DNA from: Rhizobiales bacterium dw_265
Lineage (GTDB): Bacteria > Pseudomonadota > Alphaproteobacteria > Micropepsales > Micropepsaceae
NCBI GenBank assembly: GCA_018449595.1
Contig: JAAVUU010000002.1
Location: 372,001-436,000 of the forward strand
Direction: 5' to 3'
Length of the DNA stretch: 64,000 nt
Part shown: piece by piece, positions 1 to 64,000 of the stretch
Position numbering within the stretch: position 1 is the first letter of the stretch
Layout of the letters: every line of letters starts with the position of its first letter
Program-made: the position numbers and the translations under genes
Notes under the pieces: generated by a model
Told to the model about the DNA's origin: nothing
The model's input: the letters and a program-made list of their open reading frames with translations, nothing else
Databases searched by the model: none

Positions 1-1610
1 CCCATGCGGTGCCGCATGACGAAAAGACCAAGACCGTGGTGCTGGAGCCGTTTCTCACCGAGCAATGGTACCTGAATGTCGCGCCGCTGGCGGCCAAGGC
101 CATCGCGGCGGTTGAGAAGGGCGAAACCAAATTCGTCCCCGACAACTGGGCCAATGTCTATTTCGGCTGGCTGAAGAATATCCGCCCCTGGTGCATCAGC
201 CGCCAACTGTGGTGGGGCCACCAGATTCCGGTCTGGTATGGGCCCGAGGGCGAGGTCTTTGTCGCGGAAACCGAAGCAGAGGCGCAAGCCCAGGCCGGCG
301 ATAAACCGCTGACCCGCGATGCCGACGTACTCGACACCTGGTTCTCGTCGGCGCTATGGCCGTTCTCGACCATGGGCTGGCCGGACGACACAATCGAATT
401 GAAGCGCTTCTATCCCACCAGCGTGCTGGTGACGGGCTTTGACATCATTTTCTTCTGGGTTGCCCGCATGATGATGATGGGCATCCATTTCCTAGGCGAA
501 GTGCCGTTCAGGACCGTTGTCATCCACAACCGCGTGCTGGATGAAGCCGGCGCCAAGATGTCCAAGACCAAGGGCAATGTGGTGGACCCCATCACGCTGA
601 TTGACGAATTCGGCGCCGACGCCCTGCGCTTCACCCTGGCGCTGGCCGCCGGGCAGAGCCGCGACATGCGCATCGGCCCCACGCGCGTTGAGACCAACCG
701 CAACTTCGCCACCAAATTGTGGAATACCTCGCGCTTCTGCGAGATGAATGGTTGCGTCACCGTGCCGGGCTTCGATCCCACCACCGTCACCCAGACCGTC
801 AACAAATGGATCGTGGCCGAAACCGCCCAGGCCATCGCTGACGTAACGGCGGCAATCGAGGCGCTGCGCTTCAACGATGCCGCAAGCGCCGCCTATCACT
901 TCGTCTATGACATCTTCTGCGACTGGTACATCGAGATCACCAAGCCGGTGTTCCAGACCGGCGCAGAGGATGTGAAAGCCGAGACCCGCGCCACCACCGC
1001 CTGGGCGCGCGATACCGTCCTCAAGCTGCTGCATCCCTTCATGCCCTTCATCACCGAAGAATTGTGGGCCGCCACCGCGCCGCGCGAGCAGATGCTGGTG
1101 GTGGCGCAATGGCCTTCGCTCGCCGTGAAGGCCGAAGCCGCCAGTGCCGAAATCAACTGGGTGATCGATCTCATCAAGGGCGTGCGCTCGGTGCGCGCCG
1201 AGATGAATGTACCCGCCGGCGCGAAAGTGCCGCTGGTGCTGACCGGCGCCTCGGAAGAAAGCGCCGCCCGGCTGGCCCGCAACATTGACGTGATCGCCAC
1301 CCTGGCGCGTCTTTCCAGCGCCGAGGCCGCGCCCGCCATCCCCAAGGGCTCGGCCCAGTTCGTTCTGAACGAAGCCGTGGTGGCGCTGCCGCTGGGCGAT
1401 GTCATCGACTTCGCCAAGGAACGCGCCCGCCTGGAAAAAGACCTCAAGAAGGCCCAGGACGAAATCGCCCGTTTCGAGGCCAAGCTGGGCAACGAACAGT
1501 TCGTCGCCAAGGCCCCGGAAGAGGTGCTGGCGGAACAGCGCGAGAAGCTGGCCGAGGCCCAGGCGCTGGCCGTGCGGTTGACGGACGCGATTGGGCGACT
1601 TCAGGAATAG
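1..1610 (+). CDS. valS: Valine--tRNA ligase, C-terminal part (5' end outside window)
   Basis: Class I aminoacyl-tRNA synthetase that charges tRNA-Val in the cytoplasm. The frame is open from the first bases of the window, so the N-terminus with the HIGH motif and part of the editing domain is missing. Visible are the end of the catalytic core with the KMSKS-type signature AKMSKTKGN (about nt 552-578), the WWGHQIPVWY and DVLDTWFSS segments typical of ValRS, the anticodon-binding helical domain, and a C-terminal coiled coil rich in Lys, Glu and Ala (about nt 1410-1600), the tRNA-binding arm of ValRS. The gene ends with TAG at 1608-1610. It is followed by a perfect 15-bp hairpin that may act as terminator. 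No frameshift is seen. Identity is secure; only the start is unavailable. Confidence 0.96.
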   Translation, partial: HAVPHDEKTKTVVLEPFLTEQWYLNVAPLAAKAIAAVEKGETKFVPDNWANVYFGWLKNIRPWCISRQLWWGHQIPVWYGPEGEVFVAETEAEAQAQAGDKPLTRDADVLDTWFSSALWPFSTMGWPDDTIELKRFYPTSVLVTGFDIIFFWVARMMMMGIHFLGEVPFRTVVIHNRVLDEAGAKMSKTKGNVVDPITLIDEFGADALRFTLALAAGQSRDMRIGPTRVETNRNFATKLWNTSRFCEMNGCVTVPGFDPTTVTQTVNKWIVAETAQAIADVTAAIEALRFNDAASAAYHFVYDIFCDWYIEITKPVFQTGAEDVKAETRATTAWARDTVLKLLHPFMPFITEELWAATAPREQMLVVAQWPSLAVKAEAASAEINWVIDLIKGVRSVRAEMNVPAGAKVPLVLTGASEESAARLARNIDVIATLARLSSAEAAPAIPKGSAQFVLNEAVVALPLGDVIDFAKERARLEKDLKKAQDEIARFEAKLGNEQFVAKAPEEVLAEQREKLAEAQALAVRLTDAIGRLQE

Positions 1611-1628
1611 TGTCATTCCGCATCCCGC

Positions 1629-1662
1629 CATTGTCATTCCCGCTTTCGCGGGAATGACAATG
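1629..1662. repeat. Perfect 15-bp hairpin, TGTCATTCCCGC-type intergenic repeat
   Basis: CATTGTCATTCCCGC at 1629-1643 pairs perfectly with GCGGGAATGACAATG at 1648-1662 around a TTTC loop. A partial copy of the same arm (TGTCATTCCGC) lies just upstream at 1611-1621. Hairpins with the TGTCATTCCCGC arm are common dispersed intergenic repeats in proteobacterial genomes. It sits directly after valS, so it may also act as a transcription terminator or mRNA 3' stabiliser, although no T-run follows. Confidence 0.7.
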
Positions 1663-1759
1663 TGGGCGGTTGAGGGTGCGACAATAACCCTTGCCGGGTC
1701 GCGGTTGCAGACCGGGCAAGGGCTTCCTAATTCTTCGACACCTGTCTAACGGAGCCCCC

Positions 1760-2872
1760 ATGCCGACCTTGTTCGATCCCTTGAAAATGGGCGCGTTGTC
1801 GCTGCCCAACCGCATCATCATGGCGCCCCTGACCCGCAGCCGCGCCACGCCCGATACCCGCGTCCCCACCGATCTGCAGCGCGACTATTATGTCCAGCGC
1901 GCCTCGGCGGGACTGATCATTTCCGAAGCCACCAGCGTCACCGCCATGGGCGTGGGCTATGCCGCCACGCCGGGCATCTGGTCCGACGAACAGACGGCAG
2001 GCTGGAAGAAGATCGTCGATGCCGTGCATGCCGCCGGTGGCCGCATAGTGCTGCAGCTCTGGCATGTCGGGCGCATCTCCGATCCGCTGTTTCTGAATGG
2101 CGCATTGCCGGAAGCGCCCAGCGCCATCCGGCCCAAGGGCCATGTCTCGCTGGTACGGCCCGAAAAAGAATTTGTCACCCCGCGCGCGCTGGCGCTGTCG
2201 GAAATTCCCGCCATCATCGCCGCTTACAAAAAGGGCGCGGAAAATGCCAAGGCCGCCGGTTTCGACGGCGTGCATATCCATGGCGCCAATGGCTATCTGC
2301 TGGACCAGTTCCTGCAGGATTCCACCAACCATCGCACCGACCGGTATGGCGGCAGCCTGGAGAACCGCGCCCGCCTGATGCTGGAAGTCACCGATGCGGT
2401 GATTGACGTATGGGGCGCCGACCGCGTCGGCATGCACCTGGCGCCGCGCATGGACAGTCACGACATGGGCGACAGCGACCGGCTGGGCACTTTCACTTAT
2501 GTCGCGCGCGAACTGGGCAAGCGCAAGCTGGGCTGGATCGCGGCGCGCGAGCAGGTGCTGGATGCCAGCAGCAAGCCGGTGGACAGCCAGGGCCGCCCCA
2601 AGGAAATCGCCAATCCCGAAAGCATCGGGCCACGGCTGAAGCAAGCCTTCGGCGGCGTCTATATCGCCAACGAAGGCTTCGACCAGGCGGGCGCGGAAAA
2701 AGTGCTGGCCGAAGGCTGGGCCGATGCCGTCGCCTTCGGCAAGCTGTACATTTCCAACCCCGACTTGGTGCAGCGGTTCGCAACGGGCGCTACCCTGAAT
2801 GACTGGGATACCAAGACTTTTTACAGCGGCGGGGCGCAGGGCTACACGGATTACCCCGCTGTCACGATCTAG
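1760..2872 (+). CDS. Old yellow enzyme family NADH:flavin oxidoreductase / alkene reductase
   Basis: Predicted FMN-dependent TIM-barrel ene-reductase of about 370 residues, the usual size for bacterial OYE/NemA proteins, likely cytoplasmic. The N-terminal motif LFDPLKMGALSLPNRIIMAP is the OYE FMN-binding start. The block GVHIHGANGYLLDQFLQD carries the His/Asn pair that binds the substrate and the Tyr proton donor, followed by the family signature HRTDRYGGSLENR. Start chosen at ATG 1760, preceded by GGAG at 1751-1754; the open frame extends further upstream but without a ribosome site. The family reduces activated C=C bonds (enones, maleimides, nitroesters) with NAD(P)H; the physiological substrate here is unknown. 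It stands alone between valS and a small exported protein gene, with no visible regulator. Confidence 0.9.
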   Translation: MPTLFDPLKMGALSLPNRIIMAPLTRSRATPDTRVPTDLQRDYYVQRASAGLIISEATSVTAMGVGYAATPGIWSDEQTAGWKKIVDAVHAAGGRIVLQLWHVGRISDPLFLNGALPEAPSAIRPKGHVSLVRPEKEFVTPRALALSEIPAIIAAYKKGAENAKAAGFDGVHIHGANGYLLDQFLQDSTNHRTDRYGGSLENRARLMLEVTDAVIDVWGADRVGMHLAPRMDSHDMGDSDRLGTFTYVARELGKRKLGWIAAREQVLDASSKPVDSQGRPKEIANPESIGPRLKQAFGGVYIANEGFDQAGAEKVLAEGWADAVAFGKLYISNPDLVQRFATGATLNDWDTKTFYSGGAQGYTDYPAVTI

Positions 2873-2944
2873 GGAACCTTACCCGGAATCGCACGTTTTC
2901 AGCCTGAGAGGGAGCGTATGCCGCCCCGAAGCAGGAGACGGAAC

Positions 2945-3250
2945 ATGAAACGCTTTGCCATGATTGCCGCCGCGATTGCGCTGAGCGCCGGTACGGCTTC
3001 CGCGGCGTGCAATGGCGATGCCTCGACCGAAACCGCGTTGGGCGCGGGTTCGGGCGCGCTGGTGGGCGGGCTGGCGTCGCACTCCATCGTCGGCGCGGTG
3101 GTGGGTGGTGTTGGCGGTGGTTTGATCGGCAACGCCATCGGTCACAGCAACAACCGCGCCGACTGCCGCCGCGTGGTGCGCCGTGCGCGCCATGAGCGCG
3201 ATTCCCACTACGTCGACAAGGATGGCCGTCGTCACGATACGTATCGTTGA
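2945..3250 (+). CDS. Small exported glycine-zipper protein
   Basis: Predicted 101-residue envelope protein. A Sec signal peptide (MKRFAMIAAAIALSAGTASA) is followed by a hydrophobic segment with a dense glycine repeat (TALGAGSGALVGGL through GGVGGGLIGNAIG, about residues 30-63), the pattern of glycine-zipper 2TM/SlyB-like domains that pack against membranes. The C-terminus is strongly basic (RRVVRRARHERDSH). Start at ATG 2945 after GGAG at 2933-2936. A good intrinsic terminator follows 20 bp after the stop, so it is probably a single-gene transcript. Function is not known beyond a likely structural envelope role. Confidence 0.72.
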   Translation: MKRFAMIAAAIALSAGTASAACNGDASTETALGAGSGALVGGLASHSIVGAVVGGVGGGLIGNAIGHSNNRADCRRVVRRARHERDSHYVDKDGRRHDTYR

Positions 3251-3270
3251 CGCTGCGGCGGCCTGAATAA

Positions 3271-3298
3271 AGTCCCGGATGAAAATCCGGGACTTTTC
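3271..3298 (+). terminator. Rho-independent terminator after the glycine-zipper gene
   Basis: Perfect 10-bp stem AGTCCCGGAT (3271-3280) / ATCCGGGACT (3285-3294) with a GAAA tetraloop and a run of four T (3294-3297). It lies between two convergent genes and may end both transcripts. Confidence 0.85.
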
Positions 3299-3305
3299 GT
3301 TGGCG

Positions 3306-3743
3306 TCAGCGGCTTAGTTTCGCCCCTGACGAATCCACCACCTGCCAGGAACCGGAGACGGGGTTGGCGCCCTTGGGGCTGCCCTCCACCCGCCGCGCGA
3401 CGGCAAAGCCCTTGGCCGGCTTGGCCCCGCTGGTATCGGTGAAGTCGGTGGTGGCGGTGCGTCCGTCGGACGAGACGCTGGTATTGATGGTTGTCACCAC
3501 CTTGCCGCCTTTCATGTGGATCTCGGTGACGCCATTGCTGGTCAGCCGGATGGCGACGGCATCGAAGGCGCCGCCCTTGACGGGATAGGCGTTGCCGTCC
3601 GCCTTCACCGTGAAGGCGGGGGTGCAGGTCTTGCAGCTATAGCCGGTCTTGGTGATGACGAAGGTATCGGGCTTGGATTGCGCGGATGCGCAAACAGGCA
3701 AAAACACGGCCAGCGCGAATGCGCCGGCAAGCAACATCTTCAT
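3306..3743 (-). CDS. Secreted protein of unknown function with a CxxC motif
   Basis: 145-residue protein with a clear Sec signal peptide (MKMLLAGAFALAVFLPVCASAQ). The mature part begins with TFVITKTGYSCKTCTPAF, where Cys-x-x-Cys could form a disulfide or bind metal, followed by beta-rich sequence with many Thr, Ser, Asp and Gly. Start chosen at ATG 3743 because GGGAG precedes it at the right distance; upstream codons in the same frame lack coding character. It is convergent with the glycine-zipper gene and divergent from the next small gene. I do not recognise the family; periplasmic location is inferred from the signal only. Confidence 0.65.
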   Translation of the reverse strand: MKMLLAGAFALAVFLPVCASAQSKPDTFVITKTGYSCKTCTPAFTVKADGNAYPVKGGAFDAVAIRLTSNGVTEIHMKGGKVVTTINTSVSSDGRTATTDFTDTSGAKPAKGFAVARRVEGSPKGANPVSGSWQVVDSSGAKLSR

Positions 3744-3885
3744 GAAAAGCTCTCCCTTCAGGTCGGGGTCTTGTCGCCCCGCCGGGGAGGCTAGCACCAA
3801 ATGCGCCCGCCGCGCGAATGACGGCGTGTCAGGTGGATGGAAAAGCGCGGGCGCTCCGGCTATCCTGGGGTTTTGCGGGGGAGGG

Positions 3886-4308
3886 ATGACCATGCTGGGA
3901 AAGACATTGGTCTTGGGGGCGCTGATCGCGGGGCTTATGCCCACGGCGGCCATGGCGCATTGCTGCTGCGAACACCATCACCACGAGGCGCGCTATCGCG
4001 AGCACCATTATCGGGCGGCGCGCGCGGATTCCTGGGACACGGCGCGCTTCGACGTTACGGCCGGGAAGCCCTGCGGCAACTATCCGGCCTCGGCCTTGCG
4101 GGCCCATGCCACGGGCGTGACGGTGGTGAAACTGCGGGTGGACGAAGACGGTTTTGTCGAAGCCAGCCGGATCGGCGGCAGCAGCGGCCGGGCAGACCTG
4201 GACCGCGCCGCGCTGGCCTGTGTCGCGGGCTGGCACCTGGGCAGCGGCTATGAATGGCGCGTGGCGCGCATTGTCTGGCGCGTCCGCTGGGTATCGTATA
4301 CCGGCTGA
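3886..4308 (+). CDS. Small exported protein with His/Cys-rich stretch and TonB-C-like domain
   Basis: About 140 residues. A signal peptide (LVLGALIAGLMPTAAMA) leads straight into AHCCCEHHHHEARYREHHY, a cluster of three Cys and several His that could bind a transition metal. The remaining about 85 residues (NYPASALRAHATGVTVVKLRVDEDG, then a Gly/Ser linker and DRAALACVAGWHL) resemble the C-terminal domain of TonB/energy-transducer proteins, which has the same V-x-L-x-V-x-x-D-G-x-V pattern. No N-terminal anchor or Pro-rich spacer is present, so it is not a full TonB. ATG 3886 and ATG 3892 are both possible behind GGGGGAGGG; the second has better spacing. A terminator follows at once. Confidence 0.6.
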   Translation: MTMLGKTLVLGALIAGLMPTAAMAHCCCEHHHHEARYREHHYRAARADSWDTARFDVTAGKPCGNYPASALRAHATGVTVVKLRVDEDGFVEASRIGGSSGRADLDRAALACVAGWHLGSGYEWRVARIVWRVRWVSYTG

Positions 4309-4346
4309 TAAAAAAGCCCGGCATGTCGCCATGCCGGGCTTTTTTC
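4309..4346. terminator. Bidirectional intrinsic terminator
   Basis: Stem AGCCCGGCAT (4315-4324) / ATGCCGGGCT (4331-4340) with loop GTCGCC, flanked by A6 on the left and T6 on the right. It can therefore end the plus-strand TonB-C-like gene and the convergent minus-strand katG. Confidence 0.9.
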
Positions 4347-4358
4347 AAGCGCGATTGC

Positions 4359-6604
<2,246 letters not shown>

Positions 6605-6609
6605 GAAAG

Positions 6610-6626
6610 ATTAGAACTATTCTCAA
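6610..6626. promoter_or_regulatory. Second, imperfect Irr/Fur-type box upstream of katG
   Basis: ATTAGAACTATTCTCAA matches TTTAGAA-N3-TTCTAAA at 12 of the 14 fixed positions. Its centre (6618) is 43 bp from that of the perfect box (6575), close to four helical turns, so two dimers could bind the same DNA face. It lies upstream of the katG -35 element and about 95 bp before ilvD. Confidence 0.5.
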
Positions 6627-6718
6627 CTAATGAGAAGGCGCTATGACAAAAAGCGGCTTGCTGGCGCCGGGGCGGCGCGGCAATAGTCCGCCGCGTTCTG
6701 CCGCCTCAGGGAAATAAT

Positions 6719-8434
6719 ATGTCTCGCTTCGACAAGTCCAAGCTGCCCAGCCGCCATGTCACCGAAGGGCCGGAGCGCGCGCCGCATCGCTCCTACCTCT
6801 ATGCCATGGGGCTGACGGAGCAGGAGATCCACCAGCCTTTCGTCGGTGTCGCAAGCTGCTGGAACGAAGCCGCGCCCTGCAACATCGCGCTGATGCGCCA
6901 GGCCCAGTCCACCAAACAGGGCGTCAAGAATGGCGGCGGCACGCCGCGCGAATTCTGCACCATCACCGTCACCGACGGCATCGCCATGGGCCATGAAGGC
7001 ATGCGCTCATCGCTGGTGTCGCGCGAAGTCATCGCCGACAGCGTCGAACTGACCATGCGCGGCCATTGCTATGATGCGCTGGTCGGGCTGGCGGGCTGCG
7101 ACAAATCCCTGCCGGGCATGATGATGTCCATGCTGCGGCTGAACGTGCCGTCGGTGTTCCTGTATGGCGGCTCGATCATGCCGGGGCGTTTTCACGATCG
7201 CGACGTCACGGTCGTGGATGTGTTCGAGGGCGTCGGCCAGTTCTCGGCCGGCAAGATTCCCGAAAGCGAACTGGTCGAACTGGAAAAGGTCGCCTGTCCC
7301 GGCGCCGGCGCCTGCGGCGGCCAGTTCACCGCCAACACCATGGCCACGGTGGCCGAGGCCATCGGCCTAGCGCTGCCCTACAGCAGCGGCCCGCCGGCCG
7401 TGATCCTGGAACGCGACGATTTCGCGCTGAAGGCGGGCGAGGCGGTGATGGAGCTGCTGGCCAAGAACATCCGCCCGCGCGACATCTGCACCCGCCAGGC
7501 GTTCGAGAATGCCGCCATGGTGGTGGCCGCCAGCGGCGGCTCGACCAACGCGGCGCTGCATCTGCCCGCCATGGCCAACGAGGCCGGCATCAAGTTCGAC
7601 CTGTTCGACGTGGCCGAAATCTTCAAGAAAACGCCCTATATCGCCTCGATGAAGCCGGGCGGCAAATATGTCGCCAAGGATTTGTGGGAAGCGGGCGGCG
7701 TGCCGATGCTGATGCGCGCGCTGCTGGATGCGGGCCTGCTGCACGGCGACTGCATGACGGTCACCGGCAAGACGGTGGCGGAGAATCTCGCGGGTTTGAA
7801 ATTCAATCCCGATCAGAAAGTGATCGTGTCGGTGGACAAGGCGCTGGCGCCCACCGGCGGTGTGGTGGGCCTGAAGGGTTCGCTGGCTCCTGAAGGCGCC
7901 ATCGTGAAGATCGCCGGCCTCAAGCACATCAAGCATCGCGGCCCGGCGCGGGTGTTCGACTGCGAGGAGGATTGCTTCGCGGCGGTCGAAGCCCGCGACT
8001 ACAAGGAAGGCGATGTGCTGGTGATCCGCTGGGAAGGCCCCAAGGGCGGCCCCGGCATGCGCGAGATGCTGTCCACCACGGCGGCGCTCTACGGGCAGGG
8101 GGTGGAGAATATCGCCCTGGTCACCGATGGCCGTTTCTCGGGCGGCACGCGCGGGCTGTGCGTCGGCCATGTCGGGCCGGAAGCCGCCGACATGGGCCCT
8201 ATCGGGCTTATCAAGGACGGCGACATCATCGTGATCGACGCCGAGACCGGGCGCATGGATGTCGAAGTGTCGGAAGCCGAACTGGCCGAGCGCAAAAAAG
8301 CGTTCAAGCCCAAGCCGCCCGGCTTCCGCACCGGCGCCCTGGCGCGGTACGCGAAGAATGTCGGCCCTGCGCGTGACGGCGCGCTGACCACACCGGGTGC
8401 GGACCAGGAAGTGCGCTGCTACGCGGATATTTGA
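6719..8434 (+). CDS. ilvD: Dihydroxy-acid dehydratase
   Basis: 571-residue cytoplasmic enzyme of branched-chain amino acid synthesis; dehydrates 2,3-dihydroxy-isovalerate and 2,3-dihydroxy-3-methylvalerate to the 2-oxo acids. Cluster-binding Cys are visible at C47 (VGVASCWNE), C127 ([10 protein letters not shown]) and C199 ([17 protein letters not shown]), the three-Cys pattern of the IlvD/Edd family. The C-terminal block [22 protein letters not shown] is the family signature. Length fits the shorter IlvD subgroup thought to use a [2Fe-2S] cluster. A related sugar-acid dehydratase cannot be fully excluded by eye, but the sequence reads as IlvD. ATG 6719 follows AGGGA. No other ilv gene is nearby. 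A composite palindromic repeat follows the gene. Confidence 0.88.
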
Positions 8435-8439
8435 CACCT

Positions 8440-8529
8440 CTGTCATGGCCCACTTCACGTGGGCCATCCAGAGCCGGAAGCATCAGTGTTTGTTTCCCTG
8501 GATGGCCCGGGCAAGCCGGGCCATGACAG
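8440..8529. repeat. Composite palindromic repeat (BIME-like), copy 1
   Basis: Two hairpins face each other: ATGGCCCAC (8445-8453) / GTGGGCCAT (8459-8467), and ATGGCCCGG (8502-8510) / CCGGGCCAT (8516-8524). The ends are also inverted repeats of each other, CTGTCATGGCCC (8440-8451) and GGGCCATGACAG (8518-8529). Copy 2 at 59478-59553 has the same design. It fills the gap between the convergent ilvD and dipeptidase genes and can fold in either transcript. Confidence 0.8.
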
Positions 8530-9762
8530 TCAGTTTGGCTTCCGCGCGTCGTGCGCCGCCTTGAGCACGCGCAGCGCGTTGCCGCCCCAGAATTGCGAAA
8601 GCTGCGCCTCGGTATAGCCCAGCTTGACCAGCCGCTCGGTGATCTTGGGGATCGCCGCCACGTCTTCCATGCCGGTGACGCCGCCGCCGCCATCCCAGTC
8701 GGCGCCGACGCCGACATGGTCGGGTCCGACCAGATCGAGGGCATGGGTGACATGCTGCATGTACATCTCGAAAGTCGCATGCGGCTCGGGATATTTCGCG
8801 GCGATCGCCTTCATGCCCGCCGCCACCTCGCGCATGGTGGCCGCGGCCTGTGCCGGGGTCATGCCGTCCAGGCTTTCCAGCTTGCCGTACAGCGCGCCCC
8901 GCGCCTTGTCGCGTTCGGGGTTGGGCGTTGTTGCGATCAGATAGGCGTTGTAGGAATTGATCTGGATGGTGCCGCCCTTGGCCGCCAATATCTTGATGCG
9001 GGCATCGTCCAGGTTTCGGGGATGGTCGTGCACCGCGCGGCAGCCCGAATGGGAACACATGATCGGGGCGCGGCTGATTTCGATCAGATTGTCGAATACA
9101 CTGTCGGCCGAATGGCTCTGGTCCAGCACCATCCCCAGGTCATTGGCCAGCGCCGCCAGTTCGCGGCCCTTGGGCGACAGGCCGTTCCAGTGCGGCGTGT
9201 CGGTGGCGCTGTCGCCGAACTGGTTGACCTTGAAATGCACCGGCCCGACCATGCGCACGCCCAGCTTGTAGAAACTCCGCAACAGCGTGACGTCATCGCC
9301 CAGCGGATAGCTGTTCTCGATCGACTGATAGACGATGCGTTTTTTCTTCGCGGCGATGCGGGCGGCGTCTTCGGCGACAAAGGCCAGTTCGAACTTGTCG
9401 GGATGGGCGGCCACCATCTCGCGGATTTCCGCGGCGCGCAGCAGGGCGGCATCGCGCGCCGCCATCATGCCTTCGGGCGTCAGCGGCCCCTGCGGCGTAT
9501 AGACGGCAAAGAAACCGCCATCCAGCCCGCCTTCCACCATGCGGGGATAATCGACCTGGGTGAAATCCTCGGCATAGCTGTGGCGCTGCATCATGTCCCA
9601 GCCCGGCCGCGCCAGGTTGGCGGGAGTGTCGAGATGGGTGTCCAGGCAGATCAGCCGCTCATGCAGGGCGCGGATGGGATCTGTTTTCGCCATGGCGGGC
9701 AGGCTCCCGGCCAGGACCGCTGCCGAGCCATTAACCAAGAACGCGCGTCTTGAAGTCGCCAT
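8530..9762 (-). CDS. Exported membrane-dipeptidase family (M19) metallopeptidase
   Basis: 410 residues. The N-terminus ATSRRAFLVNGSAAVLAGSLPAMA is a twin-arginine signal (SRRAFL), so the enzyme should act in the periplasm or as a lipid-free envelope protein. The family (renal dipeptidase) is a zinc TIM barrel cleaving dipeptides, including D-amino-acid dipeptides. Metal-site motifs are H43-x-D45 in LDTHLDTPANL, the Glu in VYQSIENSYPLGD, and the His residues of LDQSHSADS and CSHSGCRAVHDHPRN. The C-terminal GVGADWDGGG is also typical. ATG 9762. It is divergent from the deacetylase gene 127 bp away. The natural substrate is unknown. Confidence 0.87.
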   Translation of the reverse strand: MATSRRAFLVNGSAAVLAGSLPAMAKTDPIRALHERLICLDTHLDTPANLARPGWDMMQRHSYAEDFTQVDYPRMVEGGLDGGFFAVYTPQGPLTPEGMMAARDAALLRAAEIREMVAAHPDKFELAFVAEDAARIAAKKKRIVYQSIENSYPLGDDVTLLRSFYKLGVRMVGPVHFKVNQFGDSATDTPHWNGLSPKGRELAALANDLGMVLDQSHSADSVFDNLIEISRAPIMCSHSGCRAVHDHPRNLDDARIKILAAKGGTIQINSYNAYLIATTPNPERDKARGALYGKLESLDGMTPAQAAATMREVAAGMKAIAAKYPEPHATFEMYMQHVTHALDLVGPDHVGVGADWDGGGGVTGMEDVAAIPKITERLVKLGYTEAQLSQFWGGNALRVLKAAHDARKPN

Positions 9763-9889
9763 GCCGCCCCCGAACCGAAGAAATCCTGTCCAAATCTAGG
9801 GATGGCGCGGCGGGAGCGCCAGCACCGGCTTGCCGCAAACGGCACGGCTGGTAAATTAAATCCGGGTTTCGGGGCGGAAGTGGGCGGTC

Positions 9890-10780
9890 ATGCGGAAAAT
9901 TGCGTTGGCGATGGGCGTGCTGCTGGCTTTGTCGCCGCCCCTGGCGGCTGGGCCGAAAGAGACGCCAAAGAACAACGCAGATACCCGGCTGGCGCTGCTT
10001 CAGGAAAAGACCATCTTCCATTCCGGGCTGACGCACGCCCACACCATCGCGCTGACCTTTGACGACGGCCCCAATGCCCATACCGACGAGGTGCTGGACG
10101 CGCTGAAGGAGATGCACGTCAAGGCCACCTTCTTCATCGTCGGCAAGGAAGCGCACCGCCATCCCGAAATCCTGGCGCGCGTCGCCCGCGAGGGTCATCT
10201 GCTGGCCAATCATTCCGCGACCCACGCCTTCCTGGGCAGCCGGTATGACGCCAATCCCGGCATGCTGCTGGATCAGTTGCGCGACGTGCATGACCAGATC
10301 GCGCCGCTGATGGCCAAAGGCGACAAATTCTATTTCCGCGCCCCCTATGGCGAATGGAAATACGCCCATGCCGCCATCCTCAACGCCGACCCGGAATTGC
10401 GCCGCTATGTCGGCCCGATCTATTGGGACGTCGGCGGCGACATCTCCATGTCGCGCGACGGCTATGTGATGAGCGCGGCGGACTGGGACTGCTGGCATCT
10501 GCACTGGTCGGCGCGCACCTGCGCCAAGGGTTACAGCCGCGAGATCCGCCGCAAGGATGGCGGGGTGGTGCTGATGCACTGCATCCATCTACGCTCGGCC
10601 GAACTGGTGCGGGCGGTGGTGCCGGCCCTGATCGAGGAAGGCTACACCTTTGTGCGCCTCGACCAGATGCCGGAATATCGCCAGTATGAAACGCCGGGCG
10701 ACAAGGGCGTGGCCGACGCCAGGCCGCAAAGACCGCAACTCCAGCATCTCGCCGCCTTGCGGCCGGAAGACATCAAATAG
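9890..10780 (+). CDS. Exported NodB-type polysaccharide deacetylase
   Basis: 296-residue carbohydrate esterase family 4 protein with a Sec signal peptide (RKIALAMGVLLALSPPLAAG). NodB motifs occur in order: TFDDGP (D58/D59; catalytic base and metal Asp), NHSATH (H108 and H112, metal ligands) and FRAPYGEW (R150). The family removes N- or O-acetyl groups from peptidoglycan, chitin-like or other polysaccharides. The extended C-terminus contains a Trp/Cys-rich stretch (AADWDCWHLHWSARTC), which is less usual. RBS GGAAG lies upstream of ATG 9890. It is convergent with the glycan operon that ends at 10797, so it may act on the same surface polymer; this is only a positional hint. Confidence 0.88.
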   Translation: MRKIALAMGVLLALSPPLAAGPKETPKNNADTRLALLQEKTIFHSGLTHAHTIALTFDDGPNAHTDEVLDALKEMHVKATFFIVGKEAHRHPEILARVAREGHLLANHSATHAFLGSRYDANPGMLLDQLRDVHDQIAPLMAKGDKFYFRAPYGEWKYAHAAILNADPELRRYVGPIYWDVGGDISMSRDGYVMSAADWDCWHLHWSARTCAKGYSREIRRKDGGVVLMHCIHLRSAELVRAVVPALIEEGYTFVRLDQMPEYRQYETPGDKGVADARPQRPQLQHLAALRPEDIK

Positions 10781-10796
10781 CCTCTGGCCGGCAAGA

Positions 10797-11690
10797 TCAC
10801 CTGACCAGCGCCTGCAGTTCCTTCAACCCGTCGGCAAAAGCGACCTGCGGCGACCAGCCCAGTGCGATCTTGATCTTGGAGATATCCGCCAGTGTGGCGT
10901 TGGAGTCATCCTTGCGCGCCGCGACATGCCGTTGGCTGGGCGAGATCATGTCGGCCAGTTCCTGGACAGAAATATTGGCGCCGCTGCCGACATTGAACAC
11001 CGCGTCGCGTGCATCGCTTTCCAGGGCGGCGATCTGGGCCCGCACCACATCGCGCACATGCACGAAATCGCGCCGCTGGCTGCCGTCGCCATGGATTTCC
11101 AGCGGCAGGCCGTCGGCGGCGCGGCGCAGGAAAATGCCCAGCACCAGGGCATAGGCGCCGGTCTCGGGCTGGCGCGGGCCATAGACGCTGAAATAGCGCA
11201 GCACCACGCAGGGCAGGTCGAAGCTGCGGTCGAACAGCAGGGCATATTGCTCGCCCGCCTGCTTGGTCAGGGCATAGATGTTGAGGAATTGCGGCGCGGC
11301 GTCTTCGTGATGCGGCGGCGGCAGGCTGCCATAACAGGTGGAGGAGCCGCTGTAGATGAACCGCTTCACCCCGGCGTGGCGCGCCGCCAGCAGCATGTTC
11401 TGGGTGCCGGCGATGTTGGTCTGGGTGCAGAAATCCAGATGGTCCTGTGACGGGCCGGAACGGGACATGGCGGCGCAATGGATGACGCCCTCCACGCCGG
11501 CAGTGGCGCGGGCGCAGTCCTGCGGATCGCGGATATCGCCTTGCAGGAATTCCGCCGCTGCCGGCACCCATTCCCGCTTGCCATAGATCAGGCTGTCCAG
11601 CACCCGCACAAGATAGCCGCGCGCCAGCAGCGCCTCGCAGAGATGGCTGCCGATGAAACCCGCGCCGCCGGTGACCAGGATCGTCTTCAT
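10797..11690 (-). CDS. NAD-dependent nucleotide-sugar epimerase/dehydratase
   Basis: 297-residue extended short-chain dehydrogenase of the UDP-glucose 4-epimerase type, cytoplasmic. The NAD-binding Rossmann motif VTGGAGFIGSHL is at residues 5-16. The active site shows SGSSTCYG and YALTKQAGEQYALL (Tyr-x-x-x-Lys), followed by VVLRYFSVYGPRQ. Last gene of a five-gene operon; its ATG overlaps the stop of the nucleotidyltransferase by 4 bp (ATGA). The specific sugar cannot be deduced; in context it likely converts the nucleotide-sugar produced by the upstream transferase. Confidence 0.87.
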   Translation of the reverse strand: MKTILVTGGAGFIGSHLCEALLARGYLVRVLDSLIYGKREWVPAAAEFLQGDIRDPQDCARATAGVEGVIHCAAMSRSGPSQDHLDFCTQTNIAGTQNMLLAARHAGVKRFIYSGSSTCYGSLPPPHHEDAAPQFLNIYALTKQAGEQYALLFDRSFDLPCVVLRYFSVYGPRQPETGAYALVLGIFLRRAADGLPLEIHGDGSQRRDFVHVRDVVRAQIAALESDARDAVFNVGSGANISVQELADMISPSQRHVAARKDDSNATLADISKIKIALGWSPQVAFADGLKELQALVR

Positions 11691-12415
11691 GGGGCGTTCT
11701 TATACAGATTCTGGAAGAAGGCGAGATCGTCTTTGGTGTTGATGCCGCGCGCCTCGGTGGCGTCGGCGACGTCCAGCGGCGCAACCGTCCAGCCGCGTGC
11801 CGACAGGAAGGGCAGGAAGGGCAGGAAGTTGATCTCGCCGGTGCCCGCGCCGCGCGCGGTCTCCGCCAGATAGTCCTCCCAGGCCGGGCGCAAGCAGGCG
11901 GTCGCCAGCAAAAATGTGCCGACATCGGAAAAACCGCCCGCTCTGGTGGCGTCGCCTTCACGCGTCTGCAGCACCTTATCGAGGCGCGGGCCGTCAAAGA
12001 CATATTCAACATAGGGCGTGTCCATGCGCGTCACCGGCAGCACCATGTTCGCGCCAGGCTTCCAGGCCGCGATGGCGCGGGTCAATGTATCGGTGGAGAC
12101 GAACACCTGGTCGCCCCATACCACCAGGATGGCGTCATAGGCGGACCAGACATCAAGGCCACGAAAGACGGCGTCGCCCATGCCGATGGGCGCGGGCTGG
12201 ATGCTGGTGGAGACGTTGTGGGGCAGCGCGGGAAATACGGCGGCGGCTTGCGGCGACAGCACCAGATGGATGTGATCCACCAGCGGCGCGAGTTTGGCAT
12301 GCAGGATGGACCAGATCGTGTCATGCGCTGTCAGCGGTGTCAGAATTTTGGGCCCGTCCGCGCCCAGCCGTGTGCCGCGCCCGGCGGCGGGAATGACGGC
12401 GCAGAGGCGCATCAC
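11687..12415 (-). CDS. Sugar-phosphate nucleotidyltransferase family protein
   Basis: 242-residue NTP-transferase with the activating motif AVIPAAGRGTRLGADGPKILTPL at the N-terminus (Gly-rich nucleotide-binding loop and Lys) and the metal-binding Asp in ILVVWGDQVFV. The family couples a sugar-1-phosphate to NTP with release of pyrophosphate. Length is on the short side, with no left-handed beta-helix, so it has transferase activity only. 4-bp overlaps at both ends link it to the CofD-GT2 fusion upstream and the epimerase downstream. The pairing with an epimerase suggests the two make one activated sugar for the operon's glycosyltransferases. Confidence 0.83.
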   Translation of the reverse strand: MMRLCAVIPAAGRGTRLGADGPKILTPLTAHDTIWSILHAKLAPLVDHIHLVLSPQAAAVFPALPHNVSTSIQPAPIGMGDAVFRGLDVWSAYDAILVVWGDQVFVSTDTLTRAIAAWKPGANMVLPVTRMDTPYVEYVFDGPRLDKVLQTREGDATRAGGFSDVGTFLLATACLRPAWEDYLAETARGAGTGEINFLPFLPFLSARGWTVAPLDVADATEARGINTKDDLAFFQNLYKNAP

Positions 12416-14268
12416 AAAAGGCCGAACAGGTTGCGCAGCCCCCGCCGCACCCGCCAGTGCGGATCGGTGAAGCCCGAAAAGGTGCGATACGACACCGGCA
12501 GTTCGGCCACTTCCACGCCATGGCGGATCAGTTGGCGCACCGTCGCCAATGGCGCATCCTTCGCCGTCGCGTCATCGGGCAGGTGCGCCAGGCGCTGGCG
12601 GCGGAACACCCGAAGGCCGGTCAGGGGATCGGAAAAGATCACCCCGGTACGGAGATAGAAGACCATGCTGAGAAAAAACGCCGCCGCCTTGCCAAGCGCA
12701 TACAGCAGCCGGTTCTCGCCATAGGCGGCCTGGATGGAGGTGATGAACTGGCGGCGGCTCTGGGTGCGCGAGCCGAACACCCCGCCCAGCGACGGCTGGC
12801 GCTCCAGCAGGCGGATGATGGCTTGCACGTCGCGGAAGCGATAGGCTCCGTCGCCGGTCATCAGCACCAGGATGTCGGTGACGCCATTCTTCAGCCAGTC
12901 GCGGAAATAGCCGGCTTCGGGAAACAGCCCCGCCAGATGCACGGTAGCGACCCCGGTCTCCCGTGGTGCGACGCGGTTCAGCGTCAGGTGGGCGGGCAGT
13001 TTCCAGTCCGTCTCCAGGAATTCCTCGATCAGTTCGTCGCTGGCGATGGAACGGTTGTGGATATCCACGAAAATCTCCACCGATGGCGCGGCGTCGGCCC
13101 CCGCATGCAAGGCCAGCAGGCATTCGGCGACGGCGCTGCCGTTATGGACATGCGGGCGCGACGGCGTGGCGAAGCTGCCGGTGATGACATTGGCGCCGCG
13201 ATAGCCGTCGCCCAGTTGCCCCTGCAAAAGGCGGCCCGGCACATCGTTGCGGTTGAGCAGGATATCGGAGACTGGCGCGCCATGGGCGATGGCGCTGTCC
13301 ACGATGTCGCTGGCGCTGAGGCCCTGGATGTCGTGGTCGCCGTCCAGGTTCATCACCAGCGCCTTGACGGGGGCCGGCGAGGCGGCCAGTGCCGCCGCCG
13401 CGATGCGGTAACTGGGCAGCAGCGAGGAATGCTGGGTGCCGGGACCATAGAGAATAATGTCCGCCGTCGCCAGCGCCGCCGCGGCGAAGGTCGAGACCGG
13501 GGGCACGCTGTCCCGCGCCGCCAGGAATTGCTGCCGGCCTTTGGCGTCCAGCGCCGCCAGCGCCGTCTTGTCGTCCTGTGTCAGCGGTTGCTCCAGCAGG
13601 TACAGGTCGGTGATCGGGACGGAGGACTGCGGCCCGACGATCTCAGCCTCGCTGGCGAGCAGGGTGCCGTCATGTTTCAGCCCCACCAGCACGCGGTTGA
13701 GTTGTTCGCCGACATTCAGCAGCCGGGCGCGGTTGCCCACCAGGTCGCTGACCTCGGCGGCGGCGGCATTGAAGTCGTTGCCGCGCAGCAGATAGGCCCC
13801 GGCGAACACCAGATTGCCCAGCGAACAGTCGCGATAATCGAATGTCGCGCCCGCGGCATGGGCGAAGAATCGGGCCAGCAGGACGCGGGTGCGGGCCGAC
13901 AGCGGCGGCGGCAGTTGCGCGAACCAGCCCCGGATGGGTTCGGACAATGTCTGCGCGTCGCCGGAGGCGGCGAAGCGCGCCAGGTTCTCGATCTCCCCGG
14001 CTTCGCCGGGCAGGCGATATTCCATCAGGTTTTTCAGCGCATATTGCGCGTCGGAATAGTTGCCCAGCAGATAGGAGAGATTCTTGCGGAAATCCGATGG
14101 CCCCAGCATGCCGGGAATGAAGCTGCGCAGCGCGCCTGTCGAAAGCCCGTCGTCATAGGCGTTGACGATCAGGGTCAGTTCCACTTCGGTGTGGCGCAGC
14201 AGGGCGCGGATGATGGTGGCGCTGCCGCGTCCGCCGCAGAACAGCACGATCCGGATGGCCGCGCTCAT
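12412..14268 (-). CDS. CofD/YvcK-like domain fused to a GT2-like glycosyltransferase domain
   Basis: 618-residue two-domain protein. Residues 1 to about 380 look like the CofD/YvcK (UPF0052) fold: GGRGSATIIRALLRH at the N-terminus, then NAYDDGLSTGALRSFIPG, the conserved SLGNLVFAGAYLL, and ADIILYGPGTQHSSLLPSY. Residues about 400-618 resemble the second half of a dolichol-phosphate-mannose-synthase-type GT2 domain: LVLMTGDGAYRFRDVQAIIR, GGVFGSRTQSR, then SDPLTGLRVFRR. Start ATG 14268 was chosen because it overlaps the upstream GT2 stop (ATGA) and opens directly into the Gly-rich loop. CofD transfers phospholactyl-type groups from activated nucleotides, and YvcK binds UDP-sugars; either could fit here. 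I know of no characterised protein with this architecture. Confidence 0.75.
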   Translation of the reverse strand: MSAAIRIVLFCGGRGSATIIRALLRHTEVELTLIVNAYDDGLSTGALRSFIPGMLGPSDFRKNLSYLLGNYSDAQYALKNLMEYRLPGEAGEIENLARFAASGDAQTLSEPIRGWFAQLPPPLSARTRVLLARFFAHAAGATFDYRDCSLGNLVFAGAYLLRGNDFNAAAAEVSDLVGNRARLLNVGEQLNRVLVGLKHDGTLLASEAEIVGPQSSVPITDLYLLEQPLTQDDKTALAALDAKGRQQFLAARDSVPPVSTFAAAALATADIILYGPGTQHSSLLPSYRIAAAALAASPAPVKALVMNLDGDHDIQGLSASDIVDSAIAHGAPVSDILLNRNDVPGRLLQGQLGDGYRGANVITGSFATPSRPHVHNGSAVAECLLALHAGADAAPSVEIFVDIHNRSIASDELIEEFLETDWKLPAHLTLNRVAPRETGVATVHLAGLFPEAGYFRDWLKNGVTDILVLMTGDGAYRFRDVQAIIRLLERQPSLGGVFGSRTQSRRQFITSIQAAYGENRLLYALGKAAAFFLSMVFYLRTGVIFSDPLTGLRVFRRQRLAHLPDDATAKDAPLATVRQLIRHGVEVAELPVSYRTFSGFTDPHWRVRRGLRNLFGLL

Positions 14269-15026
14269 GGCTGCGGCCGGGTTAAAATGCCAAGCCGCAG
14301 CAGCAACTGGCGCAGCGCGATATACAGCACGAACAGCAAGCGGTGTGCCGCGCCGCGCGCCAGTTTCATGCTGCTGACGCCCGTGGTGCGCGGGCGGTGC
14401 TCGATCGCCACTTCCACCGGCACGATGCCGCGCTCCAATAGCCGGGAGGTGACCTCGGTGGAATAGTTCATGCCGCGCGCTTCCAGCCCCAGCCGCCGCA
14501 GCGCCGGTCCCCACACCAGCTTGAAGGCGGAATTGAAGTCGCGCATCCGCGACCCATGCACCAGGTTGCACACAAGGCCGCTGGCCCAGCTGCCGAACTG
14601 GGCAAAGGCCACGTCTTTCTTGTGGCGGATGCCGATGGCGGCCAGGCTGTTGTGCGCGCGCACCGCCGCCAGCATGCCGGGCAGGTTCTGGATCGGGAAC
14701 TGGCCGTCGGAATCCAGCAACAGCACCCAATCGCCCTGCGTGGCGGCGATGGCCGCATTCAGCGCCGCCGCCGCGCCCTGATTGCGGGCGAAATGCAAAG
14801 GTTTCAACTCAGGGAAGGGCAGGGTCAGGCGATCCAGTATGTCGCCGGTACGGTCGCGGCTGCCGTCATTGCAGATCACGATCTCGAATTCCGCCACGTC
14901 GGGTTGCGCCGACAGAAAGCCATGCCAGCCGGCGATCACCGCCTCGATGCCTTCGGCCTCGTTATAGGCGGGCGCCGCCACCGATAATCGCACCGGCGAC
15001 AGCAGGGTCCGGGCCGGGTCGTTCAT
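14265..15026 (-). CDS. Family 2 glycosyltransferase (dolichol-phosphate-sugar synthase type)
   Basis: 253 residues with a full GT-A core: LSVAAPAYNEAEGIEAVI at the start, VICNDGSRDRTGDIL, the metal-binding LLDSDGQFPIQNLP, and a basic acceptor-side block (HRPRTTGVSSMKLARGAAHR). A hydrophobic C-terminal stretch (LLFVLYIALRQLLLRLGIL) probably anchors it at the inner membrane face. Such enzymes transfer a sugar from a nucleotide donor to a polyprenyl phosphate carrier. It overlaps the TPR/GT41 gene upstream and the CofD-GT2 gene downstream by 4 bp each, so it is translationally coupled to both. Confidence 0.86.
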   Translation of the reverse strand: MNDPARTLLSPVRLSVAAPAYNEAEGIEAVIAGWHGFLSAQPDVAEFEIVICNDGSRDRTGDILDRLTLPFPELKPLHFARNQGAAAALNAAIAATQGDWVLLLDSDGQFPIQNLPGMLAAVRAHNSLAAIGIRHKKDVAFAQFGSWASGLVCNLVHGSRMRDFNSAFKLVWGPALRRLGLEARGMNYSTEVTSRLLERGIVPVEVAIEHRPRTTGVSSMKLARGAAHRLLFVLYIALRQLLLRLGILTRPQP

Positions 15027-17266
15027 GCCGTCTCCAGCATGGCGCGATAGGCGGTTTCCAGGTTGCGGGTGAAGCGGGCGGTATCGAACAGCGGCACAAT
15101 GTTGCGGTTTGCCGCCAGCCTGCCGCGGATGGCTTTCAGCGCGGCGGGATCGCGCGCCAGCTTCAATGCCAGGGACTCATAGGCGGGGAGGTCGGGCGCC
15201 ACCAGTTCCGGCAGGCCGGCCGCCTCAAGGATGCCGGCGGCGACGCGCGCCGGAAAGGAATGTCCCGGGGTGGTGACCAACGGCAGCCCGGCCCACAAGG
15301 CATCGCTGGCGGTGGTATGGGCGTTGTAGGGCAGGGTATCGAGGAACAGATCGGCCAGTTGCTGCCGCGCCTGATGGGCCTGCGGCGTGGTGCGGGCGGC
15401 GAAGATCAGCCGCTCCGGCGCGATGCCGCGCGCCTGGGCTTGCTGCTGCAGGTTGGCGCGGATGCTGGCATTGCCTTCCAGCAGCCACAGCACACTGTCA
15501 GGCACCTGGCCCAGCAGCCGCATCCAGATATCGAACAAGGGCGGCGTGATCTTCCAGTTGTGGTTGAAGCAGCAGAAGACAAAGCCGCTTTCGGGCAGGC
15601 CCGCTTCCGCGCGTGCCGGCGGCGGCAGTATTTCGCGCCGGGTATCGGTCACCCACAGGGTATCGGGCAAAGCGGCGATCTTCTCGCTGAAATAGCGGTC
15701 CTGGTCCGGCGGCACCACCACGCGATCCGCCACGATATAGTCGATGAAATCGCTGCCCGAGGTGCCGGGATAGCCCATATACTTGGCCTGCACCGGGGCG
15801 GGGCGGTGCGCCAATACCCAGGGCCGCGCCCCGCTGGTATGGCCGCCCAGATCCACCGCGATGTCGATTTCCCACTGCCGCAGCAGCAGCGCCACGTCGC
15901 GGTCGCTTTGCAGCCGCGCATCATGGAAGCGGTCAAAGGCCGCCATCAGCCGCGCGCGCATGGTGCTGTTGTCATCGGGGCCAAACGAGACCGCCGTGAT
16001 CTCGAAGCGCGCGCGGTCATGACGCTCGAACATCTCCACCGTCAGGGCGGCGGTGACATGCTGGTGGAAATCGGCCGACAGATAGGCGATGCGGATCTTG
16101 TCGTGGCCGTAACGCTGGCCGGTCCACAACGGCGGCAGCCGTCCCGGCCCGGACTGGCGGACGTAGTTCTGCGCACAACGCAGCTGCAATTCATTGTCGT
16201 CGTGATAGCCCATCAGGACAAAAGGCTGGATCACCGATTTTCCCGCCAGCACATCCCGTTTCAGAATGTCGGCCAGCTTTGCGGTGCGATCCCAGTCGCC
16301 GATGGTCATGGCGGCATTGGCAAGCCCGCTCAGGGCATTGGGGTGATCCGGGTCAATCGCCAGCGCCTGTTCGTAGCTGGCCAGCGCCTCCGCCGGCCGG
16401 TTGAGTTCGCTGAGCGCATTGCCGCGATTGTAAAAGGCATCGGCGAAGGCTGGGCGCAATGCGATGGCGCGGTCGCAATCGGCCAGCGCCTCGGCGAACC
16501 GCTTCAGGCTCCACAGCGCCACGGCGCGGTTGTTGAAGGCGTCGGCATAATCGGGCCGCAGCGCCAGCGCCCGGTCATAACTGGCCAGCGCGTCGCCCAT
16601 GCGTTTGAGGTCGAACAGGATGATGCCGCGATTGTTCCAGGCTTCGGCGAAATTGCCCGCCACCGCCAGTGCCCGTTCCGCGCTGGCCAGCGCCTCGTCC
16701 TGCCGCCTCAGCGTCTTCAGGACCAGGGCGCGGTTGCTGAGGGCATCGGGGAAATTCGGCGCCAGCCGCAAGGCGCGGTCATAGCTGGCCAGGGCTTCGT
16801 CGTTCCGGCCCAGGTCCGCCAGCAGCATGCCGCGCGCGTTCAGCGCCTCGACGAAATCCGGCCGCAGCGCCAGGGCGTCATCGGCGGCGGCCAGCGCGGC
16901 CTGCGTCTGCCCCAGGTCGCGCAGCACCAGCGCCCGCTTGATCCGGGCCGCGATATAATCCGGCTGGATCGCCAGCGCCCGGTCATAGCTGTCCAGCGCC
17001 TCGGCAAAACGGCCCTGGGCTTTCAGCACATTGCCGTAATTGGACAGAACCTCCGGCGCATCCGGCCGCAGCGTCAGCGCCATGCCCATATGTTCCAGCG
17101 CCTCGGTGTTGCGGCCCTGCTGCGCCCGCATGACACCCAGCAGGTGATGGGCGGCGGCTTCGCGCGGCGCGGCCTGCAGCAACTGCAGGTACAGTTGTTC
17201 CGCCCCGGCCAGGTTGCCGGTCTGGTGCAAGGCAATGGCCTGGTTCAGCAGTCCCTGAGGGTTCAT
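15023..17266 (-). CDS. TPR protein with C-terminal O-GlcNAc-transferase-like (GT41) domain
   Basis: 747 residues. About nine tetratricopeptide repeats fill residues 1-330 (recurring pattern such as ALASYDRALALRPDYADAFNNRAVAL). The C-terminal about 370 residues carry GT41/SPINDLY motifs: IAYLSADFHQHVTA, DIAVDLGGHTSGARP, KYMGYPGTSGSDFIDY, FCCFNHNWKITP and LFLDTLPYNAHTTASDALWAGLP. Family members glycosylate Ser/Thr of proteins in the cytoplasm using nucleotide-sugars. Start at ATG 17266; a longer frame to 17494 has no coding character before this Met and runs into the divergent gene. First gene of the five-gene glycan operon. The target protein is unknown. Confidence 0.88.
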   Translation of the reverse strand: MNPQGLLNQAIALHQTGNLAGAEQLYLQLLQAAPREAAAHHLLGVMRAQQGRNTEALEHMGMALTLRPDAPEVLSNYGNVLKAQGRFAEALDSYDRALAIQPDYIAARIKRALVLRDLGQTQAALAAADDALALRPDFVEALNARGMLLADLGRNDEALASYDRALRLAPNFPDALSNRALVLKTLRRQDEALASAERALAVAGNFAEAWNNRGIILFDLKRMGDALASYDRALALRPDYADAFNNRAVALWSLKRFAEALADCDRAIALRPAFADAFYNRGNALSELNRPAEALASYEQALAIDPDHPNALSGLANAAMTIGDWDRTAKLADILKRDVLAGKSVIQPFVLMGYHDDNELQLRCAQNYVRQSGPGRLPPLWTGQRYGHDKIRIAYLSADFHQHVTAALTVEMFERHDRARFEITAVSFGPDDNSTMRARLMAAFDRFHDARLQSDRDVALLLRQWEIDIAVDLGGHTSGARPWVLAHRPAPVQAKYMGYPGTSGSDFIDYIVADRVVVPPDQDRYFSEKIAALPDTLWVTDTRREILPPPARAEAGLPESGFVFCCFNHNWKITPPLFDIWMRLLGQVPDSVLWLLEGNASIRANLQQQAQARGIAPERLIFAARTTPQAHQARQQLADLFLDTLPYNAHTTASDALWAGLPLVTTPGHSFPARVAAGILEAAGLPELVAPDLPAYESLALKLARDPAALKAIRGRLAANRNIVPLFDTARFTRNLETAYRAMLETA

Positions 17267-17378
17267 GACCTGTTCTAGCCACAGGAGCCGCTGACGGGCA
17301 ACATGGTGGTGCCATCCTGGGCGTGACGGGCGCGAAAATCCCGGGCATGGTCGAGGCGACCATGCTTGCGGGGTTTCC

Positions 17379-19619
17379 ATGGCCGATCGTCTTCCGGCGG
17401 ATACGCGGCCTGCCTTGCGTGTCGCCGCCATCGGCCATCGTATCGTCGCCGCGCCCGGGCGGGTTGCCGCAACGGTGCGGCGGGCGCTGGGCATCCTGCG
17501 CTATGCCACCGAATCCGGCTGGCCGGGGGCCGATCTTGTGCTGGTCTCGCCGCTGGCCCAGGGCGCCGACCGCCTGATCGCGGAGGCGGGGCTGGCGCAG
17601 GGCTATCGCCTGGAGGCGGTGTTGCCAGGGGCGCGGGCGGATTACGAAAAGACCTTCGACCTGGGCGAGGCCGAGGCCGAAATCGCCGCCTTCCGTGCGC
17701 TGCTGGACCAGGCCGCGCCGCCGGCCGGGTTCGGCATCCTGGCGATGGACGGCGACCTGTCGCCCGATGGCCGTGACCGGGCTTTCCTGGATTGCGCCGA
17801 TGCGGTGATCCGGCGCGCCGACATCGTGCTGGCGATCCTGTCGGCCGATCGCTGGGAGTCCCAGACCGGCCGCACCGTGACGGATGCGGTGGCGCGCGGC
17901 ACGCCGCTGGTGGTGATCGATCCTGGCCTGCCCGATTGCATCCGGCTGTATCGCACCGGCGAGACCGTGCCCAACGCCACCGATGCCCTGCTGGCCCGCA
18001 TGGCGCGGGAGGTGGCGGTGCGCAAGGCGGCCGATGCCCCGGCCCGCGCCCGCGCCGCGCTGGCGGCGGGCGACTTCCTGACCGCCATAGATGTGCTCCG
18101 CAATGCGCCGCGCGAGGCCGACCTGCTGCGCCGGCTGGATAATGACCATACCCTGGTGCTGGCGCTGGCGCGGGCCGGGGCCTCGGACCTGGCGCTGCGG
18201 GAGTTCCGCAAAAGCCTGGCGGATATCGTGCTGGAAAGCGTACCGCCCGCCATGGCGCGCGACATCGCGGCGCTGGAGGCGCGTTGCCTCAAGGACCTGG
18301 CGCTGGAGGCGCGTGCGCCGGGCCTGCTGGCCGATGCCGCCCGCGCCTACCAGAAGGTCCATGAGCGGTTCAGCGGCTATTATCCCCTGATCAATGCCGC
18401 CACCTTGTTCCTGCTGGCCGGCGAACGCGACACCGCCGAGGCGCTGGCGCGCCAGACCCTGGCCGAGGCCGGTGACGCGCGGGACTATTGGGGCCTCGCC
18501 ACCCGGGCGGAGGCGCTGCTGGTGCTGGGCGAGACGGGCGAGGTCGGCGCGATCCTGCGCGCCGCCGCCCGCCTGCAGGCATCGCCCGCCAACCTGGCGA
18601 CGACACGCAAGCAGTTGCTGGCGGTGTGCGCGGCGCGCGGCCTGCCGGTGGCGCTGCTGGACGACCTGCGCCCGCCGCCGGTGCTGTCCTACCGTGGTGG
18701 CCAAGGCGATGCGCAGGAACTGCTGGATGCGCACCGGCCGGGCTTTGCCTTCGGCTCCCTGTCGGGCGCGGGGGAAATCCGGGTCGCGGAAGCGGTTCTG
18801 GCGCGCGGCATCGAACTGCATGTCGTGCTGCCCTACCGGGCGGAGGATTTCGCGCAAAGCCATATCGCGCCGGCCGGTGCGCAATGGGTGGCGCGGTTCC
18901 ACGACTGCCTGGCCCAGGCGCGCACCGTTTCGTTCGTTTTGGACAATGACGTGCTGGCGCACGCCTGCGTCCATGACCTTTGCGGCCGCCAGGCGCTGGG
19001 GCTGGCGCAGCGCCATGCCGACAGCCTGGGCGCCGAACTGCTGCGGCTGGGAGAGATCGCGGACACCGTGGCCGAGGATTGCGGCGAACTGGTGCCGCGC
19101 TGCTTCCTGTTTGCCGATGTGCGCGGTTTCAGCAAGCTGCCGGAACGCAACATGCAGGTCTTTGTCACTGCTTATATGGGCGCGCTGGCCGGGGCCATCG
19201 GCGGCTTCGCCTCCGATATCGAGTACCGCGCCACCGCCGGGGACGGCATTTTCCTGGTGTTCCGCACCCCGGCCTGCGCCGCGGAATGCGCCCTGCTGAT
19301 GCAGCAGAAGGTGAAAAGCTTTGACGGCGCGGCGCATGGCATCGGCGTGGACCTGCAGCTGCGCATCGCCATCCATTACGGCCCGGTGCATCCGGTGCAC
19401 GATCCGATCCTGGACAGGCCGTCCTTCGCCGGGCGCGAGATTATCCGCGCCGCGCGCATGGAGCCGATCACCCCGCCGGGCGAGATCTTCGTCACCGAAC
19501 AGCTGGCCAGCGCGCTGTTCCTGGCGGGAAGCAGGTCGTGGCGCTGCGACTATGTGGGAATTCTGCCCTCGGCCAAGGGCTTCGGCAATTTCCGCATGTA
19601 TACGATCAAGCGGCGCTGA
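17379..19619 (+). CDS. SLOG - TRAF-binding-like repeat - SLOG-like - class III cyclase-like signalling protein
   Basis: 746 residues, no signal or membrane segment. Residues 10-185 look like a SLOG nucleotide-sensing Rossmann domain: VSPLAQGADRLIAEAGL, later ADIVLAILSADRWESQTGRT and a C-terminal PLVVID strand. Residues 200-420 are helical repeats resembling the TRAFs-binding (DUF4071) domain of MAP3K-like bacterial proteins. Residues 450-560 contain a second, weaker SLOG-like unit (FAFGSLSGAGEIRVAEAVL, ELHVVLPYRAEDF). Residues 570-740 form a class III cyclase homology domain with D580 (LFADVRGFSKL) and D622 (ATAGDGIFLVF). The purine-specifying Lys is Ala618 and the catalytic Asn is Ile689, while Arg693 remains (REIIRAARME), so cyclase activity is doubtful or altered. 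Divergent from the glycan operon, 112 bp apart. Confidence 0.72.
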   Translation: MADRLPADTRPALRVAAIGHRIVAAPGRVAATVRRALGILRYATESGWPGADLVLVSPLAQGADRLIAEAGLAQGYRLEAVLPGARADYEKTFDLGEAEAEIAAFRALLDQAAPPAGFGILAMDGDLSPDGRDRAFLDCADAVIRRADIVLAILSADRWESQTGRTVTDAVARGTPLVVIDPGLPDCIRLYRTGETVPNATDALLARMAREVAVRKAADAPARARAALAAGDFLTAIDVLRNAPREADLLRRLDNDHTLVLALARAGASDLALREFRKSLADIVLESVPPAMARDIAALEARCLKDLALEARAPGLLADAARAYQKVHERFSGYYPLINAATLFLLAGERDTAEALARQTLAEAGDARDYWGLATRAEALLVLGETGEVGAILRAAARLQASPANLATTRKQLLAVCAARGLPVALLDDLRPPPVLSYRGGQGDAQELLDAHRPGFAFGSLSGAGEIRVAEAVLARGIELHVVLPYRAEDFAQSHIAPAGAQWVARFHDCLAQARTVSFVLDNDVLAHACVHDLCGRQALGLAQRHADSLGAELLRLGEIADTVAEDCGELVPRCFLFADVRGFSKLPERNMQVFVTAYMGALAGAIGGFASDIEYRATAGDGIFLVFRTPACAAECALLMQQKVKSFDGAAHGIGVDLQLRIAIHYGPVHPVHDPILDRPSFAGREIIRAARMEPITPPGEIFVTEQLASALFLAGSRSWRCDYVGILPSAKGFGNFRMYTIKRR

Positions 19620-19622
19620 CGG

Positions 19623-19943
19623 TCAGACCATGGCGGGCGCCAGTGCCACCATCACCAGGATGGCCGGCACGGCATAAATGTATTTGCGATGGTTGAGCAG
19701 CGAGACGGTGGTCGCGAACAGCACCATCGCGCCCAGTGCGCCGCCCCAGATGCGGGTCTGCGGCACCGCCAGGAACAAAGCGGTCAGCGCATGGGCCAAG
19801 CCCACGACATAGTAGAAGCCGCGGGCGAAATCCCAGCGCGCATAGGCGCGGCGCACAAAGCCGGGCGCGGCCAGGTTGAGCAGGGCCGTCGCGGTGAACA
19901 GGGCCGCCAGTCCCTGGGCGAAAAGATTGCCGATCTCAGACAT
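19623..19943 (-). CDS. DoxX-like four-helix membrane protein
   Basis: 106 residues with four hydrophobic helices: NLFAQGLAALFTATALLNLAA, FYYVVGLAHALTALFLAV, a short helix around WGGALGAMVLFATTVSLL, and YAVPAILVMVALAPAMV. This is the size and layout of DoxX-like inner-membrane proteins. The start (ATG 19943) lies inside the 3' end of the RND gene (8-bp overlap), so it is translated as the last gene of the efflux operon. Its role there is unknown; DoxX-like proteins are linked in the literature to redox or quinone-related functions. Confidence 0.7.
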   Translation of the reverse strand: MSEIGNLFAQGLAALFTATALLNLAAPGFVRRAYARWDFARGFYYVVGLAHALTALFLAVPQTRIWGGALGAMVLFATTVSLLNHRKYIYAVPAILVMVALAPAMV

Positions 19944-22900
19944 GGTGATGCACCTTTTCGGTATGCGTGATGCGCTTTTCCAGGGCGCGCAGCAGGACAT
20001 AGAAGACCGGGGTCAGGAACAGGCCGAAGAAGGTCACGCCCAGCATGCCGAAGAACACGGCGATGCCCATGGCATGGCGCATTTCCGCGCCCGCGCCCGA
20101 GGACAGCACCAACGGCACCACGCCCATGATGAAGGCGAAGCTGGTCATCAGGATGGGGCGCAGCCTCAGGCGCGCGGCATGGATCGCGGCCTTGACGGTT
20201 TCCTCGCCGCCGATTTCCAGTTCGCGGGCGAACTCCACGATCAGGATGGCGTTCTTGCACGCCAGGCCGATCAGCACGAACAGGCCGATCTGGGTGAAGA
20301 TGTTGTTGTCGCCGCCGGTCAGCCAGACGCCGGTGATGGCGCTGAACAGGCACATGGGCACGATCAGAATGATCGCCAGCGGCAGGAACAGGCTTTCATA
20401 CTGGGCCGCCAGCACCAGGAAGACCAGCAGCACGCAGAGTGGGAACACCAGCAGCGCGGTGTCGCCCGACAGGATCTGCTGATAGGTCAGGTCGGTCCAT
20501 TCATAGCGCATGCCCTTGGGCAGGCTGTCGTCCAGGATTTTGGTGATCGCCGCCTGGGCCTGACCGGTGGAATAGCCGGGCGCGGCGCCGCCATTCAGGT
20601 CCGCGGCCCTGAAACCGTTATAGCGCATGGAGGTGTCGGGGCCGGTGGTCTCCCTGACATTCACCACCGAGCCCAGCGGCACCATGTCCCCGGCATTGTT
20701 GCGCACTTTCAGCTGCGCGATGTCGGTGGGCGCGGAGCGGAACGGCGTATCGGCCTGGGCGATCACTTCATAGGTGCGCCCGAAGCGGTTGAAGTCGTTG
20801 ATATACTGTGAGCCCAGGTAGGTCTGCATGGTGCTGAAGACATCCTGCACGTCCACGCCCAGTTGCTGCGCCTTGGTGCGGTCGAGATCGGCAAAGAGCT
20901 GCGGCACGCCGGTGGAGAAGTTGGAGAAGACGCCGGCCAGCGCCGGGTCCTTGGCCGCCTTCATCTGCACTTGTTGCATCGCCTGGTTCAGCACGGCATC
21001 GCCCTGGTCGGTGCGGTCTTCCACCTGCAGCTTGAAGCCGCCGATGGTGCCCAGGCCCTGGACGGGCGGCGGCGGGAAGATGGCGATGATGGCGTTGTTG
21101 ATGCCGGCGAATTTCGCCTGCAGCCGCTGGGCGACGGCCATGCCGCTGTCCTTCGAACTGCGCTGGTCGAACGGCTTCAAGGTCTCGAATACGATGCCCG
21201 CCGAGGGGCTGTTGATGAAGCCGTTGATGCTGAGGCCGGGGAAGGCGACGGCGCCCTCGACCGCGGGGTCTTTCAGCGCGATCTCCGACATCTGGCGGAT
21301 GACTTTTTCGGTGCGGTCCAGGGTGGCGCCCTGCGGCAGCTGGGCGAAGCTCACCAGATATTGCTTGTCCTGGATGGGCACGAAGCCGGGCGGCACCAGT
21401 CGGAACAGGAACACCGTCGCCAGCAGCAGCAGGCCATACACGACCAGCGCGCCGGACTTGCGGCCCAGAATGCCGCCCACGCCCTTGCCATAGCCTTCCG
21501 AGCCGCGCTGGAAGACGCGGTTGAAGGCGCCGAAAAAGCCGCCCAGGGTCTTTTCCATCAGCCGCGCCAGCCGGTCCTTGGGCGCGTCATGGCTTTTCAG
21601 CAGCAGCGCCGCCAGCGCCGGCGACAGGGTCAGCGAATTGAAGGCCGAGATCACGGTCGAAAAGGCGATGGTCAGCGCGAACTGGCGATAGAATTCGCCT
21701 GTAAGACCGCTGATGAAGGCGATGGGCACGAACACCGCACACAGCACCAGGGCGATGGCGATGATCGGCCCGGTAACTTCGCGCATCGCCTTGAGCGTGG
21801 CGTCGCGCGGATTGAGGCCGGCCTCGATGTTGCGCTCGACATTCTCCACCACCACGATGGCGTCGTCGACCACGATGCCGATGGCCAGCACCAGGCCGAA
21901 CAGCGACAGGTTGTTGATCGAGAAGCCGAACATCAGCATGGCGGCGAAGGTGCCGATGATCGAGACCGGCACCGCCAGCAGCGGAATGATCGAGGCGCGC
22001 CAGGTCTGCAGGAACAGGATCACCACCAGCACCACCAGCAGCACCGCTTCCAGCAGGGTGTGGATGACGGCCTTGATGGAATCCTTCACGAAGATGGTGG
22101 GGTCATAGACGATGGAATAGTCCAGCCCTTCGGGGAAATTCTTCTTCAGTTCCTCCATGGTGGCGCGCACATGGTCGGAAATCTGGATGGCGTTGGAGCC
22201 GGGGGCCTGAAATATGGGCAGCGCCACCGCCTGCTGGTTGTTGAGCAGCGAGCGCAGGCCGTATTGCGAGGCCTGGATTTCCACGCGCGCCACATCGCCC
22301 AGTCGTGTCACCACGCCGCCGGCATTCTTGACCACGATCTGCTTGAACTGTTCGGGATCGGAAAGACGGCCCTCGACATTGATCGGCAACTGCAGCTGGC
22401 TCTTGTCGCCATAGGGCGGGCCATTGATGACGCCGGCCGCGACCTGGACATTCTGGCGGCGCACGGCATTGATCACGTCATCGGAGCTGAGGCCCAGTTC
22501 GGCGATCTTCTGCGGGTTCAGCCACAGCCGCATGGCATAATCGCCGCTGCCGAACATCTGGACATTGCCGACGCCCTCGATCCTGGCCAGTTGGTCCTTG
22601 ACGTTCAGCACCGCATAGTTGCGCAGGTAGAGCATGTCATAGCGGCCGCCGGGCGACTTCAGATGCACCACCATCGTCAGGTCGGGCGACGATTTGACGG
22701 TGGTGACGCCCAGCGCCTTGGTCACGTCGGGCAGGCGGGGCAGGGCCTGGTTGACGCGGTTCTGTACCAGCTGGGTAGCCAGGTCGGGATCGGTGCCCAG
22801 CTTGAACGTCACCGTCAAGGTCAGCGTGCCGTCGCTGGCGGCCGAGGAGCCCATATAGAGCATGTTCTCGGTGCCGTTGATCTGTTCTTCCAGCGGCGTG

Positions 22901-23091
22901 GCGACGGTCTCGGCGATGGTCTGGGGATTGGCGCCGGGGAATTGCGCCGTCACCACCACCGAGGGCGGCACCACTTCGGGATATTCCGAAATGGGCAACT
23001 GCGTCATGGCGATCAGGCCGGCCATGAAGATGATCACCGAGATCACCCCGGCGAAGATCGGCCGATCAATGAAGAACTTCGAGAGATTCAT
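19936..23091 (-). CDS. RND multidrug efflux transporter, AcrB/MexB (HAE1) family
   Basis: 1051-residue inner-membrane proton antiporter, standard length for hydrophobe/amphiphile efflux RND pumps. It starts MNLSKFFIDRPIFAGVISVII, typical of AcrB homologues. The proton-relay pair is visible in TM4 as GIVVDDAIVVVENVERN and the relay Lys in TM10 as LIGLACKNAILIVEFARE. The two large periplasmic loops and the internal duplication are present. It should export hydrophobic drugs, solvents or detergents together with the membrane-fusion protein encoded just upstream and an outer-membrane TolC-type factor not present in this window. The C-terminus ends HTEKVHHHV. ATG 23091 lies 27 bp after the MFP stop. 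Confidence 0.96.
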   Translation of the reverse strand: MNLSKFFIDRPIFAGVISVIIFMAGLIAMTQLPISEYPEVVPPSVVVTAQFPGANPQTIAETVATPLEEQINGTENMLYMGSSAASDGTLTLTVTFKLGTDPDLATQLVQNRVNQALPRLPDVTKALGVTTVKSSPDLTMVVHLKSPGGRYDMLYLRNYAVLNVKDQLARIEGVGNVQMFGSGDYAMRLWLNPQKIAELGLSSDDVINAVRRQNVQVAAGVINGPPYGDKSQLQLPINVEGRLSDPEQFKQIVVKNAGGVVTRLGDVARVEIQASQYGLRSLLNNQQAVALPIFQAPGSNAIQISDHVRATMEELKKNFPEGLDYSIVYDPTIFVKDSIKAVIHTLLEAVLLVVLVVILFLQTWRASIIPLLAVPVSIIGTFAAMLMFGFSINNLSLFGLVLAIGIVVDDAIVVVENVERNIEAGLNPRDATLKAMREVTGPIIAIALVLCAVFVPIAFISGLTGEFYRQFALTIAFSTVISAFNSLTLSPALAALLLKSHDAPKDRLARLMEKTLGGFFGAFNRVFQRGSEGYGKGVGGILGRKSGALVVYGLLLLATVFLFRLVPPGFVPIQDKQYLVSFAQLPQGATLDRTEKVIRQMSEIALKDPAVEGAVAFPGLSINGFINSPSAGIVFETLKPFDQRSSKDSGMAVAQRLQAKFAGINNAIIAIFPPPPVQGLGTIGGFKLQVEDRTDQGDAVLNQAMQQVQMKAAKDPALAGVFSNFSTGVPQLFADLDRTKAQQLGVDVQDVFSTMQTYLGSQYINDFNRFGRTYEVIAQADTPFRSAPTDIAQLKVRNNAGDMVPLGSVVNVRETTGPDTSMRYNGFRAADLNGGAAPGYSTGQAQAAITKILDDSLPKGMRYEWTDLTYQQILSGDTALLVFPLCVLLVFLVLAAQYESLFLPLAIILIVPMCLFSAITGVWLTGGDNNIFTQIGLFVLIGLACKNAILIVEFARELEIGGEETVKAAIHAARLRLRPILMTSFAFIMGVVPLVLSSGAGAEMRHAMGIAVFFGMLGVTFFGLFLTPVFYVLLRALEKRITHTEKVHHHV

Positions 23092-23118
23092 GACGCAGTT
23101 GTCCCAGCAGACCCGTTT

Positions 23119-24336
23119 CTAGTTGCGCGCCGTCTGCGCGTCATGCGGTGCCACCGGCGCGCCGGGCGCCAGCTTCTGCAACCCGTCCAGGATCACGCGG
23201 TCGCCGGCCTTGAGCCCCGTGGTCACGACGCGCTCGCCGTTTATCGTCGAACCCAGCGCGACCTCGCGATATTCCGCCTTGTCGCCGGCGCCGACGACAA
23301 AGACAAAGCGCTTGCTCTGGTCGTTGCCGACGGCGGATTCGGGCACCAGCAGGCTGTTGTTCAGCACGTCCCCGCCCATGCGAACCGAGACGAACATGCC
23401 CGGCACCAGCGCGCCGTCCTCATTGGCGAAGCGGGCGCGGGCGCGGATGGTGCCCGAGGTGCTGCTGATGCGGTTGTCGAAGCTCTGGATGGCGCCGTGA
23501 TAGGTCTTGGCCAGCGCATCGCCCTGCACCGTCAGGTCCACCGGGATGGCCTGCTGCTGGTCCTGCGTCTGGGCATGATTGCGCACGGTGTTGAGATAGG
23601 TCTGCTCGTCCACCTCGAAATCGGCATAGACGCCATCGCCGGAGACGATCGAGGCCAGCAGTTGCGGCGCCACCGTGGCCGCGCCGACAAAGTTGCCCAC
23701 AGTGATCTCGGCGCGGCTGATGCGGCCGGAGATCGGCGCCTTGATGAAGGCGTGATCCACGTCTACCTGCGCCGCGGCCAGGGTGGCCTGGGCCGATTTC
23801 ACGGCGGCCTGCGCCACGTCATCGGCGGTGACGCGCTGGTCGTAGGATTCCTGCGCCAGGGCCTGGGCATGGACCAGGCGGTCGCCGCGGTCATGCTCGA
23901 TCTTGGCCAGCCTGGCGTTGTTGACGGCGCTGGCGAGGTCGCCCGCCGCCTTGGCCGCCGCCGCCTGGTAGGGGCGGGGGTCGATCACGAACAGGATGTC
24001 ACCGGCTTTCACCTGCTGCCCATCCTTGAAGCGGACTTCGGTGATACGGCCGGCGACCTGGGGGCGGATCTCCGCATAGTCCACCGCGTCGATGCGGCCG
24101 GAGAATTCGGCGAAGGGCTTGACGGTCTGGGGACGCAGGGTCTCGACCGTGACCGGCGCGGCGGCAGGCGCCGCCGCCTCGGGGGCCGATTTGGCGCTGG
24201 CGTGCCAAAGAGCATAGCCGCCGCCGACCAGGAGGAAGAGCGCGGCGCCAGCCAGCTGGCGGCGCAACCTGCGGGCCGGCGTGTTGGCCTGCTGGCGGAT
24301 GAAATTCTGAGCCTGAGCGAGATCGACGTGCGTCAT
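23119..24336 (-). CDS. RND efflux periplasmic adaptor (membrane fusion protein, AcrA/MexA/MexE type)
   Basis: 405 residues. A single N-terminal membrane anchor (LAGAALFLLVGGGYALWHA, about residues 28-46) replaces a cleavable lipoprotein signal. The lipoyl/barrel-sandwich half motifs are seen around AEIRPQVAGRITEVRFKDGQ and FIKAPISGRISRAEITVGN, with the alpha-hairpin between them (about residues 120-200), then the beta-barrel and membrane-proximal parts (NSLLVPESAVGNDQSKRFVFV). Start ATG 24336; upstream codons in frame overlap the promoter region and are not expected to be translated. Couples the RND pump to an outer-membrane channel. Its promoter region contains a palindrome likely bound by the divergent TetR protein. 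Confidence 0.93.
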   Translation of the reverse strand: MTHVDLAQAQNFIRQQANTPARRLRRQLAGAALFLLVGGGYALWHASAKSAPEAAAPAAAPVTVETLRPQTVKPFAEFSGRIDAVDYAEIRPQVAGRITEVRFKDGQQVKAGDILFVIDPRPYQAAAAKAAGDLASAVNNARLAKIEHDRGDRLVHAQALAQESYDQRVTADDVAQAAVKSAQATLAAAQVDVDHAFIKAPISGRISRAEITVGNFVGAATVAPQLLASIVSGDGVYADFEVDEQTYLNTVRNHAQTQDQQQAIPVDLTVQGDALAKTYHGAIQSFDNRISSTSGTIRARARFANEDGALVPGMFVSVRMGGDVLNNSLLVPESAVGNDQSKRFVFVVGAGDKAEYREVALGSTINGERVVTTGLKAGDRVILDGLQKLAPGAPVAPHDAQTARN

Positions 24337-24348
24337 GGGAAACCCCCG

Positions 24349-24374
24349 ATATCTGTAGCGCTCGGCACAGATAT
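24349..24374. promoter_or_regulatory. Inverted-repeat operator between tetR-type gene and efflux operon
   Basis: ATATCTGT (24349-24356) and ACAGATAT (24367-24374) form perfect 8-bp arms around a 10-bp spacer. The site lies 13-38 bp before the adaptor start codon. On the minus strand TTGACC (24396-24391) followed by a 17-nt spacer would put the -10 inside this palindrome. A TetR-family dimer bound here would repress the pump operon; the divergent TetR gene starts 75 bp away. Confidence 0.6.
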
Positions 24375-24448
24375 GCTTCTGGACTTCCCGGGTCAAGGGA
24401 ATTATATACCGGGCCATACAGAAAAAGGAAACCCCGAGGATTAAACAG

Positions 24449-25084
24449 GTGGGAAGAGGTCGTCCCCGTTCTTTTTGCAAGGATGAAGCCCTTGATCGGG
24501 CCATGGCCGTATTCTGGCGCCATGGCTATGAGGGCGCGAGCGTGACCAGCCTGACGCAGGCCATGGGGATCAATTCTCCCAGTCTTTACGCCTGTTTCGG
24601 CAACAAAGAGGGCCTCTTCAAGGCCGTGCTGGCGCGCTATGACGAGCGTCGCATAAGCTTCATGGAGGAAGTCGTAGCCGCGCCGGATGCCGCCGCGGTG
24701 GCGCAGGCCTTCCTGATGGGGGTGGTCGCTTTTGCCACCGACACCGGGGGCAAGAACCCGCCGGGCTGCCTGATGCTGCAGGGGGGCATTTCCTGCGGCG
24801 ACTCCGTGATTCCCGATACCCTGGCCCGCCACCGGGCGGAAAAGGAAGCCATCTTGCGCGACCGCTTCGAGCAGGCCCGCGACAGCGGCGACCTGGCGGC
24901 GAACAGCGATCCCGCCGCCCTGGCACGCTATCTGATGGTGATGTCGAACGGCATCTGCATCCAGGCTACGACCGGCGCCACGCCGGAGGAATTGCGCGAA
25001 GTCGCAACCCTGGCGCTGGCGGGCTGGCCGGGCGCGAAAGCCGGTAGCGGCCAGAAGAAGACTCGTAGCCGCGAACCGGCCTGA
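24449..25084 (+). CDS. TetR/AcrR family transcriptional regulator
   Basis: 211 residues. The N-terminal helix-turn-helix reads EGASVTSLTQAMGINSPSLYACFGNKEGLFKAVLARYDE, with the classic TetR pattern, and the C-terminal helical ligand domain ends in a Lys/Arg-rich tail. Start is GTG 24449 with GAGG 10 nt upstream; it opens at GRGRPRSFCKDEALDRAM, the usual TetR N-terminus. Divergent from the MFP-RND-DoxX operon, so it most likely represses that operon and itself through the palindrome at 24349-24374 and is released by an exported compound. Confidence 0.9.
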   Translation: MGRGRPRSFCKDEALDRAMAVFWRHGYEGASVTSLTQAMGINSPSLYACFGNKEGLFKAVLARYDERRISFMEEVVAAPDAAAVAQAFLMGVVAFATDTGGKNPPGCLMLQGGISCGDSVIPDTLARHRAEKEAILRDRFEQARDSGDLAANSDPAALARYLMVMSNGICIQATTGATPEELREVATLALAGWPGAKAGSGQKKTRSREPA

Positions 25085-25085
25085 G

Positions 25086-25660
25086 CTATTTCACGCGCCG
25101 GACTTTATACAGGCCCGGCCGCCCGACGACTTGCAGGTTGTAGCTGTCCATGAAGCCATGGCTGATGCGGACGGTGTAGCTGGCGGCTGGCTTGGCCCAC
25201 TTCGCCAGCGGCTGGTCGCCCTCCAATTCCTTCCAGACATGGCCGTCGTCCAGGGTGACGGTGAAAAGACCGTGGGCGTCAAAAATATAGGACACCATCT
25301 TTGCCGTCAGATGGTCGGCGCTGTCGGGAATCTCCGCACGGGTCGGGCGCACGCCAAAGGCCGTCACGGGCAATGGCGGCGGCGCGGAGGGCCTTTGCCC
25401 GGAAGATAAAAGTCCCAGCCTGGCGCGGGCAGGCGCCGCTGCCCCGTAATAGCAATTCAGCCATTGCCTGTCGTCCGCGACGGTTCTGCAGCCAAAGGCC
25501 TAGGCCAGCACATCGTCGCGCAAGGCGGCGTCTGCTGCCGGCACGGTTCCGGCCGGTGGCGCGGTCACAAGCTGTAGGACATGACATCGTCGCGCGGCCG
25601 CGCCGTCGCCGGCGAGATCGCGACGAGGCCCAGCAGCAGAAACAAAAACAGGAACTTCAC
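25086..25660 (-). pseudogene. Broken gene for a small exported protein (frameshift plus TAG)
   Basis: A short frame starts at GTG 25660 behind a good ribosome site (AAGGA, 7-nt spacing) and encodes a clear signal peptide, KFLFLFLLLGLVAISPATARP, but stops at 25565 after 31 codons. In another frame the sequence continues as coding-like peptide up to a TAG at 25500-25502, and directly after that as an open frame to 25086 that begins AFGCRTVADDRQWLNCYYGAA and ends GRPGLYKVRRVK. The in-frame part without an ATG at its head and the well-formed stranded signal peptide suggest one gene damaged by one frameshift and one nonsense change. Alternatively the 3' part is a separate 95-residue protein starting at TTG 25373, or the sequence has errors. 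No function is recognised. Confidence 0.5.
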
Positions 25661-25870
25661 AAATTGATCCTTCTGAAAATCGCCTGATGCTACAGGTTCG
25701 GCAGCGGCTTGTGCCAGATCGCTGCGAAAAGCATAGGCGAATGCTGCGTCGCAGCAAGTTTTACAGCACAATATAATTCTGATTATTTGTTCAGGTGCGC
25801 CGGACCCATTCGACGCCAGCCAGGGGAGGCAGCCGCAGGGCTGCCGGGCCGAGAACAAAAACAAGAGTTG

Positions 25871-28800
25871 ATGATGAAATCGCTGGTTTTCGCCTTGCTC
25901 GCCTGCGCCGCCGTTCCGGCCTTTGCCGCGGACGATCTGCAAAAGCAGTTTGACGCGCAGGTGCGCCCCGTGGTCGGCAAGTATTGCGTCGGCTGCCATT
26001 CCGGGACCCAGCCCACCGCCCAGTTCGACCTCAAATCCTATACCAGCGTGGACCAGGTCAAGGACGACTTCCCGCGCTGGTCGCTGCTGGCCGACCGGCT
26101 GACGGCGCATGAGATGCCGCCCAAACAGATGCCGCAGCCCTCCGATGCGTTGCGCCGGCAGATCGTGGATTTCGTCCATGCTGTGCGGGAGTCCGAGATC
26201 AAGCGGTTGGGCGGCGATCCCGGTACCGTGCTGGCGCGCCGCCTCAGCAATGCCGAATATGACTATACGATCCGCGATCTCACCGGCCAGGATTTGCAGG
26301 TGGCGCGACAATTCCCGGTGGACCCCGCCAACCAGGCCGGCTTCGACAATTCCGGCGAGTCCCTCACCATGTCGCCGGCGCTGCTGAACAAGTATCTGCA
26401 GGCGGCGCGCCAGGTCGCCGACACCGTGGTGCTGACGCCCGATGGCATCGCTTTCGCGCCGCATGCCATGAAGGTGGAGACCGACCGCGAGAAATACGCC
26501 ATCCAGCGCATCATGGCGTTCTACAGCCGGCAGCCGACGGATTACGCCCGGTATTTCGAAGCCGCCTGGCGCTACAGCCATCGCGCCCAGCTGGGTCAGC
26601 TCAAGGCGACGCTGGCGTCGGTCGCGGCGGAGATGAATCTCAGCCCCAAATACCTGCCCATGGTCTGGGGCATCCTGCAGGACAAGGGGCCTATTGGTCC
26701 GGTCGCCAAGCTGCAGGCGATGTGGAAGGCGCTGCCCGCCGATCCCGCACAGGTCGCGGCCGGGACCGCCGAAATGCGCGATTTCGTGCTCCGCCTGCGG
26801 TTCGACACCACGCCGCAATTTTATGCCCCCGCCATCGCCGGCATTCCCGGCCAGTCGCAGCCGCTGCACAATTGGCGGCTGAAGGAATATGCCGCCAGCC
26901 ATCGCCAGAGCGATCCCGCCGCATTGCGCGCCGACAATGTCGCGCCGCCGCCGCAGCTGCCGGTGCCGAAATTCCCGCCGCTGCATGCCGATGCCTCGCC
27001 GCGCTGGAGCGTGGTGATCGCCGACAGCCGCGCCTCCGATCCCGACATCGTTTATCCGGCGGGGCAAATGGCGAAATATCAAAAGGCATTCGCACGCTTC
27101 GCCAGTGTCTTTCCCGATACCTTCGTCGTCAGCGAACGCGGCCGCTACTGGCCCGACAATTCCACAGACAAGGGCCGTCTGCTGAGCGCGGGCTATCACA
27201 ACAGCGGCGGCTATTACCGCGACGACACCGCGCTGATGCAGCTGGTGCTGGACAAGAAGGGCCAGGACCAGCTCAACCGGCTGTGGGACGAGTTCGATTT
27301 TGTCGGCAACCAGACCGCCACCACCTGGACCCAGTATTACTTCAACCAGAGCGGCGAGGTGGACGGCAAGGGCGATGAGTCCGGCAGCCCGCGCCCGGTG
27401 GGCCACCAGATCACCGACACCGCGGTCATCATGGGGTTGCGCGACAAATATCTTGCCCGGGCAGCGGCCGATCCTCGCGCCGACAAGGCCGCGCCGGCGG
27501 CCATTCGCGATCACTTTGCCCGCATTGACGCTACCCTGCGCCGGGTGGAGAAGGAACGCGCCGCCGCCGAACCCAGACAGGTGGCCGCGCTGGCCGGTTT
27601 CGCCGAACGCGCCTATCGCCGCCCGCTGATCCCGGCCGAACGCGCCGACCTGCTGGCCTATTACAAATCGCTGCGCACCAAGAACCAGCTGTCGCATGAG
27701 GACGCCATTCGCGACACCCTTGTCAGCGTGCTGATGTCGCCCGATTTCCTCTATCGCTTCGACCTGTCGAAACCGGCGGGGGTGGCGTTGAAGACACCCA
27801 GGGCCTTCACCAGCCAGCCGCTGTCGGGCGTCAGCCTGGCGAACCGGCTGAGCTATTTTCTGTGGTCGAGCATGCCGGATGCCGAACTGCTGAAGCATGC
27901 CGTGGCGGGCGATCTGAACAAGCCCGCCGTGCTGCTGGCACAAAGCCGCCGCATGCTGAAAGACCCGCGTGTCAGCGGCCTGGCGACCGAGTTCACCGGC
28001 AACTGGCTGGTGTTCCGCCAGTTCGAGACCAACAATTCGGTTGACCGCATGCGCTTCCCGACTTTCGACGACGACCTGCGCGAGGCGATGTTCCAGGAGC
28101 CGATCCATTTCATGCAGGACAATATCCAGCATGACAATTCGGTGCTGGATTTCCTCTATGCCGACTACACCTTCGTCAATCCGCCGCTGGCCCGCCATTA
28201 CGGCATGCCCACGGTGGAAGGCGACACCAACACGTGGGTCAAAATATCGGACGCCGACAAGTATGGCCGCGGCGGCATCCTGCCGATGGCGGTGTTCATG
28301 ACCGAATATTCACCGGGCCTGCGCACCAGCCCGGTCAAGCGCGGCAACTGGGTGGTGCAGAAGGTGCTGGGCATTCGCGTGCCGCCGCCGCCGCCGGTGG
28401 TGCCGGAACTGCCCAGCGACGAGGCCAAGACCGACAAGCCGATCCGCGAGATGCTGGCCGAACATCACAAGAATCCCTATTGCGCCGGCTGCCACCTGCG
28501 TTTCGACTCTTTCGGCCTGGTGTTCGAGGGCTATGGTCCGGTGGGCAATGCGCGCACCGTGGATGCGGCGGGGCGGCCGGTGGACGCGTCGGCGACCTTC
28601 CCCGGCGGCTTCAATGCCACCGGCGTGGAGGGCCTGAAGACCTTCATCCGCGATCACCGGCAGGACAATTTCGTCGACAATCTCAGCCGCAAGCTGCTGG
28701 CCTTTGCGCTGAACCGCTCGCTGCAGCTGTCGGATGAATCGCTGATTGACGAGATGAAGGCCAACCTGAAAGCGGACGGCTATCGCTTCCGCGCCCTGGT

Positions 28801-28918
28801 GGAAACCATCGTCACCAGCCCGCAATTCCTCAACCGGCATGTGCCGGAACAGACCGCGGCGCAGACGCCGCCGGCGAACGGCAAGCTCATCAAGATCGAT
28901 TTCAGGAAAGGGAACTGA
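25871..28918 (+). CDS. Planctomycete-type cytochrome c / DUF1592-family protein
   Basis: About 1015 residues with a Sec signal peptide (KSLVFALLACAAVPAFAA). Domain order fits the DUF1587-DUF1595-DUF1592-DUF1588-DUF1585 family: a haem site YCVGCHS near residue 40 (PSCyt1-like), RRLSNAEYDYTIRDLTG, ERAYRRPLIPAERADLLAYY, VSLANRLSYFLWSSMPD, RGGILPMAVFMTEYSPGLRTS and FALNRSLQLSDESLIDEM. A second CxxCH (YCAGCHLRFDSFGLVFEGYG) lies near residue 870, so up to two haems. It should be periplasmic. ATG 25871 or 25874 both possible. The gene is 1 bp from the DUF1552 gene, the partner usually found with this family. The biochemical role of the family is not established. Confidence 0.88.
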   Translation: MMKSLVFALLACAAVPAFAADDLQKQFDAQVRPVVGKYCVGCHSGTQPTAQFDLKSYTSVDQVKDDFPRWSLLADRLTAHEMPPKQMPQPSDALRRQIVDFVHAVRESEIKRLGGDPGTVLARRLSNAEYDYTIRDLTGQDLQVARQFPVDPANQAGFDNSGESLTMSPALLNKYLQAARQVADTVVLTPDGIAFAPHAMKVETDREKYAIQRIMAFYSRQPTDYARYFEAAWRYSHRAQLGQLKATLASVAAEMNLSPKYLPMVWGILQDKGPIGPVAKLQAMWKALPADPAQVAAGTAEMRDFVLRLRFDTTPQFYAPAIAGIPGQSQPLHNWRLKEYAASHRQSDPAALRADNVAPPPQLPVPKFPPLHADASPRWSVVIADSRASDPDIVYPAGQMAKYQKAFARFASVFPDTFVVSERGRYWPDNSTDKGRLLSAGYHNSGGYYRDDTALMQLVLDKKGQDQLNRLWDEFDFVGNQTATTWTQYYFNQSGEVDGKGDESGSPRPVGHQITDTAVIMGLRDKYLARAAADPRADKAAPAAIRDHFARIDATLRRVEKERAAAEPRQVAALAGFAERAYRRPLIPAERADLLAYYKSLRTKNQLSHEDAIRDTLVSVLMSPDFLYRFDLSKPAGVALKTPRAFTSQPLSGVSLANRLSYFLWSSMPDAELLKHAVAGDLNKPAVLLAQSRRMLKDPRVSGLATEFTGNWLVFRQFETNNSVDRMRFPTFDDDLREAMFQEPIHFMQDNIQHDNSVLDFLYADYTFVNPPLARHYGMPTVEGDTNTWVKISDADKYGRGGILPMAVFMTEYSPGLRTSPVKRGNWVVQKVLGIRVPPPPPVVPELPSDEAKTDKPIREMLAEHHKNPYCAGCHLRFDSFGLVFEGYGPVGNARTVDAAGRPVDASATFPGGFNATGVEGLKTFIRDHRQDNFVDNLSRKLLAFALNRSLQLSDESLIDEMKANLKADGYRFRALVETIVTSPQFLNRHVPEQTAAQTPPANGKLIKIDFRKGN

Positions 28919-28919
28919 C

Positions 28920-30248
28920 ATGTCCCAGGAAAGCTTCCGCTCCCGTGCCTTTTCCCGCCGCGCCGTGCTGCACGGCGCCGGCTGCACCATGGCGCTGCCC
29001 TGGCTGGAATCGGTGAACGCATTGGCCGACGAACCCAAAGCCTCGGACTTCCCCAAGCGCTTCGGCGTGGTGTTCCTGGGCTGCGGCGTCAACGAGGATC
29101 ATTGGAGCGCGCAAGGGCAGGGCGCCGACATGAAGCTCTCCAAGACACTGATGCCGCTGGAACCCTTGAAGCAGAAGATCAATGTCATTGACGGCCTTTA
29201 TGTGAAGACCCTGACCAACGAGGGTATTCACCCCGGCCAGACGGGCAGCCTGCTGTCGGGCATGCCGATCACCAAGGGCGCGCTGATCCATTCCGGCGTC
29301 AGCGTGGACCAGATGATCGCCGCCAAGGTCGGTGCCGACACGCCGCAATCCAGCATCGTGCTGGCCTGCGAGCAGCCGATGACCGGCTATCACGAGACCA
29401 ATTTCAGCCTCGCCTACAGTTCGCATATCTCCTGGCAGACCCCGGATTCGCCGGTGCCGGTGGAGGTCTATCCGGCGCTGGCCTGGGACAGCCTGTTCGA
29501 CAATCGCGGCACCATGCTCAATCTCAGCGTGCTGGACCGCGTGAAAGACCGCGCCCAGGACCTGTCGCGCAAGATCAGCGCCGGCGACAAGGGCAAGCTG
29601 GACGAATATCTCACCAGCGTGCGCGAGATCGAGAAGCGGGTCGAGGTGATGCGCAAGGACATGACCGTGGCCCAGGATTCCGCCAAGGCCAAAAACATGC
29701 CGGCCATCGCCATGGACCGCCCCGCCAGCGGCCTGCCGGAAGACCTGCGCGACCATGCCCGGCTGATGTGCGATATCGTCGCCATCGCTTTCCAGACCAA
29801 CAAGACCCGGGTGGCGTCGCTGATCATCAGCCGCGACCTGTCGGCGATGTATTATCCCTTCCTGAATGTGAAGGACGGCCACCACTCCGCCTCCCACAAC
29901 AACAATTCCGACGATTACGAGCGCATCGCCCGCTTCCATGTCGAGCAGTATGCCTATCTGGCGTCGAAGCTGGACAGCATGAAGGAGGGCAACGGCACGG
30001 TGCTGGACAACAGCTGCCTGATGTTCATGTCCAACATGTGGATCGGCAGGAAGCACGACAATTTCCGCCTGCCGCTGGTGCTGGCGGGCGGCTTGGGCGG
30101 CACCCTGCAGACCGGGCGCACCCTCAGCTATCTCGATGAAGGCGAAGACAAGCGCAAGATGTGCAGCCTGTACCTGTCATTGATGGACCGCTATGGCATG
30201 AAGCTGGACCGGTTCGGCGATTCCACCACCCGGCTGGAGCGCATCTGA
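28920..30248 (+). CDS. DUF1552-family Tat-exported protein
   Basis: 442 residues. The N-terminus SRAFSRRAVLHGAGCTMALPWLES has a twin-arginine signal (SRRAVL), so the folded protein, possibly with a cofactor, is sent to the periplasm. The mature part begins with KRFGVVFLGCGVNEDHW and contains NEGIHPGQTGSLLSG and KDGHHSASHNNNSDDY, His-rich loops typical of DUF1552, a family distantly like the alkaline-phosphatase/sulfatase-type proteins found beside planctomycete cytochromes. Start ATG 28920 is one base after the DUF1592 gene stop, so the two are one operon. Function is unknown; the pair is common in Planctomycetes and Acidobacteria and patchy in Proteobacteria. Confidence 0.87.
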   Translation: MSQESFRSRAFSRRAVLHGAGCTMALPWLESVNALADEPKASDFPKRFGVVFLGCGVNEDHWSAQGQGADMKLSKTLMPLEPLKQKINVIDGLYVKTLTNEGIHPGQTGSLLSGMPITKGALIHSGVSVDQMIAAKVGADTPQSSIVLACEQPMTGYHETNFSLAYSSHISWQTPDSPVPVEVYPALAWDSLFDNRGTMLNLSVLDRVKDRAQDLSRKISAGDKGKLDEYLTSVREIEKRVEVMRKDMTVAQDSAKAKNMPAIAMDRPASGLPEDLRDHARLMCDIVAIAFQTNKTRVASLIISRDLSAMYYPFLNVKDGHHSASHNNNSDDYERIARFHVEQYAYLASKLDSMKEGNGTVLDNSCLMFMSNMWIGRKHDNFRLPLVLAGGLGGTLQTGRTLSYLDEGEDKRKMCSLYLSLMDRYGMKLDRFGDSTTRLERI

Positions 30249-30249
30249 C

Positions 30250-32556
30250 CTATTTCGAGGTCATGCGCCATACCCCGTCCCAATCGACGGGCGGGTTGGC
30301 CTTCAGCAGTTCGCAGCGGTCGATATAGACCTTCGACAGCTTGTCGCCGTCATTGGCCGCCAGGCATTCGTTGAAGGAGCGGATCGCCCGGTCCCAGCTT
30401 CCGGCGCGATAGTGTTTGCGGCCTTCGCGGAAGTGGTTCACCACATCCATCAGGTGCGGGAAGGTGTCGTCGGTGTGATAGTCCAGCACTTCATACACGC
30501 CCACCGGCTGGGTCTTGCCCTTGACGACCACATCGTCGATGTCGCGGATGCGATAGGTGCCGCGCAGTTTGCGGAAGGTATTGTCGCTGATCAGGATGCG
30601 CGCGCCATACTGTTTGCAGGCGCTTTCCAGCCGCGCCGCCAGGTTCACGCCATCGCCGATCAAAGTGTAGTTCATCCGCTTGGGTGAACCGATATTGCCC
30701 GACACCACTTCGTCGGTGTTGATGCCGATGCCCATGTCGGCGGGCAGCAGGCCCTTGGCCTTGCGCTCGACATTCCAGGTCCACAGGGTCTTGATCATGG
30801 CGATAGCGGCGCGGGTGGCGCGGTCCTCGTCATCGTCATGGGCGATCGGAAGCCCGAAGGCGGCCATGATGGCGTCGCCGATGAACTTGTCCAGCATGCC
30901 GTCCTGCCGGCTGATCTCTTCCACCATCAGGGTGAAATAGTCGTTCAGGAATCCGACCGTGCCCTGGGCGCCCAGGCTTTCAGTGATGGGGGTGAAGCCG
31001 CGAATGTCGGTGAACATGATGGTGGCCACCGCGCTCTTGCCGCCCAATATGTCGTCCTGGCGGCCGGACTCCATTAATTGCGCCGCGATGCCGGGGTCCA
31101 TGTAGCGCGACATGGTGGATTTCATGCGCTTTTCGGTGCTGATGTCTTCCAGCATCAGCATCGCGCCCAGCTTCTTGCCTTCGGTCGAAAGCAGCGGCTG
31201 GATGGTGACATTGACCGACGCCTTCTGGCCGTCGAACTCCATCTCGGCATCCATCATCTCGAACGAGGCGTTGCTTTCCCCGGCCTCCCGCACCTTGTCG
31301 GCGACCCAGCCGTTGGCGCCGGTGAAGAATTCGGCAAAGGGCTTGGACAGGATGTCGGCCGCCTCCACCTTCAGGATGCGATAGCCGGCCTTGTTGCAGG
31401 TCACGATCAGGCCGTCGGCATTGGTGGTGATGACGGCGTTGGACATGCTTTCCAGCATGCCTTCGTTATAGTTCTTCATGTTCTGGATGTCGTTGAACAG
31501 CGCGGCATTCTGCAGTGCGATCGAAACCTGTCCGGTGAAGGCTTTGAGGCGCGATTCGTCTTCGTCGGTGAAGGGCCCGCCGCGCTTGTTCAGCACCTGG
31601 GTCACGCCGATCACCTTTCCGGCCTTGTTGATTACCGGCACGCAGAGGATGGAGCGGGTGAAGAAACCGCTCTGCTTGTCGAAGCTGGGGTTGAAGCGCA
31701 GGTCGGCATAGGCGTGCGGGATGTTGATGGTCCTGCCCGAGGTAAAGACCGCGCCGGCGATGCCCAGGTGATTGGGAAAGCGGATCTGCAGCGCATCCAG
31801 CCCGCTGCCGACCTGCGACCACAATTCGCCGGTCTTCTCGTCGTTCAGGAACAAGGTGGAGCGGTCGGCCTTCAGCATCCTGACCGCCTCGCGCATCACC
31901 TTCTGCAGCAGCACCTTGAGGTCGATCTCCGAGGTGATGTCGGCGACGATGTCCAGGAATTCCATTTCGGTCTGGCGCGAGCGGGCCATGCGCTCGATGA
32001 ACTGGTTGCCGCGCAGCGCCATCGCCGCCTGGGTGGTCATGGCTTCCAGCAGCGCAAGGTCTTCCGGCGTGAAGCCGCCGCCGCCTTTCTTGTTCAGGGC
32101 CTGGGCGACGCCGATGACCTCGCCGCGCACCGTGCGGATCGGCGCGCACAGGATGGAACGGGTTTCAAAGCCGGTCTGCCTGTCTATTTCGGAGTTGAAG
32201 CGGGGATCGGAATAGGCATCGTCAATGATCAGGCCTTCGCCGGTAGTGAAGACATGGCCGGCGATGCCGCGGGTGTCCAGCAGCCGGATCTCGCGGGCGC
32301 CCTGGGCGACGCGGGAATACAGCTCGCCGGTCTGGTCGTCATGCAGGAAAAGCGTGGCGCGCTCGCAATCGGTTTCGCGGGCGGTGATCTCCACCATCTT
32401 CACCAGCATCTCGCTGAGGTTCTCGAACCCCGCCAGTTCGTGCGTGATGGCCAGCAGCATGTCGGATCGCGACAGCTTCCTGCCGGAGCCGGCTTTGCGC
32501 GAGGTCTTGCGCGAGGCTTGGCGCGCGGCGGGCTTGGTCGGGAAATCAGCGTCCAT
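30250..32556 (-). CDS. Class III adenylate cyclase with two GAF domains and a PAS domain
   Basis: 768 residues, soluble. The order is GAF (about 40-190; TLFLHDDQTGELYSRV), GAF (about 220-370; TLFLNDEKTGELWSQV), PAS (about 375-490; MLESMSNAVITTNADGL), cyclase homology domain (about 520-700), and a helical tail. The cyclase is canonical: metal Asp in IMFTDIRGFTPITE, adenine-specifying Lys and second Asp in LDKFIGDAIMAAFG, catalytic Asn and Arg in IGDGVNLAARLES. It should make cAMP in response to small ligands bound by the GAF domains. Start ATG 32556; a longer frame enters the upstream gene. It overlaps the coiled-coil gene by 11 bp, so the two are co-expressed. Convergent with the DUF1552 gene, one base apart. 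Confidence 0.92.
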   Translation of the reverse strand: MDADFPTKPAARQASRKTSRKAGSGRKLSRSDMLLAITHELAGFENLSEMLVKMVEITARETDCERATLFLHDDQTGELYSRVAQGAREIRLLDTRGIAGHVFTTGEGLIIDDAYSDPRFNSEIDRQTGFETRSILCAPIRTVRGEVIGVAQALNKKGGGGFTPEDLALLEAMTTQAAMALRGNQFIERMARSRQTEMEFLDIVADITSEIDLKVLLQKVMREAVRMLKADRSTLFLNDEKTGELWSQVGSGLDALQIRFPNHLGIAGAVFTSGRTINIPHAYADLRFNPSFDKQSGFFTRSILCVPVINKAGKVIGVTQVLNKRGGPFTDEDESRLKAFTGQVSIALQNAALFNDIQNMKNYNEGMLESMSNAVITTNADGLIVTCNKAGYRILKVEAADILSKPFAEFFTGANGWVADKVREAGESNASFEMMDAEMEFDGQKASVNVTIQPLLSTEGKKLGAMLMLEDISTEKRMKSTMSRYMDPGIAAQLMESGRQDDILGGKSAVATIMFTDIRGFTPITESLGAQGTVGFLNDYFTLMVEEISRQDGMLDKFIGDAIMAAFGLPIAHDDDEDRATRAAIAMIKTLWTWNVERKAKGLLPADMGIGINTDEVVSGNIGSPKRMNYTLIGDGVNLAARLESACKQYGARILISDNTFRKLRGTYRIRDIDDVVVKGKTQPVGVYEVLDYHTDDTFPHLMDVVNHFREGRKHYRAGSWDRAIRSFNECLAANDGDKLSKVYIDRCELLKANPPVDWDGVWRMTSK

Positions 32557-32995
32557 GGGATTTCTCCAGCGCGGCGCGTAGGTGCGAAACGGTCTCCTGC
32601 AGGTCGCGCACTTCGTTGCGGGCGGAATTTTCCAGTTCGCGCAGCCGGTCGGCGCCGTCATTCCGCACCGCCTCCATTCCGTCGCGCAGCGCCGTCACCG
32701 TGCGCTTCAACTCGGCGATTTCGCCGGCGGCTTCCGCGATCGCCTTTTGCACGACCTCATCCTTGCCGCGCTGGAGATTTTCCAGTTCCGTGCGCAGGGC
32801 ATGGGCGATATTGCGCAGTTGATGGATTTCGCCCTGGCTGTCGGCGACGGCCTGCTGCACCGCCTCGCTGCGGTCCATCTGCCGCTGTTCCAGTTCCAGG
32901 CGCAGCGCCTGGATGGTCTGGCGCAGGTGGCGAAGTTCGGTTTCTGCTTCGTGCAGGGCGGCGGCCGGATCGCCCGTCTTGATCTGCAAAGTCAT
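32546..32995 (-). CDS. Coiled-coil protein co-transcribed with the adenylate cyclase
   Basis: 149 residues, almost entirely charged heptads (LRHLRQTIQALRLELEQRQ, then similar segments to the end) with no signal peptide and no membrane helix. Three near-repeats of about 35 residues are visible, each with a pattern like EAVQQAVADSQGEIHQLRN / EVVQKAIAEAAGEIAELKR. Start placed at ATG 32995 (MTLQIKTGDP); an in-frame ATG at 33085 is possible but has no ribosome site. Its 3' end overlaps the cyclase start by 11 bp. It may dimerise or scaffold the cyclase; I know of no named family. Confidence 0.65.
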   Translation of the reverse strand: MTLQIKTGDPAAALHEAETELRHLRQTIQALRLELEQRQMDRSEAVQQAVADSQGEIHQLRNIAHALRTELENLQRGKDEVVQKAIAEAAGEIAELKRTVTALRDGMEAVRNDGADRLRELENSARNEVRDLQETVSHLRAALEKSHGR

Positions 32996-33326
32996 GGCCC
33001 CAACCTGGAAAGCGCGGAGTTTGGCGAAGGATGGCGAAGGTGTCGAGGCGGCGTTGGCGCCCGCCATCATCTGCCATAAGCCCATGAATTATATGTTAAA
33101 AAATCATAGATGGTTTCCGTTTCCCGCACCGGCCCCGTCTCAATGCCGGTGGGCATGTCCGCAGGGAGACGTCACGCGCCCCTTGCGCCGAATTCAAAAC
33201 CCCGTTCCGGATTGCCGCCCCGGGGCGATTTCTATTGAGCATTCCCGTCCGGTATCTTTTCGCTTACTCATTGGTCGGTGCCGTTGCCGTCTGACATCTT
33301 GGGCGGCCACCCACACGCCCCGTTCC
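32996..33326. other. Intergenic region between coiled-coil/cyclase operon and cytochrome gene
   Basis: 331 bp between divergent genes. An AT-rich stretch around 33087-33120 probably holds the cyclase-operon promoter. I see no convincing additional gene, repeat or clear operator. Confidence 0.4.
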
Positions 33327-33932
33327 ATGCGCAAAAAAGTGATTATCGGTACCGCGATCCTGGGGGCGATCCTTGTGACGGCGCAGGCATGGTCTTCGCA
33401 GCCGACCGTGCAGGAAATCATGGACACGCGGGTCGATCCGTCGGCCGATGCGCTATGGGGATCGGTCGGCTGGGTGGAGAGCCGCCAGGGTGCTTCTTTC
33501 CGCCAGCCGAAGACGGCGCAGCAATGGCAGGCGCTGCGCGTCCATGCCGAAACATTGATCGCCGGCGCGGTCCTTTTGGGCAAGGCGCGCCAGGTCGGCA
33601 GCAATGGTTACAGCGCGCTGGCCGATACCGATACGCCCGGCGTCCGTACCGCTGTCCAGATCCAGCAGGACATCGCGGCGGACCCCGCGAAGTTCGCCGC
33701 CGCGGCCCGCAGGCTTGAGGATGCGGGACGCGCCGCCGCCGCGGCCATCCAGGGGAAAAGCGGCACGCGGCTGGTGGAAGCCGGTGCCCGGATCGATGGC
33801 GCCTGCGAAGCCTGCCACGCGGCCTATTGGTATCCCCGCACGGCGCCGTTGCGGCTGCCCGGCAGCGCCGAATATGCCCGGTTTCCATCACGCAGCGCGC
33901 CCAATCCGCCGCACCCGCAGTTCGCCAATTAA
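33327..33932 (+). CDS. Exported cytochrome c, C-terminal haem site (class II-like)
   Basis: 201 residues with an N-terminal export signal (KKVIIGTAILGAILVTAQAWS). A mostly helical body ends in GACEACHAAYWYP, a CxxCH haem motif near the C-terminus, as in cytochrome c'/c556-type four-helix-bundle cytochromes. WxxL-type and Ala-rich helices before it (WQALRVHAETLIAGAVLLG) fit that fold. ATG 33327 has no obvious ribosome site, so the start is less sure, but the signal peptide follows directly. Stop codon at 33930-33932 overlaps the convergent membrane-protein gene end. Likely a periplasmic electron carrier. Confidence 0.75.
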   Translation: MRKKVIIGTAILGAILVTAQAWSSQPTVQEIMDTRVDPSADALWGSVGWVESRQGASFRQPKTAQQWQALRVHAETLIAGAVLLGKARQVGSNGYSALADTDTPGVRTAVQIQQDIAADPAKFAAAARRLEDAGRAAAAAIQGKSGTRLVEAGARIDGACEACHAAYWYPRTAPLRLPGSAEYARFPSRSAPNPPHPQFAN

Positions 33933-34384
33933 AGCAGGCCGATCAGCCGTCCGGCGGTGGCGACCGCGAGCCAGGCGGCAAGCGTGGCCAGGCCGGCCAG
34001 CGCCGCGATGCGGCCGTGCCGTCCGGCCAGGAGATCGGTCAGGATCGCCAGGACAAGCCCGCCCGCCAGGAACAGCATCTTCACCCGGAAAGCGTCGTTG
34101 AAATAGTATTTGAGCGGGTTCGAGCCCACCAGCAGCACGCCCGACGCCGCCGTCGCGGCCAGCGACCAGGCGAGAAAGGCGCGCAGGCCGCGCCAGCCGT
34201 CGGCGCGCGCCGGAAATTGCAGCCAGCGGCCGAACAGCCCGATGCCCGCCACCAGCAGCCCGCCGCCCAGCAACGCCAGCGCGAACAGATGCGCCATTTC
34301 GATCACCGCGAAAGTCCAGCTCGAATTGCGGATCGCCTGTCCCGGCGCGCTGGCGGCGTAGAATTCGAACAGATGGCGGATCAT
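33929..34384 (-). CDS. DUF6644-like membrane protein (second copy)
   Basis: 151 residues with four hydrophobic helices. The start region WTFAVIEMAHLFALALLGGG shows the same layout as the gene upstream (HVLSLALMVG after a Glu/Ser-rich helix), and both have the G-R/RL-LG pattern after helix 1, so the two are paralogues. Last gene of a three-gene minus-strand operon (DUF6152 - DUF6644 - DUF6644). Shares the His of EMAHLFALALLGG, which might bind haem or metal. Function is unknown. Confidence 0.68.
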   Translation of the reverse strand: MIRHLFEFYAASAPGQAIRNSSWTFAVIEMAHLFALALLGGGLLVAGIGLFGRWLQFPARADGWRGLRAFLAWSLAATAASGVLLVGSNPLKYYFNDAFRVKMLFLAGGLVLAILTDLLAGRHGRIAALAGLATLAAWLAVATAGRLIGLL

Positions 34385-34387
34385 GGG

Positions 34388-34861
34388 CTAATGGAAATAG
34401 GCAATGGCGCGGCCGGCCGCCACCGTGCCCGCCCACAGCGTCAGCGAAGCCGCCGCGCCCACCCGCGCGCGCAACGGGACGGCGTCTTCCCGGAGGCCGG
34501 ATCTGGCCGCCCACTGGAACACAAGCATGTTCAATCCCGCCAGCAGCAGCAGGATCGCCTTGGCGATAAAGGCGGGGTTGTGTTCGAGCTTGGCCGCCTC
34601 GGCGGCGAACAGCAGCGATCCCGTCACCGCCATCACCGCAAATCCCGCCCAGGTCAGCGGCACGATCCGGCGCTCCACCGCCAGGGGAGAGGTTTGCGGC
34701 AGCACCACGCCCAGCAGCCTGAGATCGACGATGGCGATGGTGCCCACCATCAGCGCCAGCGACAGCACATGCAGGCTTTCCAGCACCGGAAACACGACCT
34801 CCGATTCCCGGATCGCGGTGGCGAAGGACGTATCGTAGAGAAGCTGGAAAGGGTCCGGCAT
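34388..34861 (-). CDS. DUF6644-like membrane protein (first copy)
   Basis: 157 residues with four predicted membrane helices (LHVLSLALMVGTIAIVDL, LTWAGFAVMAVTGSLLFA, AFIAKAILLLLAGLNMLVF, and a C-terminal one before AGRAIAYFH). The family is usually encoded with DUF6152 proteins, as here, where the DUF6152 gene lies just upstream. A conserved His sits in helix 1 (ESLHVLSL) and another at the extreme C-terminus (YFH). It could be a small haem- or quinone-interacting membrane module, but that is inference from layout only. Confidence 0.68.
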   Translation of the reverse strand: MPDPFQLLYDTSFATAIRESEVVFPVLESLHVLSLALMVGTIAIVDLRLLGVVLPQTSPLAVERRIVPLTWAGFAVMAVTGSLLFAAEAAKLEHNPAFIAKAILLLLAGLNMLVFQWAARSGLREDAVPLRARVGAAASLTLWAGTVAAGRAIAYFH

Positions 34862-34867
34862 CGCGGC

Positions 34868-35299
34868 TTATTTGTTGCTCGGCTGACCGTCTCCGGGGCC
34901 GCCGTCGCCCGGCGTGCCGCCATAAATATCGCGTCCATCGGGCAGCTTGATGCGCCGCGCATCGATGGTGCGCGAGCCGTCCTTGGCCAGGAAGCCGTCC
35001 ACCACCAGCGTGTCGCCCAGCTTGACGTCGCCCTTCTGCCAGCCGCGGCGCGACAGGGCGCCGGGGCCGCCGCCTTCGCAGGCCCAGTTCGAAACCACGC
35101 CTTTGGCATTGGCGACATCGAGGTAGAAATAGGAATGCGGATTGGTCCATTCGATGCGCGTGATCTTGCCGACCAGCCGGATGGGTTTGTCGCCATCGAA
35201 TTCCGCCGCGAAGGAATGGTGCGCGAAGGCGGGCGCCGGTATGGCGAAAGCGAAAAGCAGGGCGAGCGGCGCGAATTTCACGGGTGGGCTCCTTGGCAT
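34868..35299 (-). CDS. DUF6152-like periplasmic protein
   Basis: 143 residues with a signal peptide ending AIPAPAFAHHSFA; the mature N-terminus HHSFAAEFDGDKPIRLVGKI is the recognisable DUF6152 start (paired His, then Phe). It continues WTNPHSYFYLDV and ends in a Gly/Pro-rich tail. The family appears to have a small OB-like beta-barrel. The exposed His-His at the mature N-terminus could bind copper, as in other proteins with a free N-terminal His, but that is speculative. First gene of the operon with two DUF6644 genes. Start GTG/ATG at 35299. Confidence 0.7.
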   Translation of the reverse strand: MPRSPPVKFAPLALLFAFAIPAPAFAHHSFAAEFDGDKPIRLVGKITRIEWTNPHSYFYLDVANAKGVVSNWACEGGGPGALSRRGWQKGDVKLGDTLVVDGFLAKDGSRTIDARRIKLPDGRDIYGGTPGDGGPGDGQPSNK

Positions 35300-35447
35300 G
35301 ACCGGCTGCTGTCGCCGGTACGGATTTCATAGCAACCGCCGCAGGTGCTATCCCATCAATAATTCTCATACGTCAGTTGAGGGTTTCTGAGACGACGCCT
35401 TGTGAGCGTGCCGCTAGACAGGCGAGGCAGGTTTGCGAGGGTTTGAG

Positions 35448-36296
35448 ATGCGCGGCTGGATATTTCTCGCCACTTTCCTTTCGACGGTGGCCATGGCCGC
35501 GCCGGCGCCGGATGATAACCCGCTGTTCGGAAAGGAACCTTCCGGCGCCGCGCGGCCGGCGCCGCGGCTGCCGGACGGCCATCCCGATTTCTCGGGCTAC
35601 TGGAAGGGGATTCGGCAGAAGGACAAGCCGACAGGCAACATCGGCCGTGACTTGCCGGGCTTCCTGCTTCCCTTCACGCCGGCGGGCCAGAAGGCCGTGG
35701 AATTCAACCGCACCAGGACCGTCGATCCAGAGGCCCTGTGCATCCTGGGCGGTATTCCCAGGCATGACGCCAGCGCCTTGCCGTTCGAGATTCTGCATAC
35801 CCCCAAGCGCGTGGCGTTCCTTTATTTCTATACCACCTACCGGCTGGTGCCCCTCGACGGCCGCGGCCATGACCCCGATCCCGATCCCAAATATTTCGGC
35901 GATGAGATTGGAAGCTGGTACGGCGACACGCTGGTGATCGACACACTGGGCTTCAAGGACAGCAAGGACGGCAAGCTCTGGATCGATGAGAACGGCGATC
36001 CGCAAAGCGAGAAGGCGCATATCGTCGAACGCTGGACCCGCCCCGATTACGACCATGTCCATGTCCATCTCACGGTCGACGACCCGGTTTACTACACGCA
36101 TCCCTTCACCTTCGACCGGACCTGGGTGCTGGGACAGAAGGGGCAGGGCCTGGGTGAATATGCCTGCGCCGAAAACAATCGCGACGCCGCGCATCTGGGG
36201 CCCGGCCCCGGCGCCATCGGCCCCGACGGAAATCGCGGTTATGCCACGCCCGCATTGCCGAAAGACCCGCCCGGCCCGGACGCCTACGGCAAATAG
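35448..36296 (+). CDS. Secreted protein of unknown function (PDFSGYW-type)
   Basis: 282 residues. Signal peptide RGWIFLATFLSTVAMAAPA is followed by DGHPDFSGYWKGIR, a start seen in many secreted hypothetical proteins of Acidobacteria and Sphingomonads. Later motifs include ILHTPKRVAFLYFYTTYRLV, WYGDTLVIDTLGF, VERWTRPDYDHVHVHLTVDD and GEYACAENN, all beta-rich. Start at ATG 35448 behind GAGGG with 6-nt spacing; a TTG 15 nt upstream is in frame but poorer. Divergent from the DUF6152 operon. No enzymatic function is recognised. Confidence 0.7.
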   Translation: MRGWIFLATFLSTVAMAAPAPDDNPLFGKEPSGAARPAPRLPDGHPDFSGYWKGIRQKDKPTGNIGRDLPGFLLPFTPAGQKAVEFNRTRTVDPEALCILGGIPRHDASALPFEILHTPKRVAFLYFYTTYRLVPLDGRGHDPDPDPKYFGDEIGSWYGDTLVIDTLGFKDSKDGKLWIDENGDPQSEKAHIVERWTRPDYDHVHVHLTVDDPVYYTHPFTFDRTWVLGQKGQGLGEYACAENNRDAAHLGPGPGAIGPDGNRGYATPALPKDPPGPDAYGK

Positions 36297-36437
36297 CGTC
36301 GCGCCATCGCGGTCATCAATGCTGCGCCTGCGAGCCCACGCAACCATTCCCTATCGAAATACTAGGCTTTTGTTTTTATCGTTATTCGGCCGCAAATCCT
36401 CGGGGCATCCTGTGCGCGTCAACAGGAGGGTCAGGTC

Positions 36438-37820
36438 ATGAAGATATTACTGCAGGGGGCATGCGTCGCGGCGCTTATCGCGGCTTGCCCGGTGAGCGCG
36501 CAGGCTGACAGCGGCGCGGCCGCCATCGCCGGCCGGTGGGACGCGGCGCTGACGGACAACGGCCCCGATGTTCCGTTCCGCCTGGATGTCGTGAATGACA
36601 AGGGCGTGTTGAAGGGCGTTTTCTATGACGGTTCCGAAGTGTCGGAGACGACCACCAGCGCCGACTTCAGGGACGGCAAACTTGTTCTGAAGTCCGACCA
36701 TTATCTCACCACCATCAGCGCCTCCCTGAAGGGCGGCGAACTGGTCGGCCAGACAACGCTGGAAGGGCCCGGCTATGGCATCAAATACGGCTTCCACGCC
36801 GTACGCCATGTCGACGCGCCCGCCCAGGCCGCCGAAAACATTCCGTCCATCGCCGGCAGCTGGGTCATCCCGCTGGAGTCCCCCTCCTCGAAAGGGGAGA
36901 AGGCCTTCCGCTTCGTGACGCAGCAGCAGGGCGCATTCGCCACCGCTTCGATCCTTCGCATCGATGGCGATACCGGCGCCTATAGCGGCACCTACAAGGA
37001 TGGAAAATGGGTCTTGAGCCATTTCGACGGTCATCGTCCCGGCGTGATCGAGGTCGCCGCCAACAGCGACGGCACCCTGGGCGTCGTTGCCCACAATGAA
37101 GCGCTGGTTCATGCCCTGCAGGGCAATGACAACAAGGGTTATGGCGAAGAGAAGTACGGCGCCGCGACGCCGCACTATATCGCTTACCGGCCCGAGGTGG
37201 CGCAGGCCAAGGGGTTGCCGGCGCCCGACAGCTTCCTGACCCACACCGTGGCGCGCGATCCCAACGAGACCTTCAAATTCAGCTTCCGCGACGTCAACGG
37301 CAAGCTGGTCTCCAACGAGGACTTCAAGGGCAAGGTGGTGCTGGCTATCGTCACCGGCACCTGGTGCCCCAACTGCCATGACGAAGCGAAATACCTGGTG
37401 CAGCTGGACAAGCAGTATCGCGACAAGGGCCTGGCCATCGTCGCGCTGGATTTCGAGGAACCGGAACAGCAGCAGAGCCTGGTGCGCGAGACGGCGTTCG
37501 TGAAGCAGTATGGCGTGAAGTATCCCTATCTGATCGCCGGCGCGCCTTCGGAGATGTGGGAAAAGGTGCCGCAGCTCAACCATCTCGACACCTGGCCCGC
37601 GACCGTCTTCGTCGGCCGTGACGGCAAGGTCAAGGCCGTGCATTCCGGCTTTGCGTCAGCCGCCAGCGGCGAATTCAACACCCAGCTCAAGCAGGAATTC
37701 ACCACCCGCATCGAGCAGTTGCTGGCCGAAAAGACAACGGCAAGCGCCGCCGCGCCCGTCAAGCTGGCAGGCGGGGAATCGATCGAGGATCTCTGGGATC
37801 GCTGGAACGACCAGCCATAG
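36438..37820 (+). CDS. Periplasmic thioredoxin-fold protein, TlpA/ResA-like, with N-terminal beta domains
   Basis: 460 residues with signal peptide KILLQGACVAALIAACPVSAQA. Residues about 25-260 are two similar beta-rich segments (AIAGRWDAALTDNG and SIAGSWVIPLESPSS start them), like a duplicated lipocalin-type barrel. Residues about 290-430 are a TlpA/AhpC-type thioredoxin domain: the active site is VTGTWCPNCHDEAKYL (Cys-Pro-Asn-Cys), with the cis-Pro region TWPATVFVGRDG. It should reduce periplasmic disulfides or haem-protein Cys. Start ATG 36438 follows AGGAGGGTC, a strong ribosome site. A hairpin terminator follows. The long N-terminal part is unusual for TlpA proteins. Confidence 0.82.
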   Translation: MKILLQGACVAALIAACPVSAQADSGAAAIAGRWDAALTDNGPDVPFRLDVVNDKGVLKGVFYDGSEVSETTTSADFRDGKLVLKSDHYLTTISASLKGGELVGQTTLEGPGYGIKYGFHAVRHVDAPAQAAENIPSIAGSWVIPLESPSSKGEKAFRFVTQQQGAFATASILRIDGDTGAYSGTYKDGKWVLSHFDGHRPGVIEVAANSDGTLGVVAHNEALVHALQGNDNKGYGEEKYGAATPHYIAYRPEVAQAKGLPAPDSFLTHTVARDPNETFKFSFRDVNGKLVSNEDFKGKVVLAIVTGTWCPNCHDEAKYLVQLDKQYRDKGLAIVALDFEEPEQQQSLVRETAFVKQYGVKYPYLIAGAPSEMWEKVPQLNHLDTWPATVFVGRDGKVKAVHSGFASAASGEFNTQLKQEFTTRIEQLLAEKTTASAAAPVKLAGGESIEDLWDRWNDQP

Positions 37821-37858
37821 CCCGTATCCGCCGGCGGTTCCCGGCCGGCGCGATGGAA

Positions 37859-37903
37859 CAGCCCATGCATGCCTTGGCCGGCGTGCATGGGCTGTATGTT
37901 TTT
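37859..37903 (+). terminator. Intrinsic terminator after the TlpA-like gene
   Basis: CAGCCCATGCATGCC (37859-37873) pairs with GGCGTGCATGGGCTG (37880-37894), one G-U pair, loop TTGGCC, then TATGTTTTT. It is 38 bp after the stop codon of the TlpA-like gene. Confidence 0.75.
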
Positions 37904-37972
37904 CGGGCGTCTTATGAGGGCGCTTGAACCTGGATCGCGCCATTTTTCAATATTCGCGCAACGGCATGCGGG

Positions 37973-39370
37973 TTAGAGAAAATGGCGCATGGAATGCGCA
38001 TCTTCCCCTTGAACTTGGCCGTTCCTTCCGGAACGGCCTTTTTCCTGGGACAACAGGCATTCGGCGATCCGCCCCGCCTGGCGCGCGATCTCCGGTACGG
38101 CGGTGATCTCCCACCAGGTGCCCCGCGTCAGCGCGCCCATCGCGAACAGGCCAAGATGCGCGGCGCCGTCATAGGCGATGACGCGGCTGTCCGCGGTAAC
38201 GTCGAGGCCCACGCCCGGCGGCGCGGTGCGCGCCTGCAGGGACGCCACGATATTCTCGATCAGCCGGTTATGGCTCTTGGCGGGGTCGGTGTTGGGGCCC
38301 ATGCAATTGACGATGCGGTCGACCTGCAATCGCATTTCCCCGGCGCGGCCGCGTATCGTGACGGCCGCCGCCGGTCCCGCGCTTTCGACTTTGGTGAGAC
38401 GTCCCGTCAAAATCCGGGCGCCGCCTGCCAACAGGTAGCGGACACGCTGGGCCGACTGCGGCGGCAGGCGATGGCGGTGCATGTTCCACATCGTGGCGGC
38501 ATGGCGCAGGAAGCGGCGCTGCTCGGCCAGCGGCATCTCCCGCCACACTTTGGGCCAGTGCGGCCGCATGGCGTCCATCAGATCCTGCCAATTTCCGGGA
38601 CTGGCGCGCACGGCGTCGCGAAAGGCCAGCAGCATGGCCAATGCCGTTCGCGGAAAGGGGCCGGGCAGGGGCGGCATCGGCTGGGGCGGCACATGCGGCT
38701 GGGGCAACAGGCCATGACGGGACAGCAGGGTTATGTCATGGCGCCGGTCCCTGCCGCTTAGCGACAACAGGGTGTCAATGGCGGTCAGTCCGGTGCCCAG
38801 GATCAGCACGCGCTCATCGGCACGCATCGGCGGCAGCGTCCAGGGATTGTCCACCACCAGGCCGCGCACCGCGGGGTCCAGACGCGGCGCAAGCGGCGAG
38901 GGCATGTCATTGCCCGTCGCCAGCACGACGAAATCGGCATCGATCTGCCCGGTGCGATGCGCCACCCGCCAGCCGTCCCGGTTGCGGGTCAGGCTGACGA
39001 TTTCGCCGCGGACGAACCGCACGGCCAGATGGGGCCGCGCCGCCGCGGCCTGGGCGACATCGGCGAGATACCGTCCATAATGGATACGGCTCACGAACTG
39101 GTCCGGCCAGTCATCGCTCCACAGATCGCGCGATGTCAGCCACTGCACGAAATGGCCGGGCGCATCGGGATCGATCGACATGCGGCTGGCCGGTGCGTTC
39201 AGCCGGTGGTCGGGATGGCGCGTGGCATAGGCCAAGCCATGCCCCAATTCTCCATCGCCGATCACGAATATGTCCAGCGCGCCGCGGCTGCGGATCGCGA
39301 GGGCGTGCAGCAGCGCCACGGCGCTGGCGCCGTTGCCGCAGATCACAAGAGTCGGACGCGCTTCTGTCAT
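37973..39370 (-). CDS. FAD/NAD(P)-binding oxidoreductase-like protein
   Basis: 465 residues, probably cytoplasmic. The dinucleotide-binding motif LVICGNGASAVALLHAL opens the protein; a second Rossmann motif is VLILGTGLTAIDTLLSL about residue 185-200, and VVLATGNDMPSP precedes it. This is the layout of the FAD-NAD(P)-binding family (PF13454-type) that includes uncharacterised flavin proteins and relatives of flavin monooxygenases. The C-terminal half is Arg/His rich (MWNMHRHRLPPQ). Start placed at ATG 39370; a TTG 51 nt upstream is in frame but without a ribosome site. Divergent from the next secreted-protein gene. Substrate unknown. Confidence 0.78.
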   Translation of the reverse strand: MTEARPTLVICGNGASAVALLHALAIRSRGALDIFVIGDGELGHGLAYATRHPDHRLNAPASRMSIDPDAPGHFVQWLTSRDLWSDDWPDQFVSRIHYGRYLADVAQAAAARPHLAVRFVRGEIVSLTRNRDGWRVAHRTGQIDADFVVLATGNDMPSPLAPRLDPAVRGLVVDNPWTLPPMRADERVLILGTGLTAIDTLLSLSGRDRRHDITLLSRHGLLPQPHVPPQPMPPLPGPFPRTALAMLLAFRDAVRASPGNWQDLMDAMRPHWPKVWREMPLAEQRRFLRHAATMWNMHRHRLPPQSAQRVRYLLAGGARILTGRLTKVESAGPAAAVTIRGRAGEMRLQVDRIVNCMGPNTDPAKSHNRLIENIVASLQARTAPPGVGLDVTADSRVIAYDGAAHLGLFAMGALTRGTWWEITAVPEIARQAGRIAECLLSQEKGRSGRNGQVQGEDAHSMRHFL

Positions 39371-39444
39371 GCGTAGGACATTCGGCTCGGCTGTAACGTG
39401 TGACCGATAAGAAGCGCTCAAGGCCCGTAGGAATATATATCAAT

Positions 39445-39456
39445 ATACTATAGTAT
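39445..39456. promoter_or_regulatory. 12-bp perfect palindrome in an AT-rich divergent promoter region
   Basis: ATACTATAGTAT is a perfect palindrome inside an AT-rich stretch (39432-39457) between two divergent genes. An Rrf2 regulator is encoded 500 bp away. It is a possible operator; no consensus for a specific regulator is claimed. Confidence 0.3.
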
Positions 39457-39510
39457 CGCGGAATGCAAACTGGGGCCAGTCAAAAACCCGGTCAAAAACG
39501 AGGTTCGATC

Positions 39511-39954
39511 ATGCGCGCTTTCCTGAATTTCTCCCTGGCCTCGCTGCTGCTCGCCGGCGGCCTGGCGTCCGCGAAGGCGCAGACACGCCCAAGCGACCAG
39601 CCGCTCCAGGTCGAATGGGTCTATCGGGTCAAGTATGGCTTCCAGGATGAATGGTGGAAGATTTTCCAGAAATATCAGATCGCAACCCTGGACCGGGAAA
39701 AGCAGCTCGGTTACGTGACCGACTATCAGGTCTATCGGCCGGGCGAACATGCGTCGGAAGATGCGCGCTGGGATTACCGGATCGTCATCACCTATCCCAA
39801 CTATGACGGTTCGCGCCGGGAAGGCGAGGTCGCAAACCAGCTCTTCGCGGACAAGGCCGCGTGGCACCGGGAGGAAGATCGCCGCTGGGAACTCACGGTC
39901 AATCACTGGGACCTGCCTATCCGTCAGGTCGATCCCCACCAGCCGGCCGACTAG
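39511..39954 (+). CDS. Secreted protein of unknown function (EWVYRVKYGF-type)
   Basis: 147 residues with signal peptide RAFLNFSLASLLLAGGLASAKAQ. The mature part starts QVEWVYRVKYGFQDEWWKIFQKYQ, strongly aromatic and charged, then DREKQLGYVTDYQVYRPGEH and ITYPNYDG. I recognise the style as an uncharacterised exported family but not a function. Start ATG 39511 is preceded by GAGG with 7-nt spacing. Convergent with the Rrf2 gene, 6 bp apart. Confidence 0.68.
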   Translation: MRAFLNFSLASLLLAGGLASAKAQTRPSDQPLQVEWVYRVKYGFQDEWWKIFQKYQIATLDREKQLGYVTDYQVYRPGEHASEDARWDYRIVITYPNYDGSRREGEVANQLFADKAAWHREEDRRWELTVNHWDLPIRQVDPHQPAD

Positions 39955-39960
39955 CTTTCT

Positions 39961-40398
39961 TCAGACGACGGTTTTGCGGCGGCGGTTCGGCAGGGCCGCT
40001 TCGGCCAGCGAGGTGTTGTCCAGGATCGCGGATGCCGCGTCGCGCACCTGGCGCATGATCCGGCGCACCTCGCAGGTGCGTTCATCCTTGCAGTCCGCGC
40101 AGCGGCGGTAGAACTTCACGCTGGCGCAGGGCAGGGGCGCCAGCGGGCCATCCACGGCCCGCACGATTTCCGCGATGGTGATCTCGGCCGCCGGCCGCGC
40201 CAGGGCATAGCCGCCGTCGCGCCCGCGCGTACTGTGAATCAGGTTGCGCTGGCGCAGCTCGAACAGGATCAGGTCGAGGAATTTCTTCGGGATATTTTGC
40301 TGTTCGGAAACGGCGCGGGCCTGCACCAGTTCGCCCGCAGGCACCTTGGCGAGCGCGACAAGTGCCTTGATGGCGTATTTGGCTTTTTGCGACAGCAT
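39961..40398 (-). CDS. Rrf2-family transcriptional regulator (Cys-rich, possible Fe-S sensor)
   Basis: 145 residues. The winged helix reads LSQKAKYAIKALVALAK, then QARAVSEQQNIPKKFLDLILFELRQRNLIHSTRGRDGGYALARP, the typical Rrf2 DNA-binding start. The C-terminal part has four Cys: LPCASVKFYRRCADCKDERTC. Three Cys with similar spacing bind the Fe-S cluster in IscR, NsrR and RirA, so iron, redox or NO sensing is likely. Which of these it is cannot be told. No iron-sulfur or NO genes are adjacent. Start ATG 40398. Confidence 0.85.
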   Translation of the reverse strand: MLSQKAKYAIKALVALAKVPAGELVQARAVSEQQNIPKKFLDLILFELRQRNLIHSTRGRDGGYALARPAAEITIAEIVRAVDGPLAPLPCASVKFYRRCADCKDERTCEVRRIMRQVRDAASAILDNTSLAEAALPNRRRKTVV

Positions 40399-40791
40399 AC
40401 CCTATCCGCATAATGGACTTTTCCCCGATTTGGAAGCACAAGTTGCGGGAGAGGCCGGCCTGGTCCTTCGCCGGGTGCGCGAAGATGCTGCCGGGGAGGA
40501 ATTGCGGGCAGCCTTCGGCATTGTCCTGGCGGCGGACCATTGCTCTGAAGTTCGAAGGCGACAAGGCGATCTATCATTCCGCCAACGACACCGACAAAAG
40601 CGCGCGGCGGCCGCTCAAGCATCTGGTGTCGCTCAGAGGGGCTCGAAGCGGCCACCTTCCAGCACAGGCGCGGCATTGGCAGGCCGCAACCGGCGATGAT
40701 GAGCACCATGTCTACGCTATAGCCCTGCTATAATCTTGCCGCAGTGCTAACAACGATGAATGACAGTTAGGGCCGCGCCGGGGAGGGTGCC
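40399..40791. other. Gene-poor region before mscS, with degenerate coding-like sequence
   Basis: 393 bp. No gene with a ribosome site and credible start is seen. A minus-strand stretch near 40670-40724 reads GYSVDMVLIIAGCGLP in one frame and resembles a second stretch downstream of mscS (see 41605-41923); both contain CTACGCTATAGCC. A perfect TATAAT lies at 40729-40734, about 60 bp before the mscS start, without a good -35 at 17 bp. Confidence 0.4.
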
Positions 40792-41604
40792 ATGAACGAA
40801 TCCATACATCATTTGAATATTTTACGAGCGCTGACGTGGGGCCATGTTTCCCTCATCTTTGCCGTTCTGATCGTCGGTCGCTTGCTTCTCCACTTTGTGC
40901 GCTGGTTGGTTCGCCGCGTCGCGGAACGGGGGTCTTCGCACCGGCGGCTGCTGGTTCTGCGGGCATCGCCAATCGCAAGACTTCTGATCGGGCTCACCGG
41001 CATCGCAATTATCGTCCCTGTTCTGATAGAGCCCAACTTCGAGGACGGGGTGGCCCTGATTGCCACGGCGATAGTGACGCTGGCGTTCGCTCTCAAGGAT
41101 TATGTCAGTTGCCTTGCTGCCGGGGTCGTGACCATCCTCGAAAACACCTATCAGCCTGGCGATTGGATAGAGGTGGATGGAGCCTATGGGGAGGTGAAGC
41201 TGATCGGTACCAGGGCTGTCCACATCGTGACGCCCGATGATACCGAGGTGATTATCCCCCATACCCGGCTTTGGTCGGGCAGTGTGTTCAATGCCAGCAG
41301 CGGCAACGCGTTTTTGCTCTGTGTGGCGAATTTCTATTTGCACGCCGACCATGATGGTCAGGCTGTACTTCGGGTCCTTGGCGAAGTTGCCGAAACAAGC
41401 CCGTACCGCAAGCCTGACACGCGGGTATCGGTCAACGCGGTGGAAACACCCTGGGGCACGCGATATAAGGCCAAAGCCTATGTGACCGACAGCCGCGATC
41501 AGTTTGCCCTGGTCACGGATCTGACGATCCGGGGTAAGGAGCGTCTACGCGCAATGGACGTCACCTTCGCCCAGGCGCCGTATGGCAAGGCGAAAGCCGA
41601 CTGA
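40792..41604 (+). CDS. MscS-family mechanosensitive ion channel
   Basis: 270 residues, inner membrane. Two to three N-terminal helices (VSLIFAVLIVGRLLLHFVRWL, LLIGLTGIAIIVPVLI, ALIATAIVTLAFALKDYVSC) are followed by the MscS beta domain: QPGDWIEVDGAYGEVKLIGTRAVHIVTPDDTEVIIPHT matches the consensus of the pore-exit and beta region. The C-terminal alpha-beta part is short. It protects against hypo-osmotic shock or acts as a small-conductance channel. ATG 40792 has GGAGGG 9 nt upstream. The gene stands alone, with related non-coding sequence on both sides. Confidence 0.9.
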   Translation: MNESIHHLNILRALTWGHVSLIFAVLIVGRLLLHFVRWLVRRVAERGSSHRRLLVLRASPIARLLIGLTGIAIIVPVLIEPNFEDGVALIATAIVTLAFALKDYVSCLAAGVVTILENTYQPGDWIEVDGAYGEVKLIGTRAVHIVTPDDTEVIIPHTRLWSGSVFNASSGNAFLLCVANFYLHADHDGQAVLRVLGEVAETSPYRKPDTRVSVNAVETPWGTRYKAKAYVTDSRDQFALVTDLTIRGKERLRAMDVTFAQAPYGKAKAD

Positions 41605-41923
41605 TCCCGTGTGTCGCGGGTGCCGGATAGAAGATCGCAGGAATGGCGGGCCGAGAACAATGAAGATGGGCACTATTCCTACGCTATAGCCACCTAAGGC
41701 ACGCCACGGCTCTCTCATATCAGTGGGCTGCATACCGGATTGGATAGAATTGGATAGAAAATTGGCCGACTCAATCTGACGGATTGGCGCGGATCGGGCG
41801 ATAACAGAACGGCAGCATTCCGCTCCCATAGTTGAAAGCCGGCAATCCAATCTCTGACGATTGTAGATGCCTTAAAGCCCGTTGCCGCCTCCATTGCGCG
41901 GTGCGGGACGGTCAGCGCGGCGA
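41605..41923. other. Non-coding region after mscS with short tandem repeat
   Basis: 319 bp between mscS and the convergent SDR gene. It carries a 13-bp exact copy of CTACGCTATAGCC (41679-41691; other copy 40712-40724) inside a minus-strand stretch reading GYSVGIVPIFIVLGPP, and a perfect tandem 10-mer ATTGGATAGA twice (41739-41758). No credible gene is visible. Confidence 0.4.
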
Positions 41924-42673
41924 TCAGCTTACCTCCACCATCCACGCTTCGGCATCGGCGCCGGCGGGAATGCGCAGCGGTGCGGATGGATCGGTGGCGG
42001 CCCGCCAGATCGCTTCCGCTACGTTAGGCGCATGGGTCACCGGGCCGGAGCTGTTGCGGACGCTTGCCACGAAGCGCTCGATCATCGGTGCATAGTCGGG
42101 ATTATCGAGGCCGCGCAGATGCGGGCGGGCATTATCGCCGAATCGCGTCTCGGGCGAACGACCCGGCAGGACGATGTGAACGCGCACTCCGAATGGCTCC
42201 ACTTCCACCGCAAGCGATTCAGTGAAGGCGTTAACCGCCGCCTTGCTCGCCCGGTACACGCCGACGAGAGGCAGCGGCTTGAGCGTAACCGTCGAGGTGA
42301 CGTTGATGATGACGCCAGCCCGACGCTTGCGGAAAGCTGGAAGCACCGCCTGGACCATCGCAAGCGTGCCCAGCGTATTGGTCTCGAACAACGCGCGCGC
42401 CGTCTCGGGCGCGGTCAGCTCGATTGGCGCCGGCGCGCCGAAGCCGGCATTGTTGACAAGAACGTCGATCGTACCGGCCTCTGGGATAGCCTTGGCAATA
42501 CTATCGGGATTAGTGATGTCGAGCGACAGGATGCGCAGGCGATCGGACGCGGGCAGCAGCTCCGCGTGGGGCGCACGCATGGTCGCCACCACATCCCAAC
42601 CGCGATCGAGAAACAGCCGCGCGGTCTCCAGACCAAAGCCGGACGAGCAGCCGGTAATGAGGATTGTGGACAT
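41924..42673 (-). CDS. Short-chain dehydrogenase/reductase
   Basis: 249 residues, classical SDR length. The NAD(P) site is ILITGCSSGFGLETA (TGxxxGxG), followed by the structural NNAG motif in DVLVNNAGFGAP, the active-site Ser in VTSTVTLKPL and Tyr-x-x-x-Lys in VGVYRASKAAVNAF. Cytoplasmic oxidoreductase for an alcohol or ketone; substrate unknown. Start ATG 42673 with GGAG 7 nt upstream. Divergent from an AraC-type regulator 70 bp away, which very likely controls it. Confidence 0.92.
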   Translation of the reverse strand: MSTILITGCSSGFGLETARLFLDRGWDVVATMRAPHAELLPASDRLRILSLDITNPDSIAKAIPEAGTIDVLVNNAGFGAPAPIELTAPETARALFETNTLGTLAMVQAVLPAFRKRRAGVIINVTSTVTLKPLPLVGVYRASKAAVNAFTESLAVEVEPFGVRVHIVLPGRSPETRFGDNARPHLRGLDNPDYAPMIERFVASVRNSSGPVTHAPNVAEAIWRAATDPSAPLRIPAGADAEAWMVEVS

Positions 42674-42743
42674 GGGCAACTCCAGAAGCGTCGGAATGAC
42701 CCAGAGATAGATTGCGCAAGCAGGACTTGCTATCGTCGAGCGT

Positions 42744-43715
42744 ATGAAATTCTTTGGCAAAAGTCCTGCAATGACCGGTGATCCGCTCGCCGAGATCGTC
42801 ACGCTGCTCCAGCCGACCGCGCGCTTCTCCAAGCTGGTGGAGTACGCCGGCTCCTGGAGGATCCACCGCGAAACGACCGGCGAACCATTCTACTGCGCGG
42901 TGTTGGAGGGGAACTGCCGAGTGTCGGTAAACGGGCAGCCGCCCATGACGTTGCAGGCCGGCGATTTCATGCTGGTGCCAGCCATGCACGACCTCATCAA
43001 CGAAAGCCTGAACGCGCCACCAGGCAAAGTGACCACGACGCCAATTGATGTCAGCGAGGGCTGTTTTCGCGTCGGCTGCGAAGACGGACCCGCCGAGCTA
43101 CGGACACGGATCGGTCACTGCAGCTTTGGTGCGCCCGATGCGGCACTGCTCGTATCTCTCCTGCCGCAAGTGATTCTCGCGCGCGAGCCGAGGCTCGCGA
43201 CGCTGATGCAACTGGTCGGCGACGAGACCCATGCGCGGCGTCCGGCGCGTGAACTGGTGCTCGAACGGCTGCTGGAGGTGCTGCTGATCGAAGCGTTGCG
43301 ATGCGGCGCTGAGACCGCGTCTACGCCGGGCTTGGCCCGTGGCCTTGCCGACGATCGCCTGGCGGCCGCACTATGCGCTCTCCATGCGCGCCCCGAATAT
43401 CCCTGGACCGTGGCGGAACTCGCCGCCGAAGCGGCTTTGTCTCGCTCGGCTTTCTTTGCACGTTTCAGTCGCACTGTGGGCCTGCCGCCGATGGAATATC
43501 TCCTGTCTTGGCGCATGGCGCTGGCAAAGCGATTGCTGTGCGAGCACGAGCTTGGCATGGATCAGGTCGCCGAGCGTGTGGGCTACAGTTCGGCCAGCAC
43601 CTTCAGCGTCGCCTTCACCCGCCATGCAGGTGTGCCGCCGGCTCGCTATGCGCGGATGCGCCCAAAGGACGCCATCCGTCCGCCGGGAGTGAACGGACGA
43701 CCGGTTTCGCGATAA
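42744..43715 (+). CDS. AraC-family transcriptional regulator
   Basis: 323 residues. N-terminal cupin-like sensing domain (FYCAVLEGNCRVSVNG, DFMLVPAMHDLINESL) and C-terminal double helix-turn-helix: WTVAELAAEAALSRSAFFARFSRTVG and MDQVAERVGYSSASTFSVAFTRHAGVPPARYARM, the canonical AraC signature. Start at ATG 42744; ATG 42771 (MTGDPLAEIV) is an alternative, and the upstream ribosome site is weak in both cases. Divergent from the SDR gene, so it likely activates that gene in response to a small molecule bound by the cupin domain. Confidence 0.92.
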   Translation: MKFFGKSPAMTGDPLAEIVTLLQPTARFSKLVEYAGSWRIHRETTGEPFYCAVLEGNCRVSVNGQPPMTLQAGDFMLVPAMHDLINESLNAPPGKVTTTPIDVSEGCFRVGCEDGPAELRTRIGHCSFGAPDAALLVSLLPQVILAREPRLATLMQLVGDETHARRPARELVLERLLEVLLIEALRCGAETASTPGLARGLADDRLAAALCALHARPEYPWTVAELAAEAALSRSAFFARFSRTVGLPPMEYLLSWRMALAKRLLCEHELGMDQVAERVGYSSASTFSVAFTRHAGVPPARYARMRPKDAIRPPGVNGRPVSR

Positions 43716-43844
43716 CGGCTTTGCTCTCTGAACGGCAAGGATGAGGCACCATATTACCGAGCGTGCTCGCCAGCGGACTGGCATAGAGAACGCCAATTCT
43801 ACGATCCAACCACCGTCGGCGCGCTATACTACGCTGCAATTTGA

Positions 43845-43934
43845 TGGCGGATGGGGTGAGATTCGAACTCACGGGACCCTTGCAGGCCCGGCGGTTTTCA
43901 AGACCGCTGCCTTAAACCACTCGGCCACCCATCC
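43845..43934 (-). tRNA. tRNA-Ser (anticodon TGA)
   Basis: 90-nt class II tRNA on the minus strand. Acceptor arms GGATGGG (43934-43928) and CCCATCC (43855-43849) pair fully, followed by discriminator G and an encoded CCA (43847-43845). The anticodon stem GCGGT/ACCGC encloses the loop CTTGAAA with anticodon TGA (43898-43900); a long variable arm and the TTCGAAT T-loop are present. Reads UCN codons beginning with UCA. An interrupted copy of its 5' end lies directly upstream. Confidence 0.96.
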
Positions 43935-43940
43935 ACGCGC

Positions 43941-44069
43941 GCTGCCTTAAACCGTGAGGAGCGGTTTGCACAGCAAACAAAACGGTCCGTCGCTAGCGAC
44001 AGCGTAGCGCGACACCGTTTTGAGCGACGAACGCCCGAAGCGCAAGCGAAGGGCCTCGGCCACCCATCC
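43941..44069 (-). repeat. Interrupted duplicate of the tRNA-Ser 5' end with a 101-bp structured insert
   Basis: Two blocks identical to the tRNA 5' region occur again just upstream: 44069-44055 (GGATGGGTGGCCGAG, acceptor and D-arm start) and 43953-43941 (GGTTTAAGGCAGC, D-arm end), in the same orientation. In the tRNA they are separated by one base; here 101 bp (43954-44054) lie between them. The insert folds strongly: GTTTGC/GCAAAC (43964-43978) and CAAAACGGT (43978-43986) / ACCGTTTTG (44014-44022), with the palindrome GTCGCTAGCGAC inside. It contains no gene. Confidence 0.75.
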
Positions 44070-44167
44070 GTGGCCGATGCTCTAGCTTTCATGAGGCTTT
44101 TGGGCAACCGCGTTGAGCCTCGGGCCCGCTCCCGCTAGCGTCGGGCTGTCACCCCGGACCCGATTCG

Positions 44168-45118
44168 ATGCGGTTTGCCGCCAGGCTCTCTCTGACCGTT
44201 GCCGCTGGGCTGCTGGCTGCCTCCTGCGCCATCACGCCCAAGCGGCCCCCGCCGCCCCCGCCGGAAGACCATACCGTCCAGGTTCCGCCCAATGCCGGCA
44301 TCTACAAGGTCGGCCAGCCCTATCAGGTGGACAATGTCTGGTACTATCCGCGCGAGCAGCCGGATTATGACGAGACCGGCATCGCCTCCTGGTACGGCCC
44401 GACCTTTTACGGCCATCACACCGCCAATGGGGAAATGTATGACGGCAACGCCCTGACCGCAGCCCACAAGACCCTGCCCATGCCGGTCAATGTCCGGGTC
44501 ACCAACCTCGACAATGGCAAGTCGCTGATCGTGCGGGTCAACGACCGTGGGCCCTATTCACGCGGCCGCATCATTGACCTCTCGAAACGCGCCGCCGAAC
44601 TGCTGGACGTGGTGCAGACCGGCACGGCGCGGGTGCGCGTCACCTATCTCAGCCGCGCCGACCTGGGCGGGGGCGGCCCGCCGCCGCCCGAGACCCCGCC
44701 GCTGGTCGCCAATGCGCTGCCCGCCGCGCCTGCCGGCAAGGTGGACAGCGCGGCCCTGGGACTGGTGCCGGGGGCCACGGTGGAGCCGCCGCCCCGGGTC
44801 GCCAGCCTGCCGGCGCCCGCGCCGATCCCGGCCCAGATGTTCGCCGACGACCAGGTGACGGGAAAAGTGACGCATGTGCCGGTTCCGCCTGTCACCCGGC
44901 TGTATGTCCAGCTGGGGGCCTTTTCCAAGCTGGATAACGCCAAGGCGCTACTGGGCAAGGTGGGGGGAGACCTGCGGATTTCGACCCTTCAACGGGGGGG
45001 ACAGACCCTCTATAGAGTGCGCAGCGGCCCGCTGGCTTCGGTTGCGGATGCCGATGCCGCGCTGGCCCGCATCACCGGCGCGGGCGCCAACGACGCCCAT
45101 ATCGTCGTAGATCAATAG
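44168..45118 (+). CDS. rlpA: Septal ring lytic transglycosylase RlpA-like lipoprotein with SPOR domain
   Basis: 316 residues. A lipoprotein signal ends in the lipobox AASC. The double-psi beta-barrel has the RlpA motifs TGIASWYGPTFYGHHTANGE, ALTAAHKTLPMP and IVRVNDRGPYSRGRIIDLS. A Pro-rich linker leads to a C-terminal SPOR domain (LYVQLGAFSKLDNAKALLGK) that binds glycan strands lacking stem peptides at the division septum. It is an outer-membrane lipoprotein that cleaves or organises septal peptidoglycan. First gene of a run with dac, tmk, holB, tatD and an MBL hydrolase, as is usual in alphaproteobacteria. Confidence 0.93.
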   Translation: MRFAARLSLTVAAGLLAASCAITPKRPPPPPPEDHTVQVPPNAGIYKVGQPYQVDNVWYYPREQPDYDETGIASWYGPTFYGHHTANGEMYDGNALTAAHKTLPMPVNVRVTNLDNGKSLIVRVNDRGPYSRGRIIDLSKRAAELLDVVQTGTARVRVTYLSRADLGGGGPPPPETPPLVANALPAAPAGKVDSAALGLVPGATVEPPPRVASLPAPAPIPAQMFADDQVTGKVTHVPVPPVTRLYVQLGAFSKLDNAKALLGKVGGDLRISTLQRGGQTLYRVRSGPLASVADADAALARITGAGANDAHIVVDQ

Positions 45119-45130
45119 TTCGGAGACGTC

Positions 45131-46285
45131 ATGTTTCGCCGCCTTGCCGCCTGCCTTTCGGTCCTGTTGCTCCTGGGTTCGCCAGTCCAGGCCGCGATAG
45201 ATACCAGCGCCGAACACGCGCTGATCATGGACGGCCAGACTGGGCAGGTGCTGTACCAGAAGGCGGGGCTGACGCCGATGCCGCCCGCCTCCATGTCCAA
45301 GCTGATGACCATCGAACTTTTGTTCCAGCGCCTGAAGGACGGGCGGGTCAAGCTGGACGACACCTTCCCGGTGTCGGAGCGCGCCTGGCGCACCCAGGGC
45401 TCCAAGATGTTCGTGGAACTGGGCTCGCGGATCTCGGTGGAGAACCTGATCCGCGGCATCATCATCCAGTCGGGCAACGATGCCTGCATCGTGGTGGCCG
45501 AGGCGCTGGGCGGCACCGTCGAAGGCTTTGTCGACCTGATGAACAAGCGGGCCAAGACGCTTGGCCTGGCCCAGTCCACCTTTGTCAATCCCGACGGCCT
45601 GCCGGACCCGCCGGGCCAGCTGATGAGCGCCCTGGACCTGGCCAAGCTGTCGCGCCACCTGATCAACGATTATCCGCAATATTACCACTATTTCAGCGAG
45701 CGGGAGTTCGTCTGGCACAACATCCACCAGCCCAACCGCGACCTTGTGCTGGGGGCGGTGCCGGGGGCCGATGGGCTCAAGACCGGGCATACCGACGCAT
45801 CCGGCTATGGCATCACCATCTCGGCCAAGCGCGGCGACCAGCGCCTCATCCTGGTTCTGAACGGATTGCGCTATCCCCAATACAAGAATGACTATTTTCC
45901 CAACATCAAGCGCGCCGAGGAAGCCGGCCGCGTGATCGAAATGGCCTTCCGCGAATTCCGCTCCTATTCCATCCTGGCGACCAATCAGGTGGCGGGCAGC
46001 GTAGCGGTCCTGGGCGGCACCGCCCCCAGCGTGACGGTGACCGCGGCCCATCCCCTGAGCGTCACCATGCAGGTGGATTCCCATGCCGGTATGAAGATCG
46101 CGGTCAGGCCCGATGCGGGCCTCAAGGCCCCGATCCATGTCGGCCAGAGGGTCGGCGTGCTGGTGGTGACGGCGCCCGACTTCCCGGCCCTGACGGCGCC
46201 GGTCTATGCCACCCAGTCGGTCGGCGAGCAGAGCTTCATCGGCAAGATGTTCGATTCCATCCGGCATCTCTGGAAGAAGAAGTAG
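45131..46285 (+). CDS. D-alanyl-D-alanine carboxypeptidase, family S11 (PBP5/6 type)
   Basis: 384 residues with a signal peptide (RLAACLSVLLLLGSPVQAA). The penicillin-binding active site is complete: MSKLMTIELL (Ser-x-x-Lys), IQSGNDACIVV (Ser-x-Asn) and DGLKTGHTDASGYG (Lys-Thr-Gly). After the catalytic domain is the beta-rich PBP5 C-terminal domain (about residues 280-370), and the protein ends in a basic amphipathic tail (DSIRHLWKKK), probably the membrane anchor. It removes the terminal D-Ala from peptidoglycan pentapeptides. 12 bp after rlpA; the two share one envelope role. Confidence 0.94.
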   Translation: MFRRLAACLSVLLLLGSPVQAAIDTSAEHALIMDGQTGQVLYQKAGLTPMPPASMSKLMTIELLFQRLKDGRVKLDDTFPVSERAWRTQGSKMFVELGSRISVENLIRGIIIQSGNDACIVVAEALGGTVEGFVDLMNKRAKTLGLAQSTFVNPDGLPDPPGQLMSALDLAKLSRHLINDYPQYYHYFSEREFVWHNIHQPNRDLVLGAVPGADGLKTGHTDASGYGITISAKRGDQRLILVLNGLRYPQYKNDYFPNIKRAEEAGRVIEMAFREFRSYSILATNQVAGSVAVLGGTAPSVTVTAAHPLSVTMQVDSHAGMKIAVRPDAGLKAPIHVGQRVGVLVVTAPDFPALTAPVYATQSVGEQSFIGKMFDSIRHLWKKK

Positions 46286-46292
46286 CCAGGCC

Positions 46293-46931
46293 ATGACCGG
46301 CCGCTTCATCACCCTGGAAGGCGGCGAAGGCACCGGCAAGTCCACCCAGGTCAAACGGCTGGCGGCGGTGCTGGAGGCGAAGGGCATCGAGGCGCTCGCT
46401 ACCCGCGAGCCCGGTGGCTCGATCGGGGCGGAACAGATCCGCAAACTGATGGTGGAAGGCGAGACCGGACGCTGGAACCCCATCACCGAGACATTGCTGG
46501 CCTATGCCGCGCGCGCCGATCATGTGGCGCGCACCATCGGTCCCGCCCTGGCGGCCGGGACCTGGGTGATTTCCGACCGTTTCAGCGATTCCACCTTCGC
46601 CTATCAGGGCGCGGGCCGCGGGCTGGCGCGCGAAACCATCCGGCGTATCGACAGCGCGGTGCTGGATGATTTCGCCCCCGATCTCACCCTGATCCTGGAC
46701 CTGGACGTGAAGACCGGCCTGCAGCGGGCGCTGGCGCGGCTGAAGGCGGACGGCGGCGCGGAAGGCCGCTTCGAGAAATTCGGCCCCGGCTTTCATGAAA
46801 GCCTGCGCCAGGCGTTCCTGGATATCGCCCGGCGTTTCCCGGAACGCTGCCGGGTGATCGACGCCTCGGGAAGCGAGGACCAGGTGGCGGAGGCGATTTT
46901 CGCCGCCGTCGGCCGCCGTTTCGATCTATAA
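46293..46931 (+). CDS. tmk: Thymidylate kinase
   Basis: 212 residues, cytoplasmic. P-loop LEGGEGTGKSTQVKRLA at the N-terminus, the DR-type motif ATREPGGS, and ISDRFSDSTFAYQGAGRG typical of dTMP kinase. The acidic LILDLDVKTGLQRA and LIDAS-type ends follow. Phosphorylates dTMP to dTDP for DNA synthesis. Start at ATG 46293, 7 bp after the carboxypeptidase stop. In frame upstream codons belong to the previous gene. Directly followed by holB, the common order. Confidence 0.96.
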   Translation: MTGRFITLEGGEGTGKSTQVKRLAAVLEAKGIEALATREPGGSIGAEQIRKLMVEGETGRWNPITETLLAYAARADHVARTIGPALAAGTWVISDRFSDSTFAYQGAGRGLARETIRRIDSAVLDDFAPDLTLILDLDVKTGLQRALARLKADGGAEGRFEKFGPGFHESLRQAFLDIARRFPERCRVIDASGSEDQVAEAIFAAVGRRFDL

Positions 46932-46937
46932 GCCGCC

Positions 46938-47993
46938 ATGGCCAAACGATCTGCGCCGTCGGAACCCGATGACAGTGACCGTATCGAGGGATTTCCCCAT
47001 CCCCGCGAGAGCGCCACCCTGTTGGGGCAGGATATCGCCCTGGCGCGGGCGGCGCGCGCGCTGCGCTCGGGGCGGCCCCCCGGCGCCTGGCTGATTTCGG
47101 GTCCGCCCGGTATCGGCAAGGCGACCCTGGCCTACCGCATCGCGCGCTATCTGCTGGCCTATGGCGCCACCGATGCGGGACCGGAAGATTTGTCGGTGCC
47201 GCAGGATGATCCGGCGGCGCGGCAGGTGATGGCGCAGTCTCATCCCGGCCTGCTGATCCTCAAGCGCGCCCTCAATCCCCGCACCGGCAAGCTGATGACG
47301 GTACTGTCGGTGGACGAGATCCGCCGGCTGGCGGATTTCTTCGGCATGACCAGCGGGGCAGGCGGCTGGCGCGTCGCCATCGTCGATACCGCCGACGACA
47401 TGAACGACAATGCCGCCAATGCGCTGCTCAAGATGCTGGAGGAGCCGCCGGCCAACGCCATGCTGCTGCTGCTGTCCAACACGCCGGGGCGGTTGCTGCC
47501 CACCATCCGCTCGCGCTGCCAGCGGCTGGAACTGCGGCCGCTGGATGACGGTCTGATGCAACAGGCGCTGGCGCGGTACCTGCCGCAGATGGCAAGCGCC
47601 GACCGTGCCGCGCTGGCGCGGCTGGCCGGCGGCAGCATCGGCGCGGCGCTGACGCTTGCGACAGGCGAGGGCGGGACGCTGGCGCAGGAGGCCGACCGGC
47701 TGATCGAGCACGCCCGCGATCCCGACCTGCTGGCGCTGCTGACCCTGGGCGAGAAACTGTTCCGCCTGCGCGACGGGCTGGAGTCGTTTGGCGCGTTTCT
47801 GGCGGAAAGCCTGTCGGATCGCATTCGCGCCAAGGCGCGGAGCGGTGCGCCGGGGCTGGACCGCTGGGTCGCACTGCAGGGCCGCATCGAGCAGGGCTTT
47901 GGCCGCGCCACCGGCCTGCATCTGGAGCCGCGCCAGACCGTGCTGACGGCGGCACGCGACATGGCGCGCGTGGCGCAGCGGGGCGGTCTGTGA
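46938..47993 (+). CDS. holB: DNA polymerase III subunit delta'
   Basis: 351 residues. AAA+ clamp-loader subunit with Walker A LISGPPGIGKATLAYR, a degenerate Walker B, and the sensor-type sequence NAANALLKMLEEPPANAMLLLLSN and LPTIRSRCQRLELRPL. No Cys-rich zinc module like that of E. coli delta' is seen, which is usual for alphaproteobacteria. Acts in the clamp loader that places the beta sliding clamp. The stop overlaps the next start (TGATG). Confidence 0.93.
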   Translation: MAKRSAPSEPDDSDRIEGFPHPRESATLLGQDIALARAARALRSGRPPGAWLISGPPGIGKATLAYRIARYLLAYGATDAGPEDLSVPQDDPAARQVMAQSHPGLLILKRALNPRTGKLMTVLSVDEIRRLADFFGMTSGAGGWRVAIVDTADDMNDNAANALLKMLEEPPANAMLLLLSNTPGRLLPTIRSRCQRLELRPLDDGLMQQALARYLPQMASADRAALARLAGGSIGAALTLATGEGGTLAQEADRLIEHARDPDLLALLTLGEKLFRLRDGLESFGAFLAESLSDRIRAKARSGAPGLDRWVALQGRIEQGFGRATGLHLEPRQTVLTAARDMARVAQRGGL

Positions 47994-48775
47994 TGCTTGT
48001 GGACTCGCACTGCCATCTCGATTTTCCCGATTTTGCCGGCAAGGTGGATGACGTGGTGGCCCGGGCCCGCGCCGCCGGGGTCGGTGTGTGCGTTTCCATC
48101 GGCACCGAGTTGAAACGGTTTCCCGGCGTGCGTGCCGTGGCGGAGAAATTTCCCGATGTCTGGTGCAGCGTGGGGGTGCATCCCCATGAGTCCGAAAAGG
48201 AACTGCTGGACGATGCCGCAGTGCTGATCGCCGAGGCCGCCCATCCCAAGGTGGTGGGAATCGGCGAGACGGGCCTGGATTATTTCTACGAACATGCGCC
48301 GCGCGCGCCGCAACAGGCCAACTTCCGCAACCATATCGCGGCGGCGCGCGCCACCGGCCTGCCGGTGATCGTGCATACCCGCGATGCCGATGACGACACG
48401 ATCGCGATATTGCGCGATGAAATGGCGAAAGGCGCCTTCACCGGCCTGATCCATTGCTTCACCGGCACCCAGCGCCTGGCCGATGCGGCACTGGAACTGG
48501 GGCTTTATATTTCGGTGTCGGGCATCGCCACCTTCAAGAACTCCGCCGCACTGCGCGAGGTTATCGGGACGGTGCCGCTTGAGAGACTGCTGGTGGAGAC
48601 CGATGCGCCGTTCCTGGCGCCGGTGCCGCAGCGGGGCAAGACCAACGAGCCGGCCTTTGTCGTTCATACCGCCAATATGCTGGCGGAACTGAAGAGCGTC
48701 TCGCCGGATGGGCTTGCCGCCGCCACGACGGAGAATTTCTTCCGCCTGTTTTCCAAGGTAAAGCGTCCATCATGA
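47993..48775 (+). CDS. TatD-family metal-dependent hydrolase
   Basis: About 260 residues. TatD TIM-barrel metal motifs are in order: VDSHCHLDFPDF, VGIGETGLDYFYEH, VIVHTRDADDDT, LIHCFTGT and LLVETDAPFLAPVP. The family has 3'-5' exonuclease/deoxyribonuclease activity, though the exact role of this paralogue is not fixed. ATG 47993 overlaps the holB TGA (TGATG), an efficient reinitiation signal; a GTG 3 nt earlier is an alternative. Start overlap implies co-translation with holB. Confidence 0.93.
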   Translation: MLVDSHCHLDFPDFAGKVDDVVARARAAGVGVCVSIGTELKRFPGVRAVAEKFPDVWCSVGVHPHESEKELLDDAAVLIAEAAHPKVVGIGETGLDYFYEHAPRAPQQANFRNHIAAARATGLPVIVHTRDADDDTIAILRDEMAKGAFTGLIHCFTGTQRLADAALELGLYISVSGIATFKNSAALREVIGTVPLERLLVETDAPFLAPVPQRGKTNEPAFVVHTANMLAELKSVSPDGLAAATTENFFRLFSKVKRPS

Positions 48776-49584
48776 CTCTGGAGGTCCGCATTCTGGGCTG
48801 CGGTTCATCCGGCGGCGTGCCGCGGCTGGGCGCCGATGATGCGCCGTTCTGGGGTGTCTGCGATCCCGCAAATCCCAAAAACCGCCGCTTGCGCTGCTCG
48901 CTGCTGGTGCGCCGCAAATCCGCCGATGGCGAAACCCGGGTGCTGGTGGATACCGCGCCCGACATGCGCGAACAGTTGCTGGCGGCGCGCATCGGGGCGC
49001 GGCTGGATGGGGTGTTGATCACCCATGCCCATGCCGACCAGCTACACGGGCTGGACGATCTGCGGGTGATCTATATCAATTCCGGCCATCGCGTGGATGT
49101 CTGGTCGGACAAGGCCGGGCTGGCGGATGTCCTGGACAAGTTCGGCTATTGTTTTGTCCAGCCTCCCGGCAGCGGTTATCCGCCGATCTTGACGGCGCAC
49201 GAAATTCCCGAACCCTTCGCGCCGTTCGAGATCGCGGGACCGGGCGGCCCGCTGCCGGTGCGGCCGTTCGGGGTGACGCATGGCCGGATGCGCGCCCTGG
49301 GCTTTCGCTTCGGTTCGCTGGCCTACACGCCCGACGTGAATGCGCTGGATGACGCGGCGCGGGCGGCGCTGGCAGGGCTGGATGTCTGGATCGTGGACGC
49401 CCTGCGCCACAAGCCCCATCCCAGCCACGCCAACCTGGAACAGGCGCTAGAATGGATCGCGCAATTGAAGCCCAAGCGCGCCATCCTGACCAACATGCAT
49501 GTGGACCTGGATTACGAGACTTTGAAGCGCGAACTGCCGCCGGGTGTCGAGCCCGCGTATGACGGGATGACCATTGCCCTTTGA
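48772..49584 (+). CDS. Metallo-beta-lactamase fold hydrolase (PhnP-like)
   Basis: 270 residues. The metal site is THAHADQLHGLDDL (His-x-His-x-Asp), with GVTHG and a C-terminal NMHVDLDYE. The start LEVRILGCGSSGGVPRLG and the early Cys in GVCDPANPKNRRLRCSLLV resemble PhnP-type phosphodiesterases. It overlaps tatD by 4 bp (ATGA). The alphaproteobacterial order holB - tatD - MBL is standard; the natural substrate is not established. The next gene is convergent and abuts at the stop codon. Confidence 0.9.
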   Translation: MTLEVRILGCGSSGGVPRLGADDAPFWGVCDPANPKNRRLRCSLLVRRKSADGETRVLVDTAPDMREQLLAARIGARLDGVLITHAHADQLHGLDDLRVIYINSGHRVDVWSDKAGLADVLDKFGYCFVQPPGSGYPPILTAHEIPEPFAPFEIAGPGGPLPVRPFGVTHGRMRALGFRFGSLAYTPDVNALDDAARAALAGLDVWIVDALRHKPHPSHANLEQALEWIAQLKPKRAILTNMHVDLDYETLKRELPPGVEPAYDGMTIAL

Positions 49585-50535
49585 CTACTGCGTGCCGTTG
49601 GTGTCTTCGCCGTAATTGTGCAGCATGGTCGGACTGCGGTTGAAGGCGATGCGTGTATCCACCTGGCCCGGCGCAAAGCTGGCGCGATGCCAGCGCTGCG
49701 GCGTGGTCAGCACCAGGTCGCCGGGCCCCGCCACCACCAGGCCGATGCCTTCGATCTGATAGGCGATCTTGCCTTCCGGGATGAACCAGAATTCGTCGTT
49801 GCCGACATGGAAATGGCCCTTGTTGCTGTCGGGCGGGATCGCCACGCCCGGGCCGCGAATGATGGCGGCCTGGTTGTCGGCGTCGTTGACGAAAAAGGTC
49901 AGGCGGCGGCCCTTGGCCTGCGGATCGGCGGCAACATAATCCTTCAGGAAATCCAGCCAGGGCTTGTTGACGTCGGTATAGACATCCCGGCCGCCGCCTA
50001 CCGGCTTGGTGGGATAGCTGACCTTGACATAATGCTGGCCGGCTATCGGCTTTGGCGCTTCACCGCTGTCCAGCGGATAAGAGGGCAGGGCGCCGCCGCG
50101 CGTGATCTCCAGCCGCAGCGAGGGCATATCGCCCACCGTCTCCATGGAATAGGGCACCCTGAGCGGCACCTGCACCAGAAAGCCCTTGCTGGCGATGAAC
50201 GGCTTCTGGCCTTCGATGGTGAAGCGAATCTGGCCGTCCCACACGATCCAGACGGTGCGGTCGTCGCCATAGAACTGGGCACGGGTCTTTTCGCCCGGTG
50301 CCATGGAAATCCATTTTGCGCTGTAGCGTTCGGTCTCGATCACATCCTCGGTCCAGCTTTTCTGGCCCGCATGTTTCGCCAGCACGTCGGCGATGCGCCA
50401 GACCGGCTTGTTGACGCCGGCATAGGGGACCGGCGTGCCCTTGGGCGCCCAGGACAGGTAGACCTTGCGCTCCTGCGCCGAGGCGGGAAGGGCAAGCAGC
50501 GCGACGGCGCAGGTGGCGATCAGCAGCTTTTTCAT
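49585..50535 (-). CDS. Exported two-domain cupin protein, paralogue 1
   Basis: 316 residues with signal peptide KKLLIATCAVALLALPASAQ. The first cupin (about residues 90-150; WDGQIRFTIEGQKPFIASKG) lacks the usual His ligands. The second (about 230-300) has a full site: SNKGHFHVGNDEFWFIPEG (His-x-His and Glu) and PQRWHRASF (fourth ligand His). Two copies of the same protein type occur at 50546-51478 and 56814-57761. The start ATG 50535 lies directly after the other copy's stop, so they form an operon. The reaction is unknown; metal-dependent dioxygenase, isomerase or sugar-binding roles are possible. Confidence 0.8.
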   Translation of the reverse strand: MKKLLIATCAVALLALPASAQERKVYLSWAPKGTPVPYAGVNKPVWRIADVLAKHAGQKSWTEDVIETERYSAKWISMAPGEKTRAQFYGDDRTVWIVWDGQIRFTIEGQKPFIASKGFLVQVPLRVPYSMETVGDMPSLRLEITRGGALPSYPLDSGEAPKPIAGQHYVKVSYPTKPVGGGRDVYTDVNKPWLDFLKDYVAADPQAKGRRLTFFVNDADNQAAIIRGPGVAIPPDSNKGHFHVGNDEFWFIPEGKIAYQIEGIGLVVAGPGDLVLTTPQRWHRASFAPGQVDTRIAFNRSPTMLHNYGEDTNGTQ

Positions 50536-50545
50536 GGTCGGCCTC

Positions 50546-51478
50546 CTACTGCCTGCCGCCGGCGTCGGGGCCGAAATTGTGGAACAGCAGCGGGCTGACA
50601 TTGAAGGACAGCCGCGTGTCGGTCTGGCCTGCCGCCCAGCTGGCGCGGTGGAAGCGGCCGGGCGGCACGAACACGATGTCGCCGGCATCGGCGGTGAACA
50701 GGCCGGCCTTCTCGATCAGGTAATCGCACTTGCCTTCCAGGATGAACCAGAATTCCTCGTCGCCGATATGGAAGTGACCGCGATTGCCGGCGGGCGGTGT
50801 GGGCACGCCGGGGCCGCGGATGATGTTGACCAGATTGGCCTCGTCGGCCACCACCAGATGGTCTTTCGGCCCCTGGGCAGAATCGGCGGTCTCCTTGAAG
50901 AAATCGCGATAGGGGCGGTTCACGGCATCATATTTATCGGGCTGGGTCGGGGTGCTGATCTTGATGTAATCGCCATCGGCTTGCGGTGGCTTGGGCTGGC
51001 CTTCATCGGCGGGATAGCTGGGCCGGATGCCGGCATGGGTGACCTCGAAGCGCAGCGAGGGCTCACTGCCGATGGTCTCCATCGAATAGCGTACCCGCTG
51101 CGGCACCTGCACCAGGAAGCCCTTGGTCGCCACGAAAGGCTGCTGGCCCTGGATGGTGAAGCGGATCTGCCCGTCCCATACCACCCACACCACGCGGTCA
51201 TCGCCGTAATACTGCTCCGGCGTCTTGTCGCCCGGCGCTGCCGCGATCCATTTGGCGTCGTAGCGTTTGGTGAGAATGACTTGTTCGCTCCAGCGCGCCT
51301 GGCCCTTGTGCCGGGCCAGCACCGCGGGCAACCGCGCCACCGGCTTGTTCCTGCCATAGGCTGGCAGCTTGTCGGGCTTGGGCGACCAAGCATACCAGGC
51401 GTCCTGCGCCAAAGTCACCGGCGCAGCCAGGCTCAAACCCGCCATGCATCCCAGGGCCAGCCACCAGCGTTTGGTCAT
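50546..51478 (-). CDS. Exported two-domain cupin protein, paralogue 2
   Basis: 310 residues. Signal peptide RWWLALGCMAGLSLAAPVTLAQ. Same layout as paralogue 1: an N-terminal cupin without ligands (WDGQIRFTIQGQQPFVATKG) and a C-terminal cupin with NRGHFHIGDEEFWFILEGK and PGRFHRASW. Compared with paralogue 1 the N-terminal halves share long stretches (WDGQIRFTI, KGFLVQVP, YSMETIG), so they are duplicates. ATG 51478. It lies 67 bp downstream of the Tat-exported aldolase gene, on the same strand, and 10 bp before paralogue 1. Confidence 0.8.
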   Translation of the reverse strand: MTKRWWLALGCMAGLSLAAPVTLAQDAWYAWSPKPDKLPAYGRNKPVARLPAVLARHKGQARWSEQVILTKRYDAKWIAAAPGDKTPEQYYGDDRVVWVVWDGQIRFTIQGQQPFVATKGFLVQVPQRVRYSMETIGSEPSLRFEVTHAGIRPSYPADEGQPKPPQADGDYIKISTPTQPDKYDAVNRPYRDFFKETADSAQGPKDHLVVADEANLVNIIRGPGVPTPPAGNRGHFHIGDEEFWFILEGKCDYLIEKAGLFTADAGDIVFVPPGRFHRASWAAGQTDTRLSFNVSPLLFHNFGPDAGGRQ

Positions 51479-51545
51479 TATTTTCCCCAAGCCATGAAAA
51501 AGCGCGGCCCGGCACTGAGGCAAGGCCGCGCGACTGTCGAAGCGG

Positions 51546-52541
51546 TCACACCATCGTTTTGAGTTGCACGACACCGGCGCGCAGCTTGGCTTTCTCTTCA
51601 TCGCTCAGCGGCACATGCGGCGGCCGCGCCAGGTTCACCCGGCCCGAGCCCATCATCAGGTTCAGGGCATATTTGATGGCGTTGTAATTGGAGCTGTAGC
51701 CATTGGCCTGCATCAGGTTGGTCGCCGCGGTCAGCTTGTCGAAGGCGGGCTGGGGGTCCTGGCCGGCGCGGTGCGCGGCGAAGATGCCCGCCACCAGCTT
51801 GGTATAGACATTGCCCGAGCCCAGGATCACGCCGTTGCCGTGCCGGAGCGCGGCCAGCATGTTGTTGTCGGTGCCCGAGATGATGTTGAGGCGGCCCGGT
51901 GTCTGGGTGGACAAGGCCTCGAACTCGTCGGCCACGCCATGGGAGTTCTTGATGCCGGCGAAATTGGGATGGCGCTCTGCCATGGCGGTCACGAAAGCCG
52001 GCGTGATCGTCACGCCCGTCACCTGGGGGATATCGTAATAGCGCACGGCCAGGCCGGGGGGCAGTTTCTCCATCACCACCCGGAAATATTCCAGCAGGCC
52101 GTCGGTCTTGGGATTCTTGAAATAGAAGGGCGGCTGGATCAGCACGCTGTCGGCGCCGATGGCGGCGGCGTGCTGCGACAGCTCAATGGTCTCCTTGAAG
52201 TTGGCCGTGCCGGTGGTGACGATCAGGTCCAGGCCGTTGCGATGCTTGATCGCGGTCTCGGCGATCTTCTTGCGCTCGGCCACCGAGAAGGAGGGGCCTT
52301 CGCCATTGGTGCCCAGCACCAGCACGCCATCGGCGCCCTGGCCTTTCCACCAGGCAAGCTGCTCGGCATAGGCCGCGGCGTCGAACTCGTAATTTCCGCC
52401 GCAAGGTGTCGTGCCGGCGACCCAGAACTTGTCCTTATTTGCGGGAAGGGCGGCGGACACCGGGGCGCTGACCGCCGGGGTCACGCTGGCGACCATTGCC
52501 GCCGTGCTCATGCCGACAAACATCCTGCGCGTGGTGTCCAT
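51546..52541 (-). CDS. DapA/NanA-family aldolase with Tat signal (exported)
   Basis: 331 residues. N-terminus TTRRMFVGMSTAAMVASVTPAVSA is a twin-arginine signal, very unusual for this normally cytoplasmic family. The TIM-barrel core shows DHDPS-type elements: VLGTNGEGPSFSVAERKKI, the Tyr of VRYYDIPQVTG and the Schiff-base Lys of FAGIKNSHG. Strong ribosome site GGGAGG precedes ATG 52541. The family makes or splits aldol adducts of pyruvate. With the exported cupins downstream, it suggests a periplasmic aldol step on a sugar acid or similar compound. It could also be an envelope paralogue that lost activity; the two catalytic residues are kept. Confidence 0.8.
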   Translation of the reverse strand: MDTTRRMFVGMSTAAMVASVTPAVSAPVSAALPANKDKFWVAGTTPCGGNYEFDAAAYAEQLAWWKGQGADGVLVLGTNGEGPSFSVAERKKIAETAIKHRNGLDLIVTTGTANFKETIELSQHAAAIGADSVLIQPPFYFKNPKTDGLLEYFRVVMEKLPPGLAVRYYDIPQVTGVTITPAFVTAMAERHPNFAGIKNSHGVADEFEALSTQTPGRLNIISGTDNNMLAALRHGNGVILGSGNVYTKLVAGIFAAHRAGQDPQPAFDKLTAATNLMQANGYSSNYNAIKYALNLMMGSGRVNLARPPHVPLSDEEKAKLRAGVVQLKTMV

Positions 52542-52764
52542 GGAATCCTCCCAGATCCGGTTTGGGCGGCCGGTTTTCCGGCGCTCCGTTTTGCCCGGAT
52601 AAAGTCTCACTTCCGCAAGCGACTGTAAACAAGGCGGATCGCGCGACAGCCTTTGTGCGACGCAGCAAGAAAAACTGTCCCCGGTGCGTTTGGCCGCTTC
52701 CGCAACCACTTGACTTAAAGTCGGCCGCGCCCAAACGTCCCTGTAAATAAAACCAGGGGAAAGC

Positions 52765-53817
52765 ATGGTCCGCGAACTGAAGCGCCGTCATTTCGTCATG
52801 TGTGCCGCCACCGCCGCCGGCCTGGCCGCGACGGGCGCGCCCGTCTGGGGCAAGACCATCAAGCACACGCCGCTGGACCCGGTGAATCCCGACCTCTTGT
52901 TCGGCACCACCAGCTCCATCTGGAACGATGCCGGGCTGGTCACCGACACGCCCTATACCACCGAGACCGCGATCAAGGCGATCGCGGCGCGCGGCCTGCA
53001 GGGCATCGAATTCTACGGCCATGGCATCCATGCCTATATCGACAAGCCGATGGCGCTGAAAAAGCTGTTCGACGATGCCGGCATCACCTTCATCGACGCT
53101 TCCAATGGCGAGAAGGGCCAATCGACCAATTTCATCGATCCCGACGCCATCCCCAAGACCATCGCCGATCATGTCGCCTTCTGCCGCGATTTCCTGCAGC
53201 CGCTGGGCTGCGATCATTTCAAGATCAACATGGGGGCGCGGCCTGTGGGTGGCCCCAGCGAAGACCAGCTCAAGCGCCTGGCCGATACCCTCAACACCCT
53301 GGGCGAGAAGACCATCGCCATGGGCATCCGCCTGTCGCCGCATCCCCATATCTGGGGGCCGATGGAGCGTGAAAAGGACATGCGCTGGGTGATGGACCAC
53401 ACCGATCCGAAATATGTCTGGCTGTGCGCCGACACCGGGCATCTCACTTTGGGCGGCGGCGACGCGGTGCAGATCATCAGCGACTATTTCCCGCGCCTGT
53501 CGGAAGTCCATCTCAAGGACACCTACGCCAAATATCGCGGCAACACCCAGACGCCGACCCAGGAACAGCACAAGATCGCCAGCGTCTATCACAATCTGGG
53601 CGGCGGCGGCGTGGACTTCCCCGGCGTCTTCAACGTGCTGCGCGACAGGCATTTCAAGGGCTGGGTGATCTTCGACGTGGACGGCCCGCGCAAGGGCGAT
53701 GACGGCTATGACGCCATCGGCGGCAACGACAAGCTGAAGATCGACGATTACCTCTCGCACAACATCAATTATCTGCGCGACGTGCTGGGCGTGAAGCTGC
53801 CGCCGCAGCCTTATTAG
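52765..53817 (+). CDS. Tat-exported sugar-phosphate isomerase/epimerase-like TIM barrel
   Basis: 350 residues. Twin-arginine signal RELKRRHFVMCAATAAGLAATGAPVWG. The mature part is an AP-endonuclease-2/xylose-isomerase-like TIM barrel: LQGIEFYGHGIHAY, DHFKINMGAR, WLCADTGHLTLGGGD and LSEVHLKDTYAKY carry the His, Asp and Glu residues typical of the metal site. Substrates in the family are keto or aldo sugars. Divergent from the DapA-like gene 223 bp away; the near-palindrome GACTTAAAGTC at 52712-52722 in the intergenic region may be an operator. Starts the plus-strand half of the exported pathway. Confidence 0.82.
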   Translation: MVRELKRRHFVMCAATAAGLAATGAPVWGKTIKHTPLDPVNPDLLFGTTSSIWNDAGLVTDTPYTTETAIKAIAARGLQGIEFYGHGIHAYIDKPMALKKLFDDAGITFIDASNGEKGQSTNFIDPDAIPKTIADHVAFCRDFLQPLGCDHFKINMGARPVGGPSEDQLKRLADTLNTLGEKTIAMGIRLSPHPHIWGPMEREKDMRWVMDHTDPKYVWLCADTGHLTLGGGDAVQIISDYFPRLSEVHLKDTYAKYRGNTQTPTQEQHKIASVYHNLGGGGVDFPGVFNVLRDRHFKGWVIFDVDGPRKGDDGYDAIGGNDKLKIDDYLSHNINYLRDVLGVKLPPQPY

Positions 53818-53828
53818 TGAGATACCGC

Positions 53829-54245
53829 ATGTTTCGTTCATGCATGATTGCGATGCTGCTGGCGGCCGCGCCGGCATTTGCCGCCGGCTATGAGGCCGAA
53901 CTCGATCCCGCGCCGTTCGACGCCGGCAATCGCGGCGATGTCATCAACAGCATCGGCAACGTCATCGCCACCCTGGACGGCAACCGGCTTTCCATCCAGG
54001 GCACATTCTCGAACATGACCTCGCCCGCGACGGCGGCCTCGCTGCGCATCGGCCTGGCCAAGGGCGTGCCGGGCGATGCCATCGGCACCCTGACCGTGGA
54101 CCATGCGCCGAACGGCGCGGTTGCGGGGGCGGTGACCCTGACGCCGGAGCAGGCGGCGGCGCTTGCCAGGCAGGCGCTCTATGTCCGCATTGACAGCGAA
54201 AAGGCGCCCGACGGCAATCTTCAGGGCTGGCTGGAAGGCAAATGA
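53829..54245 (+). CDS. Exported CHRD-domain-like protein
   Basis: 138 residues with signal peptide RSCMIAMLLAAAPAFAAG. The mature beta-rich part (EAELDPAPFDAGNRGDVINS, then TLDGNRLSIQGTFSNMTS and a closing VRIDSEKAPDGNLQGWLEG) resembles CHRD-domain proteins, known from chordin and many bacterial secreted proteins with no fixed role. Start ATG 53829 is 11 bp after the stop of the TIM-barrel gene; a GTG overlapping that stop is in frame. The end overlaps the quinoprotein start by 4 bp. Confidence 0.68.
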   Translation: MFRSCMIAMLLAAAPAFAAGYEAELDPAPFDAGNRGDVINSIGNVIATLDGNRLSIQGTFSNMTSPATAASLRIGLAKGVPGDAIGTLTVDHAPNGAVAGAVTLTPEQAAALARQALYVRIDSEKAPDGNLQGWLEGK

Positions 54246-56380
54246 TCATGTCGCGCAAATTCCTGCTGGGCGCGGCCGCATTGATCGGCTTTGGGTGCGC
54301 CATCGCCTGGGCGCAGGCGCCTGCGGGCGTCTATACCACGGCGCAGGCCGCCGCCGGCCACGCCGTCTATGCCCGGAACTGCGCCGGCTGCCATCGCGAC
54401 AATCTCGCGGGCGGCGGGGATGCACCGGCGCTGGGCGGCAATGGTTTCATCAGTTCCTTCGGCGCGCGTTCGACCAGGGACCTGTACAAATTCATCGCCA
54501 CCTCGATGCCGGTGGGCGCGCCCGCCAGCCTCAGCGAGGCGCAATACACCAATGTCGTGGCCTATCTGCTGCAGGCCAATGGCGCTGCGGCGGGCACAAA
54601 GCCGTTCAGCAGGAACACCGACGTCAAGGTTTCCAGAATCGCAACCGGCAAGCCGCCGGCCCGGACCCCCAAGACTCCCAAGACCATTAATGACGCGCCG
54701 CTGAACGCGCGCAGCGACCTGATGGCGCCGCCGTTCCAGCTTGGCCATACCGTGAAGGGCGTGGTGAAGAACTATACCGACGTCAGCGACGAGATGCTGC
54801 AGCATCCCGATGACGGCGAATGGCTGATGTATCGCCGCAATTACCAGGGCTGGAGTTTCAGCCCGCTGAAGCAGGTCAATACCGGCAATGTGAAGCAGCT
54901 GACGCTCAAATGGGCATGGAACATGAACGAGGGCGGCGCCAGCCAGGTGACCCCCATCGTCCATGCCGGGGTGATGTTCCTGTCCAACACCTCCAATACG
55001 GTGCAGGCGCTGGACGCCAGGACCGGCGAGCTGATCTGGGAGAACCGCCTCGGCCCGGTCTCGGTGATCGCCTATGGCGGCACCCGCAGCTTGGCCGTGT
55101 ATCACGACAAGGTGTTCGTCGCGACCACCGACGCCCATCTCCATGCCCTGGACGCGCGCACCGGCAAGCAGGTGTGGGAACAGACCTTGGGAAATCCCAA
55201 CAACAGCAACACCGGCGGCGTGATGGTGATGCGCGGCAAGGTGCTGACGGGGCTGACCGGCTGCGACAACTATTCGCTGAACAACTGCTATATCAGCGCC
55301 TTCGACGCCGACACCGGCAGGAAGTCGTGGATCTTCCATACCACCGCGCTGGAAAACGAGCCGGGCGGCGACACCTGGAATGGCTTGCCCAACCTGTTAC
55401 GCGGCGGCGGCGACACCTGGATCGCCGGCACCTACGATCCGGAACTCAATACGACCTATTGGGGCGTGGCCCAGACCAAGCCCTGGTTCCGCGCCAGCCG
55501 CAAGACCTTCGGCGCGTCGACGCTCTATTCGTCGTCCACGCTGGCGCTCAACCCCGATGACGGCAAGCTGAAATGGTATTTCCAGCATGCGCCCGGTGAA
55601 TCGCTCGATCTCGACGAAGTGTTCGAGCGGGTGCTGATCGACCATGGCGACCAGAAGACACTGATGACCATCGGCAAGGCGGGCATCCTGTGGAAGCTGG
55701 ACCGCGTCACCGGCAAGTTCATCGACTTCAAGGAGACCATGTTCCAGAACGTCTTCGCCGACCTGGATCGCAACACCGGCAAGCTGACTTATCGCAAGGA
55801 CATCATCGATCAGAAGACCAACCAGTGGCTGTCGTCCTGCCCCGGTCCCGAAGGCGGCCATGACTGGCAGGCCGTCAGCTATGACCAGCCCGACGACCTG
55901 ATGATTATCCCGCTCAGCCAGAGCTGTGTGATGATCGAAGGCCATGACGTGGACCAGAAGCTGGGCGGCGGCGGCACCGCGGCGTCGCAGAAATTCTTCT
56001 TCATGCCCGGCACCCACCAGAACATGGGCAGGCTGGTCGCCTATCGCACCAGCGACATGAAGGAAGTGTGGTCCTGGCAGCAGCGTTCGCCCTTCCTGAC
56101 TTCGGTGCTGTCAACCGGCGGCGGGCTGGCCTTCGTGGGCGACTTCGACCGCAGCTTCAAGGCGATGGATGCCAAGACCGGCAAGATCGTGTGGCAGACG
56201 AGGCTGGGCAACACCGTCCAGGGCTATCCCGTCAGCTTCAGCATCGACGGCAAGCAGTATATCGCGGTGGCGACCGGGTTGGGCGGCGGCAGCCCGCAGC
56301 AGAAGCCGACCGGGCTGCTGGACGAGGTGCATCGCGCTCCCACCGGCAATGTGCTGTATGTCTTCGGGCTGTCCGACTAG
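54242..56380 (+). CDS. PQQ-type quinoprotein dehydrogenase with N-terminal cytochrome c
   Basis: 712 residues with signal peptide RKFLLGAAALIGFGCAIAWAQ. Residues about 30-115 form a cytochrome c: ARNCAGCHRDNLAGGGDAP (CxxCH) and later YTNVVAYLLQANG with the axial Met region. After a Pro/Thr-rich linker comes an eight-bladed propeller of the PQQ alcohol/glucose dehydrogenase type (repeating ALDARTGELIWE, HALDARTGKQVWE, AFDADTGRKSWI). The haem is N-terminal, whereas known quinohaemoprotein alcohol dehydrogenases carry it at the C-terminus. The adjacent Cys-Cys pair of alcohol dehydrogenases is not seen (TGCDNYSLNNCYI). PQQ cofactor is inferred, not shown. ATG 54242 or 54248. Likely oxidises an alcohol or sugar in the periplasm. 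Confidence 0.85.
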   Translation: MIMSRKFLLGAAALIGFGCAIAWAQAPAGVYTTAQAAAGHAVYARNCAGCHRDNLAGGGDAPALGGNGFISSFGARSTRDLYKFIATSMPVGAPASLSEAQYTNVVAYLLQANGAAAGTKPFSRNTDVKVSRIATGKPPARTPKTPKTINDAPLNARSDLMAPPFQLGHTVKGVVKNYTDVSDEMLQHPDDGEWLMYRRNYQGWSFSPLKQVNTGNVKQLTLKWAWNMNEGGASQVTPIVHAGVMFLSNTSNTVQALDARTGELIWENRLGPVSVIAYGGTRSLAVYHDKVFVATTDAHLHALDARTGKQVWEQTLGNPNNSNTGGVMVMRGKVLTGLTGCDNYSLNNCYISAFDADTGRKSWIFHTTALENEPGGDTWNGLPNLLRGGGDTWIAGTYDPELNTTYWGVAQTKPWFRASRKTFGASTLYSSSTLALNPDDGKLKWYFQHAPGESLDLDEVFERVLIDHGDQKTLMTIGKAGILWKLDRVTGKFIDFKETMFQNVFADLDRNTGKLTYRKDIIDQKTNQWLSSCPGPEGGHDWQAVSYDQPDDLMIIPLSQSCVMIEGHDVDQKLGGGGTAASQKFFFMPGTHQNMGRLVAYRTSDMKEVWSWQQRSPFLTSVLSTGGGLAFVGDFDRSFKAMDAKTGKIVWQTRLGNTVQGYPVSFSIDGKQYIAVATGLGGGSPQQKPTGLLDEVHRAPTGNVLYVFGLSD

Positions 56381-56817
56381 TTTTTGTTGACGGGCATGTG
56401 CACGGCCATGGTGATCAGTTCGCCCTGGATTTCGGTGTATTGATGCGGCGTGTTGGCCGGCACCAGGACATAGTCGCCCTTGCCGACCTTGCGCGGCGAC
56501 CCGCCTTCGATCTTGCCGCCTGACAGGATGCCCCCGGTTATCAGGGTGCAGCCGCCGCCGATTACTTCGATCAGTTCGTTCTGGACGGGATGGACGGACG
56601 GTGGCGTGGTGCCGGTGCGAAATTCCAGTTGCACCGGATAACCCGGCAGGTTGCCGATGATCTTGACCGTGTTGCCGTCCTTGTGTTCGGCCCGGGCCTG
56701 GGCGATCAACGCCTGGACGTCGGCGGCGGAACTGAACAGCCTGACCGGCGGCGGCGCTGCTTGCGCCAGCGCGGGCAGGGGGACCAACGCCAGCGCAGCC
56801 AGCAGCGCCAGCCTCAC
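56377..56817 (-). CDS. Small exported cupin protein
   Basis: 146 residues with signal peptide RLALLAALALVPLPALAQ. Single cupin domain: SVHPVQNELIEVIGGGCTL supplies His and Glu, and VPANTPHQYTE the second His, the minimal cupin metal set. The start codon overlaps the stop of the two-domain cupin gene by 4 bp, so both are co-translated. Convergent with the quinoprotein gene. Function unknown; part of the exported cupin set. Confidence 0.75.
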   Translation of the reverse strand: MRLALLAALALVPLPALAQAAPPPVRLFSSAADVQALIAQARAEHKDGNTVKIIGNLPGYPVQLEFRTGTTPPSVHPVQNELIEVIGGGCTLITGGILSGGKIEGGSPRKVGKGDYVLVPANTPHQYTEIQGELITMAVHMPVNKN

Positions 56818-57761
56818 TGCTTGGCCCCGGATTCGGGATCGAAATTGTGCATGCCATAGGGCCGGGGATTGATGGCGATGCGGGTGCTCATGCCGGTGCC
56901 GGCCCAGCTGGCGCGATGCCAGCGCCCCTGGGGGGCATAGACCACATCGCCGACATCGGCGGTGAAGACCGGCTTGCCTTCCATCTTGTAGTCCACGGTG
57001 CCTTCGGCGATCACCCAGAACTCGTTATAGTCGATGTGGAAGTGGCCCTTGTTGCTGTCGGGCGGGGTCGGTGTGCCATGGCCGCGGATCACGTTCATGA
57101 AATTGGTGGTGTCCGAGACAAAGGCATGGTCGCCAGATGAGGGCGGCCGCTTCACGAAATCGCCCCAGAAATCCAGATAGGGCTTGTTCTGGTCGGTGTA
57201 GGGATCGGGCGGGGTACGATAGCTGGCCAGGACATAGGTCTTGTCCTTGGCAGTCGGCGCGGGACCCGGATCGTTCTGGGTCGCTGGATAGAGCGGCGTG
57301 CGGCCCGAGCGGATCACTTCCAGGCGAACCGACGGCTCATCGCCCACCGTCTCCATCCAGTAGATGTTGCGATAGGGCACCTGCACCAGCCAGCCCTTGG
57401 AGGCCACGAACGGCTCCTGGCCGTCGATGTGGAAGCGGATCTGGCCCGAAGCGACGTACCAGAAGATGCGGTCGTCGGCCCAGAACTGGGGTTTGGTCTT
57501 TCCGCCCGAAGCCATCGCGATGTAGTTGGCGTCGTAGTCCTGGTCATGGACGATGGGCTGGACCCAGTCACCCTTGCCCTTGTGGGCCGCCAGGATCTCG
57601 CTCAGCCGCCAGATCGGCTTGTTGGGCGCCGCCCAGGGCGTCAGCGGCACCGGCTTGGCCGACCAGCTGTACCAGATCTTCGGCGCCTGCTGCGCCAGCG
57701 CGGGCGCGGCCAGCGCCATGACCGCCACCGAAGCGCAAGCCAGCTTGTGAAACTTGTTCAT
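56814..57761 (-). CDS. Exported two-domain cupin protein, paralogue 3
   Basis: 315 residues, signal peptide KLACASVAVMALAAPALAQ. Same architecture as the two paralogues at 49.6-51.5 kb: N-terminal cupin without ligands (ASGQIRFHIDGQEPFVASKG) and C-terminal cupin with SNKGHFHIDYNEFWVIAEG and QGRWHRASW. The three share motifs over their length, including the KGxLVQVP and ETVGDxPSLRLE-type blocks. Start ATG 57761. The 3' end overlaps the small-cupin gene start by 4 bp. Three copies within 8 kb point to a shared pathway with different substrates or subunits. Confidence 0.8.
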   Translation of the reverse strand: MNKFHKLACASVAVMALAAPALAQQAPKIWYSWSAKPVPLTPWAAPNKPIWRLSEILAAHKGKGDWVQPIVHDQDYDANYIAMASGGKTKPQFWADDRIFWYVASGQIRFHIDGQEPFVASKGWLVQVPYRNIYWMETVGDEPSVRLEVIRSGRTPLYPATQNDPGPAPTAKDKTYVLASYRTPPDPYTDQNKPYLDFWGDFVKRPPSSGDHAFVSDTTNFMNVIRGHGTPTPPDSNKGHFHIDYNEFWVIAEGTVDYKMEGKPVFTADVGDVVYAPQGRWHRASWAGTGMSTRIAINPRPYGMHNFDPESGAKQ

Positions 57762-57884
57762 GATTACTCCCCAAAGCGCTGTTTTATTTGCAGAAAGAAT
57801 GTCTCAAGCGGGCCGGCAACACAACCATGGGGGCGCGGCGAAAATGTGCTAGTATGTGGTGGCAACTTCCCGGGGAGAGTCTGG

Positions 57885-58460
57885 ATGAAGTTTCAAATCC
57901 TCATTGTTCCAGCCTTGCTGGCGGGCACGTTCGCCGCCCCGGCCGCCGCCCAGACCGTGGTTTCGCGCGGCTTCGGGCTGGCTCATGACTGTTACATCTA
58001 TGCCCGCATGGGGCGCTCGCCGCGTGACGGCATCGACGCCTGCAATGAAGCCCTGAAGCGCGAGCCGCTGGACACCAAGGACCAGGCCGCGACCCATGAC
58101 AATCGCGGCGTGATGCTGGACGCGCTGGGCAAGTCCGCCGAGGCGCAGCACGACTTCCAGACCGCGGTGATGCTGAAACCGGACCTGGGCGATGCCTATG
58201 TCAATCTGGGCTCGATGCTGATCAAGAAGCGCCAGTATCCGGAGGCGCTGGACAACATCAACAAGGGGCTGGCGCTGGGGATGGGCTTTCCCCATATCGG
58301 CTATTACGACCGCGCCGTGGCCGAGGAGATGATGGGCCGCTACAAGGAATCCTATTACGACTACAAGAAGGCGCTGGAGCTGGAGCCGGGCTACACCCAG
58401 GCCAGCGAGCGGCTGAAGGACTTCACCGTGACAACGGTTCCGGCCAAGAGCCCGACCTGA
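57885..58460 (+). CDS. Exported TPR protein
   Basis: 191 residues with signal peptide KFQILIVPALLAGTFAAPAAAQ. Three tetratricopeptide repeats follow (ATHDNRGVMLDALGKSAEAQHDF, GDAYVNLGSMLIKKRQYPEALDN, PHIGYYDRAVAEEMMGRYKESYY). Start ATG 57885 is behind GGGGAGAG with 7-nt spacing. Divergent from paralogue-3 cupin, but a separate unit. Likely a periplasmic protein-interaction adaptor; partners unknown. Confidence 0.8.
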   Translation: MKFQILIVPALLAGTFAAPAAAQTVVSRGFGLAHDCYIYARMGRSPRDGIDACNEALKREPLDTKDQAATHDNRGVMLDALGKSAEAQHDFQTAVMLKPDLGDAYVNLGSMLIKKRQYPEALDNINKGLALGMGFPHIGYYDRAVAEEMMGRYKESYYDYKKALELEPGYTQASERLKDFTVTTVPAKSPT

Positions 58461-58690
58461 AGACGCCCATTCCGGGGGGGGGGGCTGCGCCTTAACAGCA
58501 TGCAGGGAAAGACAGAGTGCGGTCTCGCGGCCGGGCGGGTTCTGATCGCCATGGGTGCCGAACCGTCTGTAAAAGGCCGCTGGTCGCACAACATCTTGCA
58601 CGATTGCTCATAATATTACTTATACGATAAATTTCCATATGCGGGGATTTGGTGGCTTGCGGCCTGGCCCGCCCCTCCATCCAATGCGGA
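58461..58690. other. Region before mazG with an 11-base G run and AT-rich segment
   Basis: 230 bp. An uninterrupted run of 11 G lies at 58474-58484, 14 bp after the TPR stop. A separate AT-rich stretch (58606-58640) may hold the mazG promoter. No gene is seen. Confidence 0.45.
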
Positions 58691-59473
58691 ATGACCGATT
58701 CCGATCTGACGCCATCCCGTGACATTGCCGTGCTGCTGGAAGTCATGAAGCGGCTGCGCGCCGGATGTCCCTGGGACAAGGTCCAGACCTTCGAAACCAT
58801 CGCGCCTTACACCATCGAGGAAGCCTATGAGGTGGCGTCCGCCATCCAGGACGGCGACGTCCAGGCACTGCCCGGTGAACTGGGCGACCTGCTGTTTCAG
58901 GTGGTGTTCCATGCCCGCATGGCTGAGGAGGCCGGCCTGTTCGACTTTGGCGATGTGGTCGAAGCCGTCACCGCCAAGATGATCGCCCGCCACCCGCATG
59001 TCTTCGGCGATGAAGCCGCCAAGGCCGATGCCGCCGCCCAGAAGGATTTCTGGGAAGACCTCAAGAAACGCGAGCGCGCCGCCAGGGGCCAGGCCAGCCT
59101 GCTGGACGATGTTGCCAGCGCCCTTCCCGCCCTGATGCGGGCCGAAAAGCTGCAGCGCCGCGCCTCGTCGGTCGGCTTCGACTGGAACGATCCGGCGCAT
59201 GTGCTGGACAAGATCGCCGAGGAAGCCCGCGAGGTGCTGGACGCCACCACCGACGCCGAGCGCGAGGAGGAAATCGGCGACCTGTTGTTCGTGGTCGTCA
59301 ACCTGGCCCGGCACCTGAAGGTGGACCCGGAAGCTGCCCTGCGCGCCGCCAACGCCAAATTCACCCGCCGCTTCCGCCATATCGAGGCGGCGCTGGGTCC
59401 GCGCATTGGGTCGGCCGGTCTCGATGAAATGGAAGCCCTGTGGCAGGAGGCCAAGCGGGCCGAGAAATCCTAA
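58691..59473 (+). CDS. mazG: Nucleoside triphosphate pyrophosphohydrolase MazG
   Basis: 260 residues, cytoplasmic. Two MazG-type all-alpha domains: the first has CPWDKVQTFETIAPYTIEEAYEV and GDLLFQVVFHARMAEEAG, the second repeats EEAREVLDATTDAEREEEIGDLLFVVVNLARHL. EEAYE and ExxD-type residues bind Mg. The enzyme hydrolyses non-canonical or stress-related NTPs to NMPs. Start ATG 58691 is close to GCGGA; an in-frame start 42 nt upstream is less likely. It forms the end of the ntrX - dat - hfq - hflX - mazG neighbourhood but is on the opposite strand from hflX. Confidence 0.92.
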   Translation: MTDSDLTPSRDIAVLLEVMKRLRAGCPWDKVQTFETIAPYTIEEAYEVASAIQDGDVQALPGELGDLLFQVVFHARMAEEAGLFDFGDVVEAVTAKMIARHPHVFGDEAAKADAAAQKDFWEDLKKRERAARGQASLLDDVASALPALMRAEKLQRRASSVGFDWNDPAHVLDKIAEEAREVLDATTDAEREEEIGDLLFVVVNLARHLKVDPEAALRAANAKFTRRFRHIEAALGPRIGSAGLDEMEALWQEAKRAEKS

Positions 59474-59477
59474 ATCT

Positions 59478-59553
59478 CTGTCATGGCCGGGCTCGACCCG
59501 GCCATCCACCCGCCGGTGCGATACATGGATGGCCGGCTCGGAGGCCGGCCATG
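59478..59553. repeat. Composite palindromic repeat (BIME-like), copy 2
   Basis: Two hairpins in facing orientation: ATGGCCGGG (59483-59491) / CCCGGCCAT (59497-59505), and ATGGCCGGC (59529-59537) / GCCGGCCAT (59544-59552). The element begins CTGTCATGGCC and ends GGCCATGACG, so the two ends are inverted copies. The same design and TGTCATGGCC ends occur in copy 1 at 8440-8529. It lies between convergent mazG and hflX. Confidence 0.8.
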
Positions 59554-59577
59554 ACGTCATGATGTGATGAGTGAGAA

Positions 59578-60816
59578 CTAGCTCTCAACACCCTGCTCTA
59601 TCGCGATTTTCTTGGGAAACCGGCTTTCGAAGCGGCCCAGGTCGTCGGGATGAATCCGCAGGCTCAGGCTGATCTTCCCGGCCCGGTCGCGGCGGTCCAG
59701 AACCTGGGCATGGCGGTAGGCAAAGGCCAAGGCGCCGCCATCGGCAGCGTCCAGCTTCAGGGTCAGCGTGATGTTGCCATGCGTCACGCCGGCCTCGAAC
59801 GCCGCCAGCAGGGCTGGAACCCCTTCGCCCGTGAGGGCCGAGACGGCGATGTTTCCGTTGCGGCCATTGCGGGCCAGCAGGCCCTCGCGCTGTTCCGGCT
59901 CCAGCAGGTCGATCTTGTTCAGCACCTCCAGCATGGGCCTGTCCGGCGGCACGCCCAGCTCCTCCAGCACCTTCAGCACATCGGCCTTCTGGGCCTCGCT
60001 CTCGTCATGGGCGGCGTCGCGGACATGGACGATGACATCGGCCGCCAGCACCTCTTCCAGGGTGGCGCGGAAGGCGGCCACCAGTTCGGTGGGCAGGTCG
60101 GCGATGAAGCCCACCGTGTCGGACAGGATGATGCGGGTGCCCTGGGGCAGCTTCACGCCGCGCATGGTGGGGTCCAGGGTGGCGAACAGCAGGTCTTTCG
60201 CCAGCACTTCCGATTCGGTCAGCCGGTTGAACAAAGTGGACTTGCCGGCATTGGTATAGCCGACCAGCGCCACCACCGGGAACGGCACCTTCTTGCGCGC
60301 CTGGCGGCCCAGGCTGCGGGTGCGCTTGACCTTCTCCAGTTCGGTCTTGATGCGCACGATACGCTCGGCGATCAGGCGGCGGTCGCTTTCGATCTGGCTT
60401 TCGCCGGGACCGCCCAGGAAGCCGAAGCCGCCGCGCTGCCGCTCCAGATGGGTCCAGGACCGCACCAGCCGCGAGCGCTGGTAGTTCAGATGCGCCAGTT
60501 CGACCTGCAGGGTGCCTTCCCTGGTCGCGGCGCGCTCACCGAAGATTTCCAGGATCACGGCGGTACGGTCCAGCACCTTGCTGTTCCAGGCGCGTTCCAG
60601 ATTGCGCTGCTGCACCGGAGTCAGATGGGCATTCACGATGATGACGTCGGGTTCTTCGGCCTTGGCCAGGATGGCGATCTCGTCCACCTTGCCGCTGCCC
60701 AGCAGCGTCGCCGGCACCGGCCGCGCCAGGGGGGCGACCTGCGCCGCCACCACGTCCAGGTGAATGGCGGCGGTCAGCCCGACCGCTTCGGCCAGCCGCG
60801 CCTGCGCATCCCGCAA
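59578..60816 (-). CDS. hflX: GTPase HflX
   Basis: 412 residues from TTG 60816, the only standard start in frame. The reading frame is open and coding-like further upstream (GARAFVIHVEPKNRDRSDR), reaching CTG 60897 behind AGGA, which overlaps hfq by 11 bp; that may be the real start. Domains: HflX N-terminal domain (ATLLGSGKVDEIAILAKAEE), G domain with G1 VALVGYTNAGKSTLFNRL, G3 LSDTVGFI and G4 LNKIDLLE, and a C-terminal domain. HflX binds 50S ribosomes and splits stalled ones in stress. Part of the hfq-hflX operon. Confidence 0.9.
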   Translation of the reverse strand: MRDAQARLAEAVGLTAAIHLDVVAAQVAPLARPVPATLLGSGKVDEIAILAKAEEPDVIIVNAHLTPVQQRNLERAWNSKVLDRTAVILEIFGERAATREGTLQVELAHLNYQRSRLVRSWTHLERQRGGFGFLGGPGESQIESDRRLIAERIVRIKTELEKVKRTRSLGRQARKKVPFPVVALVGYTNAGKSTLFNRLTESEVLAKDLLFATLDPTMRGVKLPQGTRIILSDTVGFIADLPTELVAAFRATLEEVLAADVIVHVRDAAHDESEAQKADVLKVLEELGVPPDRPMLEVLNKIDLLEPEQREGLLARNGRNGNIAVSALTGEGVPALLAAFEAGVTHGNITLTLKLDAADGGALAFAYRHAQVLDRRDRAGKISLSLRIHPDDLGRFESRFPKKIAIEQGVES

Positions 60817-60886
60817 GGCCCGATCGGAGCGGTCGCGGTTCTTGGGCTCGACATGGATGACAAAGGCCCGGGCGCCTGTGCCCGCC

Positions 60887-61138
60887 TCAGCCTTCAGTGG
60901 GCTCGTCCTGCAACTGGATCGGGCCCATCGGCATCACCGTCGAGATGGCATGCTTGTAGACAAGCTGGCTCTGGCCGTCGCGGCGCAACAGCACGCAGAA
61001 ATTGTCGAACCAGGTGATATTGCCCTGGAGCTTGACGCCATTGACCAGGAAGATGGTGACGGCGGACTTGGACTTACGAACCGCATTGAGGAACGTGTCC
61101 TGGAGGTTCTGTTGTTTTTCACTCATGGGTTCGCCCAT
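60887..61138 (-). CDS. hfq: RNA chaperone Hfq
   Basis: 83 residues. Sm1 motif [30 protein letters not shown] and Sm2 [12 protein letters not shown] are nearly identical to the consensus, and [14 protein letters not shown] begins the protein. It forms a hexamer that binds sRNAs and mRNAs. Starts at 61138 ([10 protein letters not shown]) or, as in most homologues, at the internal ATG 61126 ([10 protein letters not shown]). The 3' end overlaps the presumed extended start of hflX. Usual alphaproteobacterial hfq-hflX operon. Confidence 0.96.
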
Positions 61139-61225
61139 TGTTTCAGCCGCGCAGGGGTTTACGCGGCACCTTGGCTTTCAGTCTAGCGCAATGCTGCAAT
61201 TGCGAAAGAGAGAAAATCGCCGGAA

Positions 61226-62119
61226 TCAGGCGTTTTTGAGACCTGCCTTTGCGGCATAAAGGTCGCGGATGCGGCGGGTCAACGCCCCGGGCACGCCATC
61301 GCCCAGCTTTTGCCCGTCAATGGAGACAACCGGCACCGCCGCCCCGGTGGCGGAGGAAATAAAGGCCTCGCGCGCCTTCCTGGCCTCGGCGACGGTGAAT
61401 TTGCGCTCCACCACCTTCATCTGCGCCTCGGCCATGGCTTCCAGCATGATCAGCCGGGTGACGCCGGGCAGGATGGCGTTGGAAAGATCGCGGGTGATGA
61501 CGGTGCCGCCCTCGTCCACGATCCAGGCATTGGTGGAAGACCCCTCGGTGACATAGCCGTCATCATCCACCAGCCAGGCCTCGAAGGCGCCCGCCGCCTT
61601 GGCCGCCTGCTTGGCCAGCAGGTTGGGCAATAACTGCACCGTCTTGATGTCGCAGCGGCCCCAGCGGATGTCGGGCTGGGTGGAGACGCCGATGCCCTTG
61701 TCCAGCCGGGCGGCAAGCGCCGCCAGGTCCTGCGAGCGCATGGTCAGGATCAGCGTGGGCCGGGGTGCGTCCTTGGGCGGGACGTGATCGCGCTTCGATG
61801 CGCCGCGCGTGACTTGCAGATAGAGCAGCCCATCGGGGATGCGGTTGCGGGCGATCATCTCGCGCATCACCAGTTTGAGGGCGGCGCGGCCCATCGGCAT
61901 GGCGATGCCCAGTTCGCGCAGCGAGCGTTCCATGCGGTCGAGATGGGGCTCCTCATCAATCGGCTTGCCGCCGATGACATTGGTGACCTCATAGATGCCG
62001 TCGCCCAGTTGCAGGGCGCGGTCCTCGATATGCACCGCCGCCTGGCCATGCGGCAGGTAGCGGCCATTGACATAGGCGATGCGCCCGGCGGGGGCGCGGG
62101 TGGACAGCCACTTTTTCAT
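61226..62119 (-). CDS. dat: D-amino acid aminotransferase
   Basis: 297 residues of PLP fold type IV. N-terminal RIAYVNGRYLPHGQAAVHIEDRALQLGDGIYEV, the Schiff-base Lys in WGRCDIKTVQLLPNLLAKQ, and EGSSTNAWIVDEGG at the cofactor site. Family members transfer amino groups between D-amino acids and 2-oxo acids; closely related branched-chain aminotransferases exist, but the sequence and the position next to hfq favour D-amino-acid transaminase. Start ATG 62119; it overlaps the upstream small ORF by 4 bp (ATGA). Precedes hfq by 87 bp. Confidence 0.85.
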   Translation of the reverse strand: MKKWLSTRAPAGRIAYVNGRYLPHGQAAVHIEDRALQLGDGIYEVTNVIGGKPIDEEPHLDRMERSLRELGIAMPMGRAALKLVMREMIARNRIPDGLLYLQVTRGASKRDHVPPKDAPRPTLILTMRSQDLAALAARLDKGIGVSTQPDIRWGRCDIKTVQLLPNLLAKQAAKAAGAFEAWLVDDDGYVTEGSSTNAWIVDEGGTVITRDLSNAILPGVTRLIMLEAMAEAQMKVVERKFTVAEARKAREAFISSATGAAVPVVSIDGQKLGDGVPGALTRRIRDLYAAKAGLKNA

Positions 62120-62646
62120 ATTTTCGCTTCGGCAATATAATTGTTCGGGCAAAAAAAGAGTCCCCCTTCCCTCCCGGCATCAATCATTTCAAATACTTCC
62201 AGAATCCTATCCACAAATCCCACGCTTCTCTCACACGTCTGCGCCCATTCTAGCATGGCCGGAGGCGGTGTTGATAAGCAGTCTGCGGTGTCCCTTTGTA
62301 CCGGAGGCCGGATTTCTAACGTCAATTCAGTATAGTGTCCCCGGAATTTCCGGGAATTTCCGGAATTTGCGAGTTCTCGAAGCCAGAGATTATAATACTG
62401 TTCGTTGTGATTTTCGCCTATCAAGGCATTGATCGTCTCAGATTCGCGGCGGCAAATGGGTTGCTTCGCAGAGCACAAGAGGCAAAGCAGTATACCAGCA
62501 CCCTTGACCATCATCTCGTCGAGGCGTGATAGATTTTCTATTTTGGCAAGATCTGGTGTCTGTCTTACATAGGTAGTCAAATCCTTACGCAACATACGCC
62601 AGGCAGTTGTGCCCGCTAGGGTGAGGGTCTTCAAATCTTTCGCCAT
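62116..62646 (-). CDS. Hypothetical protein between ntrX and dat, with an embedded repeat
   Basis: 176 residues, no signal peptide. Helical N-terminal part (LKTLTLAGTTAWRMLRKDLTTY, IENLSRLDEMMVKGAGILLCLL) and a helical C-terminal part (TCERSVGFVDRILEVFEMIDAG). Overlap ATGA with dat supports translation. Base use is less GC-rich than the neighbours, and the stretch 62343-62370 carries a near-tandem repeat (GGAATTTCC units, 10-bp period) next to CAGTATAGTGTCCCC, so part of the frame may have come from a small mobile repeat. No function is recognised. Confidence 0.55.
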   Translation of the reverse strand: MAKDLKTLTLAGTTAWRMLRKDLTTYVRQTPDLAKIENLSRLDEMMVKGAGILLCLLCSAKQPICRRESETINALIGENHNEQYYNLWLRELANSGNSRKFRGHYTELTLEIRPPVQRDTADCLSTPPPAMLEWAQTCERSVGFVDRILEVFEMIDAGREGGLFFCPNNYIAEAKI

Positions 62647-62671
62647 TCGGTTATCCCAGCGTTTTAGCGCC

Positions 62672-64000
62672 TCAGTTCGGGAAGCTCTGCACGCCGCCCA
62701 CGCCCAGGGATTTCAGCTTGCGGTGCAGCGCCGAGCGCTCCATGCCGATGAAGGCGGCGGTGCGGGAGATGTTGCCGCCGAAGCGGTTGATCTGGGCCAT
62801 CAGGTAATCGCGCTCGAAGATTTCGCGCGCCTCGCGCAGCGGCAGCGAGATCACCAGGTCGCCCGACTTGGACCCCGCCATGCCCGAGCCCAGGTCGGTG
62901 GGCAGGAGGTCGGCGGTCACCGCCTCGGTGACATCGTCGCTGGCGAGAATGAGCAGCCGCTCCACGATGTTGCGCAACTGGCGGACATTGCCCGGCCAGC
63001 CATGGGTCTGCAGCACCGCCATGGCGTCGTCGCCGATGATGCGCATCGGCAGTCCGCCCGCCGCCGACAGCCGCTTCATGAAATGGCCGACCAGCACCGG
63101 AATGTCGTCGCGGCGCTCGGCCAGCGAGGGGATGCGTACCGGCACCACATTCAGCCGGTGATACAGGTCTTCGCGGAAGCGCCCGGCCTCGGTTTCGGCG
63201 CGCAGGTCGCGCGTGGTGGAGCAGATCACCCGCGCATCCACCTGCACCCGGCTCTGGCCGCCGACGCGGGTGAAGGTCTGGTCGATCAGAACCCGCAGGA
63301 TCTTTCCTTGCGTCTCCAGCGGCATGTCGGCCACCTCGTCCAGGTACAGCGTGCCGTTATGCGCCAGTTCGAACAGCCCGGTCTTGCGTGGGCCGTCGGC
63401 GGTTTCGATGCCGAACAGTTCGGCTTCCAGCCGGTCGGGCTCCATGGTGGCGCAGTTGATGGCGACAAAGGCATTGGCGGCGCGGCGCGAGCGGGCATGG
63501 ATCAGCCGCGCCGCCACTTCCTTGCCCGAGCCGGCGGGGCCGGCGATCAGCACCCGGCTGTTGGTGGGGGCGATCTTGTCGATCAGCACGCGCAACTGGG
63601 CGATGGTGGGGGAATTGCCCACCAACTCGCCCTCGTCGCCGGTCTTGAGTTTCAGTTCCTGCACTTCGCGCTTCAGCCGCGCCGCTTCCAGCGCGCGCTC
63701 GACCACATGCAGCAGGCGATCGGCCTTGAACGGCTTTTCGACAAAGTCATAGGCGCCCTTCTTGATCGAGGCGACGGCGGTCTCGATGGTGCCATGGCCC
63801 GAAATCATCACCACCGGCAGGTCGGGCTGCTCGCGCTTGACGGTTTCCAGGATCTCGATGCCGTCCAGCTTGCTGCCCTGCAGCCAGATGTCCAGCACCA
63901 GCAGCTGCGGGCGGCGGGCGCGGATGGCGGTCAAAGCGGAGTCGGAATCCCCGGCGACGCGGGTGGTATAGCCCTCGTCATGCAGGATTCCCGCGACCAG
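62672..64000 (-). CDS. ntrX: NtrX-type response regulator, 5' end outside window
   Basis: The frame is open up to the last base of the window, so the N-terminus is missing. A receiver domain with phospho-Asp in LLVLDIWLQGSKLDGIEIL, followed by an AAA+ domain with Walker A LIAGPAGSGKEVAARL and Walker B-type TLYLDEVADMPLE, and a Fis-type HTH at the end (NISRTAAFIGMERSALHRKLKSLGV). The GAFTGA sigma54 loop is replaced (ELFGIETADGPRKTGLFELA), as in NtrX proteins. Partner kinase NtrY would lie outside the window. Controls nitrogen, envelope or oxygen-related genes in alphaproteobacteria. Gene order with dat, hfq, hflX supports the call. Confidence 0.9.
   Translation of the reverse strand: MVAGILHDEGYTTRVAGDSDSALTAIRARRPQLLVLDIWLQGSKLDGIEILETVKREQPDLPVVMISGHGTIETAVASIKKGAYDFVEKPFKADRLLHVVERALEAARLKREVQELKLKTGDEGELVGNSPTIAQLRVLIDKIAPTNSRVLIAGPAGSGKEVAARLIHARSRRAANAFVAINCATMEPDRLEAELFGIETADGPRKTGLFELAHNGTLYLDEVADMPLETQGKILRVLIDQTFTRVGGQSRVQVDARVICSTTRDLRAETEAGRFREDLYHRLNVVPVRIPSLAERRDDIPVLVGHFMKRLSAAGGLPMRIIGDDAMAVLQTHGWPGNVRQLRNIVERLLILASDDVTEAVTADLLPTDLGSGMAGSKSGDLVISLPLREAREIFERDYLMAQINRFGGNISRTAAFIGMERSALHRKLKSLGVGGVQSFPN

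Follow-up and report, generated by a model that had tools for sequence, protein, structure and literature searches.

A cluster of eight genes with export signals in Rhizobiales bacterium dw_265 as a candidate periplasmic route for polyhydroxylated substrates

Eight consecutive genes at 49585-57761 of the DNA stretch analysed (64,000 nucleotides from Rhizobiales bacterium dw_265, hereafter the window) may encode a modular periplasmic route in which a polyhydroxylated substrate, such as a sugar, sugar acid or cyclitol, would be oxidised, dehydrated and cleaved. Judged from the sequences, this reading is given a probability of about 0.5. The features are as follows.

49585-50535, minus strand: cupA (P0001), exported two-domain cupin with a C-terminal metal site; clade n = 14, support 0.968
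50546-51478, minus strand: cupB (P0002), exported two-domain cupin; clade n = 15, support 0.929
51546-52541, minus strand: P0003, Tat-type DHDPS-superfamily aldolase; nearest solved relative YagE
52542-52764, no strand: divergent P0003/P0004 intergenic region of 223 bases
52765-53817, plus strand: P0004, Tat-type TIM barrel, IolE-like
53829-54245, plus strand: P0005, exported protein with a CHRD domain
54248-56380, plus strand: P0006, exported quinohaemoprotein with an N-terminal cytochrome c and a PQQ beta-propeller
56377-56817, minus strand: P0007, small exported cupin with a GTG start, overlapping each neighbour by 4 bases
56814-57761, minus strand: cupC (P0008), exported two-domain cupin; clade n = 9, support 0.978
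57885-58460, plus strand: exported TPR protein gene that adjoins the cluster and recurs beside it elsewhere; membership uncertain

All eight open reading frames were confirmed at this place, as the sequence-only reading had placed them, with the domains shown by Pfam: Cupin_2 in four proteins, DHDPS, AP_endonuc_2, CHRD, and a cytochrome with a PQQ propeller. That reading was also correct that 49585-57761 contains neither a transporter nor a regulator. The two divergent groups it described are instead three, namely dapA-cupB-cupA on the minus strand, P0004-CHRD-quinoprotein on the plus strand, and cupC-small cupin on the minus strand, the last being convergent with the second. A promoter scan reported no sigma-70-like site in the P0003/P0004 intergenic region, and the promoter and terminator counts were close to chance. 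None of P0001-P0008, nor any of ten scanned partner proteins, reached a curated NCBIfam cut-off. The adjoining TPR protein has relatives at six other fetched loci. A scan of viral contigs with P0008 gave four pattern matches and zero relatives.

A simple in-house rule, used in place of SignalP and applied to starts chosen here, predicts a Sec- or Tat-type signal peptide in all eight products, as had been proposed. The background is 11 of 43 for the remaining window genes, and 91 of 275 for genes of 102 related loci at a distance of over five genes from a cupin; at the latter rate, eight of eight would arise by chance with a probability of ~1.4e-4, assuming independent genes. With automatic longest-ORF starts, seven of the eight carry a signal and the aldolase is the one missed. 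Aldolase signals were mostly missed in one scan with such starts, because the longest ORFs begin too far upstream. The RR motif is retained in 3/3 aligned P0003 orthologues and in 6/6 full-length P0004 sequences. Across the bicupin family, signals occur in 201/380 neighbours at distance 1-2 versus 128/368 at a distance of at least 5 (p 7e-7, with kin loci treated as independent); locus L063, which is the same place as L051, was left out of this count and of the clade tree. Together with the domain assignments, these results bear out the claim that families normally found in the cytoplasm are gathered here with export signals.

The quinoprotein P0006 combines an N-terminal CxxCH cytochrome motif with the PQQ-site residues W391, D454, K477 and D539. 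PMC12566506 gives Trp241, Asp304, Lys349 and Asp410 as the PQQ-site residues of DepA, and residue roles for the comparison were drawn from that paper and from PMC10975547; Tyr486 of DepA was left out. All four DepA-type residues are kept in 10/10 cluster quinoproteins read. The hydrophobic F405/L406 of DepA are replaced in these proteins by Pro and Glu/Gln, and sorbose dehydrogenase is among the nearest relatives of P0006. The dw_265 genome contains 19 quinoprotein genes, and the site Trp, Asp and Lys are kept in 17 of its 18 readable quinoproteins (fragments shorter than 450 residues and L083 were left out, and L082 was represented by L221). In the same genome, nothing scored above the cut-off for PqqE, with a model that gave no over-cut-off positive control, and PqqC had no match with a model that matched six genomes of the genus. 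No full-length relative of PqqU was found in dw_265, E. coli PqqU matching at residues 26-190 only (44.7 bits). PQQ would therefore have to come from outside the cell.

These missing genes would also suit an 'empty' propeller without PQQ in a cluster that performs no oxidation, and P0006 does partially match the TIGR04528 'acido-empty-quinoprotein' model (279.6 bits, cut-off 650). The PQQ alcohol dehydrogenase family TIGR03075 nevertheless scores higher (366.3 bits, itself below the cut-off of 480), and the retention of Trp, Asp and Lys throughout the cluster proteins and nearly throughout the genome makes an empty propeller highly improbable. The suggestion that electrons pass to the quinoprotein's own cytochrome is consistent with the CxxCH motif and the PQQ-site residues; it is weakened by the searches described above, in which PqqE, PqqC and a full-length PqqU relative were not found. 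With so many quinoprotein genes and PqqE and PqqC undetected, dw_265 lends itself well to testing whether bacteria share PQQ.

The sugar isomerase label first given to P0004 needs correction: IolE (inosose dehydratase) is nearest in both sequence and fold. IolE is its best match among solved structures, with Z of 28.8-29.6 (the highest to 3cny; best rmsd 2.6 over 274 aligned), compared with 27.5 for Art22 and at most 25.5 for xylose isomerases. The modelled P0004 thus has the IolE fold, although likeness of fold does not establish function. IolE eliminates water adjacent to a keto group. The likeness to myo-inositol catabolism lies in this fold and match; P0004 scores 93.2 bits against a cut-off of 290 for IolE proper (TIGR04379) and carries a Tat-type signal, and a canonical inositol pathway was rejected for dw_265, where the best IolD match reaches 226 bits against a cut-off of 715.

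A related scheme would have the quinoprotein make a 3-keto-glycoside, from which P0004 would eliminate the aglycone or whose glucal it would hydrate, like the TIM-barrel lyases and hydratases of non-hydrolytic deglycosylation. P0004 matches the 2-hydroxy-3-keto-glucal hydratase 8ro4 (3.7e-4), and precedents exist in two papers: an oxidise-eliminate-hydrate scheme with a metal-dependent lyase (PMC13273386) and a 3-ketolactose route proposed for the periplasm of Caulobacter (PMC9007349). Such routes (LacABC with DUF1080; TIM-barrel lyase/hydratase) share with the route proposed for the dw_265 cluster oxidation followed by cleavage, both outside, but the cluster has bicupins and an aldolase, and none of its eight proteins has a DUF1080 or Gfo/Idh/MocA Pfam match (E<=0.01). 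As the 8ro4 match is also weaker than that to IolE, which is better in sequence and fold, a 3-keto-glycoside substrate is considered quite unlikely.

Within a single unnamed family of exported bicupins, the products of cupA, cupB and cupC fall into separate clades, the clade labels being taken from best BLAST matches. An alignment of 123 bicupins, all longer than 270 residues and with two duplicates removed, shows conservation of the HxHx4E motif and of a His further on in the C-terminal cupin and not in the N-terminal one; the 3-His-1-Glu metal site is confined to the C-terminal cupin in 119 of the 123. Among the 50 structural matches listed, the bicupin model is nearest to salicylate/gentisate 1,2-dioxygenases (Z ~21), followed by quercetinases (Z ~20), and these dioxygenase matches span Z 19-21 at 10-14% identity. 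The two-domain fold of the gentisate/salicylate enzymes is therefore present, whereas their N-terminal iron site is absent, and the bicupins differ further in their export signal. No IolB or KduI family model in Pfam or NCBIfam matched the three bicupins at E<=0.01; these folds are not among the best 50 structural matches, which excludes nothing. A PDB search with the single cupB sequence gave weak matches only, and the matches of a bicupin profile, none better than E 3e-4, were to an unknown cupin, to phosphoglucose isomerase, to quercetinase and to further cupins.

The structural neighbours raise the question of aromatic or lignin-derived substrates, with the bicupins as ring-cleaving dioxygenases, P0003 as a hydratase-aldolase and the quinoprotein oxidising side-chain alcohols. 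In favour of this, RraA-like and FAA-hydrolase-like genes lie close to some cupins. Gentisate-type enzymes, however, bind iron in the N-terminal cupin, opposite to the position seen here; the partners resembling IolE and galactonate dehydratase suggest polyols; and both the sorbose dehydrogenase relationship of P0006 and the replacement of the DepA hydrophobic residues argue in the same direction. Aromatic breakdown is thus judged unlikely. As an exported family without an assigned reaction, the bicupins are a defined target for enzymology.

The aldolase P0003 resembles keto-deoxy-sugar-acid aldolases, its closest solved structure being YagE, a probable 2-keto-3-deoxy-galactonate aldolase; it falls below the cut-off for DapA (TIGR00674, 134.9 bits against 206). 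Its Lys198 and Tyr169 align with a Lys and a Tyr of YagE, which we take to be the Schiff-base Lys and the Tyr of DHDPS/NAL class I aldolases, so that both residues of this class are present. The YagE relationship, and the Tat-type MR_MLE partners nearest to galactonate dehydratase, recall the non-phosphorylative sugar-acid pathways (dehydratase plus 2-keto-3-deoxy-acid aldolase). Those pathways are, to our knowledge, cytoplasmic, whereas the dw_265 enzymes carry export signals and the window cluster has no MR_MLE-type dehydratase. An aldolase gene is found at the cluster locus in four genomes, whereas in no fewer than six others none lies between P0004 and the cupins; P0003 is an optional component, and the aldol-cleavage step is therefore not essential. 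Outside the window cluster, 13 of 15 aldolase places were fetched.

In the preferred reading, oxidation of a polyhydroxylated substrate would begin with P0006, using scavenged PQQ to convert a ring or terminal hydroxyl into a keto group or lactone and passing electrons through its own haem to the respiratory chain. P0004, with a metal ion, would then remove water beside the new keto group, and the three bicupins, with one 3-His-1-Glu site each, would act on the enol or dione so formed, by isomerisation or by oxidative cleavage. Where P0003 is present, a 2-oxo acid would be split into pyruvate and an aldehyde. These steps would use only metals, haem, PQQ, oxygen or an enzyme lysine, and would thus require no cytoplasmic NAD, CoA or ATP. 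Periplasmic oxidation and cleavage, as originally suggested, is favoured by the export signals, the gathering of enzymes, the conserved cluster and the quinoprotein sites; the undetected PqqE, PqqC and PqqU and the optional aldolase leave it partly supported. Oxidation of sugars in the periplasm is well known, whereas the steps that subsequently break the carbon chain usually take place in the cytoplasm. Were dehydration and aldol cleavage to happen outside as well, small acids and aldehydes would be taken up by the cell in place of sugars.

The cluster would be a variant of known periplasmic oxidation systems. P0006 shares the propeller and PQQ-site residues with periplasmic PQQ dehydrogenases (sorbose dehydrogenase, DepA, ADH-IIG) but differs in its N-terminally fused cytochrome c and its place within a multi-enzyme exported cluster, in a genome where PqqE and PqqC were not found. 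Among the papers listed in literature searches, no title or abstract opening matches the gene combination, and the main text of the SAR202 paper PMC6946804 does not contain, as whole words, cupin, isomerase, quinoprotein, periplasm, signal peptide or Tat.

The same genes, in the same order and orientation, are seen in many species, and the cluster is lineage-specific. A close P0004 orthologue occurs in 13 genomes of the genus and lies on the same contig as bicupins in 11 of them, so that the cluster is conserved in relatives; the cluster-bearing relatives form one clade and their counts are not independent. The bicupin family is present in 21 of 69 genus genomes, and these 21 include all 17 in which P0004 matches at E<=1e-60. 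Bicupin places in the genus were fetched in part, short contigs of G042, G072 and G077 being among those left out. Sampled genomes of the class contain the family in 3 of 386 cases, including one in another genus (G105) where the bicupin, at L197, is flanked by unlike genes, and sampled Acidobacteriota in 4 of 198, the search centre being one of the four. Copy counts are lower bounds, with at most 5 candidates per genome in the class sample and 11 in the Acidobacteriota sample. A close P0004 relative (66-71%) occurs in three Acidobacteria genomes, and each of them also has a bicupin (128-342 bits). Outside the genus, P0004 relatives are not in this cluster, one (L062) having a small cupin two genes on. 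Two Chloroflexota relatives of 312 and 314 residues match only from residue 31-33; they therefore probably lack a signal and are probably cytoplasmic.

An insertion site that gathers independent exported enzymes with lineage-specific roles, and no single pathway, could account for the many scattered contexts of the bicupin family and for a P0003 gene that comes and goes. It is very unlikely given the recurring gene set, order and orientation, the three cupin clades that stay distinct, and the co-occurrence of P0004 and bicupins across phyla.

A stronger version of the periplasmic route is possible but clearly less probable than the general one. On the predicted functions, carbon catabolism would then run its full course outside the inner membrane until products the size of pyruvate are reached, by way of interchangeable exported modules (quinoprotein, IolE-like/MR_MLE dehydratase, bicupin, aldolase, lactonase, TonB receptor). 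The host would depend on PQQ yet apparently be unable to make it by known genes, and the bicupins would form a novel enzyme family for keto-dehydration products. In favour of the general reading too, similar parts are recombined at other genus loci, where their partners include Tat-type relatives of sugar-acid dehydratases, RraA-like proteins, lactonases and TonB receptors. In eight loci, bicupins are adjoined by Tat-type MR_MLE proteins whose closest match is galactonate dehydratase. Counting against it, among six inspected P0004 paralogue loci, three (L039, L235 and L236) have no adjoining MR_MLE or quinoprotein gene, and in one genome (G034) the TPR gene directly follows that of P0004, without CHRD and quinoprotein. 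On the supporting side, the cluster of another (G075) gains an esterase gene, one for a Tat-type MR_MLE protein and an arabinofuranosidase-like one, and the dw_265 genome itself holds two copies of a TonB receptor-Tat-type aldolase-quinoprotein module.

The eight open reading frames spanning 49585-57761 were confirmed. Their working starts, strands and Pfam assignments are as follows.

Start 50535, minus strand: cupA, two-domain cupin (Cupin_2)
Start 51478, minus strand: cupB, two-domain cupin (Cupin_2)
Start 52541, minus strand: aldolase P0003, dapA (DHDPS)
Start 52765, plus strand: IolE-like protein P0004 (AP_endonuc_2)
Start 53829, plus strand: CHRD protein (CHRD)
Start 54248, plus strand: quinoprotein P0006 (cytochrome and PQQ propeller)
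Start 56817 (GTG), minus strand: small cupin (Cupin_2)
Start 57761, minus strand: cupC, two-domain cupin (Cupin_2)

The sequence-only reading described two divergent groups. The divergence stands, with a 223-base gap separating dapA-cupB-cupA (minus) from P0004-CHRD-quinoprotein (plus), but the number does not, as cupC and the small cupin form a third, minus-strand group that converges on the plus-strand genes with a 4-base overlap. The accompanying claim that every product carries a Sec or Tat signal was borne out: a simple export rule of our own predicts all eight proteins to be exported at the starts listed, and seven of eight with automatic starts. The same rule scores 11/43 other window genes and 91/275 background genes, and gives 0 for all copies examined of the neighbour families read as tmk, holB, tatD, metallo-hydrolase and mazG (9, 10, 10, 11 and 11 copies, respectively). 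The gathering of exported enzymes is real, conserved and beyond chance. An exported TPR protein at 57885-58460 recurs between cupC and mazG in the genus.

The window's own genome (4.2 Mb, 98.6% complete) is one of 21 among 96 genomes of the order that encode the exported two-domain cupin family (bicupins); all 21 belong to the window's genus (21/69; 0/27 outside it) and bear 1 to 13 matches each. In the class, 3/386 sampled genomes had a bicupin, with at most five candidates scored per genome. P0004 matches at E<=1e-60 occur in 17/69 genus genomes, all within the 21, and a close orthologue (at least 62% identity, fragments counted) in 13. The comparison of relatives that had been proposed as a check supports the cluster: in 11 of these 13, P0004 and bicupins lie together on one stretch of contig (G000, the own genome, and G053, G025, G059, G068, G018, G083, G075, G081, G074, G069). 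In G077 a 3.2-kb contig holds only P0004, CHRD and quinoprotein; in G034 the cupin side is cut off by the contig end, and in the opposite direction the TPR gene comes directly after P0004, with CHRD and quinoprotein missing. Genes read as tatD and metallo-hydrolase recur on one flank, and mazG, hflX and hfq on the other; G076 has a lone bicupin at this site (L156). The aldolase is present at the locus in G000, G059, G018 and G075. In G053, G025, G081, G074, G069 and G083 no aldolase gene separates P0004 from the cupins, and none of these genomes gave a match at E<=1e-60. The cluster copies of cupA, cupB and cupC, labelled by best BLAST hit, fall into three clades that contain nothing else (14, 15 and 9 members; support values 0.968, 0.929 and 0.978), and therefore three distinct proteins are kept.

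A single scan of genome contigs with P0004 gave 16 loci in named genomes, 8 of them labelled Alphaproteobacteria. Relatives labelled Acidobacteria (L062, L066, L067) are 66-71% identical and those of Chloroflexota (L064, L065) 69-70%; the cluster was not found at any of these five loci, although genes for an NHL protein and a small cupin (37%) lie close to the relative in L062. The Chloroflexota proteins probably lack a signal, since they are shorter and align only from residue 31-33 on. Bicupins lie elsewhere in the three Acidobacteria genomes (337, 342 and 128 bits), and the Chloroflexota genomes give weak matches only (60 and 52 bits). Among 198 sampled Acidobacteriota, four had a bicupin, one being the search centre. 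The genes of L056, labelled Acidobacteria, show 72-80% identity to those of the window, and this record probably belongs to the window's genus under a wrong label. Public records L056 and L063, the latter labelled Rhizobium, both carry the genus's locus and are probably mislabelled. At L064:2432-10390, the P0004 relative (69%) lies near apparent enolase-superfamily and ABC transporter genes, as read from translations.

The label "sugar-isomerase-type" for the P0004 barrel did not hold, as its nearest relative by PDB search and fold is IolE. IolE ranked first and 2-hydroxy-3-keto-glucal hydratase third in the PDB search, and the predicted model (mean pLDDT 83.5) matched IolE entries with Z 28.8-29.6; the TIGR04379 IolE score is 93 bits, below the cut-off of 290. 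P0003 is nearest YagE, with Lys198 and Tyr169 aligned, and falls below the DapA cut-off. In the bicupins, the C-terminal cupin carries HxHx4E in 119/123 and the later His in 123/123, and the N-terminal cupin of these 123 shows no comparable conserved motif. By fold, the cupC model (mean pLDDT 92.2) comes closest to salicylate/gentisate dioxygenases (best Z 21.0, rmsd 2.9, 235 aligned), followed by quercetinases (Z about 20) and oxalate decarboxylases (Z 18.6), and Foldseek ranked MncA, oxalate decarboxylase and quercetinase at the top; these likenesses do not specify a reaction.

P0006 is nearest alcohol and sorbose dehydrogenases. An excerpt of PMC12566506 names Trp241, Asp304, Lys349, Phe405, Asp410 and Tyr486 as holding PQQ in the dehydrogenase DepA. 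The catalytic Asp-311 in an excerpt of PMC10975547 is taken as DepA Asp304, because Leu-413/556 against Leu406/549 suggests an offset of 7. These residues map to W391, D454, K477, P534 and D539 of P0006, Tyr486 being the one unmapped. The cluster quinoproteins read retain the Trp, Asp and Lys in 10/10 cases, and the readable ones of the own genome in 17/18, the other having Asn for Asp. In that genome the PQQ alcohol dehydrogenase model TIGR03075 picks out 19 quinoprotein ORFs at more than 130 bits, none over cut-off, with mostly intact PQQ sites. The best PqqE score there stays below the cut-off (57 of 381 bits), PqqC has no match, and E. coli PqqU finds no full-length relative. PqqC exceeds the cut-off in 6/69 genus genomes, all of them outside the 21 that have bicupins; the match in G076, a bicupin genome, is far under it (49 of 240 bits). 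PQQ scavenging is described as widespread, and PqqU as present in only one alphaproteobacterium, in an excerpt of PMC12124388.

Across 102 loci, nearly all bicupin-centred and with one duplicate left out, signals are commoner beside a bicupin (117/199 genes at distance 1 vs 128/368 at distance 5 or more). Two modules recur.

L038:7182-10342 (also L114, L121, L126, L134, L171, L185): bicupin and Tat-type MR_MLE protein, galactonate-dehydratase-like
L221:4095-11802 (own genome, contig C15): TonB receptor, Tat-type aldolase, quinoprotein, cytochrome/NHL protein
L222:4726-12316 (own genome, contig C1): the same four

A bicupin and an MR_MLE protein are at distance 1 in 8 loci, with an RR start visible in 7/8, an RraA-like protein in 5/8 and a 7-bladed lactonase in 5/8; genes for LamG and small cupin proteins, as well as the RraA-like and 7-bladed lactonase ones, are found in several copies. 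The MR_MLE protein comes closest to galactonate dehydratase, at a score under the cut-off. The receptor-aldolase-quinoprotein module, whose aldolase is 43% identical to P0003, occurs twice in the own genome and also in G033, G036 and G071; beyond the window cluster, 13 aldolase loci were fetched, and in 8 of them a quinoprotein adjoins the aldolase. Of six P0004 paralogue loci, MR_MLE adjoins at L233 and L234 and a quinoprotein at L237, and neither lies beside the paralogue at L039, L235 and L236. The cluster is longer in G075, where an esterase, an arabinofuranosidase-like gene and a Tat-type MR_MLE are added to it. These recurring partners favour, short of proof, sugar or sugar-acid substrates over aromatics. 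In the periplasmic route we infer, P0006 would oxidise, P0004 dehydrate, the bicupins isomerise or cleave and the aldolase, where present, split a polyhydroxylated substrate; among mechanisms compatible with these parts and with the lack of cytoplasmic cofactors, it is the most economical.

A bicupin also adjoins a DUF1592-type (PSD) protein at L111, L124, L127, L129, L133, L143 and L151, most with a DUF1552 protein beyond; both are families known chiefly in Planctomycetes and Acidobacteria.
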